Below the pieces are notes generated by a model that searched no databases, was not told where the DNA came from, and saw only the letters and a list, made by a program, of their open reading frames with translations. Below, in pieces: positions 1-64,000 of a stretch of 64,000 nucleotides of DNA. Source of the stretch: Candidatus Methanoperedens sp. BLZ2 (GTDB lineage: Archaea; Halobacteriota; Methanosarcinia; Methanosarcinales; Methanoperedenaceae); NCBI RefSeq assembly GCF_002487355.1, contig NZ_NTMG01000017.1, forward strand, positions 62,001 to 126,000. The letters are read 5' to 3'. Positions within the stretch are counted from its first letter, which is position 1. Each line of letters starts with the position of its first letter. The translations under genes and the position numbers were made by a program.

Positions 1-28
1 CGCCTGTTGAGATTTCGAGGTGATAGGA

Positions 29-295
29 ATGGCAGAAGAAGTAGAGAAAGGAGTCAAAACAGAAGAGGCAGTTCCTGAACCAAGGCCGGAAGCAAAGAAA
101 GAATCTGACCTTAGCAAGGAATTCGTGGATGGCATTATGGCAGAGATGAGCTTAAAAGGCGCATCAAAGAAGAGGCTTATCAGGACGTTGGCCGAGCAGT
201 TCAATTTCGATAAGCAGAAGGTCATGTTCAGGCTCAAGCGGGCGCTGATCACGGAGAGGTATGCGGCAGTAATCAGTAGTGAGCATTTAATATAG
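29..295 (+). CDS. small charged protein of unknown function
   Basis: This is an 88-residue protein I do not recognise. The first third is Glu/Lys/Pro-rich and probably disordered. The rest (about residues 30-88) looks helical and basic, with a patch reading KKRLIRTLAEQF that could be a small helix-turn-helix or coiled segment. I chose the ATG at 29 over the in-frame GTG at 20 because the GTG lies inside the ribosome site GAGGTGA (17-23), which is correctly spaced for 29. It stands alone, convergent with the sulfur operon on the other strand. Function is unassigned. Confidence 0.6.
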   Translation: MAEEVEKGVKTEEAVPEPRPEAKKESDLSKEFVDGIMAEMSLKGASKKRLIRTLAEQFNFDKQKVMFRLKRALITERYAAVISSEHLI

Positions 296-360
296 GACTT
301 AAGCAATTGAACTTAAAGTTCAATAAAGTTAGACATTTTGCATTGTGTATTAAGAATCTC

Positions 361-702
361 TCAATGGTGCGTTCCATCCACAACTTTCACGCCTTTTTTA
401 AGTATCATCTGCCTGATCTCATCTATATGAGGGCATTTGGGATAACCCCCTTCCATGAGCATACATGAACTCAGGTGAACTACATCCACGCCATGTTTGA
501 GAAGGCTATCCACAAGCCTGAAGACTCGTCTTCCAGGGCAGCCTCCACAGGTGAAAAAACCGATAATCTCAGCTTCACCGTAATCGCTAAAATGAACTTT
601 CCTTTTGTTGAATGCCTTGAAACATGCCATGCCTGGGCAGGTCTCACTTACGATGTCGCATCTGACAATTGCGATCTTTGTGGTCTTTTCATCCTTTTTC
701 AT
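361..702 (-). CDS. CGGC-domain protein (putative metal or Fe-S binding)
   Basis: This 113-residue protein resembles the CGGC domain family (PF08821), whose members carry clustered cysteines and are presumed metal binders with no assigned reaction. Visible cysteines are RCDIVSETCPGMAC near residues 14-27, the signature CGGCPGRR near 52-59, and SSCMLMEGGYPKC near 79-91. It is the last gene of a four-gene minus-strand run (TusA, siroheme reductase-like, 83-residue protein, this one). Its ATG shares one base with the preceding stop codon, so translational coupling is likely. The context suggests a role in sulfur or redox handling. That role is inference; the family call is fairly safe. Confidence 0.75.
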   Translation of the reverse strand: MKKDEKTTKIAIVRCDIVSETCPGMACFKAFNKRKVHFSDYGEAEIIGFFTCGGCPGRRVFRLVDSLLKHGVDVVHLSSCMLMEGGYPKCPHIDEIRQMILKKGVKVVDGTHH

Positions 703-953
703 TATTGTAAGGACTCTGAACTCAGAATAAAACCATTTCTCTCCAATTCAAAAAGAATTGAATGTATATCATCAGATGAGATTATTTTTATTTCAAATAA
801 TGTTTTTCCCATAGGTATGTGAACAAAAGGGATGTTGTATCTTCTTATCAAGTCTGATAACATCGTTAACTTATCTGCTTCCCACTGCCCATCTTTCCCA
901 AGGAGATGGAGAGTGACTCCATCCTGATTTTTATATGCTTTGACTTTATACAT
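702..953 (-). CDS. small protein of the sulfur operon, possible ferredoxin-like half-domain
   Basis: This 83-residue protein sits 6 bp behind the siroheme reductase-like gene and overlaps the CGGC gene by one base, so it is surely co-transcribed with them. It has no cysteines. Its strand/helix pattern (VKAYKNQDGVTLHLLG, then a helix, then PFVHIPMGKTLFEIKI, then a C-terminal helix) is reminiscent of the N-terminal ferredoxin-like half-domain of sulfite/nitrite reductases, as in the neighbour at residues 38-105. That similarity is by eye and weak; it could equally be an unrelated small alpha/beta protein. I know of no function for it. Confidence 0.6.
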   Translation of the reverse strand: MYKVKAYKNQDGVTLHLLGKDGQWEADKLTMLSDLIRRYNIPFVHIPMGKTLFEIKIISSDDIHSILFELERNGFILSSESLQ

Positions 954-959
954 ACTTCC

Positions 960-1955
960 TCACTCAAAGTGGATCTCATTTTTATATGGCATTTTTGGAG
1001 CCGGGAGCAGTTTCTTATCAAACTTAATTCTTAATTCGCAAATAAAATTATCCCATTGTTCAGGCATTCTCAGAATATCCCCGATCCGCAAAGTTCCACA
1101 TGTTTTGCCTGCTTTTTCGTACCATTTTATAATCGCTTCAATGAACTCCGGAATATCTTCATCGCTCACAAACTCGGCTATTTTGCAACCCACGACAGGA
1201 TGTCTTCCATGCTTTCCACCGATGCGGATAATCCAGCCCTTTCTCTCTTCCTGCCATGAATCTGTCGGGCACGAGCGGATACAGTCTCCGCAATAAAGAC
1301 ATTTTTGAGCGTAAAATACAGGTTTTCCGCTCTCAGGATCGCTCTCTATCGCCCCTTCCCTGCAAGCACTGGCGCAAATGCGGCATCCAATGCATAGTTC
1401 ATCAACCCATTTGGGTTCGACAGCACCCTGAAAACCAAGGTCGTTTTCAGAAGTGCGGGCGCAATCTATGGGGCATCCTGAAAATGAGATCTTAAATTTA
1501 TGGGGCATTGGATGTGCAAAGAATTTTTCATTTACAACTTCTGCCATTTTTTGTGTATCCATGATGCCGTTTGGATTATACTCACAGCCGGAACATGCTG
1601 TGGGCACCCTGACCCGCCTGCCGCAAGAGGCAATCTTCTGATCAGCTACTGATAGCTCCTCATTTAATTTTTTAAAATCATGATAATCAACATACGGTAA
1701 TTCAATAGACTGCCTGACAGAAAGATGTACATAGTCTCCGGCATATTTTTTTGCTACTTCTAAAATTTTCTCAAGCTTTGAAAGTGGGACCCTGCCTCCT
1801 GGGCAGCGAAGTCTGACCGTGAACAAATCTTTTTGCGTTTGCTTGATCAGACCCCCGGATTTGAGAGTATTGAAATCTATGTCCCCCGTTTTCCCTTCAA
1901 CTTCCGTATCTACTTTTACTTTATTGCTTTTATCTTTTACAGATTTATCTATCAT
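960..1955 (-). CDS. dissimilatory sulfite reductase-like siroheme protein with built-in ferredoxin
   Basis: This 331-residue protein belongs to the nitrite/sulfite reductase superfamily. An N-terminal half-domain (about 38-105, GGLIKQTQKDLFTVRLRCPG) is followed by the siroheme/[4Fe-4S] site, seen as TACSGCEYNPNG (about 118-129) and SGCPIDCARTSENDLGF (about 159-175). Between residues 185 and 235 are two classic 4Fe-4S ferredoxin motifs (CIGCRICASACREGAI and CLYCGDCIRSCP). This matches the short DsrA-like proteins (Dsr-LP) of methanogens and ANME archaea, whose substrate is not settled; sulfite or another small sulfur or nitrogen anion is possible. A TusA-like carrier overlaps upstream by ATGA, pointing to sulfur chemistry. 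The ribosome site GGAGGTGG supports this start. Confidence 0.8.
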   Translation of the reverse strand: MIDKSVKDKSNKVKVDTEVEGKTGDIDFNTLKSGGLIKQTQKDLFTVRLRCPGGRVPLSKLEKILEVAKKYAGDYVHLSVRQSIELPYVDYHDFKKLNEELSVADQKIASCGRRVRVPTACSGCEYNPNGIMDTQKMAEVVNEKFFAHPMPHKFKISFSGCPIDCARTSENDLGFQGAVEPKWVDELCIGCRICASACREGAIESDPESGKPVFYAQKCLYCGDCIRSCPTDSWQEERKGWIIRIGGKHGRHPVVGCKIAEFVSDEDIPEFIEAIIKWYEKAGKTCGTLRIGDILRMPEQWDNFICELRIKFDKKLLPAPKMPYKNEIHFE

Positions 1956-2206
1956 TTCAAACCACCTCCATTTTTCCTTACTAGAAGTTTATAGCAGCCC
2001 TCAGGAATCTTTTCAACTTTTACTACCTTGTGCCCTTCTTTTTTTATCGAACGTGGCACATTTTGCATCGGTTCTCCTTCGTCAAGAACTATTTCTAAAA
2101 TACCATCGTTTTCAATTTCTTTCATTTTCAGCTTAATCTGAACAACATTAATAGGGCACATCACTCCTCTGAGATCCAACTGGCTGGAAACCATATCTTC
2201 TACCAT
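1952..2206 (-). CDS. TusA/SirA-family sulfur carrier protein
   Basis: This 84-residue protein has the TusA fold signature: the start of the domain reads DLRGVMCPINVVQIKLKM, with the persulfide-carrying cysteine in the CP motif at about residue 17. The usual CPxP has become CPIN, losing the second proline. The C-terminal beta-alpha-beta part is intact and the length is normal for the family. TusA-like proteins pass sulfane sulfur between enzymes, and its ATGA overlap with the siroheme reductase-like gene makes that reductase a plausible partner. A ribosome site AAGGTGA precedes the ATG. It is the first gene of the operon, with its promoter in the AT-rich stretch to its right. Confidence 0.8.
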   Translation of the reverse strand: MVEDMVSSQLDLRGVMCPINVVQIKLKMKEIENDGILEIVLDEGEPMQNVPRSIKKEGHKVVKVEKIPEGCYKLLVRKNGGGLK

Positions 2207-2594
2207 TTATTCACCTTTTTATTTTCTTTATATTGCACGGTATCAATCCTAGATATTTACTAATTTTTTATAACTAAAAATTGATGATGGGCCAGAAGCT
2301 TACGCATCATCATGAATCTATAGAGGCTTTTACATTGATGTGATTATATTGACAATGTTTATAGTTTTTTATCAACCTCTGTGGTTCTATTTCAATCGTT
2401 TATATCTTATTAACTTAAGAATTTAACCGCTATCAACTATAATCTAAAATGTGATCTATAGCTATTGAATATAGCCACTTGCAACCAGTGCATCGACTAT
2501 GAACAAAATTATTTGACTGTAAGGATACGCTGGCTTATTGAGCAGAAATCTTTAATAGGAAAGGACTCACTCACGTAATTAAGGAGAGCAGGAA
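2207..2594. other. AT-rich intergenic region between divergent genes
   Basis: There is no credible gene here. It separates the leftward sulfur operon from the rightward AhpD-like gene, so it should hold both promoters. A perfect 8-bp inverted repeat, TGATGATG (2282-2289) and CATCATCA (2305-2312), is the only clear structure and could be an operator or a transcript hairpin. Several A/T-only runs could serve as TATA elements but none stands out. Confidence 0.5.
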
Positions 2595-2924
2595 ATGAAG
2601 AAATTCTCAGATGCACTCACATCCTTTATTGAAAAGTACCCAGAGGTCTGGGAAGCACATGAAAAAACAGGCAACCTGATACATACCAGTGGACCCCTTG
2701 ATAAAAAGACATGCCATCTAATACAGCTTGGTATGGCAGCATCAGCCCAGTTGCACGGCGCAGTTCGCTCGCATGTCACTCAAGCCTTTGAGGCAGGAGC
2801 CACACCAGAGGAGATATATCATACCATCTTGCTAACCCTTAACACGGTAGGCTTCCCGAAAATGATAATGACCTATAGCTGGGTCAGAGAACTCCTTGAA
2901 AGGTTAGAGAACGAAGAGCACTAG
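2595..2924 (+). CDS. carboxymuconolactone decarboxylase / AhpD-like family protein
   Basis: This 109-residue all-helical protein has the layout of the CMD family (PF02627): a central region LIQLGMAASAQLHGAVRSHVTQAFEAGATPEEIYHTILL is typical. In redox-active AhpD relatives a CxxC motif precedes the HxxxA segment. Here that position reads AQLHGAV, so the thiol pair is absent and peroxidase activity is unlikely. The single cysteine (about residue 38) lies earlier. An AGGAGAGC ribosome site precedes the ATG. It is a single gene followed by a hairpin terminator. Substrate and role are unknown. Confidence 0.75.
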   Translation: MKKFSDALTSFIEKYPEVWEAHEKTGNLIHTSGPLDKKTCHLIQLGMAASAQLHGAVRSHVTQAFEAGATPEEIYHTILLTLNTVGFPKMIMTYSWVRELLERLENEEH

Positions 2925-2940
2925 CGCAAACTGGTGCTCT
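2915..2940 (+). terminator. hairpin at the end of the AhpD-like gene
   Basis: AGAGCAC (2915-2921) pairs perfectly with GTGCTCT (2934-2940) over a 12-base loop, overlapping the stop codon. A second weaker pairing, TGATGC (2941-2946) with GCATCA (2975-2980), follows. No strong T-run is present, so function in archaeal termination or in convergent-transcript end formation with bioD is inferred. Confidence 0.45.
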
Positions 2941-2997
2941 TGATGCGTGCATCTATCTCAATCGATCTCCTGATGCATCATAAGACTGGTATCAATT

Positions 2998-4887
<1,890 letters not shown>

Positions 4888-4891
<4 letters not shown>

Positions 4892-5892
4892 AGGACGAAT
4901 CTTGGCATCAGTTCAGCAGAGCCGAATACGCCATATATACCCCTTGTATGGAACTCAAGACCGGCTTTCATCCATCCAAGAGCAGGTCCAACCACATTTG
5001 CTGCCATTGTGGTCTCATCGCCAAGGATGAATTTGTGGCTTGAAACCGCACCATCAAAGGTTTTTCCAGTGAGTGTCATCGTTGTGCTTACTGGTTTTCT
5101 GGGATTTCGCGTGTCAACTACTCCGCCAACAGTGACTTTTTCACGAGAGACTACCCCGGCCCTTTCAAGAAGCACATCATCCGCATGTTCCATATCGTGC
5201 AAGTGTAGAATTCCTTTTCTATTATCAAGCTCATTCTTTATCTCGGCGCAGGTCATGTCCGCAGCTTTTTGAAGGTTAAAACCCTCAAGATGCGCAATAT
5301 CTTCTCTTATTGTTGCACGATATGATTCCCAGTTTGAAACTCCAACTCCGAAATTGATATCAACGCCTGTTACTTCCATAAAAGAATTCGAAGCTATCGC
5401 AGCAGCACATGTCAGTAATCCCGGAGTGGCGCCGGCTCCTGTAATATATGTGATACCTGCATCCTGTAAAACATCATCCAGTCCAAAGATCATTTCAACT
5501 GCCTGCGACCGTTTCATGGCATCCACCATCACTCCGTTATAACCCGCATCGGCAAACCTTGATACTATATCGGGGATAAAGCTGTTCGCAAGGTTTGGGA
5601 GAGCTAAGAAAATGCCATCGAATTCCTGTGAATTTTCAATGATATGGGTAATAGCGTCATCGGTATTGATACCAATTTCACCGGGCTTTTTAGTCTCAAG
5701 AAGCCCTGGATCTATCCCTATAGGATCAATAATATACCCTGTCTTATCAGCTATGGCCGCAAGTCTCATTTCCTTTTTCTTTGCCAGCATTTTTGCTGCT
5801 GCCATTCCAAGACCGCCGGCGCCAAGAACGGCGATGTTGGCAGTTTCATTCCTGTTCGATCGTTTCAATTTCAGTACCTGTTGTTGTTTCAT
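4888..5892 (-). CDS. bioU: BioU-like 8-amino-7-oxononanoate aminating enzyme (saccharopine dehydrogenase-like fold)
   Basis: This 334-residue protein has an N-terminal Rossmann NAD(P) motif, IAVLGAGGLGMAAAKML (about 20-36), typical of the saccharopine dehydrogenase-like fold. It lies between bioW and bioF in the slot where the BioA/DAPA aminotransferase would be expected, and no bioA is seen. BioU of cyanobacteria, also reported in haloarchaea, has this fold and is a suicide enzyme that donates the amino group of one of its own lysines to KAPA. The lysine in VDAMKRSQAVE (K127 by my count) is the obvious candidate for that residue. The assignment rests on fold motif plus operon position. A general saccharopine dehydrogenase-like oxidoreductase is the alternative. 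Confidence 0.72.
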
Positions 5893-5917
5893 AAAAAGCC
5901 TCTATTTGTTTTGTTTA

Positions 5918-6688
5918 TCATTCATTAAAGCTCCTTATTCCGCCAAATCTATTGACCAGAACCGGAGCACTTTCCATCTCATTAATATAATTTCCAGGGT
6001 CGATATTTTCTACAAAAAACACGCGCCCTCCGCAGGGATCGCCTTTCTTTTTCAAATGCGGTATACGGATGTACCCCATTTTTCCTGACGCAACATAACC
6101 TGCGGTATATGAAGGGTCATCAGACCAGCAAAGTTCACCGAGCGTCCCTTTGACAGATGCTACTTTTGTTGCAAGTACAAGTGCATCACTGATATATGTA
6201 TAAAAGGTTGACAATCTCATATCTGAAATCGCCGTTTGAAGTTCCTTTGAAGCTTCTTCCGTTATCCCAATGTGGGATGCTCGGATGCCTCGAACGACGT
6301 CGGGCTCAAGCCTGTTCCCATTAAGATCCATAATAATCGCACCCCGCATATTTTCACCATTTGCCGGTCCTTTTTCAAGAAGAGAGATGCTTTTTGCAAT
6401 GCACAATTTCGGTATTCCAAGTTCAAGAAGCAATTTCCTGGCAAGTGTTTTTCCTTCGGTTTCATTTTCAACATGCGTCAAAATAAGCGGAAGGGAAGTT
6501 AGTTTCTTGACCGGGATTTTTAACGATTCAACTGATATATTTATGAAATCGGGCTCTCCTTTTTCATGAGATAACGCCCTTTGGGCAAGTTCCATGATGG
6601 TAGCCGAGATCATGTTTTTCTCAACGAGTGTCTCTGCTCCTGATATGTGTTTTTCGTTTTTTTCCGCTCTCATTCTGATGCTAAACAT
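5918..6688 (-). CDS. bioW: 6-carboxyhexanoate-CoA ligase (pimeloyl-CoA synthetase)
   Basis: BioW activates pimelate with ATP and CoA to pimeloyl-CoA, feeding BioF. The 256-residue protein starts MFSIRMRAEK and continues HISGAE, the hallmark N-terminus of BioW. GGRVFFVE near the C-terminus is also typical, and length fits the family (about 250). I chose the ATG at 6688 because GGGAGGTG lies a few bases upstream, and the start overlaps the bioB stop by 8 bases, indicating coupling. The route from free pimelate is characteristic of Bacillus and many archaea rather than of the BioC/BioH route. Confidence 0.9.
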   Translation of the reverse strand: MFSIRMRAEKNEKHISGAETLVEKNMISATIMELAQRALSHEKGEPDFINISVESLKIPVKKLTSLPLILTHVENETEGKTLARKLLLELGIPKLCIAKSISLLEKGPANGENMRGAIIMDLNGNRLEPDVVRGIRASHIGITEEASKELQTAISDMRLSTFYTYISDALVLATKVASVKGTLGELCWSDDPSYTAGYVASGKMGYIRIPHLKKKGDPCGGRVFFVENIDPGNYINEMESAPVLVNRFGGIRSFNE

Positions 6689-7655
6689 GAACACCTCCCG
6701 GAATAAGTCCAAGGTCATTTATCATCATAATGTCATCGCGCGGCGTTCTACCCTGGGTGGTGAGATAATTGCCAAGAAGCAGCCCGTTCGCGCCTGCAAG
6801 AAGACATAAACCCTGCATATCCCGGAGATTTTTCTCGCGACCGCCGGCTATTCGTATATTTTTTCCAGGTAGAATGAGACGGAAAACTGATATTGTTTTC
6901 ATGATATCAAGGGGTTTTATGGGTTTTTCAGTATCAAGTGGCGTTCCTTTGATGGGATTTAATATGTTTATAGGGATGGAATCCACATCCAGTTCCCGAA
7001 GTGTAAAAGCAAGTTCCAGGCGGTCTCGTATCGACTCGCCCATCCCGATTATCCCGCCACAGCAGACTTCAAAACCAGCCCTCTGTGCAATATGAATGGT
7101 TTTTATTTTGTCATCATACGTGTGCGTGGTGCATATTTTATTGAAAAAACCTTTTGAGGTCTCAAGATTATGATGCAATCTCGTTGCTCCCGCACTTTTC
7201 AGGGCTAAAGCGCGCTCATCTGTGAGCATGCCCGAAGAAATGCACACCGATAAACGGGTTTCCTTCCTGATCCGTCGTATGGAACTTAGCATATTTTCAA
7301 AATCTTCCACACCTACATCTTTTCCACTTGTAACGATGCAAAATCGGGCAGATCCCTCTTCTTCCATCATTTGGGCCATGTTGAGAATCTCTTCCTCTTC
7401 CATCATCGGGTAAGGCGTTATCTCGGTATCGTTGTGTACCGATTGCGCGCAGAATTTGCAGTCTTCGGAGCATAAGCCGCACTTTGCATTAACGATGGAG
7501 CACAGGTCAACCCTGTCACCGAGCTTTGACCGCACATGGTTTGCCAGGGAGAATAATTCCATACAATCTTTTCCTTCCAGTTGAATGAGTTCTAATGCTT
7601 CCGTGAAGTCTATAGATTCATTTTTTTCGATTTTGGCAACGATTTTTTTTAGCAT
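6681..7655 (-). CDS. bioB: biotin synthase (radical SAM)
   Basis: BioB inserts sulfur into dethiobiotin using a SAM-cleaving [4Fe-4S] cluster and a sacrificial second cluster. The 324-residue protein shows the radical SAM motif CSEDCKFCAQS (C-x3-C-x2-C) near residue 61 and the family pattern LHHNLETS near 145. IAGGREKNLRDMQ near 280 contains the conserved arginine region that ligates the second cluster. The only ATG that agrees with the family N-terminus is at 7655; reading further upstream requires a TTG and runs into an operator-like inverted repeat. No Shine-Dalgarno is visible, so the message may be nearly leaderless. It is first gene of the biotin operon. Confidence 0.92.
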   Translation of the reverse strand: MLKKIVAKIEKNESIDFTEALELIQLEGKDCMELFSLANHVRSKLGDRVDLCSIVNAKCGLCSEDCKFCAQSVHNDTEITPYPMMEEEEILNMAQMMEEEGSARFCIVTSGKDVGVEDFENMLSSIRRIRKETRLSVCISSGMLTDERALALKSAGATRLHHNLETSKGFFNKICTTHTYDDKIKTIHIAQRAGFEVCCGGIIGMGESIRDRLELAFTLRELDVDSIPINILNPIKGTPLDTEKPIKPLDIMKTISVFRLILPGKNIRIAGGREKNLRDMQGLCLLAGANGLLLGNYLTTQGRTPRDDIMMINDLGLIPGGVHV

Positions 7656-7666
7656 GATTTGAGGGA

Positions 7667-7697
7667 TTGTTAACTTTTGTGGTGGAAATGTTGACAA
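7667..7697. promoter_or_regulatory. BirA-type biotin operator overlapping the bioB promoter
   Basis: TTGTTAAC (7667-7674), 15 bases, GTTGACAA (7690-7697) form an inverted repeat with one mismatch, closely matching the known biotin repressor signal (two GTTAAC-like half-sites about 15 apart). It lies 12-42 bases upstream of the bioB ATG, next to an A/T element (TTTTAAT on the minus strand, about 7699-7705) that could be the TATA box. Repression of the operon by a BirA with a DNA-binding domain is the natural inference. No birA gene is in the window. Confidence 0.6.
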
Positions 7698-7793
7698 TCA
7701 ATTAAAATGTTATGGTGTTTTTAGAGCAAATAAAGGTCAAGAATACAATACATACCATGGGCGTCAATTCATATTCGATAAGCGATTTTTGCT

Positions 7794-8534
7794 TTACACA
7801 AGCAATAGCTTAAAGCCTGCAATAACAAGCACTACCGCCAGCAAGCGATAAAGTATTGTGGGTGCAAGTTTTTGACTGCCCAGATGAGAGCCCACTGTCC
7901 CTCCAAGAACTGCTGCTAATCCCCAATATCCAATGTCTACGGGTATAAATTTCATGCTCGCTAAATGCCCCAGGATACCAGCCACAGAGTTCACAAGAAT
8001 GAATGCTGCTGAAACTCCCGCAGTTTGCCGTGCTCCAGCCCAGCCAGTTAACATGAGCAATGGGCTCAAGAAGATACCACCCCCTATACCAATGGATCCA
8101 GATAATAAACCAATTCCACCCCCACACAGAACAGCTATAGGAATTGATAGGGGCTTGACATCAGTTTTTATCTCTGACTGGTTCGATTGAAAAAGCCGAA
8201 GAGCTGCGAACAATAAAATAAGACCAACACCTTGCACATATACAGAACCTGGTAAAGATAGAGCACCTCCAATAAATGCAAAAGGAACCGAAGCTATAGC
8301 AAAAGGCCAAAAGGTAGACCATGAAAAACTGCCAGCTTTGAAGAATTGCGCTGTGGCGATGCTGGCAACGAGAATATTCAATACGAGAGCTGTTGGCTTC
8401 ATTACTTCAGGTGCCAGTCCAAATAGCGCCATTACTGCTAAATATGCTGACGCTCCACCGTGGCCAACGCTTGAATATAGCAACCCTGCCGCTAAGATAA
8501 GGACAGAAAGAAGGATGACCTCCTCCAAATTCAT
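7794..8534 (-). CDS. TauE/SafE-family membrane transporter (sulfite/organosulfonate exporter type)
   Basis: This 246-residue integral membrane protein has about eight hydrophobic segments. The duplicated family signature appears as YSSVGHGGASAYLA near residue 20 and GLLSGSIGIGGGIFLSPLL near 140. TauE/SafE proteins (PF01925) export or import small sulfur-containing anions such as sulfite, sulfoacetate or thiosulfate; the substrate here cannot be read from sequence. An AGGAAAA ribosome site precedes the ATG. It follows the FmdE-like gene by 18 bases on the same strand, so it may be the tail of the long nitrate-reductase/molybdopterin transcript. Confidence 0.82.
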   Translation of the reverse strand: MNLEEVILLSVLILAAGLLYSSVGHGGASAYLAVMALFGLAPEVMKPTALVLNILVASIATAQFFKAGSFSWSTFWPFAIASVPFAFIGGALSLPGSVYVQGVGLILLFAALRLFQSNQSEIKTDVKPLSIPIAVLCGGGIGLLSGSIGIGGGIFLSPLLMLTGWAGARQTAGVSAAFILVNSVAGILGHLASMKFIPVDIGYWGLAAVLGGTVGSHLGSQKLAPTILYRLLAVVLVIAGFKLLLV

Positions 8535-8552
8535 TTTATTTTCCTAAAATGA

Positions 8553-9140
8553 TCATGCTTTTTGAGTTTCAAGTAATGCATAGTATGTTTCGCCCTTGCA
8601 CGCTTTACAATAGGTGATATCCTCCTTAATTACTCCCAGACCCCTTGGAATTGACTCATTGCATTTTTGGCACCTGACAATTTTGGAATTATCAAAATCT
8701 TGATTCCTGTTTATCTCAACGTTTTGAATTAAAAAATATTTGTCCTCTAATTTCAGCAACTGGTTGCCGAGTTCATTCTCTTCCTCATGCGTGAGTTTTC
8801 CAAGGCGCATCATCCATTTATTCATAAGAGGAGAAAGATTATTCGCTTCATCCTTAAGAGCAACCCGCACTCCTTTTTTTGTTTTTATATCCCCTATGGT
8901 AATTGCAAGTTTCCCATAATTTTCAACAAAGGCATTTCCATGACCAAGAGTGCAGCCCGTTGCAGCCTGCATGGCATCGGCAAGGCAGCGTGCTGTTTCG
9001 GATATTCCGATAAGATACTTATTTCCTTTACTTATGCCCATGTGTGAAAGGGAAAGCTCACTCATTCGAAGTCCCAGAGCTATTCCCGGCGCCAGATGAC
9101 CATGCAGATCGATTGCAAGTTTTATTATTTTTTCATCCAT
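8553..9140 (-). CDS. FmdE-like protein (formylmethanofuran dehydrogenase subunit E family)
   Basis: This 195-residue protein carries the FmdE domain (PF02663): LAIDLHGHLAPGIALGLRMS at residues 8-27 and a central ATGCTLGHGNAF cysteine/histidine loop. It ends with a zinc ribbon CQKCNES...YCKACKGE (about 155-180). FmdE accompanies the molybdenum/tungsten formylmethanofuran dehydrogenase in methanogens, and related proteins sit beside many molybdoenzymes; the exact role is unknown. Here it follows moeA by 14 bases in the molybdopterin section of the nitrate-reductase gene run. That suggests a role in maturation or metal delivery for that enzyme rather than in C1 metabolism (inference). Confidence 0.82.
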   Translation of the reverse strand: MDEKIIKLAIDLHGHLAPGIALGLRMSELSLSHMGISKGNKYLIGISETARCLADAMQAATGCTLGHGNAFVENYGKLAITIGDIKTKKGVRVALKDEANNLSPLMNKWMMRLGKLTHEEENELGNQLLKLEDKYFLIQNVEINRNQDFDNSKIVRCQKCNESIPRGLGVIKEDITYCKACKGETYYALLETQKA

Positions 9141-9154
9141 ATTTGTTCATCTTC

Positions 9155-10336
9155 CTAGCTGAAAAGATTGATTATAACAGCTTCCCCTTTTTTAATATCC
9201 CTGTCAGTTACAACATAGCCGTCCACCACAGTTGAGCGCGGTGATGAAGAAATTATCCCGGTCTCATATTTCTTATCAAAAAGTTTCATTCCTGAATTCT
9301 TATATCCCATGGTATTTGCAGAATTTTCTTTAATTTTCATGAAGAGAATGTAATCAAAACCTTTTTCATCCAGTACAATATCTTCGTTTATAATAAGCTC
9401 ACATGTGGCCCTGGGTATATTTGTGAAATAGCTGCGAAGCACCATTTCAAGAGCTGCAAACGCACCTGTGGGCTTGCCCGGCAGACCGAAAACCGGCTTA
9501 TCATTAACTATTCCAACAGCCAGGGGTTTTCCCGGTCTTATGGCAACCTTATGGAATACAAGTTCACCGATTTCCTTGATGATATCTGAAATGTAGTCTC
9601 GCTCACCCACTGAAACGCCGCCTGTTGAGAATACAATATCATATTTCTCGCAGGTGTCAAGCAGCATTTTCTTTGTTTCCTCATAGTCATCAGGCACAGT
9701 CCCTATAAATGTGGATTCGCAGCCCATCTCTTTCATAAAACCCTGGATCAGCACTGCGTTTGTATTTTTTACCATGCCATTATGTATCTCAGTGCCTGTG
9801 GATATTATACCCGCTTTTAGCTTTTTGTATACGGGTGCTTTTTCTATACCAAGGCTATATAAAAGCGCTGCGCTCTGGGGCATTATGCGATGATTTCTTT
9901 CAAATATCATATCGCCCTCTCTATAATCCGAACCTTTTCTGAAGATATTTTTCCATTTTGGTAATGTATTCCCGAAAAGCAGATCATTTTTTACCCCGGC
10001 ATCCTCTATTTTCAGCACAGCATTTGCCCCCTCTGGCAGCAATGCTCCTGTTGTTATTGCAAGGGCTTCTCCCCTTTTTATCTTTAGAAGGTTATCACCT
10101 GCATACACTTTCCCCGTGATCTTCAGAGGAAACTTATCTTCACAATTAAAAGCAAAACCATCCATGGCAGCTATATCGAATTCTGGCGATATTGAATTTG
10201 CAAAAATAGTTTCGCTGAGTTCTCTGCCTATCGAATCATTCAGAGTGGTATCCTCTGATTCGCGTCTGAAGTAATACTTAGTCTTTAACATTCTTATTTT
10301 TTCAAGCGCATCTTCAAGTGCTATCGGTGAATTCAT
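9155..10336 (-). CDS. moeA: molybdopterin molybdenumtransferase
   Basis: MoeA inserts molybdate into adenylylated molybdopterin to form Moco. At 393 residues it has the standard length. MDGFAFN (about 63-69) is the classical MoeA signature. STGTEIH near 181 and FSTGGVSVGERDYI near 239 form the MoaB-like domain III. VAIRPGKPLAVG near 265 and GLPGKPTGAF near 283 complete it, followed by a beta-barrel domain IV. It overlaps moaA by ATGA and precedes fmdE, so cofactor supply is wired into the respiratory molybdoenzyme operon. Confidence 0.93.
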   Translation of the reverse strand: MNSPIALEDALEKIRMLKTKYYFRRESEDTTLNDSIGRELSETIFANSISPEFDIAAMDGFAFNCEDKFPLKITGKVYAGDNLLKIKRGEALAITTGALLPEGANAVLKIEDAGVKNDLLFGNTLPKWKNIFRKGSDYREGDMIFERNHRIMPQSAALLYSLGIEKAPVYKKLKAGIISTGTEIHNGMVKNTNAVLIQGFMKEMGCESTFIGTVPDDYEETKKMLLDTCEKYDIVFSTGGVSVGERDYISDIIKEIGELVFHKVAIRPGKPLAVGIVNDKPVFGLPGKPTGAFAALEMVLRSYFTNIPRATCELIINEDIVLDEKGFDYILFMKIKENSANTMGYKNSGMKLFDKKYETGIISSSPRSTVVDGYVVTDRDIKKGEAVIINLFS

Positions 10337-11268
10337 GTTTTCAATAAAATCATATTTTTCGAGTTCAGTTCTTTATAATACGGCTCTCGTCTCTGCACCG
10401 CTCTTTCAAGCATTGCTTTGATTTCCGGGACGGTGGCTTCTTCGTGAATATCTATCAGGTTATCATTCCTCATCAGGCAGGGTTTCAATTTTCCGCTTGA
10501 AGTTAAACGCATCCTGTTACAGTTCGCGCAGAAACTCGAATTATCTATAGGTCTTACCAGTTCCACTTCAACTCCATCTATAAAATATTTTTTTCTCCGA
10601 TGCATCCTGCGTTCATACATATAGGTTGCTCTTGATTCAAGCATTTTTTCTACGGTTTCTATATCTACCGTGTACTGGCTGGTATTCTTGAAATTCATAA
10701 GTTCGATCAGCTGCAACATCAAATTCCCATCGAATCTGGATGCAAATTGAATAGCTTTATCAATTTCAAATTCATTGATGCCCTTCAACAAAACCATATT
10801 GAGTTTTATAGGAGTTAAACCAGCGTCGATTGCAGCATTTATCCCCTCCATGATCCGGGGAAGCCCATGCCGGGAACCGGTTATGAATTTATAATGTTCC
10901 TTATTCAGTGAAGGAAGGCTTATATTCACACGGTTAAGACCGTTCTTTGCCAGTGATGCTGCCCGTTCTGAAAGAAGAACGCCATTGGTGGTGGCTGAAA
11001 CATCCTTCAATTCAGGTAATGCTGCTATTATTTCTTCAAAATCATTCCTCATAAGCGGCTCTCCCCCGGAAAATTTCACTTTTCTTACTCCATATTCGGT
11101 TGCAGCCGTTACAATCCTGGCAATTGTTTTGGGGGATATTTCAGATATGGAATTGCTATTTTCACCTTCCTGGTGGCAATAGATACAACCTAAGTTACAT
11201 CTCTGCGTTACTGATATACGCAGACTTGTTATTACCCGGCCATAAGGATCCATGAGCATATTATTCAT
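10333..11268 (-). CDS. moaA: GTP 3',8-cyclase (radical SAM, molybdopterin biosynthesis)
   Basis: MoaA performs the first step of Moco synthesis, rearranging GTP with MoaC. The 311-residue protein has the N-terminal radical SAM motif CNLGCIYCHQEGE (about 24-36) and KFSGGEPLMRNDF near 77. The C-terminal second cluster motif FCANCNRMRLTSSGKLKPCL is near 260. I place the start at 11268 (MNNMLMDPYGR), where AAGGAAAG provides a ribosome site; the longer reading frame upstream is only the shadow of tatA. Start and tatA stop overlap by 8 bases and moeA overlaps at the other end. Confidence 0.93.
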   Translation of the reverse strand: MNNMLMDPYGRVITSLRISVTQRCNLGCIYCHQEGENSNSISEISPKTIARIVTAATEYGVRKVKFSGGEPLMRNDFEEIIAALPELKDVSATTNGVLLSERAASLAKNGLNRVNISLPSLNKEHYKFITGSRHGLPRIMEGINAAIDAGLTPIKLNMVLLKGINEFEIDKAIQFASRFDGNLMLQLIELMNFKNTSQYTVDIETVEKMLESRATYMYERRMHRRKKYFIDGVEVELVRPIDNSSFCANCNRMRLTSSGKLKPCLMRNDNLIDIHEEATVPEIKAMLERAVQRREPYYKELNSKNMILLKT

Positions 11269-11512
11269 GAAGCTTTCCTTCTGTTTTGATATTAAGATCT
11301 GATGCAAGCTTCTGCACGTTTTGCGAGATGCTTCCAGCTTCCTGGCGGATAGGTTCGTCGAGCCTGCGCATTTCAAGTTCGGTCTCTCGCTGAGCACGCT
11401 TGAATTCACCAGATGCTTTCCCCATGGACCTTGCAAGCTCAGGGAGCTTACTTGCTCCAAAAAGAAGTACTACCACACCGAATATCAATATCATCTCTGT
11501 AGATCCGATCAT
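11261..11512 (-). CDS. tatA: Sec-independent (Tat) translocase subunit TatA/TatE
   Basis: This 83-residue protein has an N-terminal transmembrane helix (IGSTEMILIFGVVVLLFG), the FGASKLPELARSMGKASGEFKR hinge and amphipathic helix of TatA, and a charged tail. Tat exports folded cofactor-containing proteins, and the narG-like subunit of this same run carries a twin-arginine signal, so this is probably its dedicated exporter component. A TatC is not in the window. GGAGGTGAGAACCA upstream gives a good ribosome site. It lies 47 bases after the pentahaem cytochrome gene and overlaps moaA. Confidence 0.93.
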   Translation of the reverse strand: MIGSTEMILIFGVVVLLFGASKLPELARSMGKASGEFKRAQRETELEMRRLDEPIRQEAGSISQNVQKLASDLNIKTEGKLHE

Positions 11513-11559
11513 TGGTTCTCACCTCCTTTTTTGGTACTTCGTCTTATTTTGCATAGTGT

Positions 11560-12771
11560 TCAGTTTTTCTTTCTGTATATCATGGAAACAGCCATCATAA
11601 CTGCAATAGCTCCAATCCATCCAATACCTGGCGTTTTCTTTGATGTCGTTGCTTCTACTCCAATTGTCCTGTTGAGCGATGTCGTCTTACTCGTCTGTGC
11701 GATTTCCAAGTTCATAGATTCCAAAGACTTGGTGATAATCTCTGCTTCAAGCTGATACTCCAATGTCGCTTTGGTCTTTACTTTTCCTGAACTATCGGGC
11801 ACTTTGAACTCGAATACTTCAATTCTGCTCTCTCTGGGTTTGATTCTATTATCCTTTGATATGGATGCTGCCTTCCAGAAGTCAGCCACTTCATTGCCGT
11901 ACTGGTCAACAAGGGTCTTGGCGTAAACTCTATCCTCGCGATATATCTCCTGCTCATTCTCGTCGCTTGCAGTGAAGTGCAAAACTACTTTTCGCGCAGG
12001 GAAACCGCTCGGGATCTTGTGACCCACATTCCTGTTGGTGATGTTGAGCGTCACTTTGACCATGTCTCCAGTCTCCAGGATCGAGTCTTCCTTCAAATCA
12101 AACGCCTTCTCCAGGAACAACCCTGAATGTCCCCCATACCAGAAATGCTGGTAAACCTTCTCCCGTATTGTTCCGTTTTTTGCTGCTTCGCCGCGTTTAG
12201 CCTCCATGTGGCAGTCCTGACATTGCTTTCCCTCAGCCGCATAGGGACTTTCCTTCCACTCAGTGTATGTTTCATAAACTGGTACATCGTTAATTGAGAA
12301 CTCATGACATCCGGCACAGAACTCGGATTTTGTGAGTAAGTCAGAATATGCAGATGTATGCGCCTCTGTCTTTGAGTCTGAATATGGACCCTGCATCGGG
12401 TTGCTCTGGTTGAAAATATAATTGTTCTTTTCAACCCCTGTGACCGAATGACAGAAAGTGCAGCCTACCCCTTCAATGGAAATCGATTTTGTAAGATTGA
12501 AATCCTTTGATGCCCTGGTAATTGGAGAATGACAGCTCAGGCAGTATTCCCTGTATTGTGGATCGGATTTGAGCGCTCTCATGTATGATGCTTCAAAGAC
12601 CGGATCGCTCACTGCAAGGGCATGTGTAGAACGCGTCCATTCTTCATACCTGTCAGGATGACATTCGATGCAGGTATAACTTGACTGAAACTCTTCATTA
12701 GCCTGAACCACAGGGATTATCCATATGGCTATGAAACCAATTATTGCTCCATATATTAATTTTGAACTCAT
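11560..12771 (-). CDS. membrane-anchored pentahaem c-type cytochrome
   Basis: This 403-residue exported protein has a signal sequence at residues 1-24. Five CxxCH haem sites follow: CIECH, CLSCH, CTFCH, CAGCH and CQDCH, all within the first half (about 34-190). The second half (about 215-365) is a beta-rich domain resembling those seen in cytochrome c554-like proteins. It ends TPGIGWIGAIAVMMA...RKKN, a C-terminal transmembrane anchor with a PGF-CTERM-like start. It sits between the CuA cupredoxin and tatA genes of the nitrate-reductase run, with GGAGGAAG before the ATG. It likely shuttles electrons between the quinol-side complex and the extracytoplasmic reductase. No close functional homologue is recognised. 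Confidence 0.82.
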   Translation of the reverse strand: MSSKLIYGAIIGFIAIWIIPVVQANEEFQSSYTCIECHPDRYEEWTRSTHALAVSDPVFEASYMRALKSDPQYREYCLSCHSPITRASKDFNLTKSISIEGVGCTFCHSVTGVEKNNYIFNQSNPMQGPYSDSKTEAHTSAYSDLLTKSEFCAGCHEFSINDVPVYETYTEWKESPYAAEGKQCQDCHMEAKRGEAAKNGTIREKVYQHFWYGGHSGLFLEKAFDLKEDSILETGDMVKVTLNITNRNVGHKIPSGFPARKVVLHFTASDENEQEIYREDRVYAKTLVDQYGNEVADFWKAASISKDNRIKPRESRIEVFEFKVPDSSGKVKTKATLEYQLEAEIITKSLESMNLEIAQTSKTTSLNRTIGVEATTSKKTPGIGWIGAIAVMMAVSMIYRKKN

Positions 12772-12790
12772 ATCTTCCTCCTATAATAGA

Positions 12791-13201
12791 TTATTTTTCT
12801 GAAATTATTATCCTGCCTGTCATCTGCATGTGCTGGGTGCTGCACCACGTTGTACAGGTAAACAAGAAATCACCCGTTTTATCTGGGGTGAACTCGATTA
12901 CCCCCACATTGCCTGGCTTGATCTCTCCGGTGCCGTTGAGGCTTATCCCGAGCTCCGGGATGGCAAAACCGTGGCTCACAGTGTCTATGTTCCTGATCTT
13001 TATCCTTACAGGTTCTCCCCTGACCAGATGTATCTCCTGTATGTTCCAGTTTCCCCTTTCAGGGGCCTGTGCAGTGAGCTCAATGGTTCTGAGCCCACCC
13101 CATAGATGTTCATCATAAAGGAGCGCAGCACCAATGGTGCCGACTGTAGCCAGAAGCACAAGAATCCCCGCAATGATCTCCATAAGTTGTTTTTTTTCCA
13201 T
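12791..13201 (-). CDS. CuA-type cupredoxin (cytochrome oxidase subunit II-like domain)
   Basis: This 136-residue protein has an N-terminal transmembrane helix and an extracytoplasmic cupredoxin domain. The copper site reads HGFA (about 83) then CTTWCSTQHMQM, i.e. C-x3-C-x3-H-x2-M, the binuclear CuA pattern of cytochrome oxidase subunit II and N2O reductase. No catalytic oxidase subunit I is nearby, so it more likely acts as an electron carrier. GAGGTGA supports the ATG at 13201; an in-frame GTG overlaps that ribosome site and is rejected. It lies between the pentahaem cytochrome and the NapH-like gene. Confidence 0.82.
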   Translation of the reverse strand: MEKKQLMEIIAGILVLLATVGTIGAALLYDEHLWGGLRTIELTAQAPERGNWNIQEIHLVRGEPVRIKIRNIDTVSHGFAIPELGISLNGTGEIKPGNVGVIEFTPDKTGDFLFTCTTWCSTQHMQMTGRIIISEK

Positions 13202-13214
13202 TTTTTTCACCTCT

Positions 13215-14621
13215 TTACCCTGTGAAGAGCCATATAAGGAATATTGTCACTGCTGTCAGGAAGGCCGCGATGGGAATGAAACCCCTGACAGCCTCGTCTC
13301 TTTTCTGGAATGTCTGTTTGGATATCTTGAAGCCTATGTCAAGCGATAAGACAAGCCCGAATAGCAGAGTCCCTATCTGGAAGTAGGGCATCACCCCTGT
13401 CAGAAAAGGCGTCCAGGGGAAATGCGCTGTCCCGAAGAGGTCCCAGCCCCAGGCAAATGGGTCTGAGATCACATGGAGCACATAGCTGCTGTTGGGAAAG
13501 AGGATGCCGAAGCTAAAGGCTATCCATGCTATCAGTCCCATGGGCACAAGTGTGTAGGAGAAATTGGTAAATAATTTTTTAAGCGGAATCTCCTTATTGC
13601 CAAGGGTGCGGGAAGCATAGACAAAGACAAAGAACACTCCCGGAATCAGCAGGAGGTTGAAAATTGAGTGTAATACAACGAAAGTGAGATAGCCTTCTGT
13701 TGTCTTTGCGTTTGCCCAGTCTTTCAGGAAACCCATGTTGCCCTGCATGATCAGGAAAAAGAATATGGCGATGCCCAGCATGATAAAGGCCTTCCATGCC
13801 TCATCCAGTCCTCGATTCTTATCTACAAGTAGATCTGTTGCAGGCGGTCGAAGATTAATCGCCATGTTATCATAGGGACAGGTCTTGAAACATTCAAGGC
13901 ACATGCCGCAGTAAGTATTTCTCCCGATGTCGAACGGGAGAATCATCCATGGACAGGCGTGACCTTTTTCATTCCCGATCACGCAATCCTTATGCTTATG
14001 GTCCTTACATATCTGCGGATCCTTTGCGCGTATCTCAGTTACTGCCATGTTCGAATAAAGCCCCAGGAAACCGCCTACAGGGCATCCAATGTACTTGCAG
14101 AAGTTTCTCTTCTCAAAAACAGCCATTAGAACGATGGAGCCAATGATTATAGACATTAACAGTATGAAAGTAGCTATTGGACGTGTCGTTAAGAAGCCTG
14201 TAGTATAAGTGGTGCCCAGGAACAGGAAGTTCACCAGCCACATGTTCTTCAATGCTTTCGGCCATTTTTTATTAAGCCCAAAGAGTTTATTTCTCACCTT
14301 CATGAAGCCGAGTCTCTGGAGCCATTCACCGAAAGCAGGAAGCGGGCATATCATGCACCAGATCCTTGAGAAAAATGGCACCATGACCATCATTAATAAA
14401 AGCCACCAGACTATCCATACGAACATTATCCCAAAATTATAATTGCCAGCAGAAACCCCTCCAACAAAGCCTGCCATCAGTATTATCGTGAATACGGATA
14501 GATTCAGCACGATAGGAAGGAAAGGCATCCACCTGCTCTTGATTATCTTCCGGACATAGGGAAGCGAAGTAAGCTCAAATCTCCAGTCAACGGGGATCAG
14601 TCCAAGTATCTTTTCTGTCAT
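13215..14621 (-). CDS. NapH/NosR-like polytopic membrane Fe-S protein
   Basis: This 468-residue protein has many transmembrane segments. Two membrane-edge cysteine motifs of the NapH/NosR/CcoG type, WCMICPLPAFGEW (about 90) and FCKYIGCPVGGFLGLYS (about 175), are followed by a soluble ferredoxin motif CGMCLECFKTCP (about 240-251). A long C-terminal membrane half carries about five more helices. Such proteins oxidise quinols and pass electrons outward. With a CuA cupredoxin on each side in the operon, a menaquinol-to-copper-protein branch is a reasonable model. GGAGGCAG precedes the ATG at 14621, which overlaps the upstream stop as ATGA. Confidence 0.78.
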   Translation of the reverse strand: MTEKILGLIPVDWRFELTSLPYVRKIIKSRWMPFLPIVLNLSVFTIILMAGFVGGVSAGNYNFGIMFVWIVWWLLLMMVMVPFFSRIWCMICPLPAFGEWLQRLGFMKVRNKLFGLNKKWPKALKNMWLVNFLFLGTTYTTGFLTTRPIATFILLMSIIIGSIVLMAVFEKRNFCKYIGCPVGGFLGLYSNMAVTEIRAKDPQICKDHKHKDCVIGNEKGHACPWMILPFDIGRNTYCGMCLECFKTCPYDNMAINLRPPATDLLVDKNRGLDEAWKAFIMLGIAIFFFLIMQGNMGFLKDWANAKTTEGYLTFVVLHSIFNLLLIPGVFFVFVYASRTLGNKEIPLKKLFTNFSYTLVPMGLIAWIAFSFGILFPNSSYVLHVISDPFAWGWDLFGTAHFPWTPFLTGVMPYFQIGTLLFGLVLSLDIGFKISKQTFQKRDEAVRGFIPIAAFLTAVTIFLIWLFTG

Positions 14622-15064
14622 GGTTTCTGCCTCCTTATTACAAGTAAAATCGAACCAATGAATATTCCCACCGCAAGCCATATTGATCCAAAGAGCCGGT
14701 AGTCAGGTTTGACTTTGAGATAGCCTATCATGTATGGATGGAAAGGTCCACATGTGACTGAGCAGCGCATTACGAATTTTCCGGTATTATTTGCGACAAA
14801 AGTTAAGCTCCCATCCTGTCCTGGGCGCGCATCTGTTGAAACCTCATAGCCGTCGATATATAAGCCGTGGTGCACATCTGTGCTGATTAACCTGATGGTT
14901 ACCCTGTCCCCCCTGTTCACCTCCACTGTACCTGGTGTATAGGAGAACTGTTGGGCGTTGATGGTAATCACCTTCTCCTTTGGTTCTTCTGTTTGAGCGA
15001 GTATGACTATTGGAATGGCCAGAAGAACGAGAACCATGATGAGAATCTTCATACTATTTTTCAT
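14618..15064 (-). CDS. second CuA-type cupredoxin with signal peptide and C-terminal anchor
   Basis: This 148-residue protein has a cleavable signal (ILIMVLVLLAIPIVILA), a cupredoxin domain, and a C-terminal transmembrane helix followed by RRQKP. The copper site is HHGLYI (about 65) plus CSVTCGPFHPYM, again C-x3-C-x3-H-x2-M, so CuA-like rather than blue copper. It overlaps the gamma-subunit gene upstream and the NapH-like gene downstream by ATGA, making a strictly coupled trio. It probably takes or gives electrons at the outer membrane face. Two different CuA domains in one nitrate-reductase run is unusual. Confidence 0.82.
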   Translation of the reverse strand: MKNSMKILIMVLVLLAIPIVILAQTEEPKEKVITINAQQFSYTPGTVEVNRGDRVTIRLISTDVHHGLYIDGYEVSTDARPGQDGSLTFVANNTGKFVMRCSVTCGPFHPYMIGYLKVKPDYRLFGSIWLAVGIFIGSILLVIRRQKP

Positions 15065-15915
15065 TTTGTTCCCCCCACAGGTATTATATCAAGCGCTGTC
15101 CAGTCGTGAGCTATGGACTTTCTTCCCCCTCTGTCACCATTTGCTCCATTCCATACAGCGAAAGCAACTCTCGTTAGCGTGTTAAAATCAGCGTCCTGTT
15201 CCGGGTCGGCAATGTCAAGGGAACGCTTGAATACCACCTGCCAGGTTCCGTTATCCCAGATGCCTCTGCCCTGCACATTCTGGGCTGGCTTGGGCGTAAG
15301 CGTACCCACTCTTATCACCATAAGGTCGTTGACCGCTGATCCGGGTGCTGCTTTTGAAACTGCTAAAGTTTCATTATCTTCGAAAGGATAATAATAATCT
15401 GAATAAGCTTCAATTTTTGATGTCTCATTTAACCAGTACTCATTGTCCTGGCTTGCTTTCCACTGCCAGATATTTGATCCATTTCCCATGAATCCCATCA
15501 TAATTGTGGAATTTTGAACATTATTTCCAATAGGGAACATTATGGCTGCTGCGTCAGAGAATCTGCTTGTCCCGATAATTCTATCCTCAGTGTCATCCTT
15601 CCAGCTCATATAAAAGTAAATTTCCTTTCCGTTGTGGAATGACTTTACAGTAACGGGGTTGATCAAGCTCTTTCCCCACGGTAATACCATGACCTGATAT
15701 TCCATCTCTATATCGATTGGATGGATGGGCTCCCATATTTCAGGAAAAATGCCTTTCTCAAGATCTATATCTTTGTCAATGAACTGAACTTCTATTGGCA
15801 TTTGGTGTGCTTGTGTAGCAGCCAGTATTCCACTTGAAACTCCTAATCCACAATAAGCCAGTGCAACTGAAGATATTGCAACAATGATTATTAAAATAAC
15901 ATTATTTTTTTTCAT
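15061..15915 (-). CDS. haem-b gamma subunit of a DMSO-reductase-family enzyme (EbdC/DdhC/NarC-like)
   Basis: This 284-residue exported protein with an N-terminal signal resembles the ethylbenzene dehydrogenase / dimethylsulfide dehydrogenase gamma family (PF09459). That fold holds one b-type haem through a methionine and a lysine. MMGFMG (about 139-144) and GGRKSIAHDW (about 266) fall where the Met and Lys ligands would be expected, though I cannot align them rigorously. This subunit replaces the membrane NarI in extracytoplasmic-facing (archaeal-type) nitrate reductases and hands electrons between the Fe-S chain and an external carrier. GGAGGAAT precedes the start. Confidence 0.78.
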   Translation of the reverse strand: MKKNNVILIIIVAISSVALAYCGLGVSSGILAATQAHQMPIEVQFIDKDIDLEKGIFPEIWEPIHPIDIEMEYQVMVLPWGKSLINPVTVKSFHNGKEIYFYMSWKDDTEDRIIGTSRFSDAAAIMFPIGNNVQNSTIMMGFMGNGSNIWQWKASQDNEYWLNETSKIEAYSDYYYPFEDNETLAVSKAAPGSAVNDLMVIRVGTLTPKPAQNVQGRGIWDNGTWQVVFKRSLDIADPEQDADFNTLTRVAFAVWNGANGDRGGRKSIAHDWTALDIIPVGGTK

Positions 15916-16482
15916 CTATGTATTCCTCCCAAAAATTTTCTCTTCTGATTCTAAGAATTCAAGCATGTCATTCGCAGTTTCTACATAAAAATTATTTTTG
16001 CTTTGGGAAATTATTGCTTTTGCTATCTTCCCTGCCGCAGGATAGAGGTGCTCATTGAAGAATTTTTTCTGGGCATCAAGGCAGATAAATGCTTTTTCGT
16101 TTGAATCTGCTTCGTCCTTCTCCAATGCATGAAATCTCTTAAAGACAAGATAATGCATGAATTCAAGCTCGATATGCAGTGAATCCGGTCTATCGTTTTC
16201 AGGTTCAAGACCAAATGCTTTATAAAAGCCCATGATGTCAGAAAGATACTGAACCCTCTGGAATTCATTCAGCGCTGTGTACTCTGTCCCATAAAGCCAG
16301 ATATCTTTTGCCCTGAAAAGCCTGTCATATTCCAAAATAAGTTCCTTCTTTTCTGCATCTGTGAAAGAAAACAGGTTGAAGAAATGTTCATCAGGATAAG
16401 AGAAAGCCGATGAAAACGTTTTGTACATATTCATCCTCTCCGTATCATGTAACATTGAATCTTCGCACATTTCTCTGTTCAT
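15916..16482 (-). CDS. TorD/NarJ-like molybdoenzyme chaperone
   Basis: This 188-residue, mostly helical, acidic protein has no signal. ENDRPDSLHIELEFMHYL (about 93-110) is the core motif of the TorD/NarJ/DdhD chaperone family, which holds the apo catalytic subunit until cofactor is inserted and then allows Tat export. It overlaps narH by 38 bases. GAGAGGAAT supports the start at 16482, but ATGs at 16455 and 16434 are possible and would remove most of the overlap. Position directly after narG-narH is as expected. Confidence 0.8.
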   Translation of the reverse strand: MNREMCEDSMLHDTERMNMYKTFSSAFSYPDEHFFNLFSFTDAEKKELILEYDRLFRAKDIWLYGTEYTALNEFQRVQYLSDIMGFYKAFGLEPENDRPDSLHIELEFMHYLVFKRFHALEKDEADSNEKAFICLDAQKKFFNEHLYPAAGKIAKAIISQSKNNFYVETANDMLEFLESEEKIFGRNT

Positions 16483-17581
16483 CGTATTCCTCTCTGATAA
16501 TGATGGGTTCTTTCAATGGGACTTTTATAAGTTCATTCCCCTTATCGTCATAGCCAGCACAATACCCATTGTTTATGTCACCTTCAACTTTGAATGAACT
16601 TATTATTTGATCAGTAGAGCCGAATAGCATCAAAAGGCCGGTAAGGTTCAGATCCTCATAGGCTTTTTTGTACTGTTCAACTGCGTTTTTAGCTCCAGGA
16701 CCGAACAATTGCCTGTTGAATGCCTCCGGCACGTGTATGGGTGGTATGTAATACACGTTGGGCTGGGTTCCGAATTGCGGATAAAGTGGAAGAGCGATCT
16801 TTTTAATATGGACAAGATAATCAATAGGATTGTTCCCTCTTGGCTCGTTCCAGTTACTCTTGAAACCGAAAAGCCTGATCTTCCCGATGCAATTCTGGAC
16901 ACATTGCGTTTGTTTCCCCTGCTCAACAGCAGGGAAACAGGATATGCACTTCTCTGACTTTCCTGTATTCGTCCTGAACATTGATTTTTTATAAGGGCAG
17001 GCGCGCACACACTCCTGATAACCCCTGCATCTTTTCTGATCGATAAGAACTATCCCGTCTTCTTTTCTTTTGTAGATCGCTTTCCTAGGGCAGGCTCCAA
17101 GACAAGCAGGATATGAGCAGTGGTTGCATATTCTCTGAAGATAGAACATCCAGGGCTGGTGGGGGATCGTTATATATTCCTTTTCTTTAACCTGCTGGTT
17201 TACTTCATCCTCGCCCAGGTTCGGGTGCGAGTAATCATTTTCATCAGGCGCATATCCCAATATTTCCTCCCCGTACTGTGCTCCTTCAAAGATGGTCTTT
17301 CCAGCATATTTATCCCCGTTCCATGGCTGGGGCCCGAGTTTTTCCAGGAGCTTTACATCCCATCCAAGAGGATAGAATCCCCATGGCTTGCTCTCAACAT
17401 TGTTCCAGAACATGTACTCCTGTCCTTTACCTGATGTCCAGGCATTTTTACATGCCATAGTGCATGTCTGGCAGGCAATGCACTTATTAGTATCAAAGAC
17501 CCAGGTGACCTGTTTTTGCGGATGTATCTCCTGATATTTATAGTCCATTTCCCTGTTCAGCTGCCAGTTGTAAACTTTCAT
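16445..17581 (-). CDS. narH: nitrate reductase-like beta subunit (four Fe-S clusters)
   Basis: This 378-residue protein carries the four-cluster ferredoxin arrangement of NarH/EbdB/DdhB. The motifs are CIACQTCTMACKN (34-46), CNHCSYPACLGACP (about 157), CRGYQECVRACPYKK (about 189) and CISCFPAVEQGKQTQC (about 213). It forms the electron wire between the haem-b gamma subunit and the molybdopterin subunit and is probably carried out by the Tat signal of the latter. It overlaps narG by ATGA. The type II DMSO-reductase family contains nitrate, selenate, chlorate and hydrocarbon enzymes with near-identical beta subunits. The nitrate call comes from narG and genome type. Confidence 0.85.
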   Translation of the reverse strand: MKVYNWQLNREMDYKYQEIHPQKQVTWVFDTNKCIACQTCTMACKNAWTSGKGQEYMFWNNVESKPWGFYPLGWDVKLLEKLGPQPWNGDKYAGKTIFEGAQYGEEILGYAPDENDYSHPNLGEDEVNQQVKEKEYITIPHQPWMFYLQRICNHCSYPACLGACPRKAIYKRKEDGIVLIDQKRCRGYQECVRACPYKKSMFRTNTGKSEKCISCFPAVEQGKQTQCVQNCIGKIRLFGFKSNWNEPRGNNPIDYLVHIKKIALPLYPQFGTQPNVYYIPPIHVPEAFNRQLFGPGAKNAVEQYKKAYEDLNLTGLLMLFGSTDQIISSFKVEGDINNGYCAGYDDKGNELIKVPLKEPIIIREEYDEQRNVRRFNVT

Positions 17582-20500
17582 AATGAAAAGCCTCCTTTGA
17601 GGAATTTTTTAATAGCTTCACCTTCGTAGCCAGGCCGGAAGCCAAGTTCAGCCGGTCTCCAGAGAGCATGCTCCACGCCGCCCTGCTCTGCTTTTGTAGC
17701 CTTCACGAACGCCTCTTTAGGCGCCCCGACCGTACAGTAAACATCAGCAGCAAAGCCTTTTCCGATTTTCTGTCCAAAATAGTCCTTGCGCGCCATCGAA
17801 TCTGTCATTAAGGTCGGTTTCAGCCAGGCGCGAGTTGCAGACTGATGAGAGCCGTATCTGAACATTGCCTGGTATCCTGTGCGCGGGTTCCTTGCAAGTT
17901 TATCCGGATTGGTTTCGTGTCCCTCTACAGAACCATAGGTGGCAACGAACATATTATGCCATGAACGGGCTATACCGCGAGGAATGCCCATGTAATAGCG
18001 CGCACGCATCATTGCGCGATGCACCCTGTGGTCATCGGGCTTATTCTGCCATCCCCGAAATGGCCGGTCATCGGGATCAGCATCGATATAGACATAGTCT
18101 CCATCTGCTATTCCCAGTTCTTTTGCATCAACCGGGTTCAGGTCAACATATCCTTCCCCCACCCATGGCATTCTTTTATCCCGACGTGATATATCACCGA
18201 ATGGCCCGAACCATAGGGACATGAGATCGATATCAACTGGCGTGGTATGTGCACCGTGGCGGTATTTAGGCGTTATGTAAACTAGAGAAAAACCATTCTT
18301 ACGCAGGGGATGGACAGTCTTTGTGACCTGCGCAGGCTGTATAATAACATTTCTGACCTGCCTGACTTCGCAGGAGAGATCGTCCCGTGATAAACCATAT
18401 TTCTCCGGGCTCTTAGGTCTTATCAAATTGGTTCCACCGCACACGATCACATTCGGTTCATAGATCGTGGAATCAATGGGTTCACGATGAATAGGGATGT
18501 TCTCCCCGTACTCTATGAACTCATCTTCATCGCGATAAAACTCCATCCTCCCGGATTTTGTGTAATGCGGCTTATTATCAACGGACTGTTCCCAGCCCAT
18601 GGCTTTGGGATAGGTTCGTAACATAATCAGCGCTGGTATGCCTTCTATGGCGTTAGCCTCAAGCTCCTCTATTTTATAGCCTTTGAGGGTAGAAGAGTGG
18701 TCGATGATCCTCTGGAGATAGACTTCGACATTCTGTTCGTTCACGAACTTCCAGTAATCATCAAAACGAGCATCTTCTGTAACTTTTGCCATCGCTTTTC
18801 CAACGCCTGCCAGAACTTCGATATCGCTGCGGGTATCATGCACCTTCTTCAGGGAGGTTCTTGGAAATATCGACAAGAATGGATTGGTGACAGCTGCGGT
18901 CATATCAGGGTATTTTAACTCTGCCCATGAATCTATTGCGAAGACCACATCAGCGTATTCACAAGACGCTGTCCACCACCATTCATTCACAACCACGCAT
19001 TCGATCTTTGGAAGCGTGTTCATCACAAAATCATGATGCCATTTCAGATTTCCAAGAATAGAGTTCCCGTTATTGAACCAGAAGAATTTGGTCGGGGTGG
19101 GCATGTGGCTTTTCCCGGTGAAAAGCTTATCTCCTGCCCTGAGCGGGCGGTCACCATAATTAAGGTAGTGAGCGGATTCATATTTATAATAATCCTTGTG
19201 ACGGGGGGTTTTTGCAGGGTCAAGTTCAATATCAAAAGGATCTTCAGCGATATAATAAGGAAGGCCGTTAAAATATGCGCCCCGGTAGTTACCTGAGAAA
19301 CTTCCGATATTTCCTCCGTGGAACCCTATATTTTTAGTGAGAGCGCAAACAAGGAATATTGCTCTGCCACTGAGGTCACCGTTGTAGAAATGGTTCGGAC
19401 CCATTCCGACAGGTACCAGGGTCTTTGATTTGTTTTTGGCAATTTCACGGGCTAGCCAGGTTATCGCATCCTGGTTCACACTGCATAAATCACTAACAAC
19501 TTCAGGAGTGAAATATGAGGCATGTTCTTTGAGCATATCGAACACGGGTCTAACAGAGATTTTTTTCCCGTCTAAGGCATCAACTGTAAATTCGCCTTCA
19601 AGCGCAAAATTTTTAATGGTGGCTGCGTCATCCCTCGTAACGATTTCTGTTTGATTTGTATCTGAATTCCAGGCAATGAAATCTCCCCATTCATTGCGCA
19701 ACTTTTCGGTTGTTATCTGGCGGTCCTGTTCCGTGTTAGGGAGGGCATTTTCCCCTTGTTTGAGTATTGTCGTCTTTTTCAGTTCACTGGGCTGGTAATC
19801 TACAATTATATCCTGAGGCTTGAGCAGTTTTAGTGTGTCCATCCGCACTAAAAGAGGCATGTCGGTATGCCCCCTCACAAAATCAGTATCGTAAAGGTTC
19901 TCGCTGATTATGATATTAGTAAGTCCAAGCGCAAAGGCGGTATCACTTCCAGGCCGAATTACGATGACATTATCTGCCTTGTTGGATGTAGACTGGTACT
20001 CGCATGCCACGGTAACGACCTTCGTCCCTTTAAGCCTCGCTTCAGTTAACCAGTGCGCATCGGGCATTTTTGTGGAGATCCAGTTCATTCCCCAGCAGAT
20101 AACGAGATTGGAATTTTCCACGGTGGATAGATCGAAATCCATTGTCTGGTGGCCGCATGTCATGGTATGTCCCGGTGGCAGATCCGTATGCCATGAATAA
20201 CTGTCAAAACCACGCCCGCCCAAAGCCTTCTCTTTTCCAACCTTTCGTATCTTGTCATCCAGAAGCGCTAATGAGTTTGCGAACCTGTACATACCAAATA
20301 TTCTTGTTGCCCCTAAGAATGCCATGCCGCCCCGAAGCTTCAGCGTTTGAGTCCCTGCGCCTTGCATTTCTTCGATCATTGATTCGTCATAGCCCTGTTT
20401 CTTAAGAAGATTCTCTCCAGTCTTCCCTGAGTATGTAGTTGCAATGTTGACAGCGGACTTAGCGACTATCTCGCAAGCCTCTTCAAACGTAACCCTTATA

Positions 20501-21042
20501 AATGATTCTTTCCCACGATTGAGATATCTTTCCGGCATTCTCCCATTTTCGTCCCTCGGAAATCCGGCGTCAACCCAGTTTTTGAATCCCTCCCTTATCA
20601 TCGGATATTTCACTCTCCTCGGCCCATAGATCTTTCGAACCATCACAAGCCCTTTCTGGCATAAGCGTGGGTCCCAGCGATGGGAGGCCTGGTTCCCGTA
20701 AACATCTTTAGCCTTGCCATAGCCATAGCTTGGGCCTATCCTGGTAATGATGTCATTCTTTACATATCCCCTCAAAAGGCAGTTATGGGTATCGTTCGGA
20801 GCGCATAGAAAATGAACCGTAGAATCGTATTTAAACTGATCGCGGTATATCTTCTCCCAATCCCTGTCAGGGTAAAAGTCAAGAGGATTATCGATCTCAG
20901 GGATAAATTTGAAAGCAGCAAGTACGGGGTTACTCATACCGAGTGCTGCAACTGCAGCTGCGGAAATTTTTATAAAATTTCTTCGCGTTATTTTTTCTAT
21001 AGTCGGAACAGTACTATGTTGGGCATCTATTAAAGAACTCAT
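17578..21042 (-). CDS. narG: nitrate reductase-like catalytic molybdopterin subunit
   Basis: This 1154-residue type II DMSO-reductase-family subunit starts with a Tat signal TRRNFIKISAAAVAALG (about 19-35). The FS0 cluster region reads CAPNDTHNC (about 81-89) with a later RLCQKG, rather than the HxxxCxxxC of E. coli NarG; archaeal and extracytoplasmic members often differ here. The segment ICWGMNWISTKMPDAHW (about 317) contains the Asp expected to bind Mo. The C-terminal molybdopterin half is intact to residue 1154. In anaerobic methane oxidisers of this type the enzyme reduces nitrate outside the cytoplasm. Selenate or chlorate activity cannot be excluded from sequence. Its ATG overlaps the stop of a short upstream ORF. 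Confidence 0.85.
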   Translation of the reverse strand: MSSLIDAQHSTVPTIEKITRRNFIKISAAAVAALGMSNPVLAAFKFIPEIDNPLDFYPDRDWEKIYRDQFKYDSTVHFLCAPNDTHNCLLRGYVKNDIITRIGPSYGYGKAKDVYGNQASHRWDPRLCQKGLVMVRKIYGPRRVKYPMIREGFKNWVDAGFPRDENGRMPERYLNRGKESFIRVTFEEACEIVAKSAVNIATTYSGKTGENLLKKQGYDESMIEEMQGAGTQTLKLRGGMAFLGATRIFGMYRFANSLALLDDKIRKVGKEKALGGRGFDSYSWHTDLPPGHTMTCGHQTMDFDLSTVENSNLVICWGMNWISTKMPDAHWLTEARLKGTKVVTVACEYQSTSNKADNVIVIRPGSDTAFALGLTNIIISENLYDTDFVRGHTDMPLLVRMDTLKLLKPQDIIVDYQPSELKKTTILKQGENALPNTEQDRQITTEKLRNEWGDFIAWNSDTNQTEIVTRDDAATIKNFALEGEFTVDALDGKKISVRPVFDMLKEHASYFTPEVVSDLCSVNQDAITWLAREIAKNKSKTLVPVGMGPNHFYNGDLSGRAIFLVCALTKNIGFHGGNIGSFSGNYRGAYFNGLPYYIAEDPFDIELDPAKTPRHKDYYKYESAHYLNYGDRPLRAGDKLFTGKSHMPTPTKFFWFNNGNSILGNLKWHHDFVMNTLPKIECVVVNEWWWTASCEYADVVFAIDSWAELKYPDMTAAVTNPFLSIFPRTSLKKVHDTRSDIEVLAGVGKAMAKVTEDARFDDYWKFVNEQNVEVYLQRIIDHSSTLKGYKIEELEANAIEGIPALIMLRTYPKAMGWEQSVDNKPHYTKSGRMEFYRDEDEFIEYGENIPIHREPIDSTIYEPNVIVCGGTNLIRPKSPEKYGLSRDDLSCEVRQVRNVIIQPAQVTKTVHPLRKNGFSLVYITPKYRHGAHTTPVDIDLMSLWFGPFGDISRRDKRMPWVGEGYVDLNPVDAKELGIADGDYVYIDADPDDRPFRGWQNKPDDHRVHRAMMRARYYMGIPRGIARSWHNMFVATYGSVEGHETNPDKLARNPRTGYQAMFRYGSHQSATRAWLKPTLMTDSMARKDYFGQKIGKGFAADVYCTVGAPKEAFVKATKAEQGGVEHALWRPAELGFRPGYEGEAIKKFLKGGFSL

Positions 21043-21143
21043 GGGACGTATCCCGTCCCATCAAATATCGATCTTTTTTTCCAAATTAATTTCCGCTCAA
21101 TAGAATCTCTATACAACTGATACTTTATTCCAGGCATTGTCAT
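21039..21143 (-). CDS. 34-residue short ORF translationally coupled to narG
   Basis: Too short for routine gene calling, this ORF encodes MTMPGIKYQLYRDSIERK and 16 more residues ending GTGYVP. A strong ribosome site (AGGAGA, 21151-21156) lies 8 bases before its ATG. Its TGA overlaps the narG ATG as ATGA, the same coupling used throughout the operon, while narG itself has no good ribosome site. So narG translation probably depends on it. An in-frame ATG at 21164 would add seven residues. The peptide is basic with no membrane segment; it may be a real small subunit or purely a leader. I do not know a homologue. Confidence 0.62.
   Translation of the reverse strand: MTMPGIKYQLYRDSIERKLIWKKRSIFDGTGYVP
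21041..21061 (-). promoter_or_regulatory. hairpin covering the narG start codon
   Basis: ATGGGACG, five bases, CGTCCCAT form a perfect 8-bp stem whose foot includes the AT of the narG ATG. In the transcript it would hide the narG start unless ribosomes translating the short upstream ORF open it. This is a translational-coupling device by inference. It lies inside the last codons of that ORF. Confidence 0.5.
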
Positions 21144-21210
21144 GAATTCATCTCCTATCTTCATTTTTTAAAAGTCACATCCGCATATGGTTTTATGAAT
21201 TGTCAACGTA

Positions 21211-21218
21211 AATATATA
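21211..21218 (-). promoter_or_regulatory. candidate TATA box of the nitrate-reductase operon
   Basis: On the minus strand the sequence reads GGGTATATATTTACG, the best archaeal TATA-like element between the cooS terminator and the short ORF. Transcription starting about 25 bases later (near 21190) would give a leader of roughly 45 bases before the ORF at 21143. A GTTATAGTTCAT segment just upstream could bind a regulator, but I recognise no known operator. Confidence 0.45.
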
Positions 21219-21275
21219 CCCGTTATGAACTATAACTCAAAGTTACATTTTCAACTATACCCTATAGAAAAATAA

Positions 21276-21297
21276 TGCGCCGGGCTTGCAGCGCATC
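21276..21297 (-). terminator. hairpin after the first cooS gene
   Basis: ATGCGC and GCGCAT are perfect arms around a 10-base loop, followed on the minus strand by a T-rich run (TTATTTTT). It lies 26 bases past the cooS stop and fits a terminator. A GATGC/GCATC stem of similar design ends the second cooS gene. Confidence 0.5.
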
Positions 21298-21322
21298 GTT
21301 TTCATAGTATCCTGGTTTGCAT

Positions 21323-23251
21323 TCAGACTGGAAGTCCCAGAGCCTTTCTCTTTGTGTTGATGTGGGCTTCGATGGCATCAGCAGCCTTTACAGGATCAAG
21401 CTCCACAAGCACCTTACCGCCGGTCAGTGATTCCACGTCGTTCGTGAGTACCTTTGCCACGAGCGGCGCTCCGGTGACCGGGGGCACTGGCGCGAGGTGG
21501 AGCAGCAATCCGAAGGCAACTGCGAATGCACCGTCAGCGACCGCCTTCTGCTCAAGATATTCAGGTGCGGATGCCGCGACTGGCAGAGCACTTGGATCAA
21601 CTCCGAGAGCAGCTGCTATCTCGGTAACGGCAACGCCTATTCTCCCTATGTCCACGCATGAACCATAGTTGAGACACGGAGGTATATGCAGTGATCTGCA
21701 AACCGCTTTCAGACCTTCGCCTGCCTGGTCAGCTGCTTCCGGCTTCATTAGCCCTTCTATCTGAATTGCAGAACTTACACAGCCCGCGTTTATTACCAGT
21801 ATATTGCGCTTGATGAGCTCGCGCGAGAGCTTGACCGACACAGTATCGTGTTTTGTCTTTGCCGTGGTGCACCCCACAACTGCAACAATACCTTTTACGC
21901 TTCCAGCCTTTATCGCGTCGATGAGAGGATTCCAGGTTCCCCCCAGGGCAGCTTTACAGCTTTCAACCGAGAAGCCTGCCATCACCTCAGATTTATACTT
22001 TGGTATATGGACCTTGCTTTTATCCCTCATCTTGTATGCATCGATAGACATCTTCACTATCTGCATAGCCTGCTCATCCGCTTTTTCCGGATTGAAATCA
22101 AGGTGGTCTGTAACCCCTGCCATCCTGACAAGCTTATCCACTGAGATGACCCTGGTGTGGAAGTGGTCTGCCATGTTCTTAAGCCCTGGTGTCGAGCAGT
22201 TGAGGTCCATCATCACAAGGTCAATTGCCCCTGTGGCGATGAGGTACTCCTGGTTTATCCAGTTGCCTGTCTGTCCTGCGAATCCCTTTGCACTCGTTGC
22301 AGAGCGCTGCATGAGTTCCTGGCCTGTACACATGGAACCGAGAAGCTTTATATCCGATGCTCCCGCCTCTTTTGCCAGTTTCTGCATCTCAGAGCTCTGC
22401 GTTGCCCGAAGAACTGCTGTTGCCATAAGCGGAACATGCCCGTGTGCAACGATATTTACCGCCTTTGGATCTATGATGCCAAGATCGGCTGAGGAGGTTG
22501 TTGGAGTCGGAGTTCCAAGCAGTATATCCTGTAAGGTGATCGTTGCGACAAGGCCCATGTAACCTGTGGCTATTCCCACTTTGAGAGTTGTAAGCAGAAG
22601 GTCTACCGGGTCTGTGTCTATGGATGTGAGCGTCTTTGTCATTGCATCTCCCACTTCCGCATACGTGCCGCCTGGCATTATTCCGAGCTTTTTCCATACC
22701 TCAAGCCTTGTCTTTGGTGCGAACTTTTCCACAAGGAGAAGCGGTTCATCTGCACTCTTCTTGACCTCTGAAAGAACAGCATCAGCAAGAGCGATTGCAA
22801 GGTCTTCAGTTGATTTATTTGTATCAAGTCCAAGCGCACCGGCGACAGACTTGAGTTTTCCTGGGTCCTGTATCTTGAATGTGGTCTTTCCCTGTGCTGT
22901 TGCCTTGAGGGTTTTTGCTATCATCTCAAGATGGTGGGTGTAGGCTGCTGAGCCTCCTGCTGTAAGTCTGAGGAAGTTCCTGGCAGCGATGACATCCGCG
23001 GTTGCGCCGCAAATGCCGACTGTGGCCTTATTCGTTATTCTGCATGGGCCATGGCTGCACAACTGGCAGCATATGCCCTGCGCACCGTAAGTACACTGGG
23101 GCTGCTGGGCATTGTACCGGTCGAAGATGGTGGGGATGTTCATCTTGCCTGTTCTTTCATACATTTCCAGGGTGGATTTATGAACTGAAGCATTTTCTTT
23201 TTCGTTCTCTTTTCGGTTTCCAATTCCAAGTTTATTTAGTATATCAACCAT
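21323..23251 (-). CDS. cooS: anaerobic Ni-CO dehydrogenase catalytic subunit (copy 1)
   Basis: CooS interconverts CO and CO2 at a Ni-Fe-S C-cluster. The 642-residue protein has the full family length. CTYGAQGICCQLCSHGPCRI (about 53-72) supplies the D- and B-cluster cysteines, HGHVPLMATAVL (about 265) includes the C-cluster histidine region, and later cysteines (SMCTGQ, NCSTPG, CTTAK, NAGCVSS, GSCVD) are in family positions. It is monofunctional in type rather than the archaeal CdhA alpha subunit. A second, divergent copy lies at 26797-28746. A ribosome site GGAGGG is 10 bases upstream. Electron partner is uncertain; the nearby Fe-S protein is a candidate. Confidence 0.92.
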   Translation of the reverse strand: MVDILNKLGIGNRKENEKENASVHKSTLEMYERTGKMNIPTIFDRYNAQQPQCTYGAQGICCQLCSHGPCRITNKATVGICGATADVIAARNFLRLTAGGSAAYTHHLEMIAKTLKATAQGKTTFKIQDPGKLKSVAGALGLDTNKSTEDLAIALADAVLSEVKKSADEPLLLVEKFAPKTRLEVWKKLGIMPGGTYAEVGDAMTKTLTSIDTDPVDLLLTTLKVGIATGYMGLVATITLQDILLGTPTPTTSSADLGIIDPKAVNIVAHGHVPLMATAVLRATQSSEMQKLAKEAGASDIKLLGSMCTGQELMQRSATSAKGFAGQTGNWINQEYLIATGAIDLVMMDLNCSTPGLKNMADHFHTRVISVDKLVRMAGVTDHLDFNPEKADEQAMQIVKMSIDAYKMRDKSKVHIPKYKSEVMAGFSVESCKAALGGTWNPLIDAIKAGSVKGIVAVVGCTTAKTKHDTVSVKLSRELIKRNILVINAGCVSSAIQIEGLMKPEAADQAGEGLKAVCRSLHIPPCLNYGSCVDIGRIGVAVTEIAAALGVDPSALPVAASAPEYLEQKAVADGAFAVAFGLLLHLAPVPPVTGAPLVAKVLTNDVESLTGGKVLVELDPVKAADAIEAHINTKRKALGLPV

Positions 23252-23365
23252 TTTGAGTTGCCCTCCTGTTTTCGGGTAATACTAACTTAAACCATATAAT
23301 GTATAAACTTAATTACTATGAATGATAGGTAAAAAATCGAAATGAGCTATTAATTATGAAATAAA

Positions 23366-24862
23366 TCAATTTTCTTTTGAATTTTTATAATGCTCGATGC
23401 GCTTTCCCAGAACGCATTTTCCACCCCTTATTCCCCCGATCGGATTACCCGGGACTCCCAGTGAGTTCATACAGCGAGCCATAACTCCGGCGCCGCGGGC
23501 AAGGCCATCATCCACGAAAACCACATGGTTTCTTGCATTATCATAAATCCCAAGTTTCTCTATCTCATCCAGTATCAGGTACGGCTTGCAGCCTGTGATG
23601 GCTGCCCTGCCTGTTAACCCGATAGATGTTTTCTCAGAGATCAGATGATTATCAAGGCTCAATTTTACAAGCCTCTTTACCATCATCGCAGAAACAAGAT
23701 CAAGAGTTGCAAACATCGTTTTTAAACCGTGCTTTGAATATATTTCAACGCCGATATCGGTGAGTTTGGGCATAAAGCTTCCATTAACACCAACATCACA
23801 TCCTATGAGCGTGACACCTATATCTCTTGCTGCGGCAGGATCTACAGGCACACTTCCGTATTTATCCCTATCCTGTGGCACTAGATCGATAGTTATCAAA
23901 GAATCGATAGCATGGGCATATTTTTTAATAATACTTTTTTTCGTGAGCCAGATAAATATCTCCCTTTTATCTTTAAATAGATCAAGCGCAGCACCATATC
24001 TCTTATCCACAAGGTCGGTTCCTTTTATCACAGCATCAGGGATCGCACCTGCATAACCGCACAGGTTAGCAATGGTTCTGGCATAAGGGGTATCATCATT
24101 GGTGATGCGGCCTTTAAGGGTGGTGCCAAAATCCATCGAAAAAACAGGATTCCTGAAATCCACACCCGTCCATTTGGCACCCTCCTTGATCCCGGCTGTC
24201 GCAAGCTCACCTTCCATCTCGTTTGCCACTATCTCTACTCCAGTGGAACCAATGGGGGGTAGAACCCCTCCCACAGCGCCTGTAAAGACTACTTTATCAA
24301 TAAAACTGTGGGATTTGAACTTAACAGGCACATTATCGATAGACATAGCTGGAACCATTTTTTTAGGGGGAATACCTGCAAGAAGACATCCGTCGGCCAG
24401 GGCTTTTACGAATTCCCCCACCTCATGAGGGGATGAAAAACCTGCAACAACACCTGTTGATCTCACTGCAAAATCAAGGTCTGTCCTGATATCGAGATTT
24501 ACATCCTCATGCGCCTCGATCAGGGTATCCCGGACTAATTCAGAAATAGATTCCCTTGTCAGTGCTACACCACTCAATGTTGTGCCAAAGATCCGCTCAT
24601 TTGGTTTTGGTTTTCGCACATTACGTGTCATTCTCACGGTCTTGTTTACAAGACGTGAGCGACCATCTTTCATGTTTGTTGCGGTCAGGATGCACTTTGT
24701 TGTGGTGTTTCCTACTTCAATGGATGCTACCAGGAAGAACGGGATCGTTTCAGCCAACCTGTATGGGTCTGCCTTCAATTCGACAGGACGTATGGGCTGG
24801 CTCTCTGCTATCCTTGGTTTTGGGCCGAAAGAGCATTCCAGGATCAGCTTGATCGGGTTCAT
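23366..24862 (-). CDS. methanogenesis marker protein 14 (DUF2114)
   Basis: This 498-residue protein matches the methanogenesis marker 14 family, whose members are found in methanogens and relatives and have no assigned reaction. The fold looks like an ASKHA/ATPase-type activator: VASIEVGNTTTKCILTATN (about 47-65) resembles a phosphate-1 loop and FSMDFGTTLKGRITND (about 240-255) a phosphate-2 loop. VFVDDGLARGAGVMAR lies near 457. By analogy with ATP-driven activators of metalloenzymes it could mature a redox enzyme (inference). It begins one base into the DUF1894 stop, with GAGGTATA as ribosome site, so the two are co-translated. It supports a methanogen-lineage host. Confidence 0.82.
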   Translation of the reverse strand: MNPIKLILECSFGPKPRIAESQPIRPVELKADPYRLAETIPFFLVASIEVGNTTTKCILTATNMKDGRSRLVNKTVRMTRNVRKPKPNERIFGTTLSGVALTRESISELVRDTLIEAHEDVNLDIRTDLDFAVRSTGVVAGFSSPHEVGEFVKALADGCLLAGIPPKKMVPAMSIDNVPVKFKSHSFIDKVVFTGAVGGVLPPIGSTGVEIVANEMEGELATAGIKEGAKWTGVDFRNPVFSMDFGTTLKGRITNDDTPYARTIANLCGYAGAIPDAVIKGTDLVDKRYGAALDLFKDKREIFIWLTKKSIIKKYAHAIDSLITIDLVPQDRDKYGSVPVDPAAARDIGVTLIGCDVGVNGSFMPKLTDIGVEIYSKHGLKTMFATLDLVSAMMVKRLVKLSLDNHLISEKTSIGLTGRAAITGCKPYLILDEIEKLGIYDNARNHVVFVDDGLARGAGVMARCMNSLGVPGNPIGGIRGGKCVLGKRIEHYKNSKEN

Positions 24863-25137
24863 TATATACCTCCGGCTCTAAGTCTTTCAACTTCCACCTT
24901 TCCTTTGATCTTTAGAACAAAGCTTCCATGGCACGGTTTGACGTATGGCATGATAATATAATCATTATCCACTGCAACAGGAATTGGATTGATCCCGATC
25001 AAATATGTATTGAAAATCATGTATCCCTGGCGCACATAATATATTTCTTTAAAATTTTTCTTTATGTAATCAGCACATTCCTTTATGGAACTGTTTGGTA
25101 GCAGTATCTCATAATCCAGTTCATCAATACAGCTCAT
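24862..25137 (-). CDS. DUF1894 family small protein
   Basis: This 91-residue protein begins MSCIDELDYEILLPNSSIKE and contains VKPCHGSFVLKIKG, the pattern of the DUF1894 family (PF08979), known mainly from methanogenic archaea and commonly next to methanogenesis marker 14. Function is unknown; two conserved cysteines (about residues 3 and 69) may bind metal. It overlaps marker 14 by one base and follows the Fe-S protein gene by 65 bases on the same strand. The pair is a lineage marker more than a functional clue. Confidence 0.75.
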   Translation of the reverse strand: MSCIDELDYEILLPNSSIKECADYIKKNFKEIYYVRQGYMIFNTYLIGINPIPVAVDNDYIIMPYVKPCHGSFVLKIKGKVEVERLRAGGI

Positions 25138-25202
25138 GTCACTATCTCATCATTCAAGTTATATTCATGCCTCTGGATAGTGCTTTCACGTCCGCAGTAG
25201 AT

Positions 25203-25946
25203 TTATTGTTTTTCACCCTTTATCGTTATTACCGTCTGCCTGATGGGCAGAACCTTCCCGGACTTCTTTACCGCCTCTTCTACGATTCTTTGCAATCCAA
25301 AACAGCAGGGGACTTCCATGTTGACAAGAGTGATGCTTTTGATATTGCTGGTCTTGATCAATTCGGTCAATTTATCTATATAGAAATCCGCATCATCCAG
25401 CTTGGGACACCCTATAACAAGCGACTTTCCTGCAAGGAAATCCTGATGGAAATTCGGGTATGCAAATGGAACGCAATCAGCTGCTACGAGAAGGTCCGCG
25501 TCCTTGAAATACGATGCCTGTGGAGAAACAAGTGTAAGCTGTACAGGCCACTGCCTCAATTGAGGTTCCTGCCTCTGTGAAGTTGTGGCGTTTGAGCTTT
25601 GTCCGCTCCTGAAATCCATTGCCATGCTGCCCGGACATCCTCGTGGCCCTGCCCCAGGCATCGTTCCGCGGGGTACTCCCTTATGTACCCTATTGGGCTT
25701 TTCTTCCGTAACATTCAGATGCATCTTTACCGCCTCCTCATCAAACTCCAGCGCATCCCTTTCGATTACTCTGATTGCATCCTGGGGACAGTGTCCAAGA
25801 CATGCGCCAAGTCCATCGCAGAACTTATCATCCAATAGTTTTGCTTTCCCGTCAATTATCTTAATTGCTCCTTCGGCACAGTTAGGTATGCATTCACCGC
25901 AGCCATTACACTTTTCTTCATCAATAGATACTATCTTTCTTTTCAT
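25203..25946 (-). CDS. double-cluster ferredoxin fused to a conserved redox-associated domain
   Basis: This 247-residue cytoplasmic protein has two N-terminal Fe-S motifs, CNGCGECIPNCAEGAI (about 13-28) and CDGLGACLGHCPQDAI (about 43-58). A linker with GPRGCPGSMAMDF (about 100) follows, then a C-terminal alpha/beta domain with AADCVPFAYPNFH and VIGCPKLDD (about 155-180) and MEVPCCFGLQ (about 208). Proteins of this architecture accompany CooS and hybrid-cluster proteins in methanogens and clostridia; their role is unproven, likely electron transfer or a redox sensor. It is first gene of the run with DUF1894 and marker 14, divergent from the Lrp-like regulator. Confidence 0.75.
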   Translation of the reverse strand: MKRKIVSIDEEKCNGCGECIPNCAEGAIKIIDGKAKLLDDKFCDGLGACLGHCPQDAIRVIERDALEFDEEAVKMHLNVTEEKPNRVHKGVPRGTMPGAGPRGCPGSMAMDFRSGQSSNATTSQRQEPQLRQWPVQLTLVSPQASYFKDADLLVAADCVPFAYPNFHQDFLAGKSLVIGCPKLDDADFYIDKLTELIKTSNIKSITLVNMEVPCCFGLQRIVEEAVKKSGKVLPIRQTVITIKGEKQ

Positions 25947-26071
25947 ATTCTATCATACTAATATCTGATTTTATTTCTTATAAAGTTAATGGCTTTTAAA
26001 TATAGTTAAATTATAACATTGAATTCTGAATTATAGATAAATTATTTATACCACTTTGATAATTTAGATTT

Positions 26072-26650
26072 ATGCGAGATTTTCTTGACATTGATAAAAG
26101 AGATAGGGAGATATTGTCCCTGCTGGAAAAATCACCTGAAATGTCCCAGAATGATATGGCAGAAATACTTAAAATATCACAGCCATCTGTCAGCGCCAGG
26201 ATTCATAAATTAAAACAAAAAGGAGCTCTAGTTCATATCGTGGGAATGAATCTAAAAAAAGTTAAACTTCATATGGCAAAAGTTGATGTGACAGCTAACA
26301 ATACATCATCCCTACTTGATATTTTCAAGGACTGCCCGTACTTCTTAAACGGCCTGATCGTGTCAGGAAAACATAACCTGTGTCTTTTTTTCGTAAGCGA
26401 GGATATCGCTACTCTTGAGGCTATCGTGGATGGACATCTTCGGAACAACCCTTTAGTAAAGGAAGCGGAAGTCAGCATAGTAATTAGTCCGATGAAGGAT
26501 TTGATCATGCCATTAAGGATGAACTTTGATTTCAAAGACATTCCACCCTGCGGAAATCAATGTAAATGTGAGGATTGTCATCATCATATATCTAACAGAT
26601 GTCTGGGATGTCCTGTGACTAATAACTATAGCGGGAATATCTGGAAATAA
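26072..26650 (+). CDS. Lrp/AsnC-type regulator with C-terminal cysteine cluster
   Basis: This 192-residue DNA-binding protein has an N-terminal winged helix (DRDILSLL-like start, QNDMAEILKISQPSVSARIHKLKQKG at 26-51) and a RAM-like alpha/beta sensor domain (about 65-140). The unusual tail is rich in Cys and His: CGNQCKCEDCHHH...CLGCPV (about 158-182), suitable for a metal or Fe-S cluster. It lies between two cooS regions and is divergent from the Fe-S protein, so regulation of CO metabolism in response to redox or metal is a fair guess. The 125-base divergent gap probably holds its operators. No Shine-Dalgarno is clear. Confidence 0.75.
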   Translation: MRDFLDIDKRDREILSLLEKSPEMSQNDMAEILKISQPSVSARIHKLKQKGALVHIVGMNLKKVKLHMAKVDVTANNTSSLLDIFKDCPYFLNGLIVSGKHNLCLFFVSEDIATLEAIVDGHLRNNPLVKEAEVSIVISPMKDLIMPLRMNFDFKDIPPCGNQCKCEDCHHHISNRCLGCPVTNNYSGNIWK

Positions 26651-26796
26651 GCACTATTTCAGTAATCACCTATTCGATTCTGATATATATTGTATTTTTA
26701 TATAGGCAATTTCCAGTTATTTATTATAATTTATAGTCAGCAAGTATATACATTCTGAAATCTATTATGAGTAAAAACATATCGGAGGTAAAATAT

Positions 26797-28746
26797 ATGA
26801 GTTTTTTAGAGAAAATTGGAATCGGAACTAAAAAAGAGGAAATAAAAGTGGATATAAAAGAGAATAAACCTGAGGACGTAAGTGCACATCTATCAGTGAT
26901 CCAGATGCACAAAATATTGCATAAAGATAATATAACCAACAGTTTTGATAGAGCCCTTGCCCAGGGAAAACGCTGTTCATTCTGCGAACAGGGCATAAGC
27001 TGCCAGCTTTGCAGCAATGGCCCATGCAGGATAAAACCTGGCGTGGATCGTGGAGTATGCGGGATTGATGCCGATGCCATGGCCATGAGGAATATGATGT
27101 TCCTGAATACCATGGGAATAGCAGCGTATACCTATCATGCCAAGGAAGTCGCAAAAACATTAAGAGCAACAGCGCTTGGCAAAACGCCATTCAAGATCAC
27201 CGATGAAGCAAAACTTAGAAGCTTTGCCGGTAAGCTGGGATTAAAAAATGATGGAAGTACAAATGATGTCGCAATAGCAGTAGCAGATGCGATGATTGCA
27301 GAAATAAACTCTGATTCTGACATCGAGCTTTCAAATGTTCTTCGTTTTGCACCAAAATCAAGAATAGACCTATGGAGAAAACTTGGGATCCTTCCGGGAG
27401 GACCGCTAAATGAAACCACGGATTGTGTCACAAGTTCAATGACAAATATTGACGGCGATTATGTTTCACTGGCTAAAAAGGCATTGCGCCTTGGTATTTC
27501 CTGCATTTACGGCTCACAGATACCACTTGAAATGGGACAGGATATTCTTTTCGGGACACCCAAACCGCATGCGGTTAATGTTGACCTTGGAATCATCGAC
27601 CCCGCATATGTAAATATTGCTGTAAACGGTCATGAACCCTTCATAGGTGTAGCTCTTATCAAAGCTGCCCATGAGGCGAAAAACCAGGAAACTGCCAGGA
27701 AAGCAGGTGGAAAAGGACTTCACATAATCGGTTCTATCGAGACAGGGCAGGAACTTGTCCAGAGGTACAATATTGATGATGTATTCGTCGGACTGACCGG
27801 TAACTGGCTTTCTATCGAACCAGCACTTGCAACAGGCGGCATCGATGTCCTTGCAATGGATATGAACTGTTCACCTCCGGGAATGGCAGAATACCAGGAT
27901 AAATACAATACAAGTCTCATTTCAGTATCTAAACTGATCAATGTTCCGGGCATGAAAGACCAGATCATATATAAACCTGAAGATGCAGCAGCCCAGGCGC
28001 AGAAACTCATAGATATCGCTATTGAGAACTTCAAGAAGAGAAAAGGAAAAACCACAACTCCATCAAGCAAGAAGCAGAATGCTGTGATCGGTTTCTCGAC
28101 AGAAGCATGCCTCGGTGCACTTGGCGGGACTCTTGATCCCCTGCTTGATGTTATCAAGAAAGGTACTCTAAAGGGTGTTGTTGCACTTGTCAGCTGCACA
28201 ACTCTTCGCGACGGCGGACAGGACATCAATACCTTGAAGATGGCGAGAGAGCTTATCAAAAGGGATATCCTCGTAATAAGCGCAGGATGTGGAAATGCTG
28301 CCCTCCAGGTCGGAGGACTTACCACACTTGAAGCAAAACAAGAAGCTGGTCCCGGGCTCAGGGCGGTTTGCGAACTGCTCAAGATCCCTCCGGTGCTGAG
28401 CTTTGGCACATGCACAGATACAGGAAGAATTGCCCTTCTTGTAACGGCTGTAGCAGATGCTCTTGGAGTTGACCCGTCCCAGCTTCCTGTTGCGGTGACG
28501 GCACCTGAGTATATGGAACAGAAAGCAACAATTGATGCGATCTTCGCACTCGCTTTTGGTCTATATACCCATGTTTCACCTCTCCCTCCAGTGGCAGGAG
28601 CTCCACGCCTCGTGAAACTCCTTACTGAAGACCTTGAGGGAATAACAGGCGGGAAGATCGCTGTAGAGACAGACATGGTTGACGCAGCAAATGGTATTGA
28701 AGCCCATATTATGAAGAAACGTGCGGCACTCGGATTGCCAGCTTAA
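26797..28746 (+). CDS. cooS: anaerobic Ni-CO dehydrogenase catalytic subunit (copy 2)
   Basis: This 649-residue CooS paralogue of the gene at 21323-23251 has the same N-terminal phrase (MSFLEKIGIGTKKEE against MVDILNKLGIGNRKEN) but is clearly diverged along its length. D/B-cluster region CSFCEQGISCQLCSNGPCRI is at about 62-81 and NGHEPFIGVAL gives the C-cluster His region. I choose the ATG at 26797, which has GGAGGT 7 bases upstream and matches the other copy, rather than the ATG 30 bases earlier. It is single-gene, with its own terminator. Having two copies suggests different conditions or electron partners. Confidence 0.92.
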   Translation: MSFLEKIGIGTKKEEIKVDIKENKPEDVSAHLSVIQMHKILHKDNITNSFDRALAQGKRCSFCEQGISCQLCSNGPCRIKPGVDRGVCGIDADAMAMRNMMFLNTMGIAAYTYHAKEVAKTLRATALGKTPFKITDEAKLRSFAGKLGLKNDGSTNDVAIAVADAMIAEINSDSDIELSNVLRFAPKSRIDLWRKLGILPGGPLNETTDCVTSSMTNIDGDYVSLAKKALRLGISCIYGSQIPLEMGQDILFGTPKPHAVNVDLGIIDPAYVNIAVNGHEPFIGVALIKAAHEAKNQETARKAGGKGLHIIGSIETGQELVQRYNIDDVFVGLTGNWLSIEPALATGGIDVLAMDMNCSPPGMAEYQDKYNTSLISVSKLINVPGMKDQIIYKPEDAAAQAQKLIDIAIENFKKRKGKTTTPSSKKQNAVIGFSTEACLGALGGTLDPLLDVIKKGTLKGVVALVSCTTLRDGGQDINTLKMARELIKRDILVISAGCGNAALQVGGLTTLEAKQEAGPGLRAVCELLKIPPVLSFGTCTDTGRIALLVTAVADALGVDPSQLPVAVTAPEYMEQKATIDAIFALAFGLYTHVSPLPPVAGAPRLVKLLTEDLEGITGGKIAVETDMVDAANGIEAHIMKKRAALGLPA

Positions 28747-28772
28747 CAGACTTACCTCCTATAAGAAAAAAG

Positions 28773-28798
28773 TGATGCCCCGGACTTCCGGTGCATCA
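28773..28798 (+). terminator. hairpin after the second cooS gene
   Basis: TGATGCCCCGGA and TCCGGTGCATCA pair with a single mismatch over a two-base centre. It is placed 27 bases past the stop, before the promoter of the octahaem cytochrome gene. The stem is strong enough to act as a transcript end or processing signal. Confidence 0.5.
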
Positions 28799-28850
28799 TA
28801 CATATTTATATTATCCTAACTAAAATTATCGACACGAAGAGGGTTAATAG

Positions 28851-30149
28851 ATGATTAAAGAATTTATTGGAATAGCTATTGTTTTTTTATTTTTAACCGG
28901 ATTATCTGCAGCAGCTGAAAACGCATGTGTGGGCTGTCATGCCTCGGTGGGAGCTACAAAAGGGATAATCAATGACTGGAAAGAAAGTAAACATGCTTTA
29001 AACAATGTTACATGTGATAAATGCCATGAGGCAGCGCAAGGTGATAAAGACGCGATAAGTCACAATGGTTTTCTGATCACAACGACGCCATCACCTAAAG
29101 ATTGTGCAAATTGCCATTCAACGCAGGTAAGCCAGTTCAATGCAGGGAAACACAGCATCAGCTGGTCAAAAATGACCGCTGCAGCCCGATACAAGGCTAT
29201 CCCGAATGAAAAAATGCGGGAAAGCATGTGCGAAGGCTGCCACAGCATAGGAAAAATATATGCTGACGACTCTGCCGGTAAATGTGATTCATGCCATACA
29301 AGGCATCTATTTAGCAAAGAGGAGGCGCGCCAGCCAGAAGCATGTGAGACCTGCCATATGGGGCTTGACCATGAACAGATAGAATATTACAAGAAATCAA
29401 AGCACGGGATGATACAGGAAACAAACAGGACGAGTGCACGCGCTCCGGGTTGTATCACATGCCATATGGATGAAGGAACTCACGATGTGAGCCAGGGAAC
29501 AACAATAGGCACGGTTTCACAGGGGGCGTTCATAAGCAACAAGAGCAGTGGAAATGACTATGTCAAAGACTCAAATGGCATTGCGATGAGAGCGATCACC
29601 CAGGAACAGTTCGATACCAACAGGAACAAAATGCTATCAATCTGTGCACGCTGCCATTCCAGAAATTTTGCACAAAATGTACTTGAAAATGCAGATGAGA
29701 TAAAAGTGCAAGCTGATAAAAAAGTGGGAGAAGGCATAATAATAATTGAAGGACTGAATAAAGATGGATTGCTTGATCCCATGCCTGAAAACAGGCCGGC
29801 TAATCCCGTTACAGGAAATAAACTTACTATTACAGGACAGCAGACATACACAAATACCTCAGGCATTGAGGCTGAGTTCTTTGGAATGTTCAAATATGCA
29901 TTGATCCACTCCTGGAAGGGAGCTTATCATATGAACCCGGATTATTCGCATTGGTACGGATGGGCGCAAATAAATCTTGATCTTGAAAAGATAAAGTCCC
30001 AGAACCGGACACTTCGAAGGATAGCAGAGCTTGAAAATGCTCAAAAGACAACGGAAAAAGGAACAAAAGCAACTCCGGGATTCGGGACTGAGCTTGCAGT
30101 TTTGGGTATAATGGTATCTTTGTTACTCGTCATGAAGAGACGATCATAG
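28851..30149 (+). CDS. octahaem HAO-like cytochrome c with PGF-CTERM anchor
   Basis: This 432-residue exported protein has a signal (residues 1-22) and eight CxxCH sites: CVGCH, CDKCH, CANCH, CEGCH, CDSCH, CETCH, CITCH and CARCH. Spacing and the late motif NPDYSHWYGWAQI (about 363) match the hydroxylamine oxidoreductase family, which includes both hydroxylamine/hydrazine oxidases and nitrite-reducing members. Whether the cross-linking tyrosine that separates these is present I cannot decide by eye. The C-terminus, TPGFGTELAVLGIMVSLLLVMKRRS, is split here as TPGFGTEL then a hydrophobic stretch then MKRRS and is a classical archaeal PGF-CTERM anchor. With an HPP protein downstream, nitrite turnover at the cell surface is plausible. 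Confidence 0.85.
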   Translation: MIKEFIGIAIVFLFLTGLSAAAENACVGCHASVGATKGIINDWKESKHALNNVTCDKCHEAAQGDKDAISHNGFLITTTPSPKDCANCHSTQVSQFNAGKHSISWSKMTAAARYKAIPNEKMRESMCEGCHSIGKIYADDSAGKCDSCHTRHLFSKEEARQPEACETCHMGLDHEQIEYYKKSKHGMIQETNRTSARAPGCITCHMDEGTHDVSQGTTIGTVSQGAFISNKSSGNDYVKDSNGIAMRAITQEQFDTNRNKMLSICARCHSRNFAQNVLENADEIKVQADKKVGEGIIIIEGLNKDGLLDPMPENRPANPVTGNKLTITGQQTYTNTSGIEAEFFGMFKYALIHSWKGAYHMNPDYSHWYGWAQINLDLEKIKSQNRTLRRIAELENAQKTTEKGTKATPGFGTELAVLGIMVSLLLVMKRRS

Positions 30150-30151
30150 AT

Positions 30152-30724
30152 ATGCAAGATATCGAACTTGAAAGTGAGGATCTCCATGCGGCATTAGAGG
30201 AATTGCATCAATATGTGGACATCACGGAAGAAGACCTCCAGAAAATTTACACAATTGCTCTTATACATGCAAAAAAAAGGCTCACTCTCAAGGTTTCCGT
30301 TAAGGATATGATGACAACGAATGTGATATACATCAGTAAAGATGCAGATATTCATGAAGCTGCAAGGATCCGGTCAGAAAACAGGATTAGCGGGATGCCT
30401 GTTGTGGATAAAGAAAAGCATGTGATAGGGATTGTCACGGAAGCAGATATCCTTTATTCAACCGGCATGAAAAAAAGCCATGATTTCAGGGATATTTTAA
30501 GGCATGTTCTTGGTGAACCACATCCGAAGATCAGGAATGGGGGCAAGGTCGAAGAAATAATGACCACACAGGTAATAACAATATCACCTGATAGAGACAT
30601 CAGGGAAGTAGCCAGGATACTGGATGAAAAAAGAATCAAAAGGCTCCCTGTAGTTGATGAGGAGAATAAGCTCATTGGAATAATCTCAAGGGCGAACATC
30701 GTGAGATACCTGGGGAAACAATGA
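30152..30724 (+). CDS. CBS-pair protein
   Basis: This 190-residue cytoplasmic protein has a short helical N-terminus (about 1-48) and two CBS motifs: VKDMMTTNVIYISKDADIHEAA (about 50-71) through GIVTEADIL, and VEEIMTTQVITISPDRDI (about 131) through GIISRANIVRYLG. CBS pairs bind adenosine nucleotides and usually regulate a partner. Starting 2 bases after the octahaem cytochrome stop and overlapping the HPP membrane protein by ATGA, it probably gates that transporter. HPP-CBS fusions exist in bacteria, which supports the pairing. Confidence 0.85.
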   Translation: MQDIELESEDLHAALEELHQYVDITEEDLQKIYTIALIHAKKRLTLKVSVKDMMTTNVIYISKDADIHEAARIRSENRISGMPVVDKEKHVIGIVTEADILYSTGMKKSHDFRDILRHVLGEPHPKIRNGGKVEEIMTTQVITISPDRDIREVARILDEKRIKRLPVVDEENKLIGIISRANIVRYLGKQ

Positions 30725-31260
30725 AAGAATATTTCTTAAAACTGAAAGGGGGCGCAAAAAGTCCTCCGGGTGTGGGAATTTCCGAGGTGATGTGGTCATG
30801 GCTTGGCTCAGTTACAGGTATCGGGATATTAGGGTATCTTTCATCAGCATACTTTGAACCCAGAGACCTGACAATGATAATTGGCTCCTTTGGGGCATCC
30901 GCTGTCCTTGTATATGCTGCAATTAAAAGTCCTCTTGCACAGCCGAGGAACCTTATCGGCGGACATATACTATCCGGGCTTGCAGGGGTATTCTGCTACC
31001 AGGTATTTGGAAAAGTGATCTGGGCAGCAGCAGAGCTTGCTGTTTCCCTATCCATAGCATTAATGCTTGCCACAAAGACACTGCACCCTCCAGGAGGTGC
31101 AACTGCACTGATAGCTGTAATCGGGGGTGAACAGGTCCATAATCTTGGTTTTCTTTATGCCATTGTACCTGCCGGTCTGGGAGCTTTCATTCTTCTTATC
31201 GTTGCCCTGTTGGTGAATAATCTCTCAGAAAATAGAAAATATCCTGAATACTGGTTTTAG
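30721..31260 (+). CDS. HPP-family membrane protein (putative nitrite transporter)
   Basis: This 179-residue protein has about five transmembrane helices and the eponymous motif KTLHPPGGATALIAVIGG (about 119-136). PLAQPRNLIGGH (about 71) is also conserved in the family (PF04982). Plant and cyanobacterial members transport nitrite. Co-translation with a CBS protein and a HAO-like octahaem cytochrome makes nitrite or a related nitrogen oxide the likely cargo here, but this is inference. The next gene, a ferredoxin, starts 2 bases after the stop. Confidence 0.85.
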   Translation: MKEYFLKLKGGAKSPPGVGISEVMWSWLGSVTGIGILGYLSSAYFEPRDLTMIIGSFGASAVLVYAAIKSPLAQPRNLIGGHILSGLAGVFCYQVFGKVIWAAAELAVSLSIALMLATKTLHPPGGATALIAVIGGEQVHNLGFLYAIVPAGLGAFILLIVALLVNNLSENRKYPEYWF

Positions 31261-31262
31261 AT

Positions 31263-31496
31263 ATGGCAGAAAAACTGAAAGTAAGTATAGACCGCAAGGG
31301 TTGCATCAGCTGTGGAACATGCTGGAATAGCTGCCCTGAATTCTTTGAGCAGAATCCAAAAGATGCTTGCAGCCAGGTTATCGATGAGTATAGGATCGCA
31401 AACAACCCTGGTGAAGGAGAAGTATCCGGCGAATTTGAGAAAATGGTGCGAAGGGCTGCAGATCTATGTCCGGTGCAGATAATTCATATACATTAG
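31263..31496 (+). CDS. single-cluster [4Fe-4S] ferredoxin
   Basis: This 77-residue protein begins MAEKLKVSIDRKGCISCGTCWNSCP, given here in two parts as KVSIDRKGCISCG and TCWNSCPEFFE. The first three cysteines (C-x2-C-x2-C, then C-P at x3) lie at 14-24 and a last cysteine is in ADLCPVQ near 69. This gives one cubane in a Pyrococcus-type ferredoxin with possible disulfide partners. It is the last gene of the octahaem/CBS/HPP run, so it may link that system to cytoplasmic redox pools. Confidence 0.82.
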   Translation: MAEKLKVSIDRKGCISCGTCWNSCPEFFEQNPKDACSQVIDEYRIANNPGEGEVSGEFEKMVRRAADLCPVQIIHIH

Positions 31497-31584
31497 CAGA
31501 AGCTGCAATGGCAACTTTCAGTAATTAAGAGCATGCTCTGAGGTTCATAGGTTTCAAATTTTTAATTTATATAAATAGATTAAT

Positions 31585-31696
31585 GTTACATCCTCATATC
31601 ATCAGGAACGTGTCCTGATACAAATATAAGCTTTTCAATATGGCAGTATGCGACAGGAAGTTGCACCCTCATATCATCAGGAACGTGTCCTAAAAC
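31585..31696. CRISPR. two-repeat CRISPR remnant
   Basis: Two 37-base repeats (31585-31621 and 31660-31696) agree at 33 of 37 positions and are separated by a 38-base unique spacer. Both begin GTT and end AC. The right copy ends CCTAAAAC, a typical repeat 3' end, while the left copy ends CCTGATAC and looks decayed. An internal AGGA...TCCT stem is present in both. No third copy is visible in this window. It is 200 bases from a type III RAMP gene pair, but no Cas1, Cas2, Cas6 or Cas10 is here. Confidence 0.65.
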
Positions 31697-31831
31697 GGTC
31701 CAAGAATCAGACTTAGTTTCTCATTTCGAGTCACATATTTCCTTGAAATAGGAAATATCAAAGTGCATACTCTCAAAACCGATACATCATTTAAAAAGAC
31801 TTGCACAAATATACTATACTTCAGAATCAGA

Positions 31832-31872
31832 AAAGCCAGCATCGTACCTCATCCTCAAAACAAGGTATTCAT
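31832..31872 (+). repeat. left copy of a direct repeat bracketing the RAMP genes
   Basis: It starts AAAGCCAGCATCGTACCTC and ends GGTATTCAT (41 bases). The right copy at 33725-33767 is in the same orientation and differs by a 2-base indel and a few substitutions. It lies 17 bases beyond the stop of the downstream RAMP gene. Inner TACC and GGTA could pair. It may be an integration footprint, a recombination site, or a diverged repeat unit. Confidence 0.7.
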
Positions 31873-31889
31873 TGATGGACATCAATCGT

Positions 31890-32936
31890 TTAACTTACTA
31901 CAAACTCCCCCTTTCCAAAACTTGTACGATCCCCCAAACCTCTTAGCAGCTCTGCCATTGCAAACGCATTAAAAAACTCTGGAACAGCATCAGTTACCTG
32001 ATATCTAAATCTTGTACCTCTTGAAATAACACTCTTTGGCGCTTCAAATCTGGGTTTTCCTGTTTTTACTTTCAGGTCAAGAAAACTCAAATTGACAAGA
32101 AGTTCGACTGGTTTTTCTATATGCGTTATTTTCGGATCTTTATACTGCGTGAAATCAGGATCAAAGAACTTTGCTGCATTCTTCGTATCTCTTACAATAT
32201 CCTCACCTGACAGCGGGAAGCTGCTGAGAGTATCAGAGAAAAGATGAATCCACATTTTCCCGTCTTCATCTCTCACTATCTGAGAAATGATTTTTGCTCT
32301 CTTTTTGATATCTTCCATCGTAATAGGCACTATTGTCAATTTCTTGAGGATGACCTTACCCAATCCCTTTGAGTTCCGCTTGCCGATATATAAACCATTG
32401 TCTTCAACATATTTCAAGGCTGAGATAAATTCTGCCAGGTATTCTTCATTGAGCTTTTCCTCTTGGGCGCTTTTTGCCTTCATGTTGAAAATCGCTTCGA
32501 ACCTGAACCTGTTTTTGCTTGAGATTACATCAGTCGTGTACATATTCCTGACAGTTCCTCCAATGCCAAGCGATATTCCAGCCATCGGCTGTCTCAAAGC
32601 AGGATATTTATCGATATGCAGGCATTCACAACATTCGTAAACCACCTGTCTTATGCCTTTATCCAATTTAACTACAGGAATAAAAATGCCGTCATGATGT
32701 TTTATCAGCGCGTCCCTGAAATAGATAACAGGATGTCCATTCTCAAGAGTGTCTGCGATCTTGCTTTTCATTTCAAGAAAAAGATATCCGAATGCTCCCC
32801 TGAGATTCTGTCCTAAAGGGTAGATATCGCTTGCTTTTATCCGTGATCCCCTTTCATTATATGTATTATTTGTGGCTATATGCAACTCTGATTGGTTTTC
32901 AAGTTCTCCCTGTATTTTAAAAGCCAGCGGCTTCAT
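31890..32936 (-). CDS. RAMP-superfamily protein with two glycine-rich loops (type III CRISPR-like)
   Basis: This 348-residue protein seems to consist of two RRM-like RAMP halves. RAMP glycine-rich loops are visible as RNSKGLGKVIL (about 190) and GDRTSFGKGEFVV at the C-terminus (about 335-347). An N-terminal ASDIYPLGQNLRGAFGYLF segment (about 35-53) resembles the core of Csm/Cmr/Csx10-type subunits. These proteins bind crRNA or target in type III effectors, but here only one other RAMP gene accompanies it. It overlaps that gene (ATGA). Exact subfamily is uncertain; Cas6-like or Csx10-like are alternatives. Confidence 0.7.
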   Translation of the reverse strand: MKPLAFKIQGELENQSELHIATNNTYNERGSRIKASDIYPLGQNLRGAFGYLFLEMKSKIADTLENGHPVIYFRDALIKHHDGIFIPVVKLDKGIRQVVYECCECLHIDKYPALRQPMAGISLGIGGTVRNMYTTDVISSKNRFRFEAIFNMKAKSAQEEKLNEEYLAEFISALKYVEDNGLYIGKRNSKGLGKVILKKLTIVPITMEDIKKRAKIISQIVRDEDGKMWIHLFSDTLSSFPLSGEDIVRDTKNAAKFFDPDFTQYKDPKITHIEKPVELLVNLSFLDLKVKTGKPRFEAPKSVISRGTRFRYQVTDAVPEFFNAFAMAELLRGLGDRTSFGKGEFVVS

Positions 32937-33580
32937 TTCATGTTCACCAGTTTCTTAGCTTCCGCCGCCCCTAACTCTTTGTAGTTTGCCCATTTGACCT
33001 TTTTTGGCGTTACTTCAAACTTAACTCGCCCTTTCCCGCGCCGTGTCCATCCGCCTATTCCATTATCTTCAGCTGCCGCAAGAGCAGCGTTTATGACTTC
33101 AATATCCTTTTCAGTAGGGTTCTTGATAACGATCTTGCCTGTCAGTTCGGTTCCTTCTACGATCTCTTCAAGCTCGATTGACGCGCCTTTTCCAGCAGAT
33201 ATCGCACCTGTTTCCCTATCAATGTGCGGATGTACTGTTCTTTCAACTACTTTATCGAAGGGTCGTACAGATTTTAAATCTTCAAAGGATACTCTTCCTT
33301 TTCGTCCCAGATTTCCGAACATATCGCATGTTAGACATCTCCCGCAGCCTTTTGTGTCTTTTCCGGTATCGCATGTCCCGGCGTCTTTATATATCTTCTC
33401 TGCATACCCACGGACTGCTCCGAATATGCTGATCGATGCGAATCCATCCCCTGACATCCTGGTCGGCAGCATATTTCCCTGTTTTCTTCTTTTCTGGCTC
33501 TCCAGTTTATTCTCACCTGTATAGAGTGGTGACACTGCTGTTGCTTTTAGTTCTAATATCCATAAGTCTTCATTTAACAT
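32933..33580 (-). CDS. Csm3/Csx7-like RAMP protein
   Basis: This 215-residue single-domain RAMP protein has a strong N-terminal strand (LWILELKATAVSPLYTG). A zinc-site-like run GCGRCLTCDMFGN (about 77-89) is the usual cysteine/FG motif of Csm3/Csx7 relatives. GRVSFEDLK is followed by HPHIDRETGAISAGKGASI (about 117-135), where Csm3 has its target-cleaving Asp nearby. The C-terminal G-loop GIGGWTRRGKGRVKFEV is near 173-189. In type III effectors such proteins form the backbone along crRNA. AAAGGAGAT precedes the ATG. It is first of the two-gene unit; no Cas10 is adjacent. Confidence 0.75.
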   Translation of the reverse strand: MLNEDLWILELKATAVSPLYTGENKLESQKRRKQGNMLPTRMSGDGFASISIFGAVRGYAEKIYKDAGTCDTGKDTKGCGRCLTCDMFGNLGRKGRVSFEDLKSVRPFDKVVERTVHPHIDRETGAISAGKGASIELEEIVEGTELTGKIVIKNPTEKDIEVINAALAAAEDNGIGGWTRRGKGRVKFEVTPKKVKWANYKELGAAEAKKLVNMK

Positions 33581-33724
33581 TATTTTATCTCCTTTCTAAT
33601 AATATTTGAAAAACCCCAATTGAACGAGAACTTTGAGTTAAACGTCTTTATCAATAATAAATCTTTCAATTCTGATCGATTTCTCATATTATCGATAATT
33701 TATGGTATCACCTATAAGAGCAAG

Positions 33725-33767
33725 AAAGCCAGCATCGTACCTCTCTTCCTCAGAACAGGGTATTCAT
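33725..33767 (+). repeat. right copy of the direct repeat bracketing the RAMP genes
   Basis: Partner of 31832-31872, same orientation, 43 bases, starting AAAGCCAGCATCGTACCTC and ending GGTATTCAT. It lies 145 bases upstream of the first RAMP gene and 41 bases from the stop of the RNase gene on its right. The two copies enclose exactly the RAMP pair plus its promoter. Confidence 0.7.
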
Positions 33768-33808
33768 AATTAATATATTTATAAATTAGATTTTAATATA
33801 TTTCTCCT

Positions 33809-35731
33809 TTATTTTATTTCGGTAAACATTCGATGGAGTGCTAACTGCAAATTTAACTGTTCCATTAAGGAGCTTCTTTTCAATAAGTCTTCCAGCTGTC
33901 CTGAAATAAGAGACCTGTCCGGGATTTGAATTCCTTTGCGACGTAAATCATTTTCATCCAGAATCAATGCATCGTTTTTAATCTTCTTGTCGATAACCTT
34001 CCTATATTCGCTTATCCCACGCTCTGATGCATCCATCAGATCTCGGATAAGGCCTTTAGAAACATAACCTGCCTTAAAAATTTTAATTAAACCAAGGATC
34101 AACTCCTCAGGTGATGGAGGAGTTGCACTCGATAGAGTCTCAGGTCTGATATGGGTTTCCGAAATAATTATTTCTTCAGGGAGAGATTTTACCATTTCTT
34201 TTTTCAAATCATGAAGCATTTCCTCTATTTCACGAACAGAAACAAGGGAATATTCGTTACCATTATCTATTATTCCCCCTGCAAAAAGAGCTATCTTCTT
34301 ACCAGATATATTTTCAAAATTCAACCTGACATTTCCAATTGATATTCCCTTGATTATTGTTCTTTCCCTTATCTCACCTGCTGCCAGATCATATTTTTCG
34401 TTTATTTTTGGAAGAACCGTTTTTATCCTGAATTTCTCTTTTATGGCATCAGATAATTCCAGGGATGCTACCATCTCTCCATGTACGATGAAAATTTTTA
34501 CAGGTAATGTCTTGAAGCAATCGATATAATTTAAAAGTGCAGTCTTATCAGCATGAGCGGAAAGCCCTTCAATTTTCCTGATCTGTGCTTTTACTTTTAC
34601 AGGTATTCCATCTACATTCACTTCTGGATATCCATTTATGATATCCCTGCCCAGAGTCCCTTCTGCCTGGAAACCTGAAAAAAGCAAGATATTCTTTTCA
34701 TCGGGAAGGAATTGGGGAAGATATTTCCTGATGCGTCCTCCTTCCAACATTCCTGAGCTTGCAAGGATTATGCATGATTCGCTTGATTCAGCAAGTTCAT
34801 CGCTATTTTTTTTTGCTCTTAGCCTCTCGAAATTATCGGGGTGGAATATTTTATCAAGTTCCTTTGAATTTTTTTTTATGAACTCATCTGAAATCTTAGA
34901 TAATAGATATTTATTATGTGAATAGATATCAAGTATATCAATTCCCATAGGAGTATCAAGATATATTTTTTCTTTGATGTTCAGCTCGCGCAGCATGAAC
35001 AGGATCTCTTCAGCCCGGTCTATGGAAAAGATAGGTATCAAAAGTCTTGAGTTATTCTTCCCGATTGATTCAACAGCGGCTTTCAATTGCGATAATATTT
35101 CACTATTGCTTTTTTCAAGATTTCGATTTCCATATGTACTTTCGATAATAAGATAATCACATGTATCAGGCGGTTTTGGAATGGAGTGAAGGCTGGATGA
35201 GCCGCCCCCAACATCACCTGAATATAAGAGGGAAACTGGCTCCTCTATGAATATTGAAGAGCTTCCCAGGATATGTTCTGATGGGATGAATTTGATCTTT
35301 ATCTTTTTTTCATCATCCTGCCACTGCGGATAATCTTCATTTAATGGAACGAAAAGGCTTTTTGCTTTCTTTACATCATCTTCTGAGAATAATAGTTCTT
35401 TCCCTTCTTCTTTTTGTATTCTTAAAGAGTCATCCATTATTCGAAAAGTTATTTCCCTTGTCACAGGTGTAGTTATAATCTCACCTTTGAAGCCTCTCTG
35501 GCATAACATTGGCAATCTGCCGGTATGGTCATAATGTGCATGGGTCAAAAAGATATAATCTATTTCAGCAGGATCAAATATAAGAGGGGCTGAATTCTTA
35601 TCTTTTGCCTCAGTTCCCTGAAAAGCTCCTGCATCAAGAAGTATTTTCTTATTATCAATGGTCAGTAGATGCATTGAACCTGTGACTTCACCTGTAGCAC
35701 CACAAAATTGGATATTGATTGGACTGGACAT
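33809..35731 (-). CDS. beta-CASP metallo-beta-lactamase ribonuclease with C-terminal extension
   Basis: At 640 residues this protein is longer than usual beta-CASP RNases (about 420-460). The MBL core shows motif 2 LTHAHYDHTGRLP (about 62-74), motif 3 HILGSSS and motif 4 SGDVGG (about 171). The beta-CASP part has motif A/B ESTYGNR (about 199), SSGMLEGGR and GLSAHADK (about 390). Residues from about 455 onward are an extra, Lys/Glu-rich domain I do not recognise. Such enzymes process or degrade RNA (archaeal RNase J/CPSF type). It starts 3 bases after the ArsR/4VR regulator stop, so the two form an operon. A relic of its first codons lies at 38060-38113. Confidence 0.82.
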   Translation of the reverse strand: MSSPINIQFCGATGEVTGSMHLLTIDNKKILLDAGAFQGTEAKDKNSAPLIFDPAEIDYIFLTHAHYDHTGRLPMLCQRGFKGEIITTPVTREITFRIMDDSLRIQKEEGKELLFSEDDVKKAKSLFVPLNEDYPQWQDDEKKIKIKFIPSEHILGSSSIFIEEPVSLLYSGDVGGGSSSLHSIPKPPDTCDYLIIESTYGNRNLEKSNSEILSQLKAAVESIGKNNSRLLIPIFSIDRAEEILFMLRELNIKEKIYLDTPMGIDILDIYSHNKYLLSKISDEFIKKNSKELDKIFHPDNFERLRAKKNSDELAESSESCIILASSGMLEGGRIRKYLPQFLPDEKNILLFSGFQAEGTLGRDIINGYPEVNVDGIPVKVKAQIRKIEGLSAHADKTALLNYIDCFKTLPVKIFIVHGEMVASLELSDAIKEKFRIKTVLPKINEKYDLAAGEIRERTIIKGISIGNVRLNFENISGKKIALFAGGIIDNGNEYSLVSVREIEEMLHDLKKEMVKSLPEEIIISETHIRPETLSSATPPSPEELILGLIKIFKAGYVSKGLIRDLMDASERGISEYRKVIDKKIKNDALILDENDLRRKGIQIPDRSLISGQLEDLLKRSSLMEQLNLQLALHRMFTEIK

Positions 35732-35734
35732 GGG

Positions 35735-36484
35735 CTACAATTCCTTTATCTCAAACTCACAAAAGTCATACCCTGTCCCCCAGCATTTTGTCTCTTTTAC
35801 AGAATATCTCTTTTGGCAAACTGTGTTCAGAACGCCTGCAATTATTCCAGCATCACTTGGACAGAGAGTTTTTCCCATATTGGGCATATTTCCACATTGG
35901 TAACAATCTGCTACCTTGATTTTATTTTCTGAGACTAATTCTACAGTTCCAAGCTTAAGTTTCTCCCACAAAACGGCTAATTCTTTTAAAACATCTTTTA
36001 GTGTATTGGCTTTTACCTGTTTAGATATTACATTAACCCCTATTTTGTAGCCAGCATCATAAAATGGTTTATCCATATCTATTCCTGTATTGAGAATTGT
36101 GGATTTCAACATACGTAAGAATGCACTGTTAGCATGGCCACCAGAGAGACCCGATCTTGCATCCATAGCTTCCTGGATTTCTTTTGAAATCTGCTCAGTC
36201 AATTTATTATCTTTAAGCGCTTCAACTGAAAGAATATTGGGATTGACTGCATAGAATTTCATCGCAATGCCATGTTCCTCATGTTCAATCCTTGATATTT
36301 TCACAATGCCACCATCCAGAAGTAATTTCAGGTGATGAGAAATAGTGGGTTTACTCAAATTCAACATCCCGGCAAGCTGGGAATTTGTCAATTCTTTTTC
36401 GGAGAGTAACTCCAATATCTTCAGTCTTGTTTTGTCTGAAAATAATTTTGCCGTTTTTTCGTCAGGTTTTAGAATGTAAGCCAT
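35735..36484 (-). CDS. ArsR-type regulator fused to a 4VR sensor domain
   Basis: This 249-residue protein has an N-terminal winged helix of ArsR type: LFSDKTRLKILELLSEKELTN, then AGMLNLSKPTISHHLKLLLDGG as the recognition helix (about 38-59). A C-terminal 4VR/V4R small-molecule domain (about 115-249) contains DCYQCGNMPNMGKTLCPSDAG (split here DCYQCGNMP and GKTLCPSDAG) and CWGTGYDFCEFEI. The domain family binds hydrocarbons or metals through cysteines. It is divergent from the rubrerythrin gene and upstream of the RNase gene. A TGTTAG/CTAACA inverted repeat in the divergent gap may be its operator. Confidence 0.8.
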   Translation of the reverse strand: MAYILKPDEKTAKLFSDKTRLKILELLSEKELTNSQLAGMLNLSKPTISHHLKLLLDGGIVKISRIEHEEHGIAMKFYAVNPNILSVEALKDNKLTEQISKEIQEAMDARSGLSGGHANSAFLRMLKSTILNTGIDMDKPFYDAGYKIGVNVISKQVKANTLKDVLKELAVLWEKLKLGTVELVSENKIKVADCYQCGNMPNMGKTLCPSDAGIIAGVLNTVCQKRYSVKETKCWGTGYDFCEFEIKEL

Positions 36485-36549
36485 ATCATACTCTTAGTAT
36501 CGTAATTTTCAGTAAGTTTTATATGGTATTAGTTATACTTGAACCTTAC

Positions 36550-36569
36550 TGTTAGTTTGATATCTAACA
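36550..36569. promoter_or_regulatory. inverted repeat upstream of the rubrerythrin gene
   Basis: TGTTAG (36550-36555) and CTAACA (36564-36569) are perfect arms 8 bases apart, ending just before the AGGAG ribosome site. The position in the promoter gap shared with a divergent ArsR/4VR gene makes it a plausible operator or a small mRNA hairpin over the ribosome site. Confidence 0.4.
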
Positions 36570-36580
36570 AAGGAGTTTTT

Positions 36581-36997
36581 ATGGAATTGATAAGCGAGAA
36601 CAAAATCGGAATTGTCAAAGGAACCGTAATGGAAGAAGCAGCTGAGAATAGCTTCAAAGGTGAGACCGGTGAGGTCGGGCTATATCTTGCAATGGCAAAG
36701 CAGGCACAGCGTGAAGGTTACCCTGAGATTGGAGTAGTTCTGGAAAAAATAGCTTTTGAAGAAGCCTGGCATGCAGCAGGCTATGCCGAACTTGCAGGTA
36801 AAATTTCCATCAGTACAAAAGAAAACCTTCAGAGGATGCTAAAAGGTGAAGAGGGTGCGAATAAATTCAAGCGTGAGTCAGCATTAAAATCAAAAGAAGC
36901 AGGAATTGATGAAGCACATGACTTTTTCGATGTCTCGGCGCGGGATGAAGCTCGACATACAAGAGCTCTACAAGGCATGTTTGACAGATATTTTTGA
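36581..36997 (+). CDS. rubrerythrin-like di-iron protein lacking rubredoxin domain
   Basis: This 138-residue four-helix protein carries metal motifs: GETGEVGLYLAMAKQAQREG (split GETGEVGLYLAM / AKQAQREG, about 27-46), FEEAWHAAGYAEL (about 58) and DEARHTRALQGMF near the end. These supply Glu and ExxH ligands for two irons. Rubrerythrins reduce peroxide in anaerobes, normally with a C-terminal rubredoxin; here that domain is missing, as in erythrin-type proteins. The ATG at 36581 is chosen for AGGAG 5 bases upstream. Two more redox genes follow within 25 bases each. Confidence 0.82.
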   Translation: MELISENKIGIVKGTVMEEAAENSFKGETGEVGLYLAMAKQAQREGYPEIGVVLEKIAFEEAWHAAGYAELAGKISISTKENLQRMLKGEEGANKFKRESALKSKEAGIDEAHDFFDVSARDEARHTRALQGMFDRYF

Positions 36998-37018
36998 AAA
37001 TAAACGGAGATTGAAATC

Positions 37019-37258
37019 ATGGAAAACAAAGAATGTACAATCGCATTAAAAGCAAATGCAAGCAAACCGTGTAAAGAGACCATATCAGGAACTGCAACAT
37101 GCCATGAATGTGGGAAGCCAATGTGTCCGGTATGTAATCGGCATAATGTCACCCAATTATCCAGAGTTACCGGATATATCGGAGATGTTAAAGGCTGGAA
37201 TGCAGGCAAACAACAAGAACTAAGAGATAGGAAACGGTATGATATGCCGAGTCGATAG
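37019..37258 (+). CDS. stand-alone NrdD C-terminal-like protein (zinc ribbon plus glycyl-radical-type loop)
   Basis: This 79-residue protein corresponds to the very C-terminus of anaerobic ribonucleotide reductase NrdD. CHECGKPMCPVCNRH (about 28-42) is the zinc ribbon and RVTGYIGDVKGWNAGKQQEL (50-69) copies the loop around the glycyl radical (RVxGYxG...NxGK). There is no catalytic barrel in front of it and no upstream frame for one. It could be a relic, a spare part of the kind YfiD provides for pyruvate formate-lyase, or a repurposed zinc protein. It lies between rubrerythrin and a siroheme reductase-like gene. Confidence 0.72.
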   Translation: MENKECTIALKANASKPCKETISGTATCHECGKPMCPVCNRHNVTQLSRVTGYIGDVKGWNAGKQQELRDRKRYDMPSR

Positions 37259-37268
37259 GGAGGAATTT

Positions 37269-37925
37269 ATGGCAAAAGACATGTTAGAAAAAGGAGCTAT
37301 TTCTCAAAGAGATGGAAAAACATTCGCTGTTGCTCCACATATACCTGGTGGAATAATAGATGTGGCAGGACTTAGAAAAATTGCAGATATAGCAGAAAAG
37401 TATAATGCTCAGGCATTGAAATTAACTTCTGCCCAGAGGATAGCAATTGTAGGAATAAAACCGGAAGATCTGGACAATTTGTGGGATGACCTGCAAATGA
37501 AACCTGCTCATGCAGCGGGACTCTGTGTGCGCAGTGTCAAGATATGCCCTGGTACTACTTTTTGCAAGAAAGGCCAGCAGGATTCTGTTGGAATAGGCTT
37601 GAAACTGGATGAAAAAAATTATGGCAAGGAATTACCATCAAAATTAAAAATTGGAGTCTCAGGATGTCTTAATTCTTGTTCTGAACACATTATCAAGGAT
37701 ATAGGAATTGTAGGCACTTCCAAAGGTTGGAATATCACAGTAGGCGGCAGTGCGGGATTAAAACCTAGATTAGGTGTAACACTTAATGAAAACCTATCAG
37801 ATGAAGAAGCGCTTGATACCGTAGACAGGATAATAGAATACTATAAAAGACATTCCAAGAAAAAGAGACTCGGGGAATTCATCGATGAGATCGGATTCGA
37901 AAAATTCAAAGCAGAAATTCAATGA
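37269..37925 (+). CDS. single-module siroheme nitrite/sulfite reductase-like protein
   Basis: This 218-residue protein has a half-domain (HIPGGIIDVAGLRKIADIAEKY, about 22-43) and a siroheme/[4Fe-4S] module with ICPGTTFCKKG (C-x5-C, about 99-109) and VSGCLNSCSEH (C-x3-C, about 139-149). It is about half the size of assimilatory enzymes, with only one of the two modules, like small Dsr-like proteins of methanogens. The substrate may be sulfite or nitrite. GGAGG is 8 bases before the ATG at 37269; the overlapping upstream start is rejected. It is co-directional with rubrerythrin and the NrdD tail. Confidence 0.78.
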   Translation: MAKDMLEKGAISQRDGKTFAVAPHIPGGIIDVAGLRKIADIAEKYNAQALKLTSAQRIAIVGIKPEDLDNLWDDLQMKPAHAAGLCVRSVKICPGTTFCKKGQQDSVGIGLKLDEKNYGKELPSKLKIGVSGCLNSCSEHIIKDIGIVGTSKGWNITVGGSAGLKPRLGVTLNENLSDEEALDTVDRIIEYYKRHSKKKRLGEFIDEIGFEKFKAEIQ

Positions 37926-38059
37926 GGTTGTTTTAATTATAAATAGGGGTTGATTCAAATGATTATCAAAAACAAGGATTTCCACACCCAAATTTAGGTT
38001 ACACCGTTATAAAAACCTAACTTCAATTTTTCGACCACCTAACCATGAAATGGGAACAT

Positions 38060-38113
38060 TCATGTAACTTCACATACCGCACCGCAAAATTGGATGGTGA
38101 TTGGACTGGACAT
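38060..38113 (-). pseudogene. relic of the start of the beta-CASP RNase gene
   Basis: Read on the minus strand it gives MSSPITIQFCGAVCEVT then a TGA, against MSSPINIQFCGATGEVT at the start of the RNase gene (33809-35731): 14 of 17 residues agree. Similarity stops after about 18 codons. It is a duplicated and broken 5' end left within a 328-base gene-free stretch (37926-38253) in which I see nothing else. Confidence 0.7.
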
Positions 38114-38253
38114 AGTTTTGTATAGCCTAACAGGAAGTTATCCTATATTATGGACGTGGTTCTATTAAAAAGCTTACAAGCATATATGATCCACAAGAAA
38201 ACCTTATTATGAATGCAATTCGACTATAATATATGAATAAAGGGTGTGAATAA

Positions 38254-38631
38254 TTGTTCAGGAGATTTCTGGAATCGTATGTCGAAGTATGCAATAATAT
38301 TGTGACTGAGGCAGCCAATTCGGTATTGATGTTTGAAGCGGGGGAGCAGGCGGCACTTGATATGAAAACTCTTAAAATAGAGGATGTTAAGAGGGAATTT
38401 GAAAATGAAGGTATTACTATTTCGATCGAAAAATCGGAAAAAAAAGTCATATTTCATGTAAAAGGTTTGCCTGTTGAGGGAAAAAAATGCAGATATTGTG
38501 GTATTTGGAAGGGATTCTTTGGAGGATTATCTAAAAAACACATAGATGCGAGATATTATTGCAAAAAAGGCGAAGAATGCATCATTAAGGGTGCAAAAGA
38601 GTGTGTTTTTATTGCGGAGTTGATAGAATGA
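38254..38631 (+). CDS. small cysteine-containing protein, possibly 4VR-like
   Basis: This 125-residue protein has an N-terminal helix and a C-terminal cysteine part: KCRYCGIWKGFFGG (about 82) and YYCKKGEECIIKGAKECVFI (about 103-122). The ending is reminiscent of 4VR domains (compare the regulator at 35735-36484), but the match is weak. The earliest usable start is TTG at 38254, preceded by GGGTG; a later ATG would drop the first 25 residues. It is alone. Function is unknown. Confidence 0.55.
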   Translation: MFRRFLESYVEVCNNIVTEAANSVLMFEAGEQAALDMKTLKIEDVKREFENEGITISIEKSEKKVIFHVKGLPVEGKKCRYCGIWKGFFGGLSKKHIDARYYCKKGEECIIKGAKECVFIAELIE

Positions 38632-38719
38632 GTACCGCTATCGATCATTTCAATTTATATAAGGATAGTGCTATCAAATGGAGTAAGAAATCAAGTTAGA
38701 TCTTACTGAAGAGGAGTTA

Positions 38720-39328
38720 ATGCCAAAAGATTTGATAATAATCCTGAACGACCTTGAATATGAGATACTTAAGAAAATAAAGGTTGTCGAGGGGGAAGAC
38801 GGAGAGAAACTAAGAAATCTTTTCAGGCTCTATGTTTCAACGATACCGGAATTGAAATCCTCTGAATATGCATTAAAACGAGTTGATAAAAAGGAATTAA
38901 TTGATGAACATCTTCGAAATGTCTGGGCTGAATATGAGTTTACGGATTTTCCCACAGAACACTGGGATGAGGAAAAGGTCAACAAATTGATTTCAGAGCT
39001 TATTGAAATCAATGCGATGGTAAAAGTTGGTGAGAAACAATACATTCCTTCCAATAAGTTCAGAAGCCTTTTTAAAATGCTGCTCCACGATATAACGACT
39101 GAAAATAAAGATATGGATGAATATTCAGCTGCGTGTGTTGCCACAATTCAGTTGTTGATGGAATTCAGTGTTGAGACACTCAGCAAGGAAACAATCCGCA
39201 ACGGAACGATTTTTATTAATGAGGGATGGATGTTCGTATATTCAACTGCGATTAAGAAAGCAAGGGAATTCATGATGTCAAAAAAATTGTTTCCGGGTGC
39301 AGAGGCTCCTGTTCCAAGAGCTCCTTAG
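38720..39328 (+). CDS. uncharacterised cytoplasmic helical protein
   Basis: I do not recognise this 202-residue acidic, mostly helical protein. There are no membrane segments and only one cysteine. WAEYEFTDFPTEHWDEEKVN (about 69-88) stands out as aromatic/acidic. GAGGAG lies 4-5 bases upstream of the ATG. It faces a convergent PAS gene and follows the small 4VR-like gene by 88 bases. Codon use looks like its neighbours, so it is probably resident rather than recently acquired. Confidence 0.65.
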   Translation: MPKDLIIILNDLEYEILKKIKVVEGEDGEKLRNLFRLYVSTIPELKSSEYALKRVDKKELIDEHLRNVWAEYEFTDFPTEHWDEEKVNKLISELIEINAMVKVGEKQYIPSNKFRSLFKMLLHDITTENKDMDEYSAACVATIQLLMEFSVETLSKETIRNGTIFINEGWMFVYSTAIKKAREFMMSKKLFPGAEAPVPRAP

Positions 39329-39363
39329 AACACTTTTGCAATTATCAAATCCCCTAAATCAAA

Positions 39364-40497
39364 TCATTTTTTCTTTTCCGAGATGTCACGAATATCAATC
39401 ACTATAATAATTCCTCCATCAGTTTCAACTGGACTCATATTGATCTCAACAGGGAATTCACTGTTATCCATGCGCTTTGCAACTGAGTTCATATGAAGAG
39501 CCATTATTTTTGTTGAGGGATTTGCATAGTATGTTTTACAATATACTGCGTGTTTCTCCCTGAATCGTTCAGGTAACAGGATATTATAAGGATTGCCTAT
39601 TAATTCTAATCGAGTATATCCGAATAATTTCTCAGTACGAGTATTAATAAGAAGTATGTTGAAATCCCTATCAATTGCTATTATAGCATCTGGCGCACCC
39701 TCTATTAAATTCTGGAAATTCTTTTCCGCCCTCTTGCGATTAGTAATATCAATTACCATCCCTTCAAGACCCAAGACCATGCCAGCGGCATCTTCCAGCG
39801 CATGAGCGTTTATTGAAACCCATATCTTGCTTCCATCCTTGCGGTTGATCATAGCTTCAAAATCGGAAACAGCACCATCGGCCCGGATCAGTCTTACCAA
39901 ATGCAGACGCCTTCCCAGTTCTGCATAGAGCTTGCGGACATCGGTAACACTGGCGATAAGTTCTTCGGTTGAAGTATAGCCCAAAATACGCACGCATGCG
40001 GGATTTGCTACAAGTATTCGCCCATCGATGGTAGTCTGGAAGATGCATTCTGCAGCATTCTCAAAAATTCCGCGGTATTTTGCCTCGCTGATCCTTATTG
40101 CTTCTTCCATTCTCTTATACTCGGTAATATCACGGACGATACTCAAAACAATAATTCCACCCTCAGTTTCAAGATAACCAAGAGCGATGTCAACGGGAAA
40201 TTCAGTTCCATCCTTTCGAAGGCCGTAAAGGTTAAACTCTGATCCCATAAGGCGAATCCGTGGCTTTTCTATATATCCTTTCAGGTGTTCATCATGACGT
40301 TTCCTGAAGCGTTGAGGTATAAGGATTTCAACCAATCTGCCAATAAGCTCTTTCCCGGCATATCCGAAAATCTTCTCGGCCTGTGAATTCGCCTGTAAAA
40401 TCCGCCCTTCTCTGTCGACGATGATGATGGCATCAGGTGCAAAATCAAAAATTCCCTGGAACATCACTTCTGCTTTATTCTTTTCTTCATCTTTCAT
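39364..40497 (-). CDS. triple-PAS-domain protein without kinase
   Basis: This 377-residue soluble sensor has three PAS domains in a row: FDFAPDAIIIVDREGRIL (about 17), FENAAECIFQTTIDGRIL (about 139) and IEGAPDAIIAIDRDFNIL (about 267). Each ends in the linker type DITEYKR / DITNRKR / DISEKKK. The protein stops exactly at the last linker, where a histidine kinase core would normally begin, and no kinase remnant follows. It may work as a partner-binding input subunit, or be a truncated kinase. The start at 40497 has GGAGG upstream. Confidence 0.82.
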   Translation of the reverse strand: MKDEEKNKAEVMFQGIFDFAPDAIIIVDREGRILQANSQAEKIFGYAGKELIGRLVEILIPQRFRKRHDEHLKGYIEKPRIRLMGSEFNLYGLRKDGTEFPVDIALGYLETEGGIIVLSIVRDITEYKRMEEAIRISEAKYRGIFENAAECIFQTTIDGRILVANPACVRILGYTSTEELIASVTDVRKLYAELGRRLHLVRLIRADGAVSDFEAMINRKDGSKIWVSINAHALEDAAGMVLGLEGMVIDITNRKRAEKNFQNLIEGAPDAIIAIDRDFNILLINTRTEKLFGYTRLELIGNPYNILLPERFREKHAVYCKTYYANPSTKIMALHMNSVAKRMDNSEFPVEINMSPVETDGGIIIVIDIRDISEKKK

Positions 40498-40649
40498 GCC
40501 GTCCTCCAGGAATAACAATAATATCATTTAATATCTGCTTGTTGATAAAACCTTCATATAAAACGCAAAATGCCATTTGCGTTGCGCATTAAAGGATCAG
40601 TAGCCAATCTTTAAATTATCTTGCCCTGAACTGTTGCAGCTTTTTTTGT

Positions 40650-40862
40650 TTATGTGCATCCACCACACCTACTACAATCTCCTACACAGCCTCCAAGGAC
40701 ATCATCTTCTTCACCATCTTCTCGTTTTTTCAATCTGCTGAGTTTTCTTTTCTTTTCAGTAATTATAGCGTCAATGTTGTTCCATTCTATACTACCTGAT
40801 TTGTAATGTTCTTTTACTTTTTCAATTTCTATGATTTCCTCTTCAAGTTCTCTTATTGACAT
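40650..40862 (-). CDS. small coiled-coil protein with C-terminal cysteine cluster
   Basis: This 70-residue protein is heptad-like and charged from residue 1 to about 55 (MSIRELEEEIIEIEKVKEHY...). It ends GGCVGDCSRCGGCT, four cysteines in eleven residues that could hold zinc or a cluster. GGAGA 8 bases upstream favours the ATG at 40862; the frame extends 36 codons further up but without a convincing start. Bases 40779-40815 and 40870-40906 repeat each other imperfectly, so the 5' region contains an internal duplication. Function is unknown. Confidence 0.55.
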   Translation of the reverse strand: MSIRELEEEIIEIEKVKEHYKSGSIEWNNIDAIITEKKRKLSRLKKREDGEEDDVLGGCVGDCSRCGGCT

Positions 40863-40970
40863 TATTAATTCTCCATTCTGTACTACCTGACCTACATTGT
40901 TCTTTGTTAAAAAATAATCTCTACTATTGGTAATCCTTAATTCTGACCGCCGTGAGACTCCCTTAACCAC

Positions 40971-41602
40971 TTAAAAATATCAAAAAGACTCATAATGTTC
41001 AATATAAATCTAAGCCGACTCTTCACTAACCAAGGTCATCGTGATGGAAATCTACAAGGCGCAAGCAAGATGGGGAAAGGAACCGCAAGCCTCCTCATTC
41101 AGCCAATAACCTCCGTCATTCGTTTGAACTTCTCAGATTGCAGCTTTTTAGCCAACTCCAGCTTCTGCTGTATGGGCATTCGCGCAAGTTCTCCACTGAC
41201 TATTCAGGTTCAGGCTACCCTTCGTCGTGCAAACCTCGGTGCTCTGGTCATCACATTCTGGTTATAGCCTGCCTCAGTGTAGTCCTGCACGAATGCATAG
41301 GGAAGCAGAGCGTATGACAGGGTTGCGTACCCGTTTGCAGAAGTAATCGAGAATTCTCCGCTGCTTGCCCGTAGAGGTCGAGACTCCCCCAGCCTCTTTG
41401 TATTCCTGTTCCGGATATGTGACCTCCTCTAACGCGCTCTCCCCCTGCACACGATTACCCTCCGTCTGGGGCTTGAAGATTTGCCCCTTCGGGGTGTCTG
41501 CGGACATCCGCTGCGGCGGACAAACCATCAAAGCCCCAGCCGGTTTCCACAAGAACGTGTGCGGGTTGAGGCGGCGTCTCTGTCTCCCTGCTGGAGGTTA
41601 TT
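40971..41602. other. gene-free stretch with gene debris
   Basis: No intact gene. Apart from the VWA-like relic (41072-41197), the part from about 41270 to 41590 is GC-richer than its neighbours. It is open on the minus strand for about 90 codons, but the translation matches nothing I know. It looks like decayed coding DNA. Confidence 0.45.
41072..41197 (-). pseudogene. relic of a VWA-domain (ViaA/CoxE-like) protein
   Basis: The minus strand reads SGELARMPIQQKLELAKKLQ then SEKFKRMTEVIG, a stop, and MRRLAVPFP. This is the type of segment found before the VWA domain in ViaA/CoxE-like proteins (…LAEKL…FKRIAELIGRMRR…). It has an internal TGA and no continuation on either side. Family call is by memory of the pattern, hence low confidence. 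Confidence 0.35.
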
Positions 41603-41728
41603 ATGGAAAGCAAAGAAAGACGAGTAGAATGTCCTGAATGCAAAGAGTTGATGCCTGCTCTGCTGTTGAATGATTTGAACAAATGTGATAATTGTGGCTG
41701 CCCAGCTCACCTTTTCGACCGGGATTAA
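41603..41728 (+). CDS. 41-residue zinc-ribbon protein
   Basis: This very short gene has strong signals: GGAGGT at 41593-41598, an ATG 4 bases later, TAA at 41726, and a hairpin with T-run 24 bases downstream. It encodes MESKERRVECPECKELMP and then KCDNCGCPAHLFDRD at the end: two CxxC knuckles (C10/C13 and C28/C31) for one zinc. Such mini zinc ribbons often act as nucleic-acid or protein-binding modules. It stands between two stretches of gene debris, yet is itself intact. Confidence 0.65.
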   Translation: MESKERRVECPECKELMPALLLNDLNKCDNCGCPAHLFDRD

Positions 41729-41751
41729 TTTTTTTTTGAGGTCGGATAAAT

Positions 41752-41780
41752 CACATCACTCTTTTTGCGATGTGTTTTTT
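41752..41780 (+). terminator. terminator after the mini zinc-ribbon gene
   Basis: CACATC (41752-41757) pairs with GATGTG (41769-41774) and is followed directly by six T residues. A T-run also precedes it at about 41729-41737. The position 24 bases past the stop supports an active transcription unit. Confidence 0.55.
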
Positions 41781-41822
41781 CTCCTGGAAATAGCATTGAT
41801 AGCTGTGATTCATGGTTGCCTT

Positions 41823-41965
41823 GTTGTCCGTACGCTCCAATCACCGCATCCTTCGCTCACTCCGCTTCGCTGCGTTCACTCAGGCACGGCTGCTGCCTTG
41901 CGGTCATTGTCGCTGCTGTCCTGGCGACAGTCCTGCGCCGGGTGCTCGGACAGTCGCCGGTATCG
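41823..41965. repeat. GC-rich dispersed repeat, copy A
   Basis: This 143-base element, much richer in G+C than the surroundings, recurs at 63162-63309. Shared blocks include GTTGTCCGTACGCTCCAATC near the left end and CGGCTGCTGCCTTGCGGTCA in the middle. Right ends diverge but both finish GTCGCCGG. All frames carry arginine/serine/leucine-rich nonsense; no coding or tRNA structure is seen. Confidence 0.7.
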
Positions 41966-42196
41966 GTGGCATGTTTCTTTCAGCTGCAAGTTGTTTCTTT
42001 ATATGGGAGCATGCTGAATTGGCTAGAGTAACGGAGATTTACTCGCCATGGTCTTAATTGGCAGCAGTTGATGGTGCGGGAAAGACGGGAATGTGATACA
42101 ACTGGTGATGGGGATGGAAGGGATTGGTTTTATGGCGACTGTGAAAAAGTTGTTGAATTACATGATTTATGAATGTAAAGTATATAAGTAACCTCA

Positions 42197-42214
42197 ATTA
42201 ACTATATAGTTAAT
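42197..42214. promoter_or_regulatory. 18-bp perfect palindrome, likely operator of the TA pair
   Basis: ATTAACTATATAGTTAAT is perfectly self-complementary and lies 33 bases before the ATG of the antitoxin-like gene. Its centre (TATATA) could be the TATA box itself, so a bound repressor would block TBP. Autoregulation by the winged-helix antitoxin is the expected logic. Confidence 0.6.
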
Positions 42215-42246
42215 ATATATAAACACATAAAGTTACATTCACAATC

Positions 42247-42828
42247 ATGCGCGGAAAAGTAAGAGATAGAATACTAAGAGTTCTCACAAACAATCCAACC
42301 GGTGATATGAGCAAATACGAGATCGCCAGGCAGGCTGGCGCTACATACCCCTGGGTGCGTGAGTTTCTCTTAAAACTCGAAGGGCTCGGAGTGATAAAAG
42401 GTACAGAAGTCTTAAGTTACTCTGCCCTATTGCGTTTCTGGCAGGCATTTTATATCCAACCTAAATATAGGGAGTATATGGTCAAAGAGCCGTTGAAGCT
42501 TCTCAAAAACAGTAAATTACCCTATGCATTGACCACATACCAGGCAGAAAATCTCATCCAGAATTATTTGTTTCCAAGCAGGATAGATGTTTATATAAAA
42601 GAAGACGACTGGAAACAGTGGCATGATATGATCACAAAAAAAGGACTGGTAGGTAAGGGAAATATGAGGTTATTACTTGCGGATGAGCATGTTTTTTATA
42701 AGGCCTTTGAAAAGAATGGGTTGAAAATAGTTTCTACGCCTCAGTTGATCATTGACCTGATGATTGAGGGGGGCGTATGTGTTGAGGCTGCAGAACTGCT
42801 TATTAAGAAGGTTATGAAAGATGTATGA
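42247..42828 (+). CDS. AbiEi-like winged-helix antitoxin
   Basis: This 193-residue protein has an N-terminal winged helix (DMSKYEIARQAGATYPWVREFLLKLEGLGVI, about 20-50). The rest resembles the body of AbiEi/COG5340-type antitoxins (TTYQAENLIQNYLFPSRIDVYI, about 98-119). It overlaps the nucleotidyltransferase-like gene by 8 bases, the standard antitoxin-then-toxin order. There is no clear Shine-Dalgarno, and the message is probably short-leadered from the TATA-containing palindrome. Family assignment is by layout and helix pattern; it could be a related transcriptional repressor of a nucleotidyltransferase. Confidence 0.65.
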   Translation: MRGKVRDRILRVLTNNPTGDMSKYEIARQAGATYPWVREFLLKLEGLGVIKGTEVLSYSALLRFWQAFYIQPKYREYMVKEPLKLLKNSKLPYALTTYQAENLIQNYLFPSRIDVYIKEDDWKQWHDMITKKGLVGKGNMRLLLADEHVFYKAFEKNGLKIVSTPQLIIDLMIEGGVCVEAAELLIKKVMKDV

Positions 42829-43615
42829 ACCGTATGAAATAGATATTTCTTATAAATACCTTAAAACAGTGGTAGACAGACTTGAAGAACCAATTTGTTT
42901 GATAGGGGGATGGGCAGTTTTCCATAATGTAAATAAGAATTTTAAGAAAGCAACAGGCAGAGATTACATAGGGTCAAGGGACATTGACCTTGGATTTCAT
43001 TTTGAGAAGGATTGGAGCGAGAAAGATCTGCATGAGTCGACATTTGCTAAATCTCTTCAAATTATTGAGAAAGATCTTGGGTTCATGCCAGTAGGATTCA
43101 GATACTTAAAGGAGTTTCACATAGAAACCGAACAAGAACTGAACAAAGAGGAAGCGAAAACAACGCCACAGCATTTCGTATTTCCTTTATATATAGACCC
43201 GGTTGTTGACATCATTCATCCAAAATTTTATGATGTTTTTCATTTTAACCCGGTCGATGAACCACTGATTGAAATGGTTTTCAGAAATAAAGCCAATAGG
43301 ACGATAGAAAAATCATTCGGAAGAAATCTCTGGCTTCCAAAACCCCATGTTTTGTTAGCCACAAAATTAAACTCGGTAATCGGTCGGGATAAAGAACACA
43401 AAAGATTGAAAGACATTGCTGATATTTTCGCTTTGCTATGGTTTACTGATGTTGAAATTCTGGATATTAAATCAAACCTGCTTGAGTTCTATGATGGGGG
43501 GAAGATCAAAAAGATCATTGGCTCTATTTCAAAACAAGAGATCATAAATGTCGCATCTATTATTGGTTTTAGCTACGAGGAAATTGAAAGAATTTTATTG
43601 GAAATCACAAGATAA
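42821..43615 (+). CDS. nucleotidyltransferase-fold toxin (AbiEii-like)
   Basis: This 264-residue protein has the nucleotidyltransferase motif LIGGWAVFHN (about 28) followed by GSRDIDLGFHF (about 52-62), i.e. GG(W/S)...DxD. A later region KLNSVIGRDKEHKRLKDIADIFALLWF (about 186-212) carries the Lys/Asp pair typical of AbiEii/COG-type toxins. Members transfer nucleotides to tRNA or other targets and block growth unless silenced by the partner. It is coupled to the AbiEi-like gene, with its ATG inside that gene's last codons. It is more distant from AbiEii than the second pair at 61941. Confidence 0.68.
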   Translation: MYEPYEIDISYKYLKTVVDRLEEPICLIGGWAVFHNVNKNFKKATGRDYIGSRDIDLGFHFEKDWSEKDLHESTFAKSLQIIEKDLGFMPVGFRYLKEFHIETEQELNKEEAKTTPQHFVFPLYIDPVVDIIHPKFYDVFHFNPVDEPLIEMVFRNKANRTIEKSFGRNLWLPKPHVLLATKLNSVIGRDKEHKRLKDIADIFALLWFTDVEILDIKSNLLEFYDGGKIKKIIGSISKQEIINVASIIGFSYEEIERILLEITR

Positions 43616-43780
43616 ACAAGAAACTAACAAGATCAAACAGCTTTCTTTCATTGTGATCTTCCTGATTTGTATCCATCAATAAAAGGCAGCAGAAGCCAGA
43701 AATGCATATTCAGGTTTTCCGAAGAACTCACCGTCAGGATAAGTAGCCAGCTCATACTTTTCATTGCTATAGTTAAAGCA

Positions 43781-44239
43781 TCAATATGTATCTTCATGCC
43801 ATTCGGGAAAATTTTCCATCACAAATTTATCCATTTCTTTAAGATTCCTGGGATCAGTATTTCCCTTTCTCCACTCCTCAATGACCTGTTTGAGATTTTT
43901 ATGATTGTCATATTGCCCCCAATCAAATAAATCGTTCATGCGTTCATTTTCAAACTTATAAATCCCTTTCAATATCCCCATGCATTGAATTGTTGCTGAA
44001 TCATCCCTTGAATTATTTTGATACTCCCTGAGAACATCAAGATAAGACTCTATAACGTCGTCATACATCCTGGATGCCTGTTCTTCTGGATCAACATCTT
44101 TCTGTTGTATTTCTTCCACTTCCTCCCAGTCGCTCTCAACGTCAAGGCTATCCAGATCATCGAAAACAGATTCTGCAATTTCATCCAGTACTTGCGTGAT
44201 AACTGATTTTTCATAGGAAGAAAATATGTTTTTGGTCAT
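43781..44239 (-). CDS. acidic protein of unknown function, with in-frame reading past its TGA
   Basis: This 152-residue, strongly acidic, helical protein is not one I recognise. After its TGA the same frame stays open for 34 further codons (down to about 43679), with a protein-like translation that includes KYELATYPDGEFFGKPEYA. So the annotated end may be a nonsense mutation of a longer gene. It follows the 47-residue gene at 44267 by 27 bases and could be its operon partner. There is no membrane segment or signal. Confidence 0.6.
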   Translation of the reverse strand: MTKNIFSSYEKSVITQVLDEIAESVFDDLDSLDVESDWEEVEEIQQKDVDPEEQASRMYDDVIESYLDVLREYQNNSRDDSATIQCMGILKGIYKFENERMNDLFDWGQYDNHKNLKQVIEEWRKGNTDPRNLKEMDKFVMENFPEWHEDTY

Positions 44240-44266
44240 GGTTTCTTTGTTTGTATTATCTATTCA

Positions 44267-44410
44267 TTAGAACATTTCACTGAATTTCTTTTCTTTCGTA
44301 TAAACGCTATTTTCTGGCTTGTGTCCACATTTTTCATCGATCATATCTGCTGAAAGTTCTTCTATTATCCCTTCAAGCAGCATGCAATAGCCTGGAACCT
44401 TTCTGCCCAT
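44267..44410 (-). CDS. 47-residue protein of unknown function
   Basis: This short gene has a GGGGTGA ribosome site 5 bases before the ATG at 44410. It encodes MGRKVPGYCMLLEGIIEELS and a Lys/Glu-rich tail ending KKFSEMF, including two cysteines. It ends 27 bases upstream of the acidic protein gene in the same direction, suggesting a two-gene unit. It could be a small antitoxin-like partner, but nothing in the sequence proves that. Confidence 0.5.
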   Translation of the reverse strand: MGRKVPGYCMLLEGIIEELSADMIDEKCGHKPENSVYTKEKKFSEMF

Positions 44411-44598
44411 TTGAGTCACCCCTTTTAAAATCCGTTAATCTGGTCTGGCCAAATGGGATATTCAATCCACATCAACGTTGTTTAAGATTAAATCTTGGTT
44501 TTAATATACGAGATGAAAACTGAAGATAAAAACTAATTTTAACTTTTATATATTATATGTGCAATAATTTAAATACATAGCCGCAGTATCGAATTTTT

Positions 44599-45927
44599 GT
44601 GAAAAAACTAATGTATAAAAAAAGAATTGCAACTATGAATTATCAGAAGGTATTGTATTCAATAATATTGGTATTTTTAGTTACTTCCGTAGCCGGAGCG
44701 GAATCCGGTAAAGTCGTCGTAAACGACACCCAGGAAAAAAATTATACTCATGTTTACACATTTGGGAACGGGAACGATTGGGCTACCGAATATAACGTAT
44801 TATTCGATAAACTATATTTTGATACTTCTTCCTGGGATCATCTGGCAGCTCTAACCATTAATTTAACGAATCTATATTCGTTCCCTCCCAGGGATTATAC
44901 AACTTCCTTTACGATAAGGTCCGGCGGTTCTGGCGGTGGAGTTGTATCTTTTTCTCGTCTCAATAACAAAGTTCATTGGGCTTTTAATGATAATGCCGTA
45001 ATTACATCTACAGATATCGTTTTATCATATGACACAAATATATTTACAAATCTGGATCGCATAAACAATTTAGTTCAATACTATAAGGATTGCAGTCCTG
45101 ATACGAATGAGTCTGCTTTTGTACGTGTTGAGGAAGGGGGCTGTTATATCGGAAGCGATGACGATTATGGCGGCTCATACGACGCAACCTATGAAACATC
45201 AGTATCGAAGAGTTCAACTATTCCTTATGTTGTTACTTACTCATCAAACTCTACAAAAACATATTTTAATTTCACATACAGTAAACCCGATGTATTATAC
45301 CATGTAATTATTCAGGATTCATCAAAGAAGCCCTATTATGATGAAATGGGTTTTACCTCCGGAACCACCGTATCTGTTGTCAGGGAATATGGAAAAGGGA
45401 TCTACTTCAATGTAACCTCATTACAGGAGGAGAACCAGGTCATAACAATAAATGCAACTGAAGAGTCACAGCAAACCCCATCGATTGGCGCGCCGAATAT
45501 AACCAGTTTCAGCCCCACTACTTCCACAGTAAAAAATACTGTGGGTGAAAAAAGGACATTTGGTATCACAACAGATCAGAATGCAAATTATATATGGTCT
45601 CTCAATAATGCATTAGTTCAGACCGACAACAGCGTAACCCAGGCGAACTATGTCAACGCCAGCGCATCACCTGGCACATGGATCGTAACTTCAATTGTCA
45701 ATAATGCAAAAGGCAGTGCCATACAAACATGGGTGTGGGTTGTTGAACCTGCAAGTGCGCCTGATATTCTTGCATATTACAGAGGACTTGGTGATGATCC
45801 CGGCACAGTGGAGTATGCTGACATTCAACAAGCAATAGATGACTGGATAAGCAAAACAGTACCAGCTGGATATGCGCATTCAATAACCTACCAGGAGCTT
45901 CTAACTTTAATTTATCAATGGTTATAA
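44599..45927 (+). CDS. secreted surface protein with Ig-like region and dockerin-like C-terminus
   Basis: This 442-residue exported protein has its signal at VLYSIILVFLVTSVAGA. The start may be GTG 44599, ATG 44611 or ATG 44635, all in frame. The body is Ser/Thr/Asn-rich with many N-glycosylation sequons. An Ig/PKD-like region (about 300-385) begins APNITSFSPTTSTVKNTVGE. The last 55 residues, with ILAYYRGLGDDPGTVEYADI and ITYQELLTLIYQWL, resemble a dockerin-type or cohesion tail found on many archaeal surface proteins. It is probably S-layer-associated. The lipoprotein gene follows immediately. Confidence 0.7.
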   Translation: MKKLMYKKRIATMNYQKVLYSIILVFLVTSVAGAESGKVVVNDTQEKNYTHVYTFGNGNDWATEYNVLFDKLYFDTSSWDHLAALTINLTNLYSFPPRDYTTSFTIRSGGSGGGVVSFSRLNNKVHWAFNDNAVITSTDIVLSYDTNIFTNLDRINNLVQYYKDCSPDTNESAFVRVEEGGCYIGSDDDYGGSYDATYETSVSKSSTIPYVVTYSSNSTKTYFNFTYSKPDVLYHVIIQDSSKKPYYDEMGFTSGTTVSVVREYGKGIYFNVTSLQEENQVITINATEESQQTPSIGAPNITSFSPTTSTVKNTVGEKRTFGITTDQNANYIWSLNNALVQTDNSVTQANYVNASASPGTWIVTSIVNNAKGSAIQTWVWVVEPASAPDILAYYRGLGDDPGTVEYADIQQAIDDWISKTVPAGYAHSITYQELLTLIYQWL

Positions 45928-45929
45928 TT

Positions 45930-46544
45930 ATGAAAAAGAAAAACATTGTATTGACTTTATCTTTGCTGATAATCGTTATTTTCAGCGGATGCATTGCAGG
46001 TAATGAGACATTATCCAATACTGATCAAATCAGAAAGGATGTTTATTCCAGCAAAACGCTCATGTTTGAAATGAAGCTTCCCGCAGGATGGAAAGATGAT
46101 GCGATGTGGAATTTACCTTATGGCGGTGTAGTAAATTTTGTTAATGACAAATATCCCTGGTGGCCGTCGGGTGATGATGGCTCCATAAGGCTTGATCTGC
46201 AAAAGTACGGCACTCTTTCTATAGTCCAGGTGAGTATGGATACACAATTAGTCCCTATCGGGTACACTCTGGCGTATGCACGTTCACAGGAATTGAAACG
46301 AGAAGAAGGCATTACCTATGAGGGAGAGACAAAACTCGGTGGAGAAAAGGCATGGGAGATCATCAGGAAATACAGGACTGTCGGGGACTTATACCAGCGA
46401 GATATACATGTTATTCACGGAAACAGGTTGTATGTATTACGTTTCAAGGTCATCAGCACCGATGCAGAAAAACGGGATAATGTTACTGCTGAACTTGGAC
46501 ATAATTTCAATGAGATTTTTGAATCGTTTAAGTTCATAGATTGA
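45930..46544 (+). CDS. putative lipoprotein
   Basis: This 204-residue protein begins MKKKNIVLTLSLLIIVIFSG followed by C: a signal with lipobox (IFSGC, Cys about residue 21). The mature part has an alpha/beta layout with PAGWKDDAMWNLPYGG early and RYVLRFKV-type strands late, somewhat like PsbP/DUF1795-type domains, but I would not assign a family. An in-frame ATG 12 bases earlier overlaps the previous gene. Its role is at the cell surface, otherwise unknown. Confidence 0.65.
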   Translation: MKKKNIVLTLSLLIIVIFSGCIAGNETLSNTDQIRKDVYSSKTLMFEMKLPAGWKDDAMWNLPYGGVVNFVNDKYPWWPSGDDGSIRLDLQKYGTLSIVQVSMDTQLVPIGYTLAYARSQELKREEGITYEGETKLGGEKAWEIIRKYRTVGDLYQRDIHVIHGNRLYVLRFKVISTDAEKRDNVTAELGHNFNEIFESFKFID

Positions 46545-46637
46545 CTGCGCCGGGGTCTTGATGACCCCAGACCCTGATGCTAGAGGAATAAACCGGCGAG
46601 AATATGGTATCTGGACATTCATCCAGAGTCAGGGATT
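46545..46637. repeat. dispersed repeat of about 90 bp, copy 1
   Basis: It is similar in sequence and orientation to 48261-48353. Shared blocks include GAATAAAC in the middle and CCAGAGTC near the end. Copy 1 carries a GGGGTC/GACCCC hairpin (46552-46568) that could end the lipoprotein transcript. Both copies translate in one frame to a related phrase (PDPDARGINRREYGIWTF against IPDFDIRRINPHEYGVLTF), so both may be debris of one gene family. Confidence 0.6.
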
Positions 46638-46811
46638 GTGCTTGCGCAGGAACAGACAAAATACTGAAAATTTACTTTCTGGATACCACATCTGGGAGCA
46701 ATGTAAGTAGCCTGAAATTAAATAAAGCACAATTGCCTGTAATAGAATTATATACATATTTATTCAAGTTAGCGATACTTGAATATATGAATAACATAGA
46801 TATAACATACG

Positions 46812-47033
46812 ATGCCGATAATATTCAGTGATGAAGACCTGATGTATCTTGACAAAGATCAGGATGAAAAATTGCGATCTATAAGGCAGACAATTGATGC
46901 CATAAAAGCGAAAGGCAACACAACACTTTATAAAAAATGCGGTCACATGATGCAATATTTCACAGTTGGAAATGCAAAGCTTCTCCAATGTGTTTTCTGC
47001 GGAAATAGAGTTGCTGAGATGATCGAATTATAA
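46812..47033 (+). CDS. 73-residue protein with zinc-ribbon-like C-terminus
   Basis: An acidic first half (MPIIFSDEDLMYLDKDQDEK) is followed by KKCGHMMQYFTVGNAKLLQC (about 44-63) and VFCGNRVAEM: C, H and a later CxxC could form one zinc site. There is no clear ribosome site, and it stands alone in an AT-rich area. Coding-like composition and the metal pattern argue for a real gene, but confidence is moderate. Confidence 0.5.
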   Translation: MPIIFSDEDLMYLDKDQDEKLRSIRQTIDAIKAKGNTTLYKKCGHMMQYFTVGNAKLLQCVFCGNRVAEMIEL

Positions 47034-47391
47034 AACCTTAGTCTGAGTATGTCATAATGATAATCATTTTTTAACGAAATAGGTATATTAGTTTTGATGG
47101 TTATTGTTAAGTGTGAGCAGGCAATTAGCTTCATATCACTCCACTTACCATCCTATCCATCGCCTGCTCTATCCTATTAGCATTGAATAGATTAACTTAT
47201 ATAATTTTCCAGTAGAAATAAAGGGGTTTATTTCTTCCTCCATTTATTCAACCGTTCAAATCTTACCTGTTCAATCGCTTTCTTTCTTTCTTTCAGTCTC
47301 AAGCTTGTTAATGATCTCCTCAAAAGATTATCAAATGTAAAATATTTAATATTCTAAAGGCGTTCTGAAAAAGCAGCAGGGAGGAAAAACA
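47034..47391. other. intergenic stretch with a long inverted repeat
   Basis: GAGCAGGC (47115-47122) and GCCTGCTC (47162-47169) are perfect arms 39 bases apart. On the minus strand near 47230-47330 an open phrase rich in Lys/Arg (RLKERKKAIEQVRFERLNKW) looks like the tail of a lost gene but has no start. Nothing else is recognised. A ribosome site GGGAGG for the next gene is at the right edge. Confidence 0.45.
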
Positions 47392-47805
47392 ATGATTAAA
47401 AAAATCGACCATATTGGGATTATGACAAATGACTTAGATCAGTCAGTGGGATTCTATACTGATGTGCTTGGCTTTTCTATTTTCAGCAGGATAGAGATGG
47501 CAGAGGCTGGATTATCAGCAGTTTTCGTAGAAAAGGATGGAAGTAAAATAGAACTCATGAAGTATAGAGGCAAAAATGTTCCAGAGCATTCTGAGGGTGT
47601 TAAACTCAAAATGGGAGAGGGTTCAATCCCGATAAATGACCATATCACTTTTTCCGTGGATGATATTGAAGCTACAGTATCTCAATTTAAGGAGAAGGGG
47701 GTTGTATTTCATTTAGAGCCAATACAACTGGAGGGAGGTATGAAACTTGCCTCATTTAAAGACCCGAATGAGGTGCTGATAGAACTGGTAGAACATCCTC
47801 AGTAA
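47392..47805 (+). CDS. VOC-superfamily (glyoxalase/methylmalonyl-CoA epimerase-like) protein
   Basis: This 137-residue single VOC unit starts MIKKIDHIGIMTNDLDQSVG and contains FYTDVLGFSIFSR. The metal-type residues are His7, Glu54-like IELM, His84 (NDHITFSV) and Glu133 (IELVEHP). The pattern fits methylmalonyl-CoA epimerase or glyoxalase I-like enzymes; the substrate is undetermined. GGAGG precedes the ATG. It stands alone, between debris regions. Confidence 0.8.
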   Translation: MIKKIDHIGIMTNDLDQSVGFYTDVLGFSIFSRIEMAEAGLSAVFVEKDGSKIELMKYRGKNVPEHSEGVKLKMGEGSIPINDHITFSVDDIEATVSQFKEKGVVFHLEPIQLEGGMKLASFKDPNEVLIELVEHPQ

Positions 47806-47900
47806 TAGAGATTTCAATACCCATAGAACCGTTCAGCTTATTTATAAGCTGACTATTATTGAAGGTAACAGCCGGGGACTCATTAATGCGATCTTGTAGT

Positions 47901-48101
47901 TCATCTTCCAAGGATTTCAAGTATCTGCTTTGGAGTCACGATTTTTATCCCCCGGAATTCCTTAACATCAAGAAGATGTTTGTTGCCTGAAACCAGATAA
48001 TCTACCTCACCTTCAACAGCACACTCCAATATCCTGTCATCTGCAGGATCCTTAACAATAACGTTCAAAGTGAACGCCTGGTTCAGGTTTTGTGAAATGT
48101 T
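47901..48101 (-). pseudogene. 5'-truncated PIN-domain toxin
   Basis: The minus strand encodes the C-terminal 66 codons of a VapC/COG1569-type PIN protein: DPADDRILECAVEGEVDYLV, then SGNKHLLDVKEFRGIKIVTP and a natural TGA. A TAA immediately upstream closes the frame and the N-terminal half with the first catalytic Asp is missing. No antitoxin remains. The rest of 47806-48492 has only the repeat copy at 48261 and nothing else recognisable. Confidence 0.65.
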
Positions 48102-48260
48102 TTACAAGGGGACAGTTAGAGGTCTGCATAAAGGGAGATATTTTTCAATCTGTATAATATAAGCTTAGTTTTATTGTTTTGGTGAGTGGGGTGAAACTAT
48201 TCGTTATTTTGTTGAATCATTGTACAGATTTTCGAAATTACTTTTTACTCTTTCATCTTA

Positions 48261-48353
48261 CTGCTCTGGGGTATGCGATCCCAGACTTTGATATTAGAAG
48301 AATAAACCCACATGAATACGGTGTCTTGACATTTCGTCCAGAGTCTGGGAGTG
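48261..48353. repeat. dispersed repeat of about 90 bp, copy 2
   Basis: Partner of 46545-46637, same orientation. It lies 140 bases upstream of the DrmD-like gene, so this copy marks the left edge of the defence island. See copy 1 for shared blocks and translation. Confidence 0.6.
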
Positions 48354-48492
48354 AATCACAAAAGTATCACACCTTTGTTTATGTACATGTGATTAGGCAT
48401 TACAACGTATAAAAAATAATAGTTAAATGATAAAAAACTGCAAAATTGACCGATAAAAAATCAAATCAAAATGATGTAAAGTTCATGGGAAT

Positions 48493-51414
48493 GTGTTTAG
48501 TTTGAAAAATGATACAATACCGCATACACCTGATAACTTCGAAACTATTAGACAAAATAATAATCAATTTCTCAGCCCTGGTTCCATAATTAAAAACCAT
48601 TCCAGATTATGGCGGGTTGATGAAGTTTCTGATGATGTTCTGACCGCAACAAGTATTGACGGTGGAAATACAATACATCGCAGATTTCTAATCCCATTAG
48701 AAGATATAAAACCAGGGAATCTTGAAGCCCCAAATCCAGAAATAATAGGCAACATCTCGGCTCAAGATTTGATGTTAAGAGCCTTTAAACTCAGTATGCT
48801 TCATGGAACTGCTCCCCTTATGAGTCTTCAAAGAAGCCGTGTAATTCCAACTCAATACCAGCTTGTTCCTGTTGTAATGTCCCTTGAAATGCCAAAAGTA
48901 AGGATGCTTATAGCAGATGATGTTGGTCTTGGAAAAACCATAGAAGCAGGGCTTATCATTACAGAATTGCTCGGAAGGCAGCAGGCAACAAGGTTATTGG
49001 TTATCTGCCCTGCAAATCTACGTGAGCAATGGCAAGAAGCTCTGGAGCATTTCTTTCACATTGATGCTAAAATAATCTCCACGCGGCATCGCCGTGAAAT
49101 GGAGAGATTACTTCCGCCCGGCACTAATCCTTGGGAATACTATCCTTTTCTGATAACTTCATTGGATTATGCCAAAATGCCCCAAATAAAAGTCCAGATA
49201 TTGGAGCTGAATTGGGACATAGTTTTGATTGATGAAGCTCATAATGTTGCAAAGCCCCATCAGGCATCTGCCGAACAGAAAATCAAGATGGATCGCTGGG
49301 AGCTTGCTGAAGCAATTTCCAAAATAGCAAAGCATTTGCTACTCCTTACTGCAACTCCACACAATGGGTATACAGATACATATGCAAGTCTCATCCGAAT
49401 GCTTAATGTGGACGCAGTTTCGGGACTGCCTCATGAACCTATAATTAACAGAGACATTGCTAAGTCATATATTTGTCAGCGTAGGCGGAAAGATGTTGAA
49501 GATTGGTTCAAGAAATCATCAACTGAAAAGAGTCCTTTTCCTGAAAGAGATCAGAATGAAATTTACCGCCCTTTATCAGATGCACAGCGAATATCCATAG
49601 AAAAAGTTGATGAACTCGGTAATTACATTCTTAATGTTGCTGAAAAGGAAAGTGCATACAGAAGAAGGCTTGCTAGATGGGTGGTCATGCATTTCCATAA
49701 ACGTTCACTGAGTTCTCCCCGTGCATTGGTGCTTTCACTTGAAAATAGATTGAGAAAATATGAGGAAAAAAAGAAGATATATGAGGAAGGAGAAGAGGAC
49801 AGTGCTGGTATAACTGAGGATGATGCAAGAGCAAATGTTTTAGATCATGATACAGGCGAGAAAACCACAGACGAAGAAACAGGATCTCGATCTGAGCGAA
49901 TAACTTTTGGAGACAAAGCTGCTCAAGAAAGGGAAGTAGCACTTTTGAAAGAGGTTCTTGAGTATGCCAGAAAAGTAACTCCGGCTAAGGATAATAAACT
50001 TCAGGACTTGCTTGAAAACCAGCTTCGTGAGAGACTTAAGACGTATCCAAGAGTGATAATATTTACCCGATATAAGGATACACTGGATTATCTTGAGGGC
50101 AATATAAAAAATTCATCCCGCTACAGAGATATTCCGATTATTACAATAGATGGCTCTTTGAATGAATTGCAAAGAAAAGAGAAATTCAAAGATTTCGAAT
50201 CTTCGAAAACGGCCATTTTGATTGCTACGGATTGTATTTCTGAAGGTATTAATCTTCAGGCTGCATGCAATCAATTAATTCACTATGAACTTCCATGGAA
50301 CCCGAATAGATTAGAGCAAAGAAACGGTAGAATAGATAGATACGGGCAGAAAGAATCGAAAGTTTATATTCGGACTCTGGTAATGAAAGATACCCTTGAG
50401 GCAGCGATTTTAAAGATTCTTGTCCAAAAGGCAGACCAAATACGGAAAGATTATGGCTTTTCTCCTCCATTTTTTGGTGATGATGTTTCTGTTCTGGATT
50501 TAATCAGGGAAAAGGGACTTCAGGTCAATGTAGGCCAGAGGACTCTTGATGATTTCTATCAAGCTGTGGAGGTGAAAAAGGGAAGTGCAAATCCCTTCTC
50601 AGATGAATCAATTCAAAAAATCAAAAGTGAAAGCTTCTATGGAAAGACTGAAATAGATTTAGTGGAAGTCCAACAGAAACTTAAGGAAACAGAAAGGGCA
50701 ATCGGCAGCAGCGAACAGATAGAACATTTTGTCAGGAGCTCTCTGAATAAGCTAAACTGCACTCTAATTGAAAAGTCTTCTGAAATATTTAACATTGAAA
50801 TTACAGATAATCGCCTCAAAACTAGATTTGGCAATAAGATTGAAAATGCAACATTCAATCCAAAATGTGCTTTTGTTGATCCATCTCTTGAAGTGATTGA
50901 TCTGGGACATTCTCTTGTCCGCCAGTTGACAGAACTGGTGAAACAGTCAACATTTGTTGATTCCTCTAGCTATGGAAGAACGGCTACAATGAAAACAGAT
51001 GCCGTAAAGCAAACTACTGCGCTGTATAACGTTATAGCGCGGTATGTAGTGCAAACCAGACCTGTTTCCATTATTGAAGAGATTATCCCGATAGCTGTAG
51101 TGCTTTATGGAGAAAATGTGTTTTCAAGAGATGAGAAAGATAAACTCATTTCAGCAAAACCAATTTCAGATAATAGAACCGCCAGAGAAAAGATTGAGGA
51201 TCTTAAGGAAGCTCTCGGAAGATGTGATCTAACAGATATAATTTTACGAAAATTGAAAGAGCGGCTCATTGAGATCTCCAGAGAACGAAAAACAATAAAA
51301 GAGCGTCTTGAGAAAAATGGAACACAGGATTGGCTGTCGGGTTTGGATAATCTCACTCTTGGCTCTAATGACTTACTGAGTGTTACATTATATTATCCTG
51401 CTCAGGTGGGGTGA
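48493..51414 (+). CDS. DrmD-like SNF2-family helicase (DISARM-like)
   Basis: This 973-residue protein has a superfamily 2 SNF2 motor. Walker A is in ADDVGLGKTIEAGLI (about 142-156), the DEAH box in LIDEAHNVAKPH (about 245), motif III in LTATPHNG (about 282), and motif VI in QRNGRIDRYGQ (about 609). The N-terminal 110 residues and C-terminal 300 residues are accessory. This architecture matches DrmD of class 1 DISARM, in which it sits next to a large adenine methyltransferase as here. The start is GTG at 48493 or TTG at 48502; ribosome-site support is poor. It overlaps the methyltransferase frame by 35 bases. Confidence 0.78.
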   Translation: MFSLKNDTIPHTPDNFETIRQNNNQFLSPGSIIKNHSRLWRVDEVSDDVLTATSIDGGNTIHRRFLIPLEDIKPGNLEAPNPEIIGNISAQDLMLRAFKLSMLHGTAPLMSLQRSRVIPTQYQLVPVVMSLEMPKVRMLIADDVGLGKTIEAGLIITELLGRQQATRLLVICPANLREQWQEALEHFFHIDAKIISTRHRREMERLLPPGTNPWEYYPFLITSLDYAKMPQIKVQILELNWDIVLIDEAHNVAKPHQASAEQKIKMDRWELAEAISKIAKHLLLLTATPHNGYTDTYASLIRMLNVDAVSGLPHEPIINRDIAKSYICQRRRKDVEDWFKKSSTEKSPFPERDQNEIYRPLSDAQRISIEKVDELGNYILNVAEKESAYRRRLARWVVMHFHKRSLSSPRALVLSLENRLRKYEEKKKIYEEGEEDSAGITEDDARANVLDHDTGEKTTDEETGSRSERITFGDKAAQEREVALLKEVLEYARKVTPAKDNKLQDLLENQLRERLKTYPRVIIFTRYKDTLDYLEGNIKNSSRYRDIPIITIDGSLNELQRKEKFKDFESSKTAILIATDCISEGINLQAACNQLIHYELPWNPNRLEQRNGRIDRYGQKESKVYIRTLVMKDTLEAAILKILVQKADQIRKDYGFSPPFFGDDVSVLDLIREKGLQVNVGQRTLDDFYQAVEVKKGSANPFSDESIQKIKSESFYGKTEIDLVEVQQKLKETERAIGSSEQIEHFVRSSLNKLNCTLIEKSSEIFNIEITDNRLKTRFGNKIENATFNPKCAFVDPSLEVIDLGHSLVRQLTELVKQSTFVDSSSYGRTATMKTDAVKQTTALYNVIARYVVQTRPVSIIEEIIPIAVVLYGENVFSRDEKDKLISAKPISDNRTAREKIEDLKEALGRCDLTDIILRKLKERLIEISRERKTIKERLEKNGTQDWLSGLDNLTLGSNDLLSVTLYYPAQVG

Positions 51415-54400
51415 TAACATTCGCAAAGACCCACTGGCTAATATAAATTCACGTGGGGGATTAATTTCATCAGATTTTCTCAAGTCATTGAGGCAGGAGA
51501 ATTTCAATAATCCCTATATCAGACCTGAGACATTCTCTGTTCCAGGCGAGCCACCTCTGACCCAAAAGCAGCTTAATGAGCAGATGATTTCAGCGTGGCA
51601 AGAGCTTTTAGAGCGCTGGGATGAATTTTCTTTCAATGTGCAAAATAAGGATACTACAGAAGCTAGAAAAAAATGGATTCTTCCAATCTTACGGATTCTA
51701 GGATTTAAACCAGTGTATCAGCCACAGGATATTGTAATTTCTGAAGATAAACGGCTCAAGTTCAATATTTTATACCGAGGTTTCCCTGAAGAGCGCGATC
51801 CAATGATCCATGCAGTCTCCCCTTCAGAGGATCTTGATGTGCGGAATGGTAATGATAGAAATGAGAAAAGTCCGCATGACACCCTCCAGATTTTTCTTAA
51901 TGTAGATAAAAAGAGCCAGTGGGGATTACTTACTAATGGTATACTCCTGCGGATTTTAAGGGATTTCTATCATACATCCACAAAGGGATATGTGGAATTT
52001 GACCTTGAGAATATCTTCACCGAGAGAAGTTTTTCAGATTTCCGTGCACTCTATCGCATGGTTCATGCCAGCCGTTTCTCTAAAAATGGGGATAATACTA
52101 TAATTCTGGAACATTTTTATAAAGAAAGCTGCGCAGCAGGAGTCAAGGTCGGCGAGGATCTGCGAGGTAATGTTAAACTAGCAATTGAAACCCTTGGCAA
52201 CGGCTTTCTAACCGAAGATCTCGTACAGCGTATGATTTCTGATGAAAAATTCTGCAAAGAATATTATGAAGAACTGCTGACATTGACTTATCGTATCCTA
52301 TTTTTGTTATTCGAAGAACAGAGAGGCATACTGCCAAGCCGCGATTCCCTGTACGCCGAGGAATACAGCATTACAAGTCTCAGGGAACGGGCTGAGAATT
52401 TCAAAATCAATGATAAGTATGCAGATATATGGTATGGATTAAAGGTTACTTTCAAAATATTAAAGAAGGGATATCAGAAGCTCAATGTGTTTCCATATAA
52501 CGGCAGCCTATTTGATGATGATAGGCTGAAAACCCTTTCAGCACTTGAGTGCAAAAATGAAGACCTTCTTACTGCCGTTCATTATTTAACTTGGATTGAA
52601 AAAGACAAGGTTCTCCAGCGTATTAGCTACCTCGATCTTGGTGTTGAGGAGATTGGTTCAATCTATGAGAGCCTACTAGATTTGATTCCAAGTGTTCTAG
52701 CTCAGGATGGGGAAGTTGATGGAAAGCCTATTCGTGCCAAGACATTTTTTCTTGACTCAAGAGGTACAGCCAGAAAAACAACTGGCAGCTATTACACAGA
52801 TAAGCGTCTTGTAGATGAGCTTATCAAGAGCGCCCTGATTCCAGTGGCACAGGAAAAAATATACTCTGGGAAGACATCTCTGGAGAAAGAAAAGGCGCTT
52901 TTATCACTTCGGGTCTGCGATCCAGCATGTGGTAGTGGAGCCTTCCTGATAGCAGCCACAATGTATCTGGGGAAAGAGCTTGCCCAGATACGTACTGGTA
53001 CTGAATACCCATCAGATAAAGAGGAGCAGCGTGCAAGGCGCGAAATCCTGCAGCACTGCATCTACGGGGTGGACTTAAACCCGATGGCTGTAGAACTTGC
53101 CAAGGTATCACTCTGGATTAATGCGGTTGTAGAGGATATGCCTCTGAACTTCCTCGATCACCACATCAAATGTGGCAACAGTCTTATTGGAACGACGCCT
53201 ACACTTTTGAGTAAGGGCATACCAGATACAGCATTCACTCCTGTAGAGGGAGATGATAAAGCGGTTGCAAAAGAGATCATTAATATTAACAAGAAGCAAA
53301 AGAAAAGCCAGAGCCTTGCAGAATGGGAAACCAGGGAGGAAGATAAAAAATACATAGAAAAGTTCAACAAATTGAATGATCTTCCAGAAGATAATCCAGA
53401 GGATGTAGAAAATAAGAAAATTTGCTATAACCGGCTTATGAACAGCTACCTCTCCAATAGTCGGAAACTCATTGCTGATACCTGGACAGCTGCATTTTTC
53501 TGGCCCCTAACTAAGGAGACCAGAGATGCTCCTACTGATGGGTTTTTGCGAATGTTACGCGAGAGCGGAGAGAGCGCAGTGGATAAGAATATTCTAAATC
53601 GGGTGAAAGCACTGGCGCAGGAGTATAAGTTCTTCCACTGGTATCTTGAGTTCCCGGATGTCTTCCAGCGGGAGAGTTTTGGGTTTGACTGCGTGTTGGG
53701 AAACCCGCCGTGGGAGATCGTCAAGCCCAATTCACAGGAATTCTTCAGTTTAAAAGACCCGGAATTTCGGAGTTATACAAAACAGAAAGCAAAGAAAGTA
53801 ATGGATGAGTTACGCGAGAACAAGAAGATCGATGATGCTTGGAAAAAATACGAGCGGATTATCAATAAGCAGAGCCTATTTTATAGAGAATCAAATAGTT
53901 TTCCAAACCTTGGACGGGGAGATATTAATACATTCAAATTATTCCTTGAACAATTCTTTAAGATCTTAAAAATAGATGCTCGCTTTGGAATACTTGTACC
54001 TTCTGGAATATATACTGACCAAGGTTGCTTACAGCTAAGGAAGCTCTTCTTTGATAATTCACAGATACAGTCTCTCTACTGCTTTGAGAACAAACTTGGG
54101 ATATTTCCTATACATAGAAGTTTCAAATTCGTTCTATTTGTAACAAAGAAAGGCGGTGGGACCGATACTTTCAAAACTGCCTTCATGCTCCACGATCCAG
54201 ATATCCTACCAAGCCTTGAGAAAGATGCGTTACGTATGAGTGTCGATTCTGTGAAGAAGTTCTCACCCGATACTCTTTCGATAATGGAGTTCAAATCCCA
54301 ACACGACATTGACCTGGCTGTAAAGATTTACGGTGAACATCCATTTCTTGGAGAGTGTGTTGAGGGAGCATGGAATGTGAAGTTTACAAGAGAATTTGAT

Positions 54401-55390
54401 ATGACCAACGATAACCATTTGTTTAAAACAAAAGAAAAACTTGAGGAAGAGAGAGCTATTCCTAGATCAAATGGTATTCAATGGATCGGAAAGCGAGGTG
54501 AAAGAAATTTACCTTTATGTTTTGGCGAACATTTTTGGTTTGGCATGTTTCATAAAGAGATGATTTCACTTTGGATTGAAGAGCAACAAGGTGAAATGAA
54601 ATATTATAGAAACGAAAAATTTGATCCTGACTATTTGAAATATAGGTGTGGGGTAAGAAGAATAGCTGCAAATACAAATGAGCGGACACTCGTTACCGGA
54701 ATAATTCCGAAGGCTTTTTTTTGCACTTATGGTATGGAAACTATTACTGAATTTGAAAGGGGCAAGCGCATAGAAAATTTCTTAAATAAATATGAAAACA
54801 TCTATTTATTTTCAATTCTATCATCTTTCGTTCTTGATTATATTTTGAGACAAAAAGGTGGAATGACATCTGTACCTATATCATATCTTAATGAACTTCC
54901 TATCCCCCGCTTCACCTCCGGCAACTGGTATTTTGACCAACTTGTCCCTCGCGCTGCTCGCCTCATCTGCATCACCGAGGAGTTCGCAGACCTCTGGAAT
55001 GAGGTTTACTGTCCTGAATGGAACCTCTTATCAGTCAAGGATGGAGGCACAAGTATACTTGAAGACTGGAGCAAACTCACGCCCGTATGGAATAAAGAGT
55101 GCGGTGCCTACGGATGGAATAAGACAAAGCACGATACCGGGGATAGGGCGCAGCTTCGATGCGAGATAGATGCATTAGTGGCTCATTTGTATGGATTGAA
55201 TAAAGAGGAGTTTGAGCATATTCTTTCTACTTTCCCGATTGTGAAAGAGAAATCTCCAAGATTGATTGAGGGTACTATAAAAGAATTTGATCGATTTGAA
55301 AGCATTAAAAGAGGGTCAGCTGATAAAGAAGAATTTGTTGAGCTATTATCTATAGGAAAAAGAGGTGCCCTTATAAAAAATCGAGGTTGA
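51380..55390 (+). CDS. DrmMI-like N6-adenine DNA methyltransferase
   Basis: This 1336-residue gamma-class adenine methylase of the Eco57I/COG1002 type has the SAM motif VCDPACGSGAFLIAATMYLG (about 512-531), GVDLNPMAVELAKVSLWI (about 560) and the catalytic VLGNPPWEIVKP (about 771-782). A long C-terminal target-recognition part follows, e.g. RIAANTNERTLVTG near 1095. The N-terminal 450 residues may be a helical or degraded nuclease-like region; I see no clear PD-(D/E)xK triad. It should mark self DNA for the flanking helicases. The first start in frame is a GTG overlapping DrmD; the true start may be a little further in (about 51407-51600). Confidence 0.8.
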   Translation: MLHYIILLRWGDNIRKDPLANINSRGGLISSDFLKSLRQENFNNPYIRPETFSVPGEPPLTQKQLNEQMISAWQELLERWDEFSFNVQNKDTTEARKKWILPILRILGFKPVYQPQDIVISEDKRLKFNILYRGFPEERDPMIHAVSPSEDLDVRNGNDRNEKSPHDTLQIFLNVDKKSQWGLLTNGILLRILRDFYHTSTKGYVEFDLENIFTERSFSDFRALYRMVHASRFSKNGDNTIILEHFYKESCAAGVKVGEDLRGNVKLAIETLGNGFLTEDLVQRMISDEKFCKEYYEELLTLTYRILFLLFEEQRGILPSRDSLYAEEYSITSLRERAENFKINDKYADIWYGLKVTFKILKKGYQKLNVFPYNGSLFDDDRLKTLSALECKNEDLLTAVHYLTWIEKDKVLQRISYLDLGVEEIGSIYESLLDLIPSVLAQDGEVDGKPIRAKTFFLDSRGTARKTTGSYYTDKRLVDELIKSALIPVAQEKIYSGKTSLEKEKALLSLRVCDPACGSGAFLIAATMYLGKELAQIRTGTEYPSDKEEQRARREILQHCIYGVDLNPMAVELAKVSLWINAVVEDMPLNFLDHHIKCGNSLIGTTPTLLSKGIPDTAFTPVEGDDKAVAKEIININKKQKKSQSLAEWETREEDKKYIEKFNKLNDLPEDNPEDVENKKICYNRLMNSYLSNSRKLIADTWTAAFFWPLTKETRDAPTDGFLRMLRESGESAVDKNILNRVKALAQEYKFFHWYLEFPDVFQRESFGFDCVLGNPPWEIVKPNSQEFFSLKDPEFRSYTKQKAKKVMDELRENKKIDDAWKKYERIINKQSLFYRESNSFPNLGRGDINTFKLFLEQFFKILKIDARFGILVPSGIYTDQGCLQLRKLFFDNSQIQSLYCFENKLGIFPIHRSFKFVLFVTKKGGGTDTFKTAFMLHDPDILPSLEKDALRMSVDSVKKFSPDTLSIMEFKSQHDIDLAVKIYGEHPFLGECVEGAWNVKFTREFDMTNDNHLFKTKEKLEEERAIPRSNGIQWIGKRGERNLPLCFGEHFWFGMFHKEMISLWIEEQQGEMKYYRNEKFDPDYLKYRCGVRRIAANTNERTLVTGIIPKAFFCTYGMETITEFERGKRIENFLNKYENIYLFSILSSFVLDYILRQKGGMTSVPISYLNELPIPRFTSGNWYFDQLVPRAARLICITEEFADLWNEVYCPEWNLLSVKDGGTSILEDWSKLTPVWNKECGAYGWNKTKHDTGDRAQLRCEIDALVAHLYGLNKEEFEHILSTFPIVKEKSPRLIEGTIKEFDRFESIKRGSADKEEFVELLSIGKRGALIKNRG

Positions 55391-55522
55391 AATTTCTTAT
55401 TTGATAAGAATCTATTTTTTCAATATTAACATGAACATTATGAACTGACACACAATAATATTTAAGTCCGAATAAGAATATCTAAAGTATAATTATCATG
55501 ATCATTATATCGAGACTTAAAC

Positions 55523-58500
55523 ATGATGAACCCATTTGAAGCTTTGGAATATGTGCAGGATATCTACAAAACCTATGTATTTACTTTTCAGAAATTCAAA
55601 AATCCAACAATCCAGAACTGGGTTCATGACAGAATAGGGGAAGGGACCCTTCTCTGGAAAGAGCCATTTATCCAGCTTAACCGAAGGTTCGAGAAGGGAG
55701 ATACTCTTCAGGAATTGATCTATAGGGGGTTACTTCATCCAGGAGTTCTCAAAGTCTTCACAAAGAAAGCTGGTGACAGGAATGCTGAACCTGTCTCTCC
55801 TTATAAACATCAGAGCGATGCGATCCGCTCGATCCTTGCCGATGGAGAAAATACTGTAGTTACAACTGGCACAAGCTCAGGCAAGAGCTTCACATTTTAT
55901 ATGCCAATAGTAAGCGAATGCCTGAAGATGAAAGATGCGGGGCTTTCGGGAATAAAAGCAATCATTGTTTATCCGATGAACGCACTTGCCAATTCCCAGT
56001 ACGAAGACATGGCAAACCGCCTCCAGAATTCGGGATTGAGAATTACATTATACACAGGCGATACAAAGAACAGCCTGGATGAGGCAAAATCCACTTTTCT
56101 TGAGACAACAGGTAGAAAAGAACCCTGGGATAGCGAAGTTCTATCGCGCCATGAGATTCAGAGCAATCCACCGGATATTCTTTTGACTAACTATGTCATG
56201 CTTGAGCTTCTTCTAACAAGGTTTGAAGACCGCGCACTTTTCCCGCCTGAACACAAGGGAAGATTGAAATTTCTTGTACTTGACGAAGTGCATACATATT
56301 CAGGGAAAAAAGGAGCAGATGTTGCCTGCCTCATCCGGAGGCTGAAACAGCATACAGGTACAATTGGAACATTGCGATGCATCGGAACAAGCGCTACAGT
56401 CCAGAGTGCAGAGGGCGAGGATGCCAGAGAGTTGATTGCAGAGTTTGCAAAAGATCTTTTTAGTGAAACTTTCACGAAAGAACATATTATTGGCGAAACC
56501 TACGTGCCTATAAATGAAGTGTCTCCTGATACTTTGCCGCCAAATATCCTTGTTACCGATAAGATGCTGAAGGAATTTGATGGATCGGTTGATAAAGCCG
56601 CGGTATTGGTCGGTGCATTAATCGCAAGAACCCTTACCCCGGCAGAAACCACATCTGAAGGTTTAGGGATTCTCCTTGGAAATCAAGCTACAATTCATTT
56701 TATCGAAAAAGCCCTGTCGGATAACACAAAAACAAAAAAAGACCTTGCAGAGATTTATCAGAAACAATATAGACCTGCAACAGATCTACGCTCGTGCATA
56801 AGAGAGATTGAAGCTGCTATACTGGCAGGATCAGTAGCAACAATAAATATTCTTGGAGTCCAGCAACCCAGATTTGTACCCAAGCTTCATACCTTCTTCT
56901 CACAGGGAAGAACCATCACAAGCTGTTTGACAGACAGCGGTCCTCACCTTAATGATCGAGGAGAAATCACCTGTCCGGAATGCGCCAAGAGCCAGAAAAT
57001 AAAATATACATTCCCGCTTCTTTTTTGCAGGGCATGTGGGCAGGAATTCTACAGCGTTTCCATATCAGAAGATGGAGTAGTCATGCCGAGAGATATTGAT
57101 ACTCCAGATACAGAAGGGCAAAATGTCTATCTATATCCTGGGATTCATAATGAAGCAGCAGTTCATTTCCCTGAGGAATGGGTAACTGAAAAAGGAGTTC
57201 TGAAAACAAAGCTTGCCGAGCTTGAGCCTAAAGCAGTCATTTATTGCCCGGACTGTAATAAGGTGGATTCAAATTGCACATGCAAAGATAAGAGAAAGAT
57301 CTCCTCAATCCCATCCCCTTTCCAGTTCTGTCCATCCTGCGGCGTTCACTATGATAAAAGGCCGCGAGAATTCAACAAGCTTTTTTCCTTCGGTACGGTG
57401 GGGCGCAGCACTGGAACTGATATAATTGTTTCAGGCATGTTGACAAGACTTCCTGCAGATGAAAAAAAGATAATCGCATTCAGTGATAACAGACAGGATA
57501 CAGCTCTACAGGCTGCCCACATGAATAATCTTCAAAAAAGAATACATTTCCGCAGGGGTATCTATCGTGCTCTTCTTGAAGGAAATTATATTGAAGGTCA
57601 GAGTGGGGTGGATATATCAGATGTTGGATTAAAGGTTTTCAAAATAAATGAAAAGTACAATGTTATGCCGGAATATTCAAGAGAAAAAGGCAGATTCCGT
57701 AAAAATACTTCTGCTGATGACCATTATATTCGTTATCTCCATCATAGTATGATCTCAGACATGTCCGCATCAACCCGGCGAAATCAACAAAACCTTGAAG
57801 ATGTGGGTCTTTTGAAAGTTATATACAATGGGCTGGATAAACTTGCAGCTGCAAATGATATATGGTCAAAAGTACCTGCAATGAACGCTGTATCAGAGAA
57901 CATTAGATATGATTATTTGACTGGATTCTTAGACATATTCAGAAAACAAATGGCGATTCAGGATGAGTCTTTAACTAATCCAGTAAATTTTAAATTCGAA
58001 CATATAGATAAGCTCAATGAAAACTGTCTTTTTGACATAAATCCATATGGAGGAAAACCAATTGGCTTCAGTGATGATGCTTCTACAAAAGGAAGAGATG
58101 CAAGAGTTCTTCGACTGACATCTTCAAAGAGCAGATTGGTTCAGTGGACAAAGAGAGCTTTAGGACTTGAAGTCGAAGAGTCTAAAAATGTTGTAAAAGA
58201 AATTGTCAGAATATTATCCAGTGAAGAGGCAGGATACTTAGTAGAACACACAGTAAAAAATGTGGGAAAAATTTACATGGTTCCATCAAAAGGTACGATA
58301 ATTATTCAGGGGATAAAAAACACACAGCAAAAGGTCTGTCCAAAATGCGGCAATGTTTTCCACTTTAATGAATTAAATATATGCACCGGTTCAAGCTGCG
58401 GTCAGCTTAGAACAGACGATTTTTCAAAGAATTATTTCAGGAAAGTTTATACTCAGGACTTTAATGAATCAACAAGAATCGAGGCAGGAGAACACAGTGG

Positions 58501-60745
58501 TCAAATCGATGGAATAACGAGAAAGAAGATTGAAGCTGACTTTAGAAGTAAGAACAGTTCACTCAATGCTTTGATCTGTACTCCTACGATGGAACTGGGC
58601 ATCGACATAGGTGATTTATCTGCTATATATATGCGAAATGTGCCTCCATCTCCAAGCAATTATGCTCAAAGAGCTGGTAGAGCTGGTCGAAAGAACCAGC
58701 CTGCAATAGTATCAACCTTCTGTGGCGTTGGAACTATGCGCGGACCTCACGATCAATATTTCTACCGGTATCCTGAAAAAATCATATCTGGTAAGATCAG
58801 TCCACCGCGGTTCTTGCTTGATAACCGTCCACTTATAATTTCCCACATTAATTCTCTTGTACTTGAGACCATCCAGACAAGATTACCGATCAGACCCTCC
58901 GAAATTTTGAATATTGAGGAAGGTGGATTCCCGTTTTTTGAGAATTTGAAAGAAGAATTTGAAGACAAAATCGAACAGAGCAGAATCAACATAATTACTG
59001 CTGTACAAGATGCATTTAAGAGTGAAATATCAACATTTGAATGGTTTAATGATGAGTTCATTGGTAAGGAAATTGATAATTTCATAGAAAAGTTAGATAA
59101 AGCCTTTGAATACTGGAGAAGAGAGTATGGTAATCTGTTTCATGAAGTCCAAGACATAAATTATAAAGCACAAAGATCATCACCAAATAAAGAAACGCAA
59201 GATCGCAGGAAAGCGATAGAGGCTAAACTTGAGAATATGCGCAGAGGTGAAAAGGAATTCTACACGTATCGTTATCTTGGTACTCAGGGCTTCTTACCAA
59301 ACTATGGTTTTCCAAGTTCCAGTACAGTCCTTTCATTTTATACCAGTGATGATGAAATTCAAAGAGATAAAGTTCTTGCAATAAGAGAATTTGCTCCCGG
59401 TAATAGCATATATTTTAAAAATAACCGCTATCTTGTATCCTTTGCAAGGCCCAGAACTGAAAAACAAAGACCTATAAGAGAAAAATTAATCATTTGTTCG
59501 AAATGTAATACTGCCCTTCTAGGTGAACATGCAAATCAGGCAAGTGCCTGCCCAAGATGTGGAAATTCATTTGTTGGACTTCATCCCAACCCGAATGCAA
59601 TGCAGATGCCAGATATGCTCGCTATTTCACCGCATAGAATTACAAGTGATGAAGAAGAACGGATGAGGTTAGGGTATGCTGTTTCAACGCATTATGAAAT
59701 GGGAGACAAGATTAACAGATTTTCTGTATCATCAAAGGAAGGAGTTTCTTTTGAAATAGAATATGAACACAATGGAAAAATCATAACTATTAATAAGGGA
59801 ACACGAAAAAGTCAACAAGATGGTCAAGATACAGGTTTTATACTTTGCTCTGTCTGCAATAGATGGCTTTTCGGAGAAGACAGAATCAATGATCATATCA
59901 AAGAAGATTCTCAGAGACCTTGTCCAAAAAATGCTACTGAAGATGATATAATAAAAAATATAAATCTTTATACTGATGGAATCCATGATGTAGCTGCATT
60001 GAATATTCCTCTCCCTGCTGATATTGACCAGAGCGTCAGCGAAAGTTTCTATGTCACATTAAAGGAGAGTATCCTTCAGGGAATCCAAGTTACACTCAAT
60101 GTAGATGAAAATGAGATTGATGGCATAATAATTCCAAATCCAGCACATGAGTATGAATTTTCAATAATTTTGTATGAAACCGCGCAAGGGGGAATAGGGG
60201 CAATAAAGGCACTGACAGATCAAAATCGTTTCAATGAAATAATCAAGAGGACGCTTGAATTGTTACATGATATAGAGCCTGAAAGAGATGGGTGTGACAG
60301 GGCTTGTTATGAATGTCTGCTTAATTTTTATAACCAGATCGAACATGAAAAAATGGATCGGCATCTTGTGATTCCCTTCCTGAGAAAATTAACAAACGCA
60401 TCCATTCAACCATTGAGCATCAGTAAGTCTGGAAAAACTCTTGACGAATTTCTGAACAAATGCCAATCAAATTTCGAACGTAATGTGCTTAAGGAGATTC
60501 AAAAAAGAAACATTAACTTACCTGATGAAGCTCAGAAGATAATATCGGATAAAGATATACCGATAGCATCGGCAGATTTCTTCTATAAACCTAATATAGT
60601 TGTTTTCATTGATGGAAGTCCGCATGAAAAAGATTATGTGCAAAAAGCTGATGAGGAAAAGCGCCGGAAGTTGAAGGCGGTTGGTTATAGGGTTATTTCG
60701 ATTAAGAAAATGGATGATGTTGAGGGATTAAGGGAAATCGTTTAG
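55523..60745 (+). CDS. giant DEAD/DEAH helicase with DUF1998 and C-terminal PD-(D/E)xK-like domain (DrmA/DrmB-like fusion)
   Basis: This 1740-residue protein belongs to the YprA/MrfA-like COG1205 helicases. Walker A TGTSSGKS is at about 115, DEVHTYSGKKGAD at about 253, GTSATV at about 288, and motif VI QRAGRAGRKNQ at about 1048. Scattered zinc pairs (CPEC/CRAC, CPDC/CPSC, CPKC, CSKC/CPRC) are present. The DUF1998-type end has ETAQGGIGAIKAL (about 1552) and CDRACYECLLNFYNQ (about 1592). The last 100 residues look like a nuclease: FERNVLKEIQKR, IASADFFYKPNIVVFIDGSP, RRKLKAVGYRVISIKK. Class 1 DISARM has separate helicase, DUF1998 and phospholipase-D genes; here they appear merged, with a different nuclease. 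The start is ATG 55523 or 55526. Confidence 0.78.
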   Translation: MMNPFEALEYVQDIYKTYVFTFQKFKNPTIQNWVHDRIGEGTLLWKEPFIQLNRRFEKGDTLQELIYRGLLHPGVLKVFTKKAGDRNAEPVSPYKHQSDAIRSILADGENTVVTTGTSSGKSFTFYMPIVSECLKMKDAGLSGIKAIIVYPMNALANSQYEDMANRLQNSGLRITLYTGDTKNSLDEAKSTFLETTGRKEPWDSEVLSRHEIQSNPPDILLTNYVMLELLLTRFEDRALFPPEHKGRLKFLVLDEVHTYSGKKGADVACLIRRLKQHTGTIGTLRCIGTSATVQSAEGEDARELIAEFAKDLFSETFTKEHIIGETYVPINEVSPDTLPPNILVTDKMLKEFDGSVDKAAVLVGALIARTLTPAETTSEGLGILLGNQATIHFIEKALSDNTKTKKDLAEIYQKQYRPATDLRSCIREIEAAILAGSVATINILGVQQPRFVPKLHTFFSQGRTITSCLTDSGPHLNDRGEITCPECAKSQKIKYTFPLLFCRACGQEFYSVSISEDGVVMPRDIDTPDTEGQNVYLYPGIHNEAAVHFPEEWVTEKGVLKTKLAELEPKAVIYCPDCNKVDSNCTCKDKRKISSIPSPFQFCPSCGVHYDKRPREFNKLFSFGTVGRSTGTDIIVSGMLTRLPADEKKIIAFSDNRQDTALQAAHMNNLQKRIHFRRGIYRALLEGNYIEGQSGVDISDVGLKVFKINEKYNVMPEYSREKGRFRKNTSADDHYIRYLHHSMISDMSASTRRNQQNLEDVGLLKVIYNGLDKLAAANDIWSKVPAMNAVSENIRYDYLTGFLDIFRKQMAIQDESLTNPVNFKFEHIDKLNENCLFDINPYGGKPIGFSDDASTKGRDARVLRLTSSKSRLVQWTKRALGLEVEESKNVVKEIVRILSSEEAGYLVEHTVKNVGKIYMVPSKGTIIIQGIKNTQQKVCPKCGNVFHFNELNICTGSSCGQLRTDDFSKNYFRKVYTQDFNESTRIEAGEHSGQIDGITRKKIEADFRSKNSSLNALICTPTMELGIDIGDLSAIYMRNVPPSPSNYAQRAGRAGRKNQPAIVSTFCGVGTMRGPHDQYFYRYPEKIISGKISPPRFLLDNRPLIISHINSLVLETIQTRLPIRPSEILNIEEGGFPFFENLKEEFEDKIEQSRINIITAVQDAFKSEISTFEWFNDEFIGKEIDNFIEKLDKAFEYWRREYGNLFHEVQDINYKAQRSSPNKETQDRRKAIEAKLENMRRGEKEFYTYRYLGTQGFLPNYGFPSSSTVLSFYTSDDEIQRDKVLAIREFAPGNSIYFKNNRYLVSFARPRTEKQRPIREKLIICSKCNTALLGEHANQASACPRCGNSFVGLHPNPNAMQMPDMLAISPHRITSDEEERMRLGYAVSTHYEMGDKINRFSVSSKEGVSFEIEYEHNGKIITINKGTRKSQQDGQDTGFILCSVCNRWLFGEDRINDHIKEDSQRPCPKNATEDDIIKNINLYTDGIHDVAALNIPLPADIDQSVSESFYVTLKESILQGIQVTLNVDENEIDGIIIPNPAHEYEFSIILYETAQGGIGAIKALTDQNRFNEIIKRTLELLHDIEPERDGCDRACYECLLNFYNQIEHEKMDRHLVIPFLRKLTNASIQPLSISKSGKTLDEFLNKCQSNFERNVLKEIQKRNINLPDEAQKIISDKDIPIASADFFYKPNIVVFIDGSPHEKDYVQKADEEKRRKLKAVGYRVISIKKMDDVEGLREIV

Positions 60746-61128
60746 GATTATAGATTAATTATAGTCCCCTGCTGTCTGGCAGCGCATTTCTATTCCTTGA
60801 TAAATTCTTTCAAGCTTCTTTTCGGCACAACGTACACGGAATCTAATCACAAGCTCCCAAACTGATCCTCGCGGGCACAGGCAAGACCACAACCATCACT
60901 GCAAAAATCGCGTACATGGTCAAAGGAAAACATCGACCCCTCCCAGATCCTCGCGCCAACCTTCTCCAAAGAAGCAGCAAGGAACATGCGCGAAAAAGTC
61001 GAGAAACTCCTTCAATGAAAGGAGATCCATGCAAACCTTCCATAATTTCTACGCCAGGATCATTTAGACAAATACAGTAATAGAAAATTATTAATATTTG
61101 TGTAATCATACTCTCACTCAACAAGAGT
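60746..61128. other. gene-free stretch with UvrD relic and AbiE promoter
   Basis: It holds the UvrD relic (60863-61018) and the left arm of the inverted repeat at the AbiE start. On the minus strand near 60800-60845 an open phrase SVYVVPKRSLKEFIKE followed by a stop looks like the tail of a lost gene. No intact gene is seen. Confidence 0.5.
60863..61018 (+). pseudogene. UvrD-helicase relic A (left of AbiE)
   Basis: The plus strand reads LILAGTGKTTTITAKIAYMV and, after a +1/-1 frame slip, ENIDPSQILAPTFSKEAARN then MREKVEKLLQ and a TGA. This is the Walker A to motif Ia segment of a UvrD/Rep helicase (normally LAGAGTGKT; one residue lost). Nothing of the rest of the gene is present. Relic B (62946-63120) covers the same segment. 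Confidence 0.72.
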
Positions 61129-61141
61129 ATGATTACACAAA
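61097..61141. promoter_or_regulatory. long inverted repeat containing the AbiEi start codon
   Basis: TTTGTGTAATCATACTCT (61097-61114) and its exact complement at 61124-61141 are 18-bp arms separated by 9 bases. The AbiEi ATG (61129) lies inside the right arm. As DNA it fits the paired-site operator bound by AbiEi antitoxins; as RNA it would be a very stable hairpin sequestering the start codon. Confidence 0.75.
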
Positions 61142-61944
61142 ACATAAAACTAGGGGCGAACGAACTAAAGTTACTGTTCACTATAGAAGAAGAGAATAAA
61201 TCCGTTTTTTCAATAACCGATGCAAGGCGAGTTATGAAAACCTCTGCGCCCTCTGTCTGGAATGTCATATACCGTTTGAAGAAAAAGGGAAGGATAGAAG
61301 AGATAGAAAAAGGAAAATACCTTCTCATTCCGGCAAGAGCAGGTTATGAGGGATCATGGTCCGAAGTCCCATATCTGCTTGTTCCTCATATCATAAGTGC
61401 TTATTACATCGGTTTCTGGACAGCACTTAACTACTGGAGTATGACAGAGCAGGTTCCCAATGTTGTATTCGTTGCAACAACACAGAGAAAAAAAGATTTA
61501 GAATTTGGAGATACGCGATACGAATTTGTCACATTGACGAAAAAGAGATTTTTCGGATATGTGGAAGAAAATACCGCCAGAGGTACTTTCAATATATCTT
61601 CAAGGGAGAAAACCATCATTGACTGCATGTTATTTCCAAAATACTGCGGCGGGCTGGATGAAGCTGTCAAAGGGATATGGAAAGCCAGAGATGAACTGGA
61701 CTTTGTAAAGCTGCTTGAGTACTCAAAACGGATGGAGGTGAGCGTGGTTACCAGAAGGATAGGTTATGCATTGGAATTACTGGGGCTGGCAGAGGAAATA
61801 AGTTCTAAGATCGCTTCTTATAGATCAAAAGGATATATGTGGCTTGACCCTCTTGGACCCAAGGAAGTTCTGGAATACTCCAAAAAATATGGACTCATAA
61901 TAAATAGGACAAAGGATGAATTGACGGGCTGGATGGAGTATTGA
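61129..61944 (+). CDS. type IV antitoxin AbiEi
   Basis: This 271-residue protein has an N-terminal winged helix (SITDARRVMKTSAPSVWNVIYRLKKKGRIEEIEKG, about 30-64). The AbiEi C-terminal domain follows: HIISAYYIGFWTALNYWSMTEQ (about 84-105), SSREKTIIDCMLFPKYCGGLDE (about 160-181) and RRIGYALELLGL (about 205-216). AbiEi represses its own operon and neutralises the partner nucleotidyltransferase. Its ATG is inside an 18-bp inverted repeat. It overlaps abiEii by ATGA. The operon sits just behind the DISARM-like island and between two UvrD relics. Confidence 0.85.
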   Translation: MITQNIKLGANELKLLFTIEEENKSVFSITDARRVMKTSAPSVWNVIYRLKKKGRIEEIEKGKYLLIPARAGYEGSWSEVPYLLVPHIISAYYIGFWTALNYWSMTEQVPNVVFVATTQRKKDLEFGDTRYEFVTLTKKRFFGYVEENTARGTFNISSREKTIIDCMLFPKYCGGLDEAVKGIWKARDELDFVKLLEYSKRMEVSVVTRRIGYALELLGLAEEISSKIASYRSKGYMWLDPLGPKEVLEYSKKYGLIINRTKDELTGWMEY

Positions 61945-62738
61945 AAATGGATGAAAATGATTTAAGAAGGCGAGCCAGGAGGACGGGTTTCAACGTGGCT
62001 ACCCTGGAAAAAGATTACGCTCTGACATGGCTTCTTAGCGGGATTTACTGGGAGGATTCAAAGCTCAGAGATATCCTGATATTTAAAGGAGGGACAGCAA
62101 TACGAAAAATTTACTTTCCTGAATGGCGCCTTTCCGAGGATATGGACTTCACTATCATGCAGGAAGTTGATCCTTCGGAGTTGAAACAGGGTTTTGAGCA
62201 GGTTTTCTCATCTATTAACAAGAAAAGCAGCATCATTTATTCGTTCACTTCTTTTAATGCAGGAGAGCATGCTATTTTTGCTGATGTCCAGTTCCTGGGC
62301 CCTATTGGATTCAAGAATAAGATCGCACATGACATATCCCTGAAAGAAAAAATGATTGAAAAGCCCACGCGGATAAAAGTGAAGCCTGAATATGAGGATA
62401 TTCCGGAATTTGAAGTACTTGTTTATTCGCCAAATGAAATCATGGTGGAAAAGCTGCGCAGCATCCTTCAGAGGGGGAAGGCGCGGGATTATTACGATGT
62501 CTGGCGGCTTATGAAAGAAAAAGAGTTCAATCCGGATAAGATCAGAGAACTTTTCATCCTGAAATGCCAGATCACTGGGATTGAGTTCAACCCTGAACTG
62601 ATCTTTGATGAAAACAGGCTCTCTGAAGCAAAAAAGTTCTGGACTATCGCTCTTGCCAGACTTACAAAGAACCTTCCTGATTTCGAGTCAGTCGTGAATG
62701 ATTTGAGGTTGATGCTGGATTTTATCAAAGTGAAATAG
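61941..62738 (+). CDS. type IV toxin, nucleotidyltransferase AbiEii/AbiGii family
   Basis: This 265-residue toxin contains all AbiEii motifs: motif I FKGGTAIRKIYFPEWRLSEDMDF (split as FKGGTAIRKIY and RLSEDMDF, about 49-70), motif III-like YSPNEIMVEKLRSILQRGKARDYYD (about 155-180) with the Lys and the ARDYYD aspartate, and a helical C-terminus. Related toxins add nucleotides to tRNA 3' ends or bind GTP and cause reversible growth arrest or phage abortive infection. It overlaps abiEi by ATGA in the canonical antitoxin-first order. Appears complete. Confidence 0.87.
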   Translation: MKMDENDLRRRARRTGFNVATLEKDYALTWLLSGIYWEDSKLRDILIFKGGTAIRKIYFPEWRLSEDMDFTIMQEVDPSELKQGFEQVFSSINKKSSIIYSFTSFNAGEHAIFADVQFLGPIGFKNKIAHDISLKEKMIEKPTRIKVKPEYEDIPEFEVLVYSPNEIMVEKLRSILQRGKARDYYDVWRLMKEKEFNPDKIRELFILKCQITGIEFNPELIFDENRLSEAKKFWTIALARLTKNLPDFESVVNDLRLMLDFIKVK

Positions 62739-62945
62739 CTGCCAGAATATTCATTGGAATACGATGTCTTCAGGAGGCTCCTAAGGATGGTGAATTGTCC
62801 CCATAAACAACTATCTGGAAATTCCTGACAATTCAAACCGAAGGAGGCGGGCAGGATTTTCTTTAATCAGTTGCAATATAATGAAATAGTTTTTTTCTGC
62901 CTCCCTATCTACCTCCTTTTCCACCTCCCTCCCACACAAAGCCCC

Positions 62946-63120
62946 CAACTAATCCTCGCAGGCGCATGATCTGGCAAAATCATCACCATCACCACCAAGA
63001 TCACATACCTAATCGAAGATGAAAACATCGACCTCCCCAGCCTCAAGCTCACGTTCTTCAAAGAAATCGCAAGAAACATGCGCAAAAAAGTCGAGAAGCC
63101 CCTCGGAGAAAAGAATTGAT
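62946..63120 (+). pseudogene. UvrD-helicase relic B (right of AbiE)
   Basis: The plus strand reads QLILAGA, stop, SGKIITITTKITYLIEDENI then DLPSLKLTFFKEIARNMRKK and VEKPLGEKN stop. It is the same UvrD Walker A to motif Ia segment as relic A, with an in-frame TGA inside the P-loop and more substitutions, and ends at nearly the same residue. Both relics are in direct orientation around the AbiE operon. Confidence 0.72.
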
Positions 63121-63161
63121 CGTTTATTACCCATTCAGCGCCGACGATGCGGGATTGTTTC

Positions 63162-63309
63162 GTTGTCCGTACGCTCCAATCACCGCATCCTTCGCTCACT
63201 CCGCACGCTTGCGCGTCGTTCACTCAGGCACGGCTGCTGCCTTGCGGTCATTGTCGCTGCTGTCTGGGCGACACTCTTGCGCTCTCGCTCCAGAGAGTCG
63301 CCGGCATCG
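63162..63309. repeat. GC-rich dispersed repeat, copy B
   Basis: Partner of 41823-41965, same orientation, 148 bases; the block around TTCGCTCACTCCGC differs by a short insertion and the right third is diverged. It starts 41 bases after UvrD relic B. No coding or RNA fold is recognised. Confidence 0.7.
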
Positions 63310-64000
63310 TTCATCCAGTCACTTTTTCAGATTGTAACGGTTAACTGAGATTGGCGCGCGTGAGAATGACAAGATGAAGGGCAGGGAGTTATCATATCAT
63401 GAGGCAGCCGGGATCATGATATTATGACCGCCCTTGGGTTATGACTTCAGTATATATGATCTGTCGCTTCGCTCCGCAGGGGCTTACGCTGCCTCAGCCC
63501 TCCGCTGCGCTTCGGACATCGGCAGTTCTCGCTGCTGCTCGAACCCCTGCAAGTTTAAAAGATAGTAAAAAATCTCAAGCTGGCATCAGACCTCAATATC
63601 CGAAAGATAGTGCGTTGCGGCGCAAGAGGCCGGTCGTTGAAAGGCTGAGATTGGGCGACCCTAAGAACTGCATAATGTCGCTGCTTTACGTCTCTAATGG
63701 TTGAAGCTGCTAATTACGACGGGTGCGCAGGTCTATTATGTACTCCGTTCACGCAAAAAGTAAATATCCGTGTTGCTGCCTGCTCCTGCCAAACGTCATC
63801 GACGCCTGAGATAATGAAGGCTCGCCCTGAATGGTTTTTTGCTGCGGCAAAAAATCGCATGGCGACGAGCCATCATAATCTCATTCGTCGTTTATCTATC
63901 TGGCAGGGCAGGCGATGACACCACGGATATACTCTTTTGAATGTTCCTCTACGTATTGAGGGCGCACAGGTATTTTTCGATCCAATGTGGTCGTTCTGTC
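63310..64000. other. terminal GC-rich stretch without recognised gene
   Basis: Frames of up to about 90 codons are open but their translations (Ser/Ala/Arg/Pro-rich) resemble nothing and lack ribosome sites. ATATCATG (63394-63401) and CATGATAT (63415-63422) are perfect inverted arms. From about 63710 the composition shifts again and may be the edge of another element that continues past the window. No tRNA or rRNA pattern is seen. Confidence 0.4.

Follow-up and report, generated by a model that had tools for sequence, protein, structure and literature searches.

Three intact open reading frames lie between positions 48493 and 60745 of the window (the whole stretch of 64,000 nucleotides analysed here, from a source genome of 3.7 Mb in 85 contigs), all on the + strand and with no other gene in between (Table 1). 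We refer to their products as ArmA, ArmB and ArmC. The ORF check confirmed the lengths, the strand and the uninterrupted arrangement given in a first-pass annotation of the locus. The ArmA and ArmB frames overlap by 35 bp, and 132 bp separate ArmB from ArmC; the GTG start of ArmB may be slightly off.

Table 1. Features of the three-gene operon and of the adjoining AbiE pair, in window coordinates
Feature	Position	Strand	Details
ArmA-like RapA/BrxHII/DrmD-type SNF2 helicase	48493..51414	+	973 aa, GTG start
SNF2 ATPase lobe of ArmA, residues 121-309	48853..49419	+	Pfam PF00176
Helicase_C lobe of ArmA, residues 503-618	49999..50346	+	Pfam PF00271
ArmB-like PglX/DrmMI/Eco57I-type adenine-specific DNA methylase	51380..55390	+	1336 aa, GTG start
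N-terminal domain of ArmB, residues 55-240	51542..52099	+	
Methylase core of ArmB, residues 460-801	52757..53782	+	Pfam Eco57I/N6_Mtase
Variable C-terminal half of ArmB, residues 800-1336	53777..55390	+	
ArmC-like YprA/DruE-family helicase-nuclease	55523..60745	+	1740 aa
RecA1 (DEAD) lobe of ArmC, residues 95-294	55805..56404	+	Pfam PF00270
Helical insert after ArmC RecA1, residues 300-482	56420..56968	+	AF2 model
RecA2 (Helicase_C) lobe of ArmC, residues 980-1057	58460..58693	+	Pfam PF00271
MZB/DUF1998 zinc-binding domain of ArmC, residues 1514-1599	60062..60319	+	Pfam PF09369
Predicted EDxHD/Vsr-DUF559-type nuclease domain of ArmC, residues 1608-1740	60344..60742	+	E1652, D1685, D1697, H1701, D1710
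AbiEi/AbiEii toxin-antitoxin pair	61097-62738		downstream of ArmC

Pfam matched SNF2 and Helicase_C in ArmA, an Eco57I/N6-methylase domain in ArmB, and DEAD, Helicase_C and MZB (the MrfA Zn-binding domain, which is the DUF1998 region) in ArmC. Key motifs of all three proteins are intact: K148 and D247EAH in ArmA, invariant or nearly so across 50 homologues; the SAM motif D514PACGSG and the catalytic N775PPW in ArmB, invariant or nearly so among relatives; and the helicase motifs K121 and D254EVH in ArmC. Among relatives, the ATPase and methylase motifs of the three proteins are near-invariant. Domains and motifs agree with the earlier description of an SNF2 helicase, an adenine methylase and a helicase with DUF1998, the helicase core and DUF1998 of the third being joined in one protein.

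Directly after the RecA1 lobe, ArmC carries an insert that AF2 models as mostly helical (residues 300-482, pLDDT 88). The 2025 preprint that introduced the antiviral system ARMADA places a BrxA-like domain at this position (PMC12458937); Foldseek with this good model returned no significant PDB fold match, BrxA included.

The AbiE pair, which the first-pass annotation does not mention, begins 384 bp downstream of ArmC. An 18-bp perfect inverted repeat (61097-61141) overlaps the AbiEi start and is likely its autoregulatory operator. We considered AbiEi and AbiEii as fourth and fifth genes of the operon and rejected this, given the 384-bp gap, the pair's own inverted repeat and the lack of an AbiE match near any of 92 related loci; the pair is a module separate from the ARMADA genes. 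Imperfect direct repeats (60926-61011 and 63021-63103, about 79-89% identical and 2.09 kb apart) flank it; they may be remnants of a duplicated stretch and may mark the route by which AbiE was inserted.

A 1154-aa molybdopterin oxidoreductase that has a TAT-signal match is encoded elsewhere in the window, which also carries genes for multihaem cytochromes, for two proteins of the prismane (Hcp-like) kind and for an archaeal protein with DUF2114; the host is likely a Methanoperedens-like nitrate-reducing methane oxidiser. A protein encoded at 31893-32936 has a weak RAMP-superfamily match (E 2e-4) and is a possible CRISPR-type component.

Methylase and nuclease domains

Upstream of D195, no D, E or K is conserved at 85% or more among 45 aligned ArmB proteins. 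Because conserved PD-(D/E)xK residues are missing from it, the N-terminal domain of ArmB is probably not an active nuclease, and we rejected it as a nuclease candidate; this leaves the end of ArmC as the sole predicted nuclease found in the operon. The remainder of ArmB is unevenly conserved. Compared with five relatives, its methylase core is 44-58% identical and its C-terminal half 22-31%, as expected if the C-terminal half reads the target site; residues 800-1336 are therefore a candidate target-recognition region.

Queried as a single sequence, the C-terminus of ArmC matched DUF559 barely at the Pfam cut-off. Among 41 homologues of residues 1608-1740, DUF559 was matched in 33 and MTES_1575, a REase family, in 31. 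A profile of this region, compared with PDB sequences, matched I-Bth0305I (3r3p, E 0.005) and, at E 0.01, the endonuclease-like protein 3hrl; the scores of Vsr structures were not significant. In line with the profile, the AF2 model of the region (pLDDT 88) has as its best Foldseek match the catalytic domain of I-Bth0305I (probability 1.00, E 0.004, TM to target 0.62), which we take to be an EDxHD/Vsr-fold enzyme; VRR_NUC domains rank lower, at insignificant E-values. The predicted catalytic residues are retained almost throughout the 79 aligned relatives (E1652 in 74, D1685 in 78, D1697 in 78, H1701 in 72 and D1710 in 77). These results are in keeping with an active nuclease of the EDxHD type within the PD-(D/E)xK superfamily. 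The first-pass annotation had suspected a domain of PD-(D/E)xK-like layout at the end of the third protein, and the DUF559/MTES_1575 matches, the nuclease fold of the model and the conserved residues all uphold this.

Family placement and inheritance

Among PADLOC models, ArmC scores best with DruE1 (429 bits) and DruE3 (428 bits) and reaches 54 bits with DrmA. ArmA scores best with DrmD (405 bits), followed by DrmA, DpdE, HmaA and BrxHII models (294 to 271 bits), and ArmB with DrmMI (318 bits). No DISARM model of NCBIfam reaches its cut-off for the operon's proteins: ArmA obtains 432 bits with DrmD, below the cut-off of 610, and ArmC obtains 21 bits with DrmA against a cut-off of 999.

According to Bell et al. 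(2025; PMC12458937), ARMADA systems combine two genes common to DISARM class I with a DruE-like YprA helicase, and type I has an ArmC fused to a Vsr-like nuclease, an archaeal gene order and no ArmD. The operon displays each of these features. Its YprA homologue is nearer to DruE than to DrmA (429 versus 54 bits) and ends in a Vsr-type PD-(D/E)xK nuclease predicted to be active, its genes follow the archaeal order of BrxHII-like, PglX-like and YprA-like, and no ArmD lies beside ArmC, the next ORFs being AbiEi and AbiEii. There is no difference of substance between the published type I (PMC12458937) and this operon, whose host is a probable Methanoperedens relative.

The phylogeny points the same way. 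Our first contig scan, with a single-protein query, found no loci; an alignment-based scan found 80. In the ArmC tree (77 proteins, with Druantia represented by Druantia III of E. coli, Marinobacter and Sinorhizobium and without Druantia I and II), the operon's ArmC groups with an ANME-2 copy inside a clade of 55 rows (SH-aLRT 99), whose readable neighbourhoods hold ArmA and ArmB; type I rows were recognised by gene set and absence of ArmD. Outside this type I clade fall type II (9 rows), Druantia III and its relatives (7 rows) and the MrfA-type proteins, those of the source genome and related genomes being far outside; a further small set of three rows (L053, L054, L166) also stands apart. 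The ArmA tree agrees with the ArmC tree in separating type I from type II. All three genes are present in 30 of the 31 loci that have more than 8.5 kb on both sides, so that the set is not a chance one. Over the full set of 80 loci, the orders that could be read were C-A-B (33), A-B-C (15) and two others.

The 55-row clade itself splits in two. One half is centred on archaea (methanogens, ANME, haloarchaea and Asgard archaea, plus Thermus, Bacteroidota, Chloroflexota and Elusimicrobia) and carries the A-B-C order; the other is mostly bacterial. For shared rows the ArmA tree repeats this division, which indicates that the ArmA and ArmC genes travel together. Cyanobacterial A-B-C loci fall in the other type I clade, outside the archaea-centred one (L079-L158 and plasmid loci). 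A-B-C, which is the order of type II too, may be the older arrangement. As far as we know, the two-clade split is absent from the preprint (PMC12458937). One might go further and regard the archaea-centred A-B-C clade, which branches deeply beside the remaining type I systems in the ArmC and the ArmA tree alike, as an ARMADA class of its own, made up of three proteins and acting in a distinct way, and here guarding a methane-oxidising archaeon against viruses or large extrachromosomal elements; we hold this to be possible but doubtful.

Several related loci depart from the common layout. On a Thermus plasmid (L037), a type I-like set is preceded by BrxL, has a NYN-domain gene inserted between ArmA and ArmB, and is followed on the ArmC side by a 3'-5' exonuclease; a type III-A CRISPR locus adjoins. 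The ARMADA type I methylase of Deinococcus radiodurans MP1 (L039) is annotated as two consecutive ORFs and is perhaps broken. ArmC relatives also occur on 12 viral-collection contigs (L159-L170), several with the whole operon and four with the ArmD-containing type II arrangement. Three loci in genomes from the phylum of the source genome (L057, L058, L059) encode a YprA-family helicase of 1607-1644 aa without the C-terminal nuclease, near Druantia III, with no ArmA or ArmB match within the retrieved stretch. In the source genome, an MrfA-type helicase (L076, G000:C49:63000-69000) is in two frames (620 and 258 aa) and is possibly frameshifted.

The closest relative of the operon belongs to another family of the same order (G387, L041). 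Its ArmC is 89% identical, compared with 68% for the available end of its ArmB (93 aa), a hint that methylase specificity evolves more quickly than the helicase does. The differences between the two ArmC genes are concentrated at third codon positions (486, versus 120 and 73 at the others), with dN 0.056, dS 0.60 and dN/dS about 0.09; purifying selection on ArmC is strong. Among the listed genomes of the same genus, neither ArmC nor an MZB match to an ArmC was found, and ArmB has matches in two other genomes only. Upstream of window position 48077, the DNA matches two same-genus genomes at 93-97% identity, and beyond that position it diverges. Since the similarity stops there, we place the left island edge near 48077; on the right, where L077 holds further unclassified ORFs, no unique downstream match marks an edge. 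Its rarity in the genus and the end of upstream similarity at 48077 make the operon look like an island gained by horizontal transfer.

These data bear directly on the first-pass proposal of a compact class 1 DISARM, composed of drmD, drmMI, a fused drmA-drmB and a nuclease replacing drmC. DrmD and DrmMI are indeed the best PADLOC models for ArmA and ArmB, and the homologous SNF2 helicase and PglX-like methylase are common to DISARM class I and ARMADA according to the preprint (PMC12458937). The defining protein, however, is DruE-like rather than DrmA-like, and both DrmD and DrmA fall short of their curated cut-offs. In DISARM class 1 the YprA helicase is split into DrmA and DrmB, DrmA being only remotely similar to ArmC, whereas at this locus we found one protein in place of a separate DrmA helicase and DrmB DUF1998 protein. 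The one-protein layout is the usual state of the YprA family and DISARM the branch that splits the helicase, according to the preprint (PMC12458937), so that the presumed drmA-drmB fusion is the rule in this family and DISARM the exception. DISARM class 1 also usually adds the PLD protein DrmC (typical, not essential), and no PLD domain occurs among the scanned operon and neighbouring proteins, just as the first-pass annotation had it. Finally, the clade with the ArmA-ArmB-ArmC gene set already has a separate name. Of the original proposal the three-gene defence-type operon stands and the DISARM membership does not: family scores and the published clade structure led us to reject it as very unlikely.

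Membership in Druantia, with ArmC as DruE and the other genes as accessories, would accord with the best PADLOC models of ArmC (DruE1 and DruE3) and with the statement by Bell et al. (PMC12458937) that ARMADA YprA proteins are closest to Druantia. DruE of Druantia III (DruH-DruE) is likewise a YprA-family helicase with a C-terminal nuclease, but that nuclease is of the PLD type, the ArmC C-terminus being Vsr/DUF559-like. Druantia III further has DruH as partner, lacks a methylase and an SNF2 helicase, and lies on a separate branch; here there is no DruH-type partner (STY4851 family), the partners are ArmA and ArmB, and ArmC stands apart from the Druantia III proteins in a tree without Druantia I and II. 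Tree and partner genes together led us to reject this extremely unlikely reading. The same two lines of evidence reject a DNA-repair helicase operon of the housekeeping MrfA/YprA kind, an explanation we find scarcely credible. ArmC has in common with MrfAB (YprAB) the RecA1-RecA2-DUF1998 (MZB) architecture, but MrfAB forms a distant housekeeping branch with a separate exonuclease, MrfB; the source genome and its relatives own separate MrfA-type proteins far outside the ArmC clade, and the operon is rare among the listed same-genus genomes. This agrees with the first-pass view that the third protein is no housekeeping helicase. A different division of labour would apply if the locus acted as a BREX- or type IIG-like modification system, in which a methylase complex blocks replication and the helicase-nuclease is accessory. 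ArmB is PglX/type IIG-like, and mutation of NPPW in the ARMADA II methylase abolishes defence (PMC12458937). Against this, the N-terminus of ArmB has no conserved nuclease residues and those of ArmC are near-invariant, from which we argue that cutting matters; we consider the modification model unlikely.

The operon is thus a well-supported, functional-looking further example of the class described in 2025 and no new DISARM variant. With a probability of roughly 0.8, we read it as ARMADA type I, complete and in the archaeal order ArmA-ArmB-ArmC, in which ArmB would mark self and the helicase-nuclease would destroy DNA. The analysis itself shows which genes are present and that their motifs are intact, the fold and catalytic residues of the nuclease, the family to which the proteins belong, their joint inheritance and the purifying selection.

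Proposed mechanism and significance

In the mechanism that we propose for this ARMADA type I system, ArmB would methylate adenine at a short DNA site and so mark host DNA, and incoming DNA without the mark would be engaged by both helicases, ArmA and ArmC. ArmC would load on the DNA and unwind it or translocate (3'-to-5' in characterised YprA-family enzymes), the DNA would be remodelled via the DUF1998 canopy, and the Vsr-like nuclease at the C-terminus would cut the strand, such that the invading DNA is destroyed and the cell survives. The probable task of ArmA, a translocase resembling RapA and BrxHII, is to remodel DNA or the methylase complex or to pass one of them on. By analogy, we infer that archaeal type I works like type II, that methylation is the self mark and that the steps follow this order.

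Protection against viruses has been demonstrated for type II, which in E. coli wards off 13 of 80 phages directly and non-abortively and depends on NPPW in ArmB and on the ATPase motifs of both helicases, ArmA and ArmC (PMC12458937). Because type II defence needs the methylase motif, methylation in ARMADA may do more than mark self. The type II systems of E. coli NCTC 12900 and ATCC 8739 have the order A-B-C and proteins homologous to ours at 22-37% identity over the aligned parts. By contrast, they lie on a separate branch, their ArmC is longer (2113 aa, versus 1740 aa here), and they possess a fourth, essential gene, ArmD (UvrD/GajB-like with a RelE domain), whose absence from the operon counts against a like mechanism. 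DruE, a related helicase-nuclease, is loaded on DNA with a 3' tail and, given ATP and Mg, cuts long DNA (PMC13192584). In a review from 2026, the mechanism by which ARMADA restricts is given as unknown (PMC12904381).

Starting from one unannotated locus, the analysis independently confirms that a probable methane-oxidising archaeon has the full ARMADA type I layout and that selection on it is strong. Phylogenetically, the three-gene form without ArmD is the wider form of ARMADA. The near-invariant nuclease residues provide exact mutations for probing the ArmC nuclease as effector, and the haloarchaeal plasmid copies (Haloquadratum, Natrinema) could open the system to genetics in an archaeal host that can be cultured.
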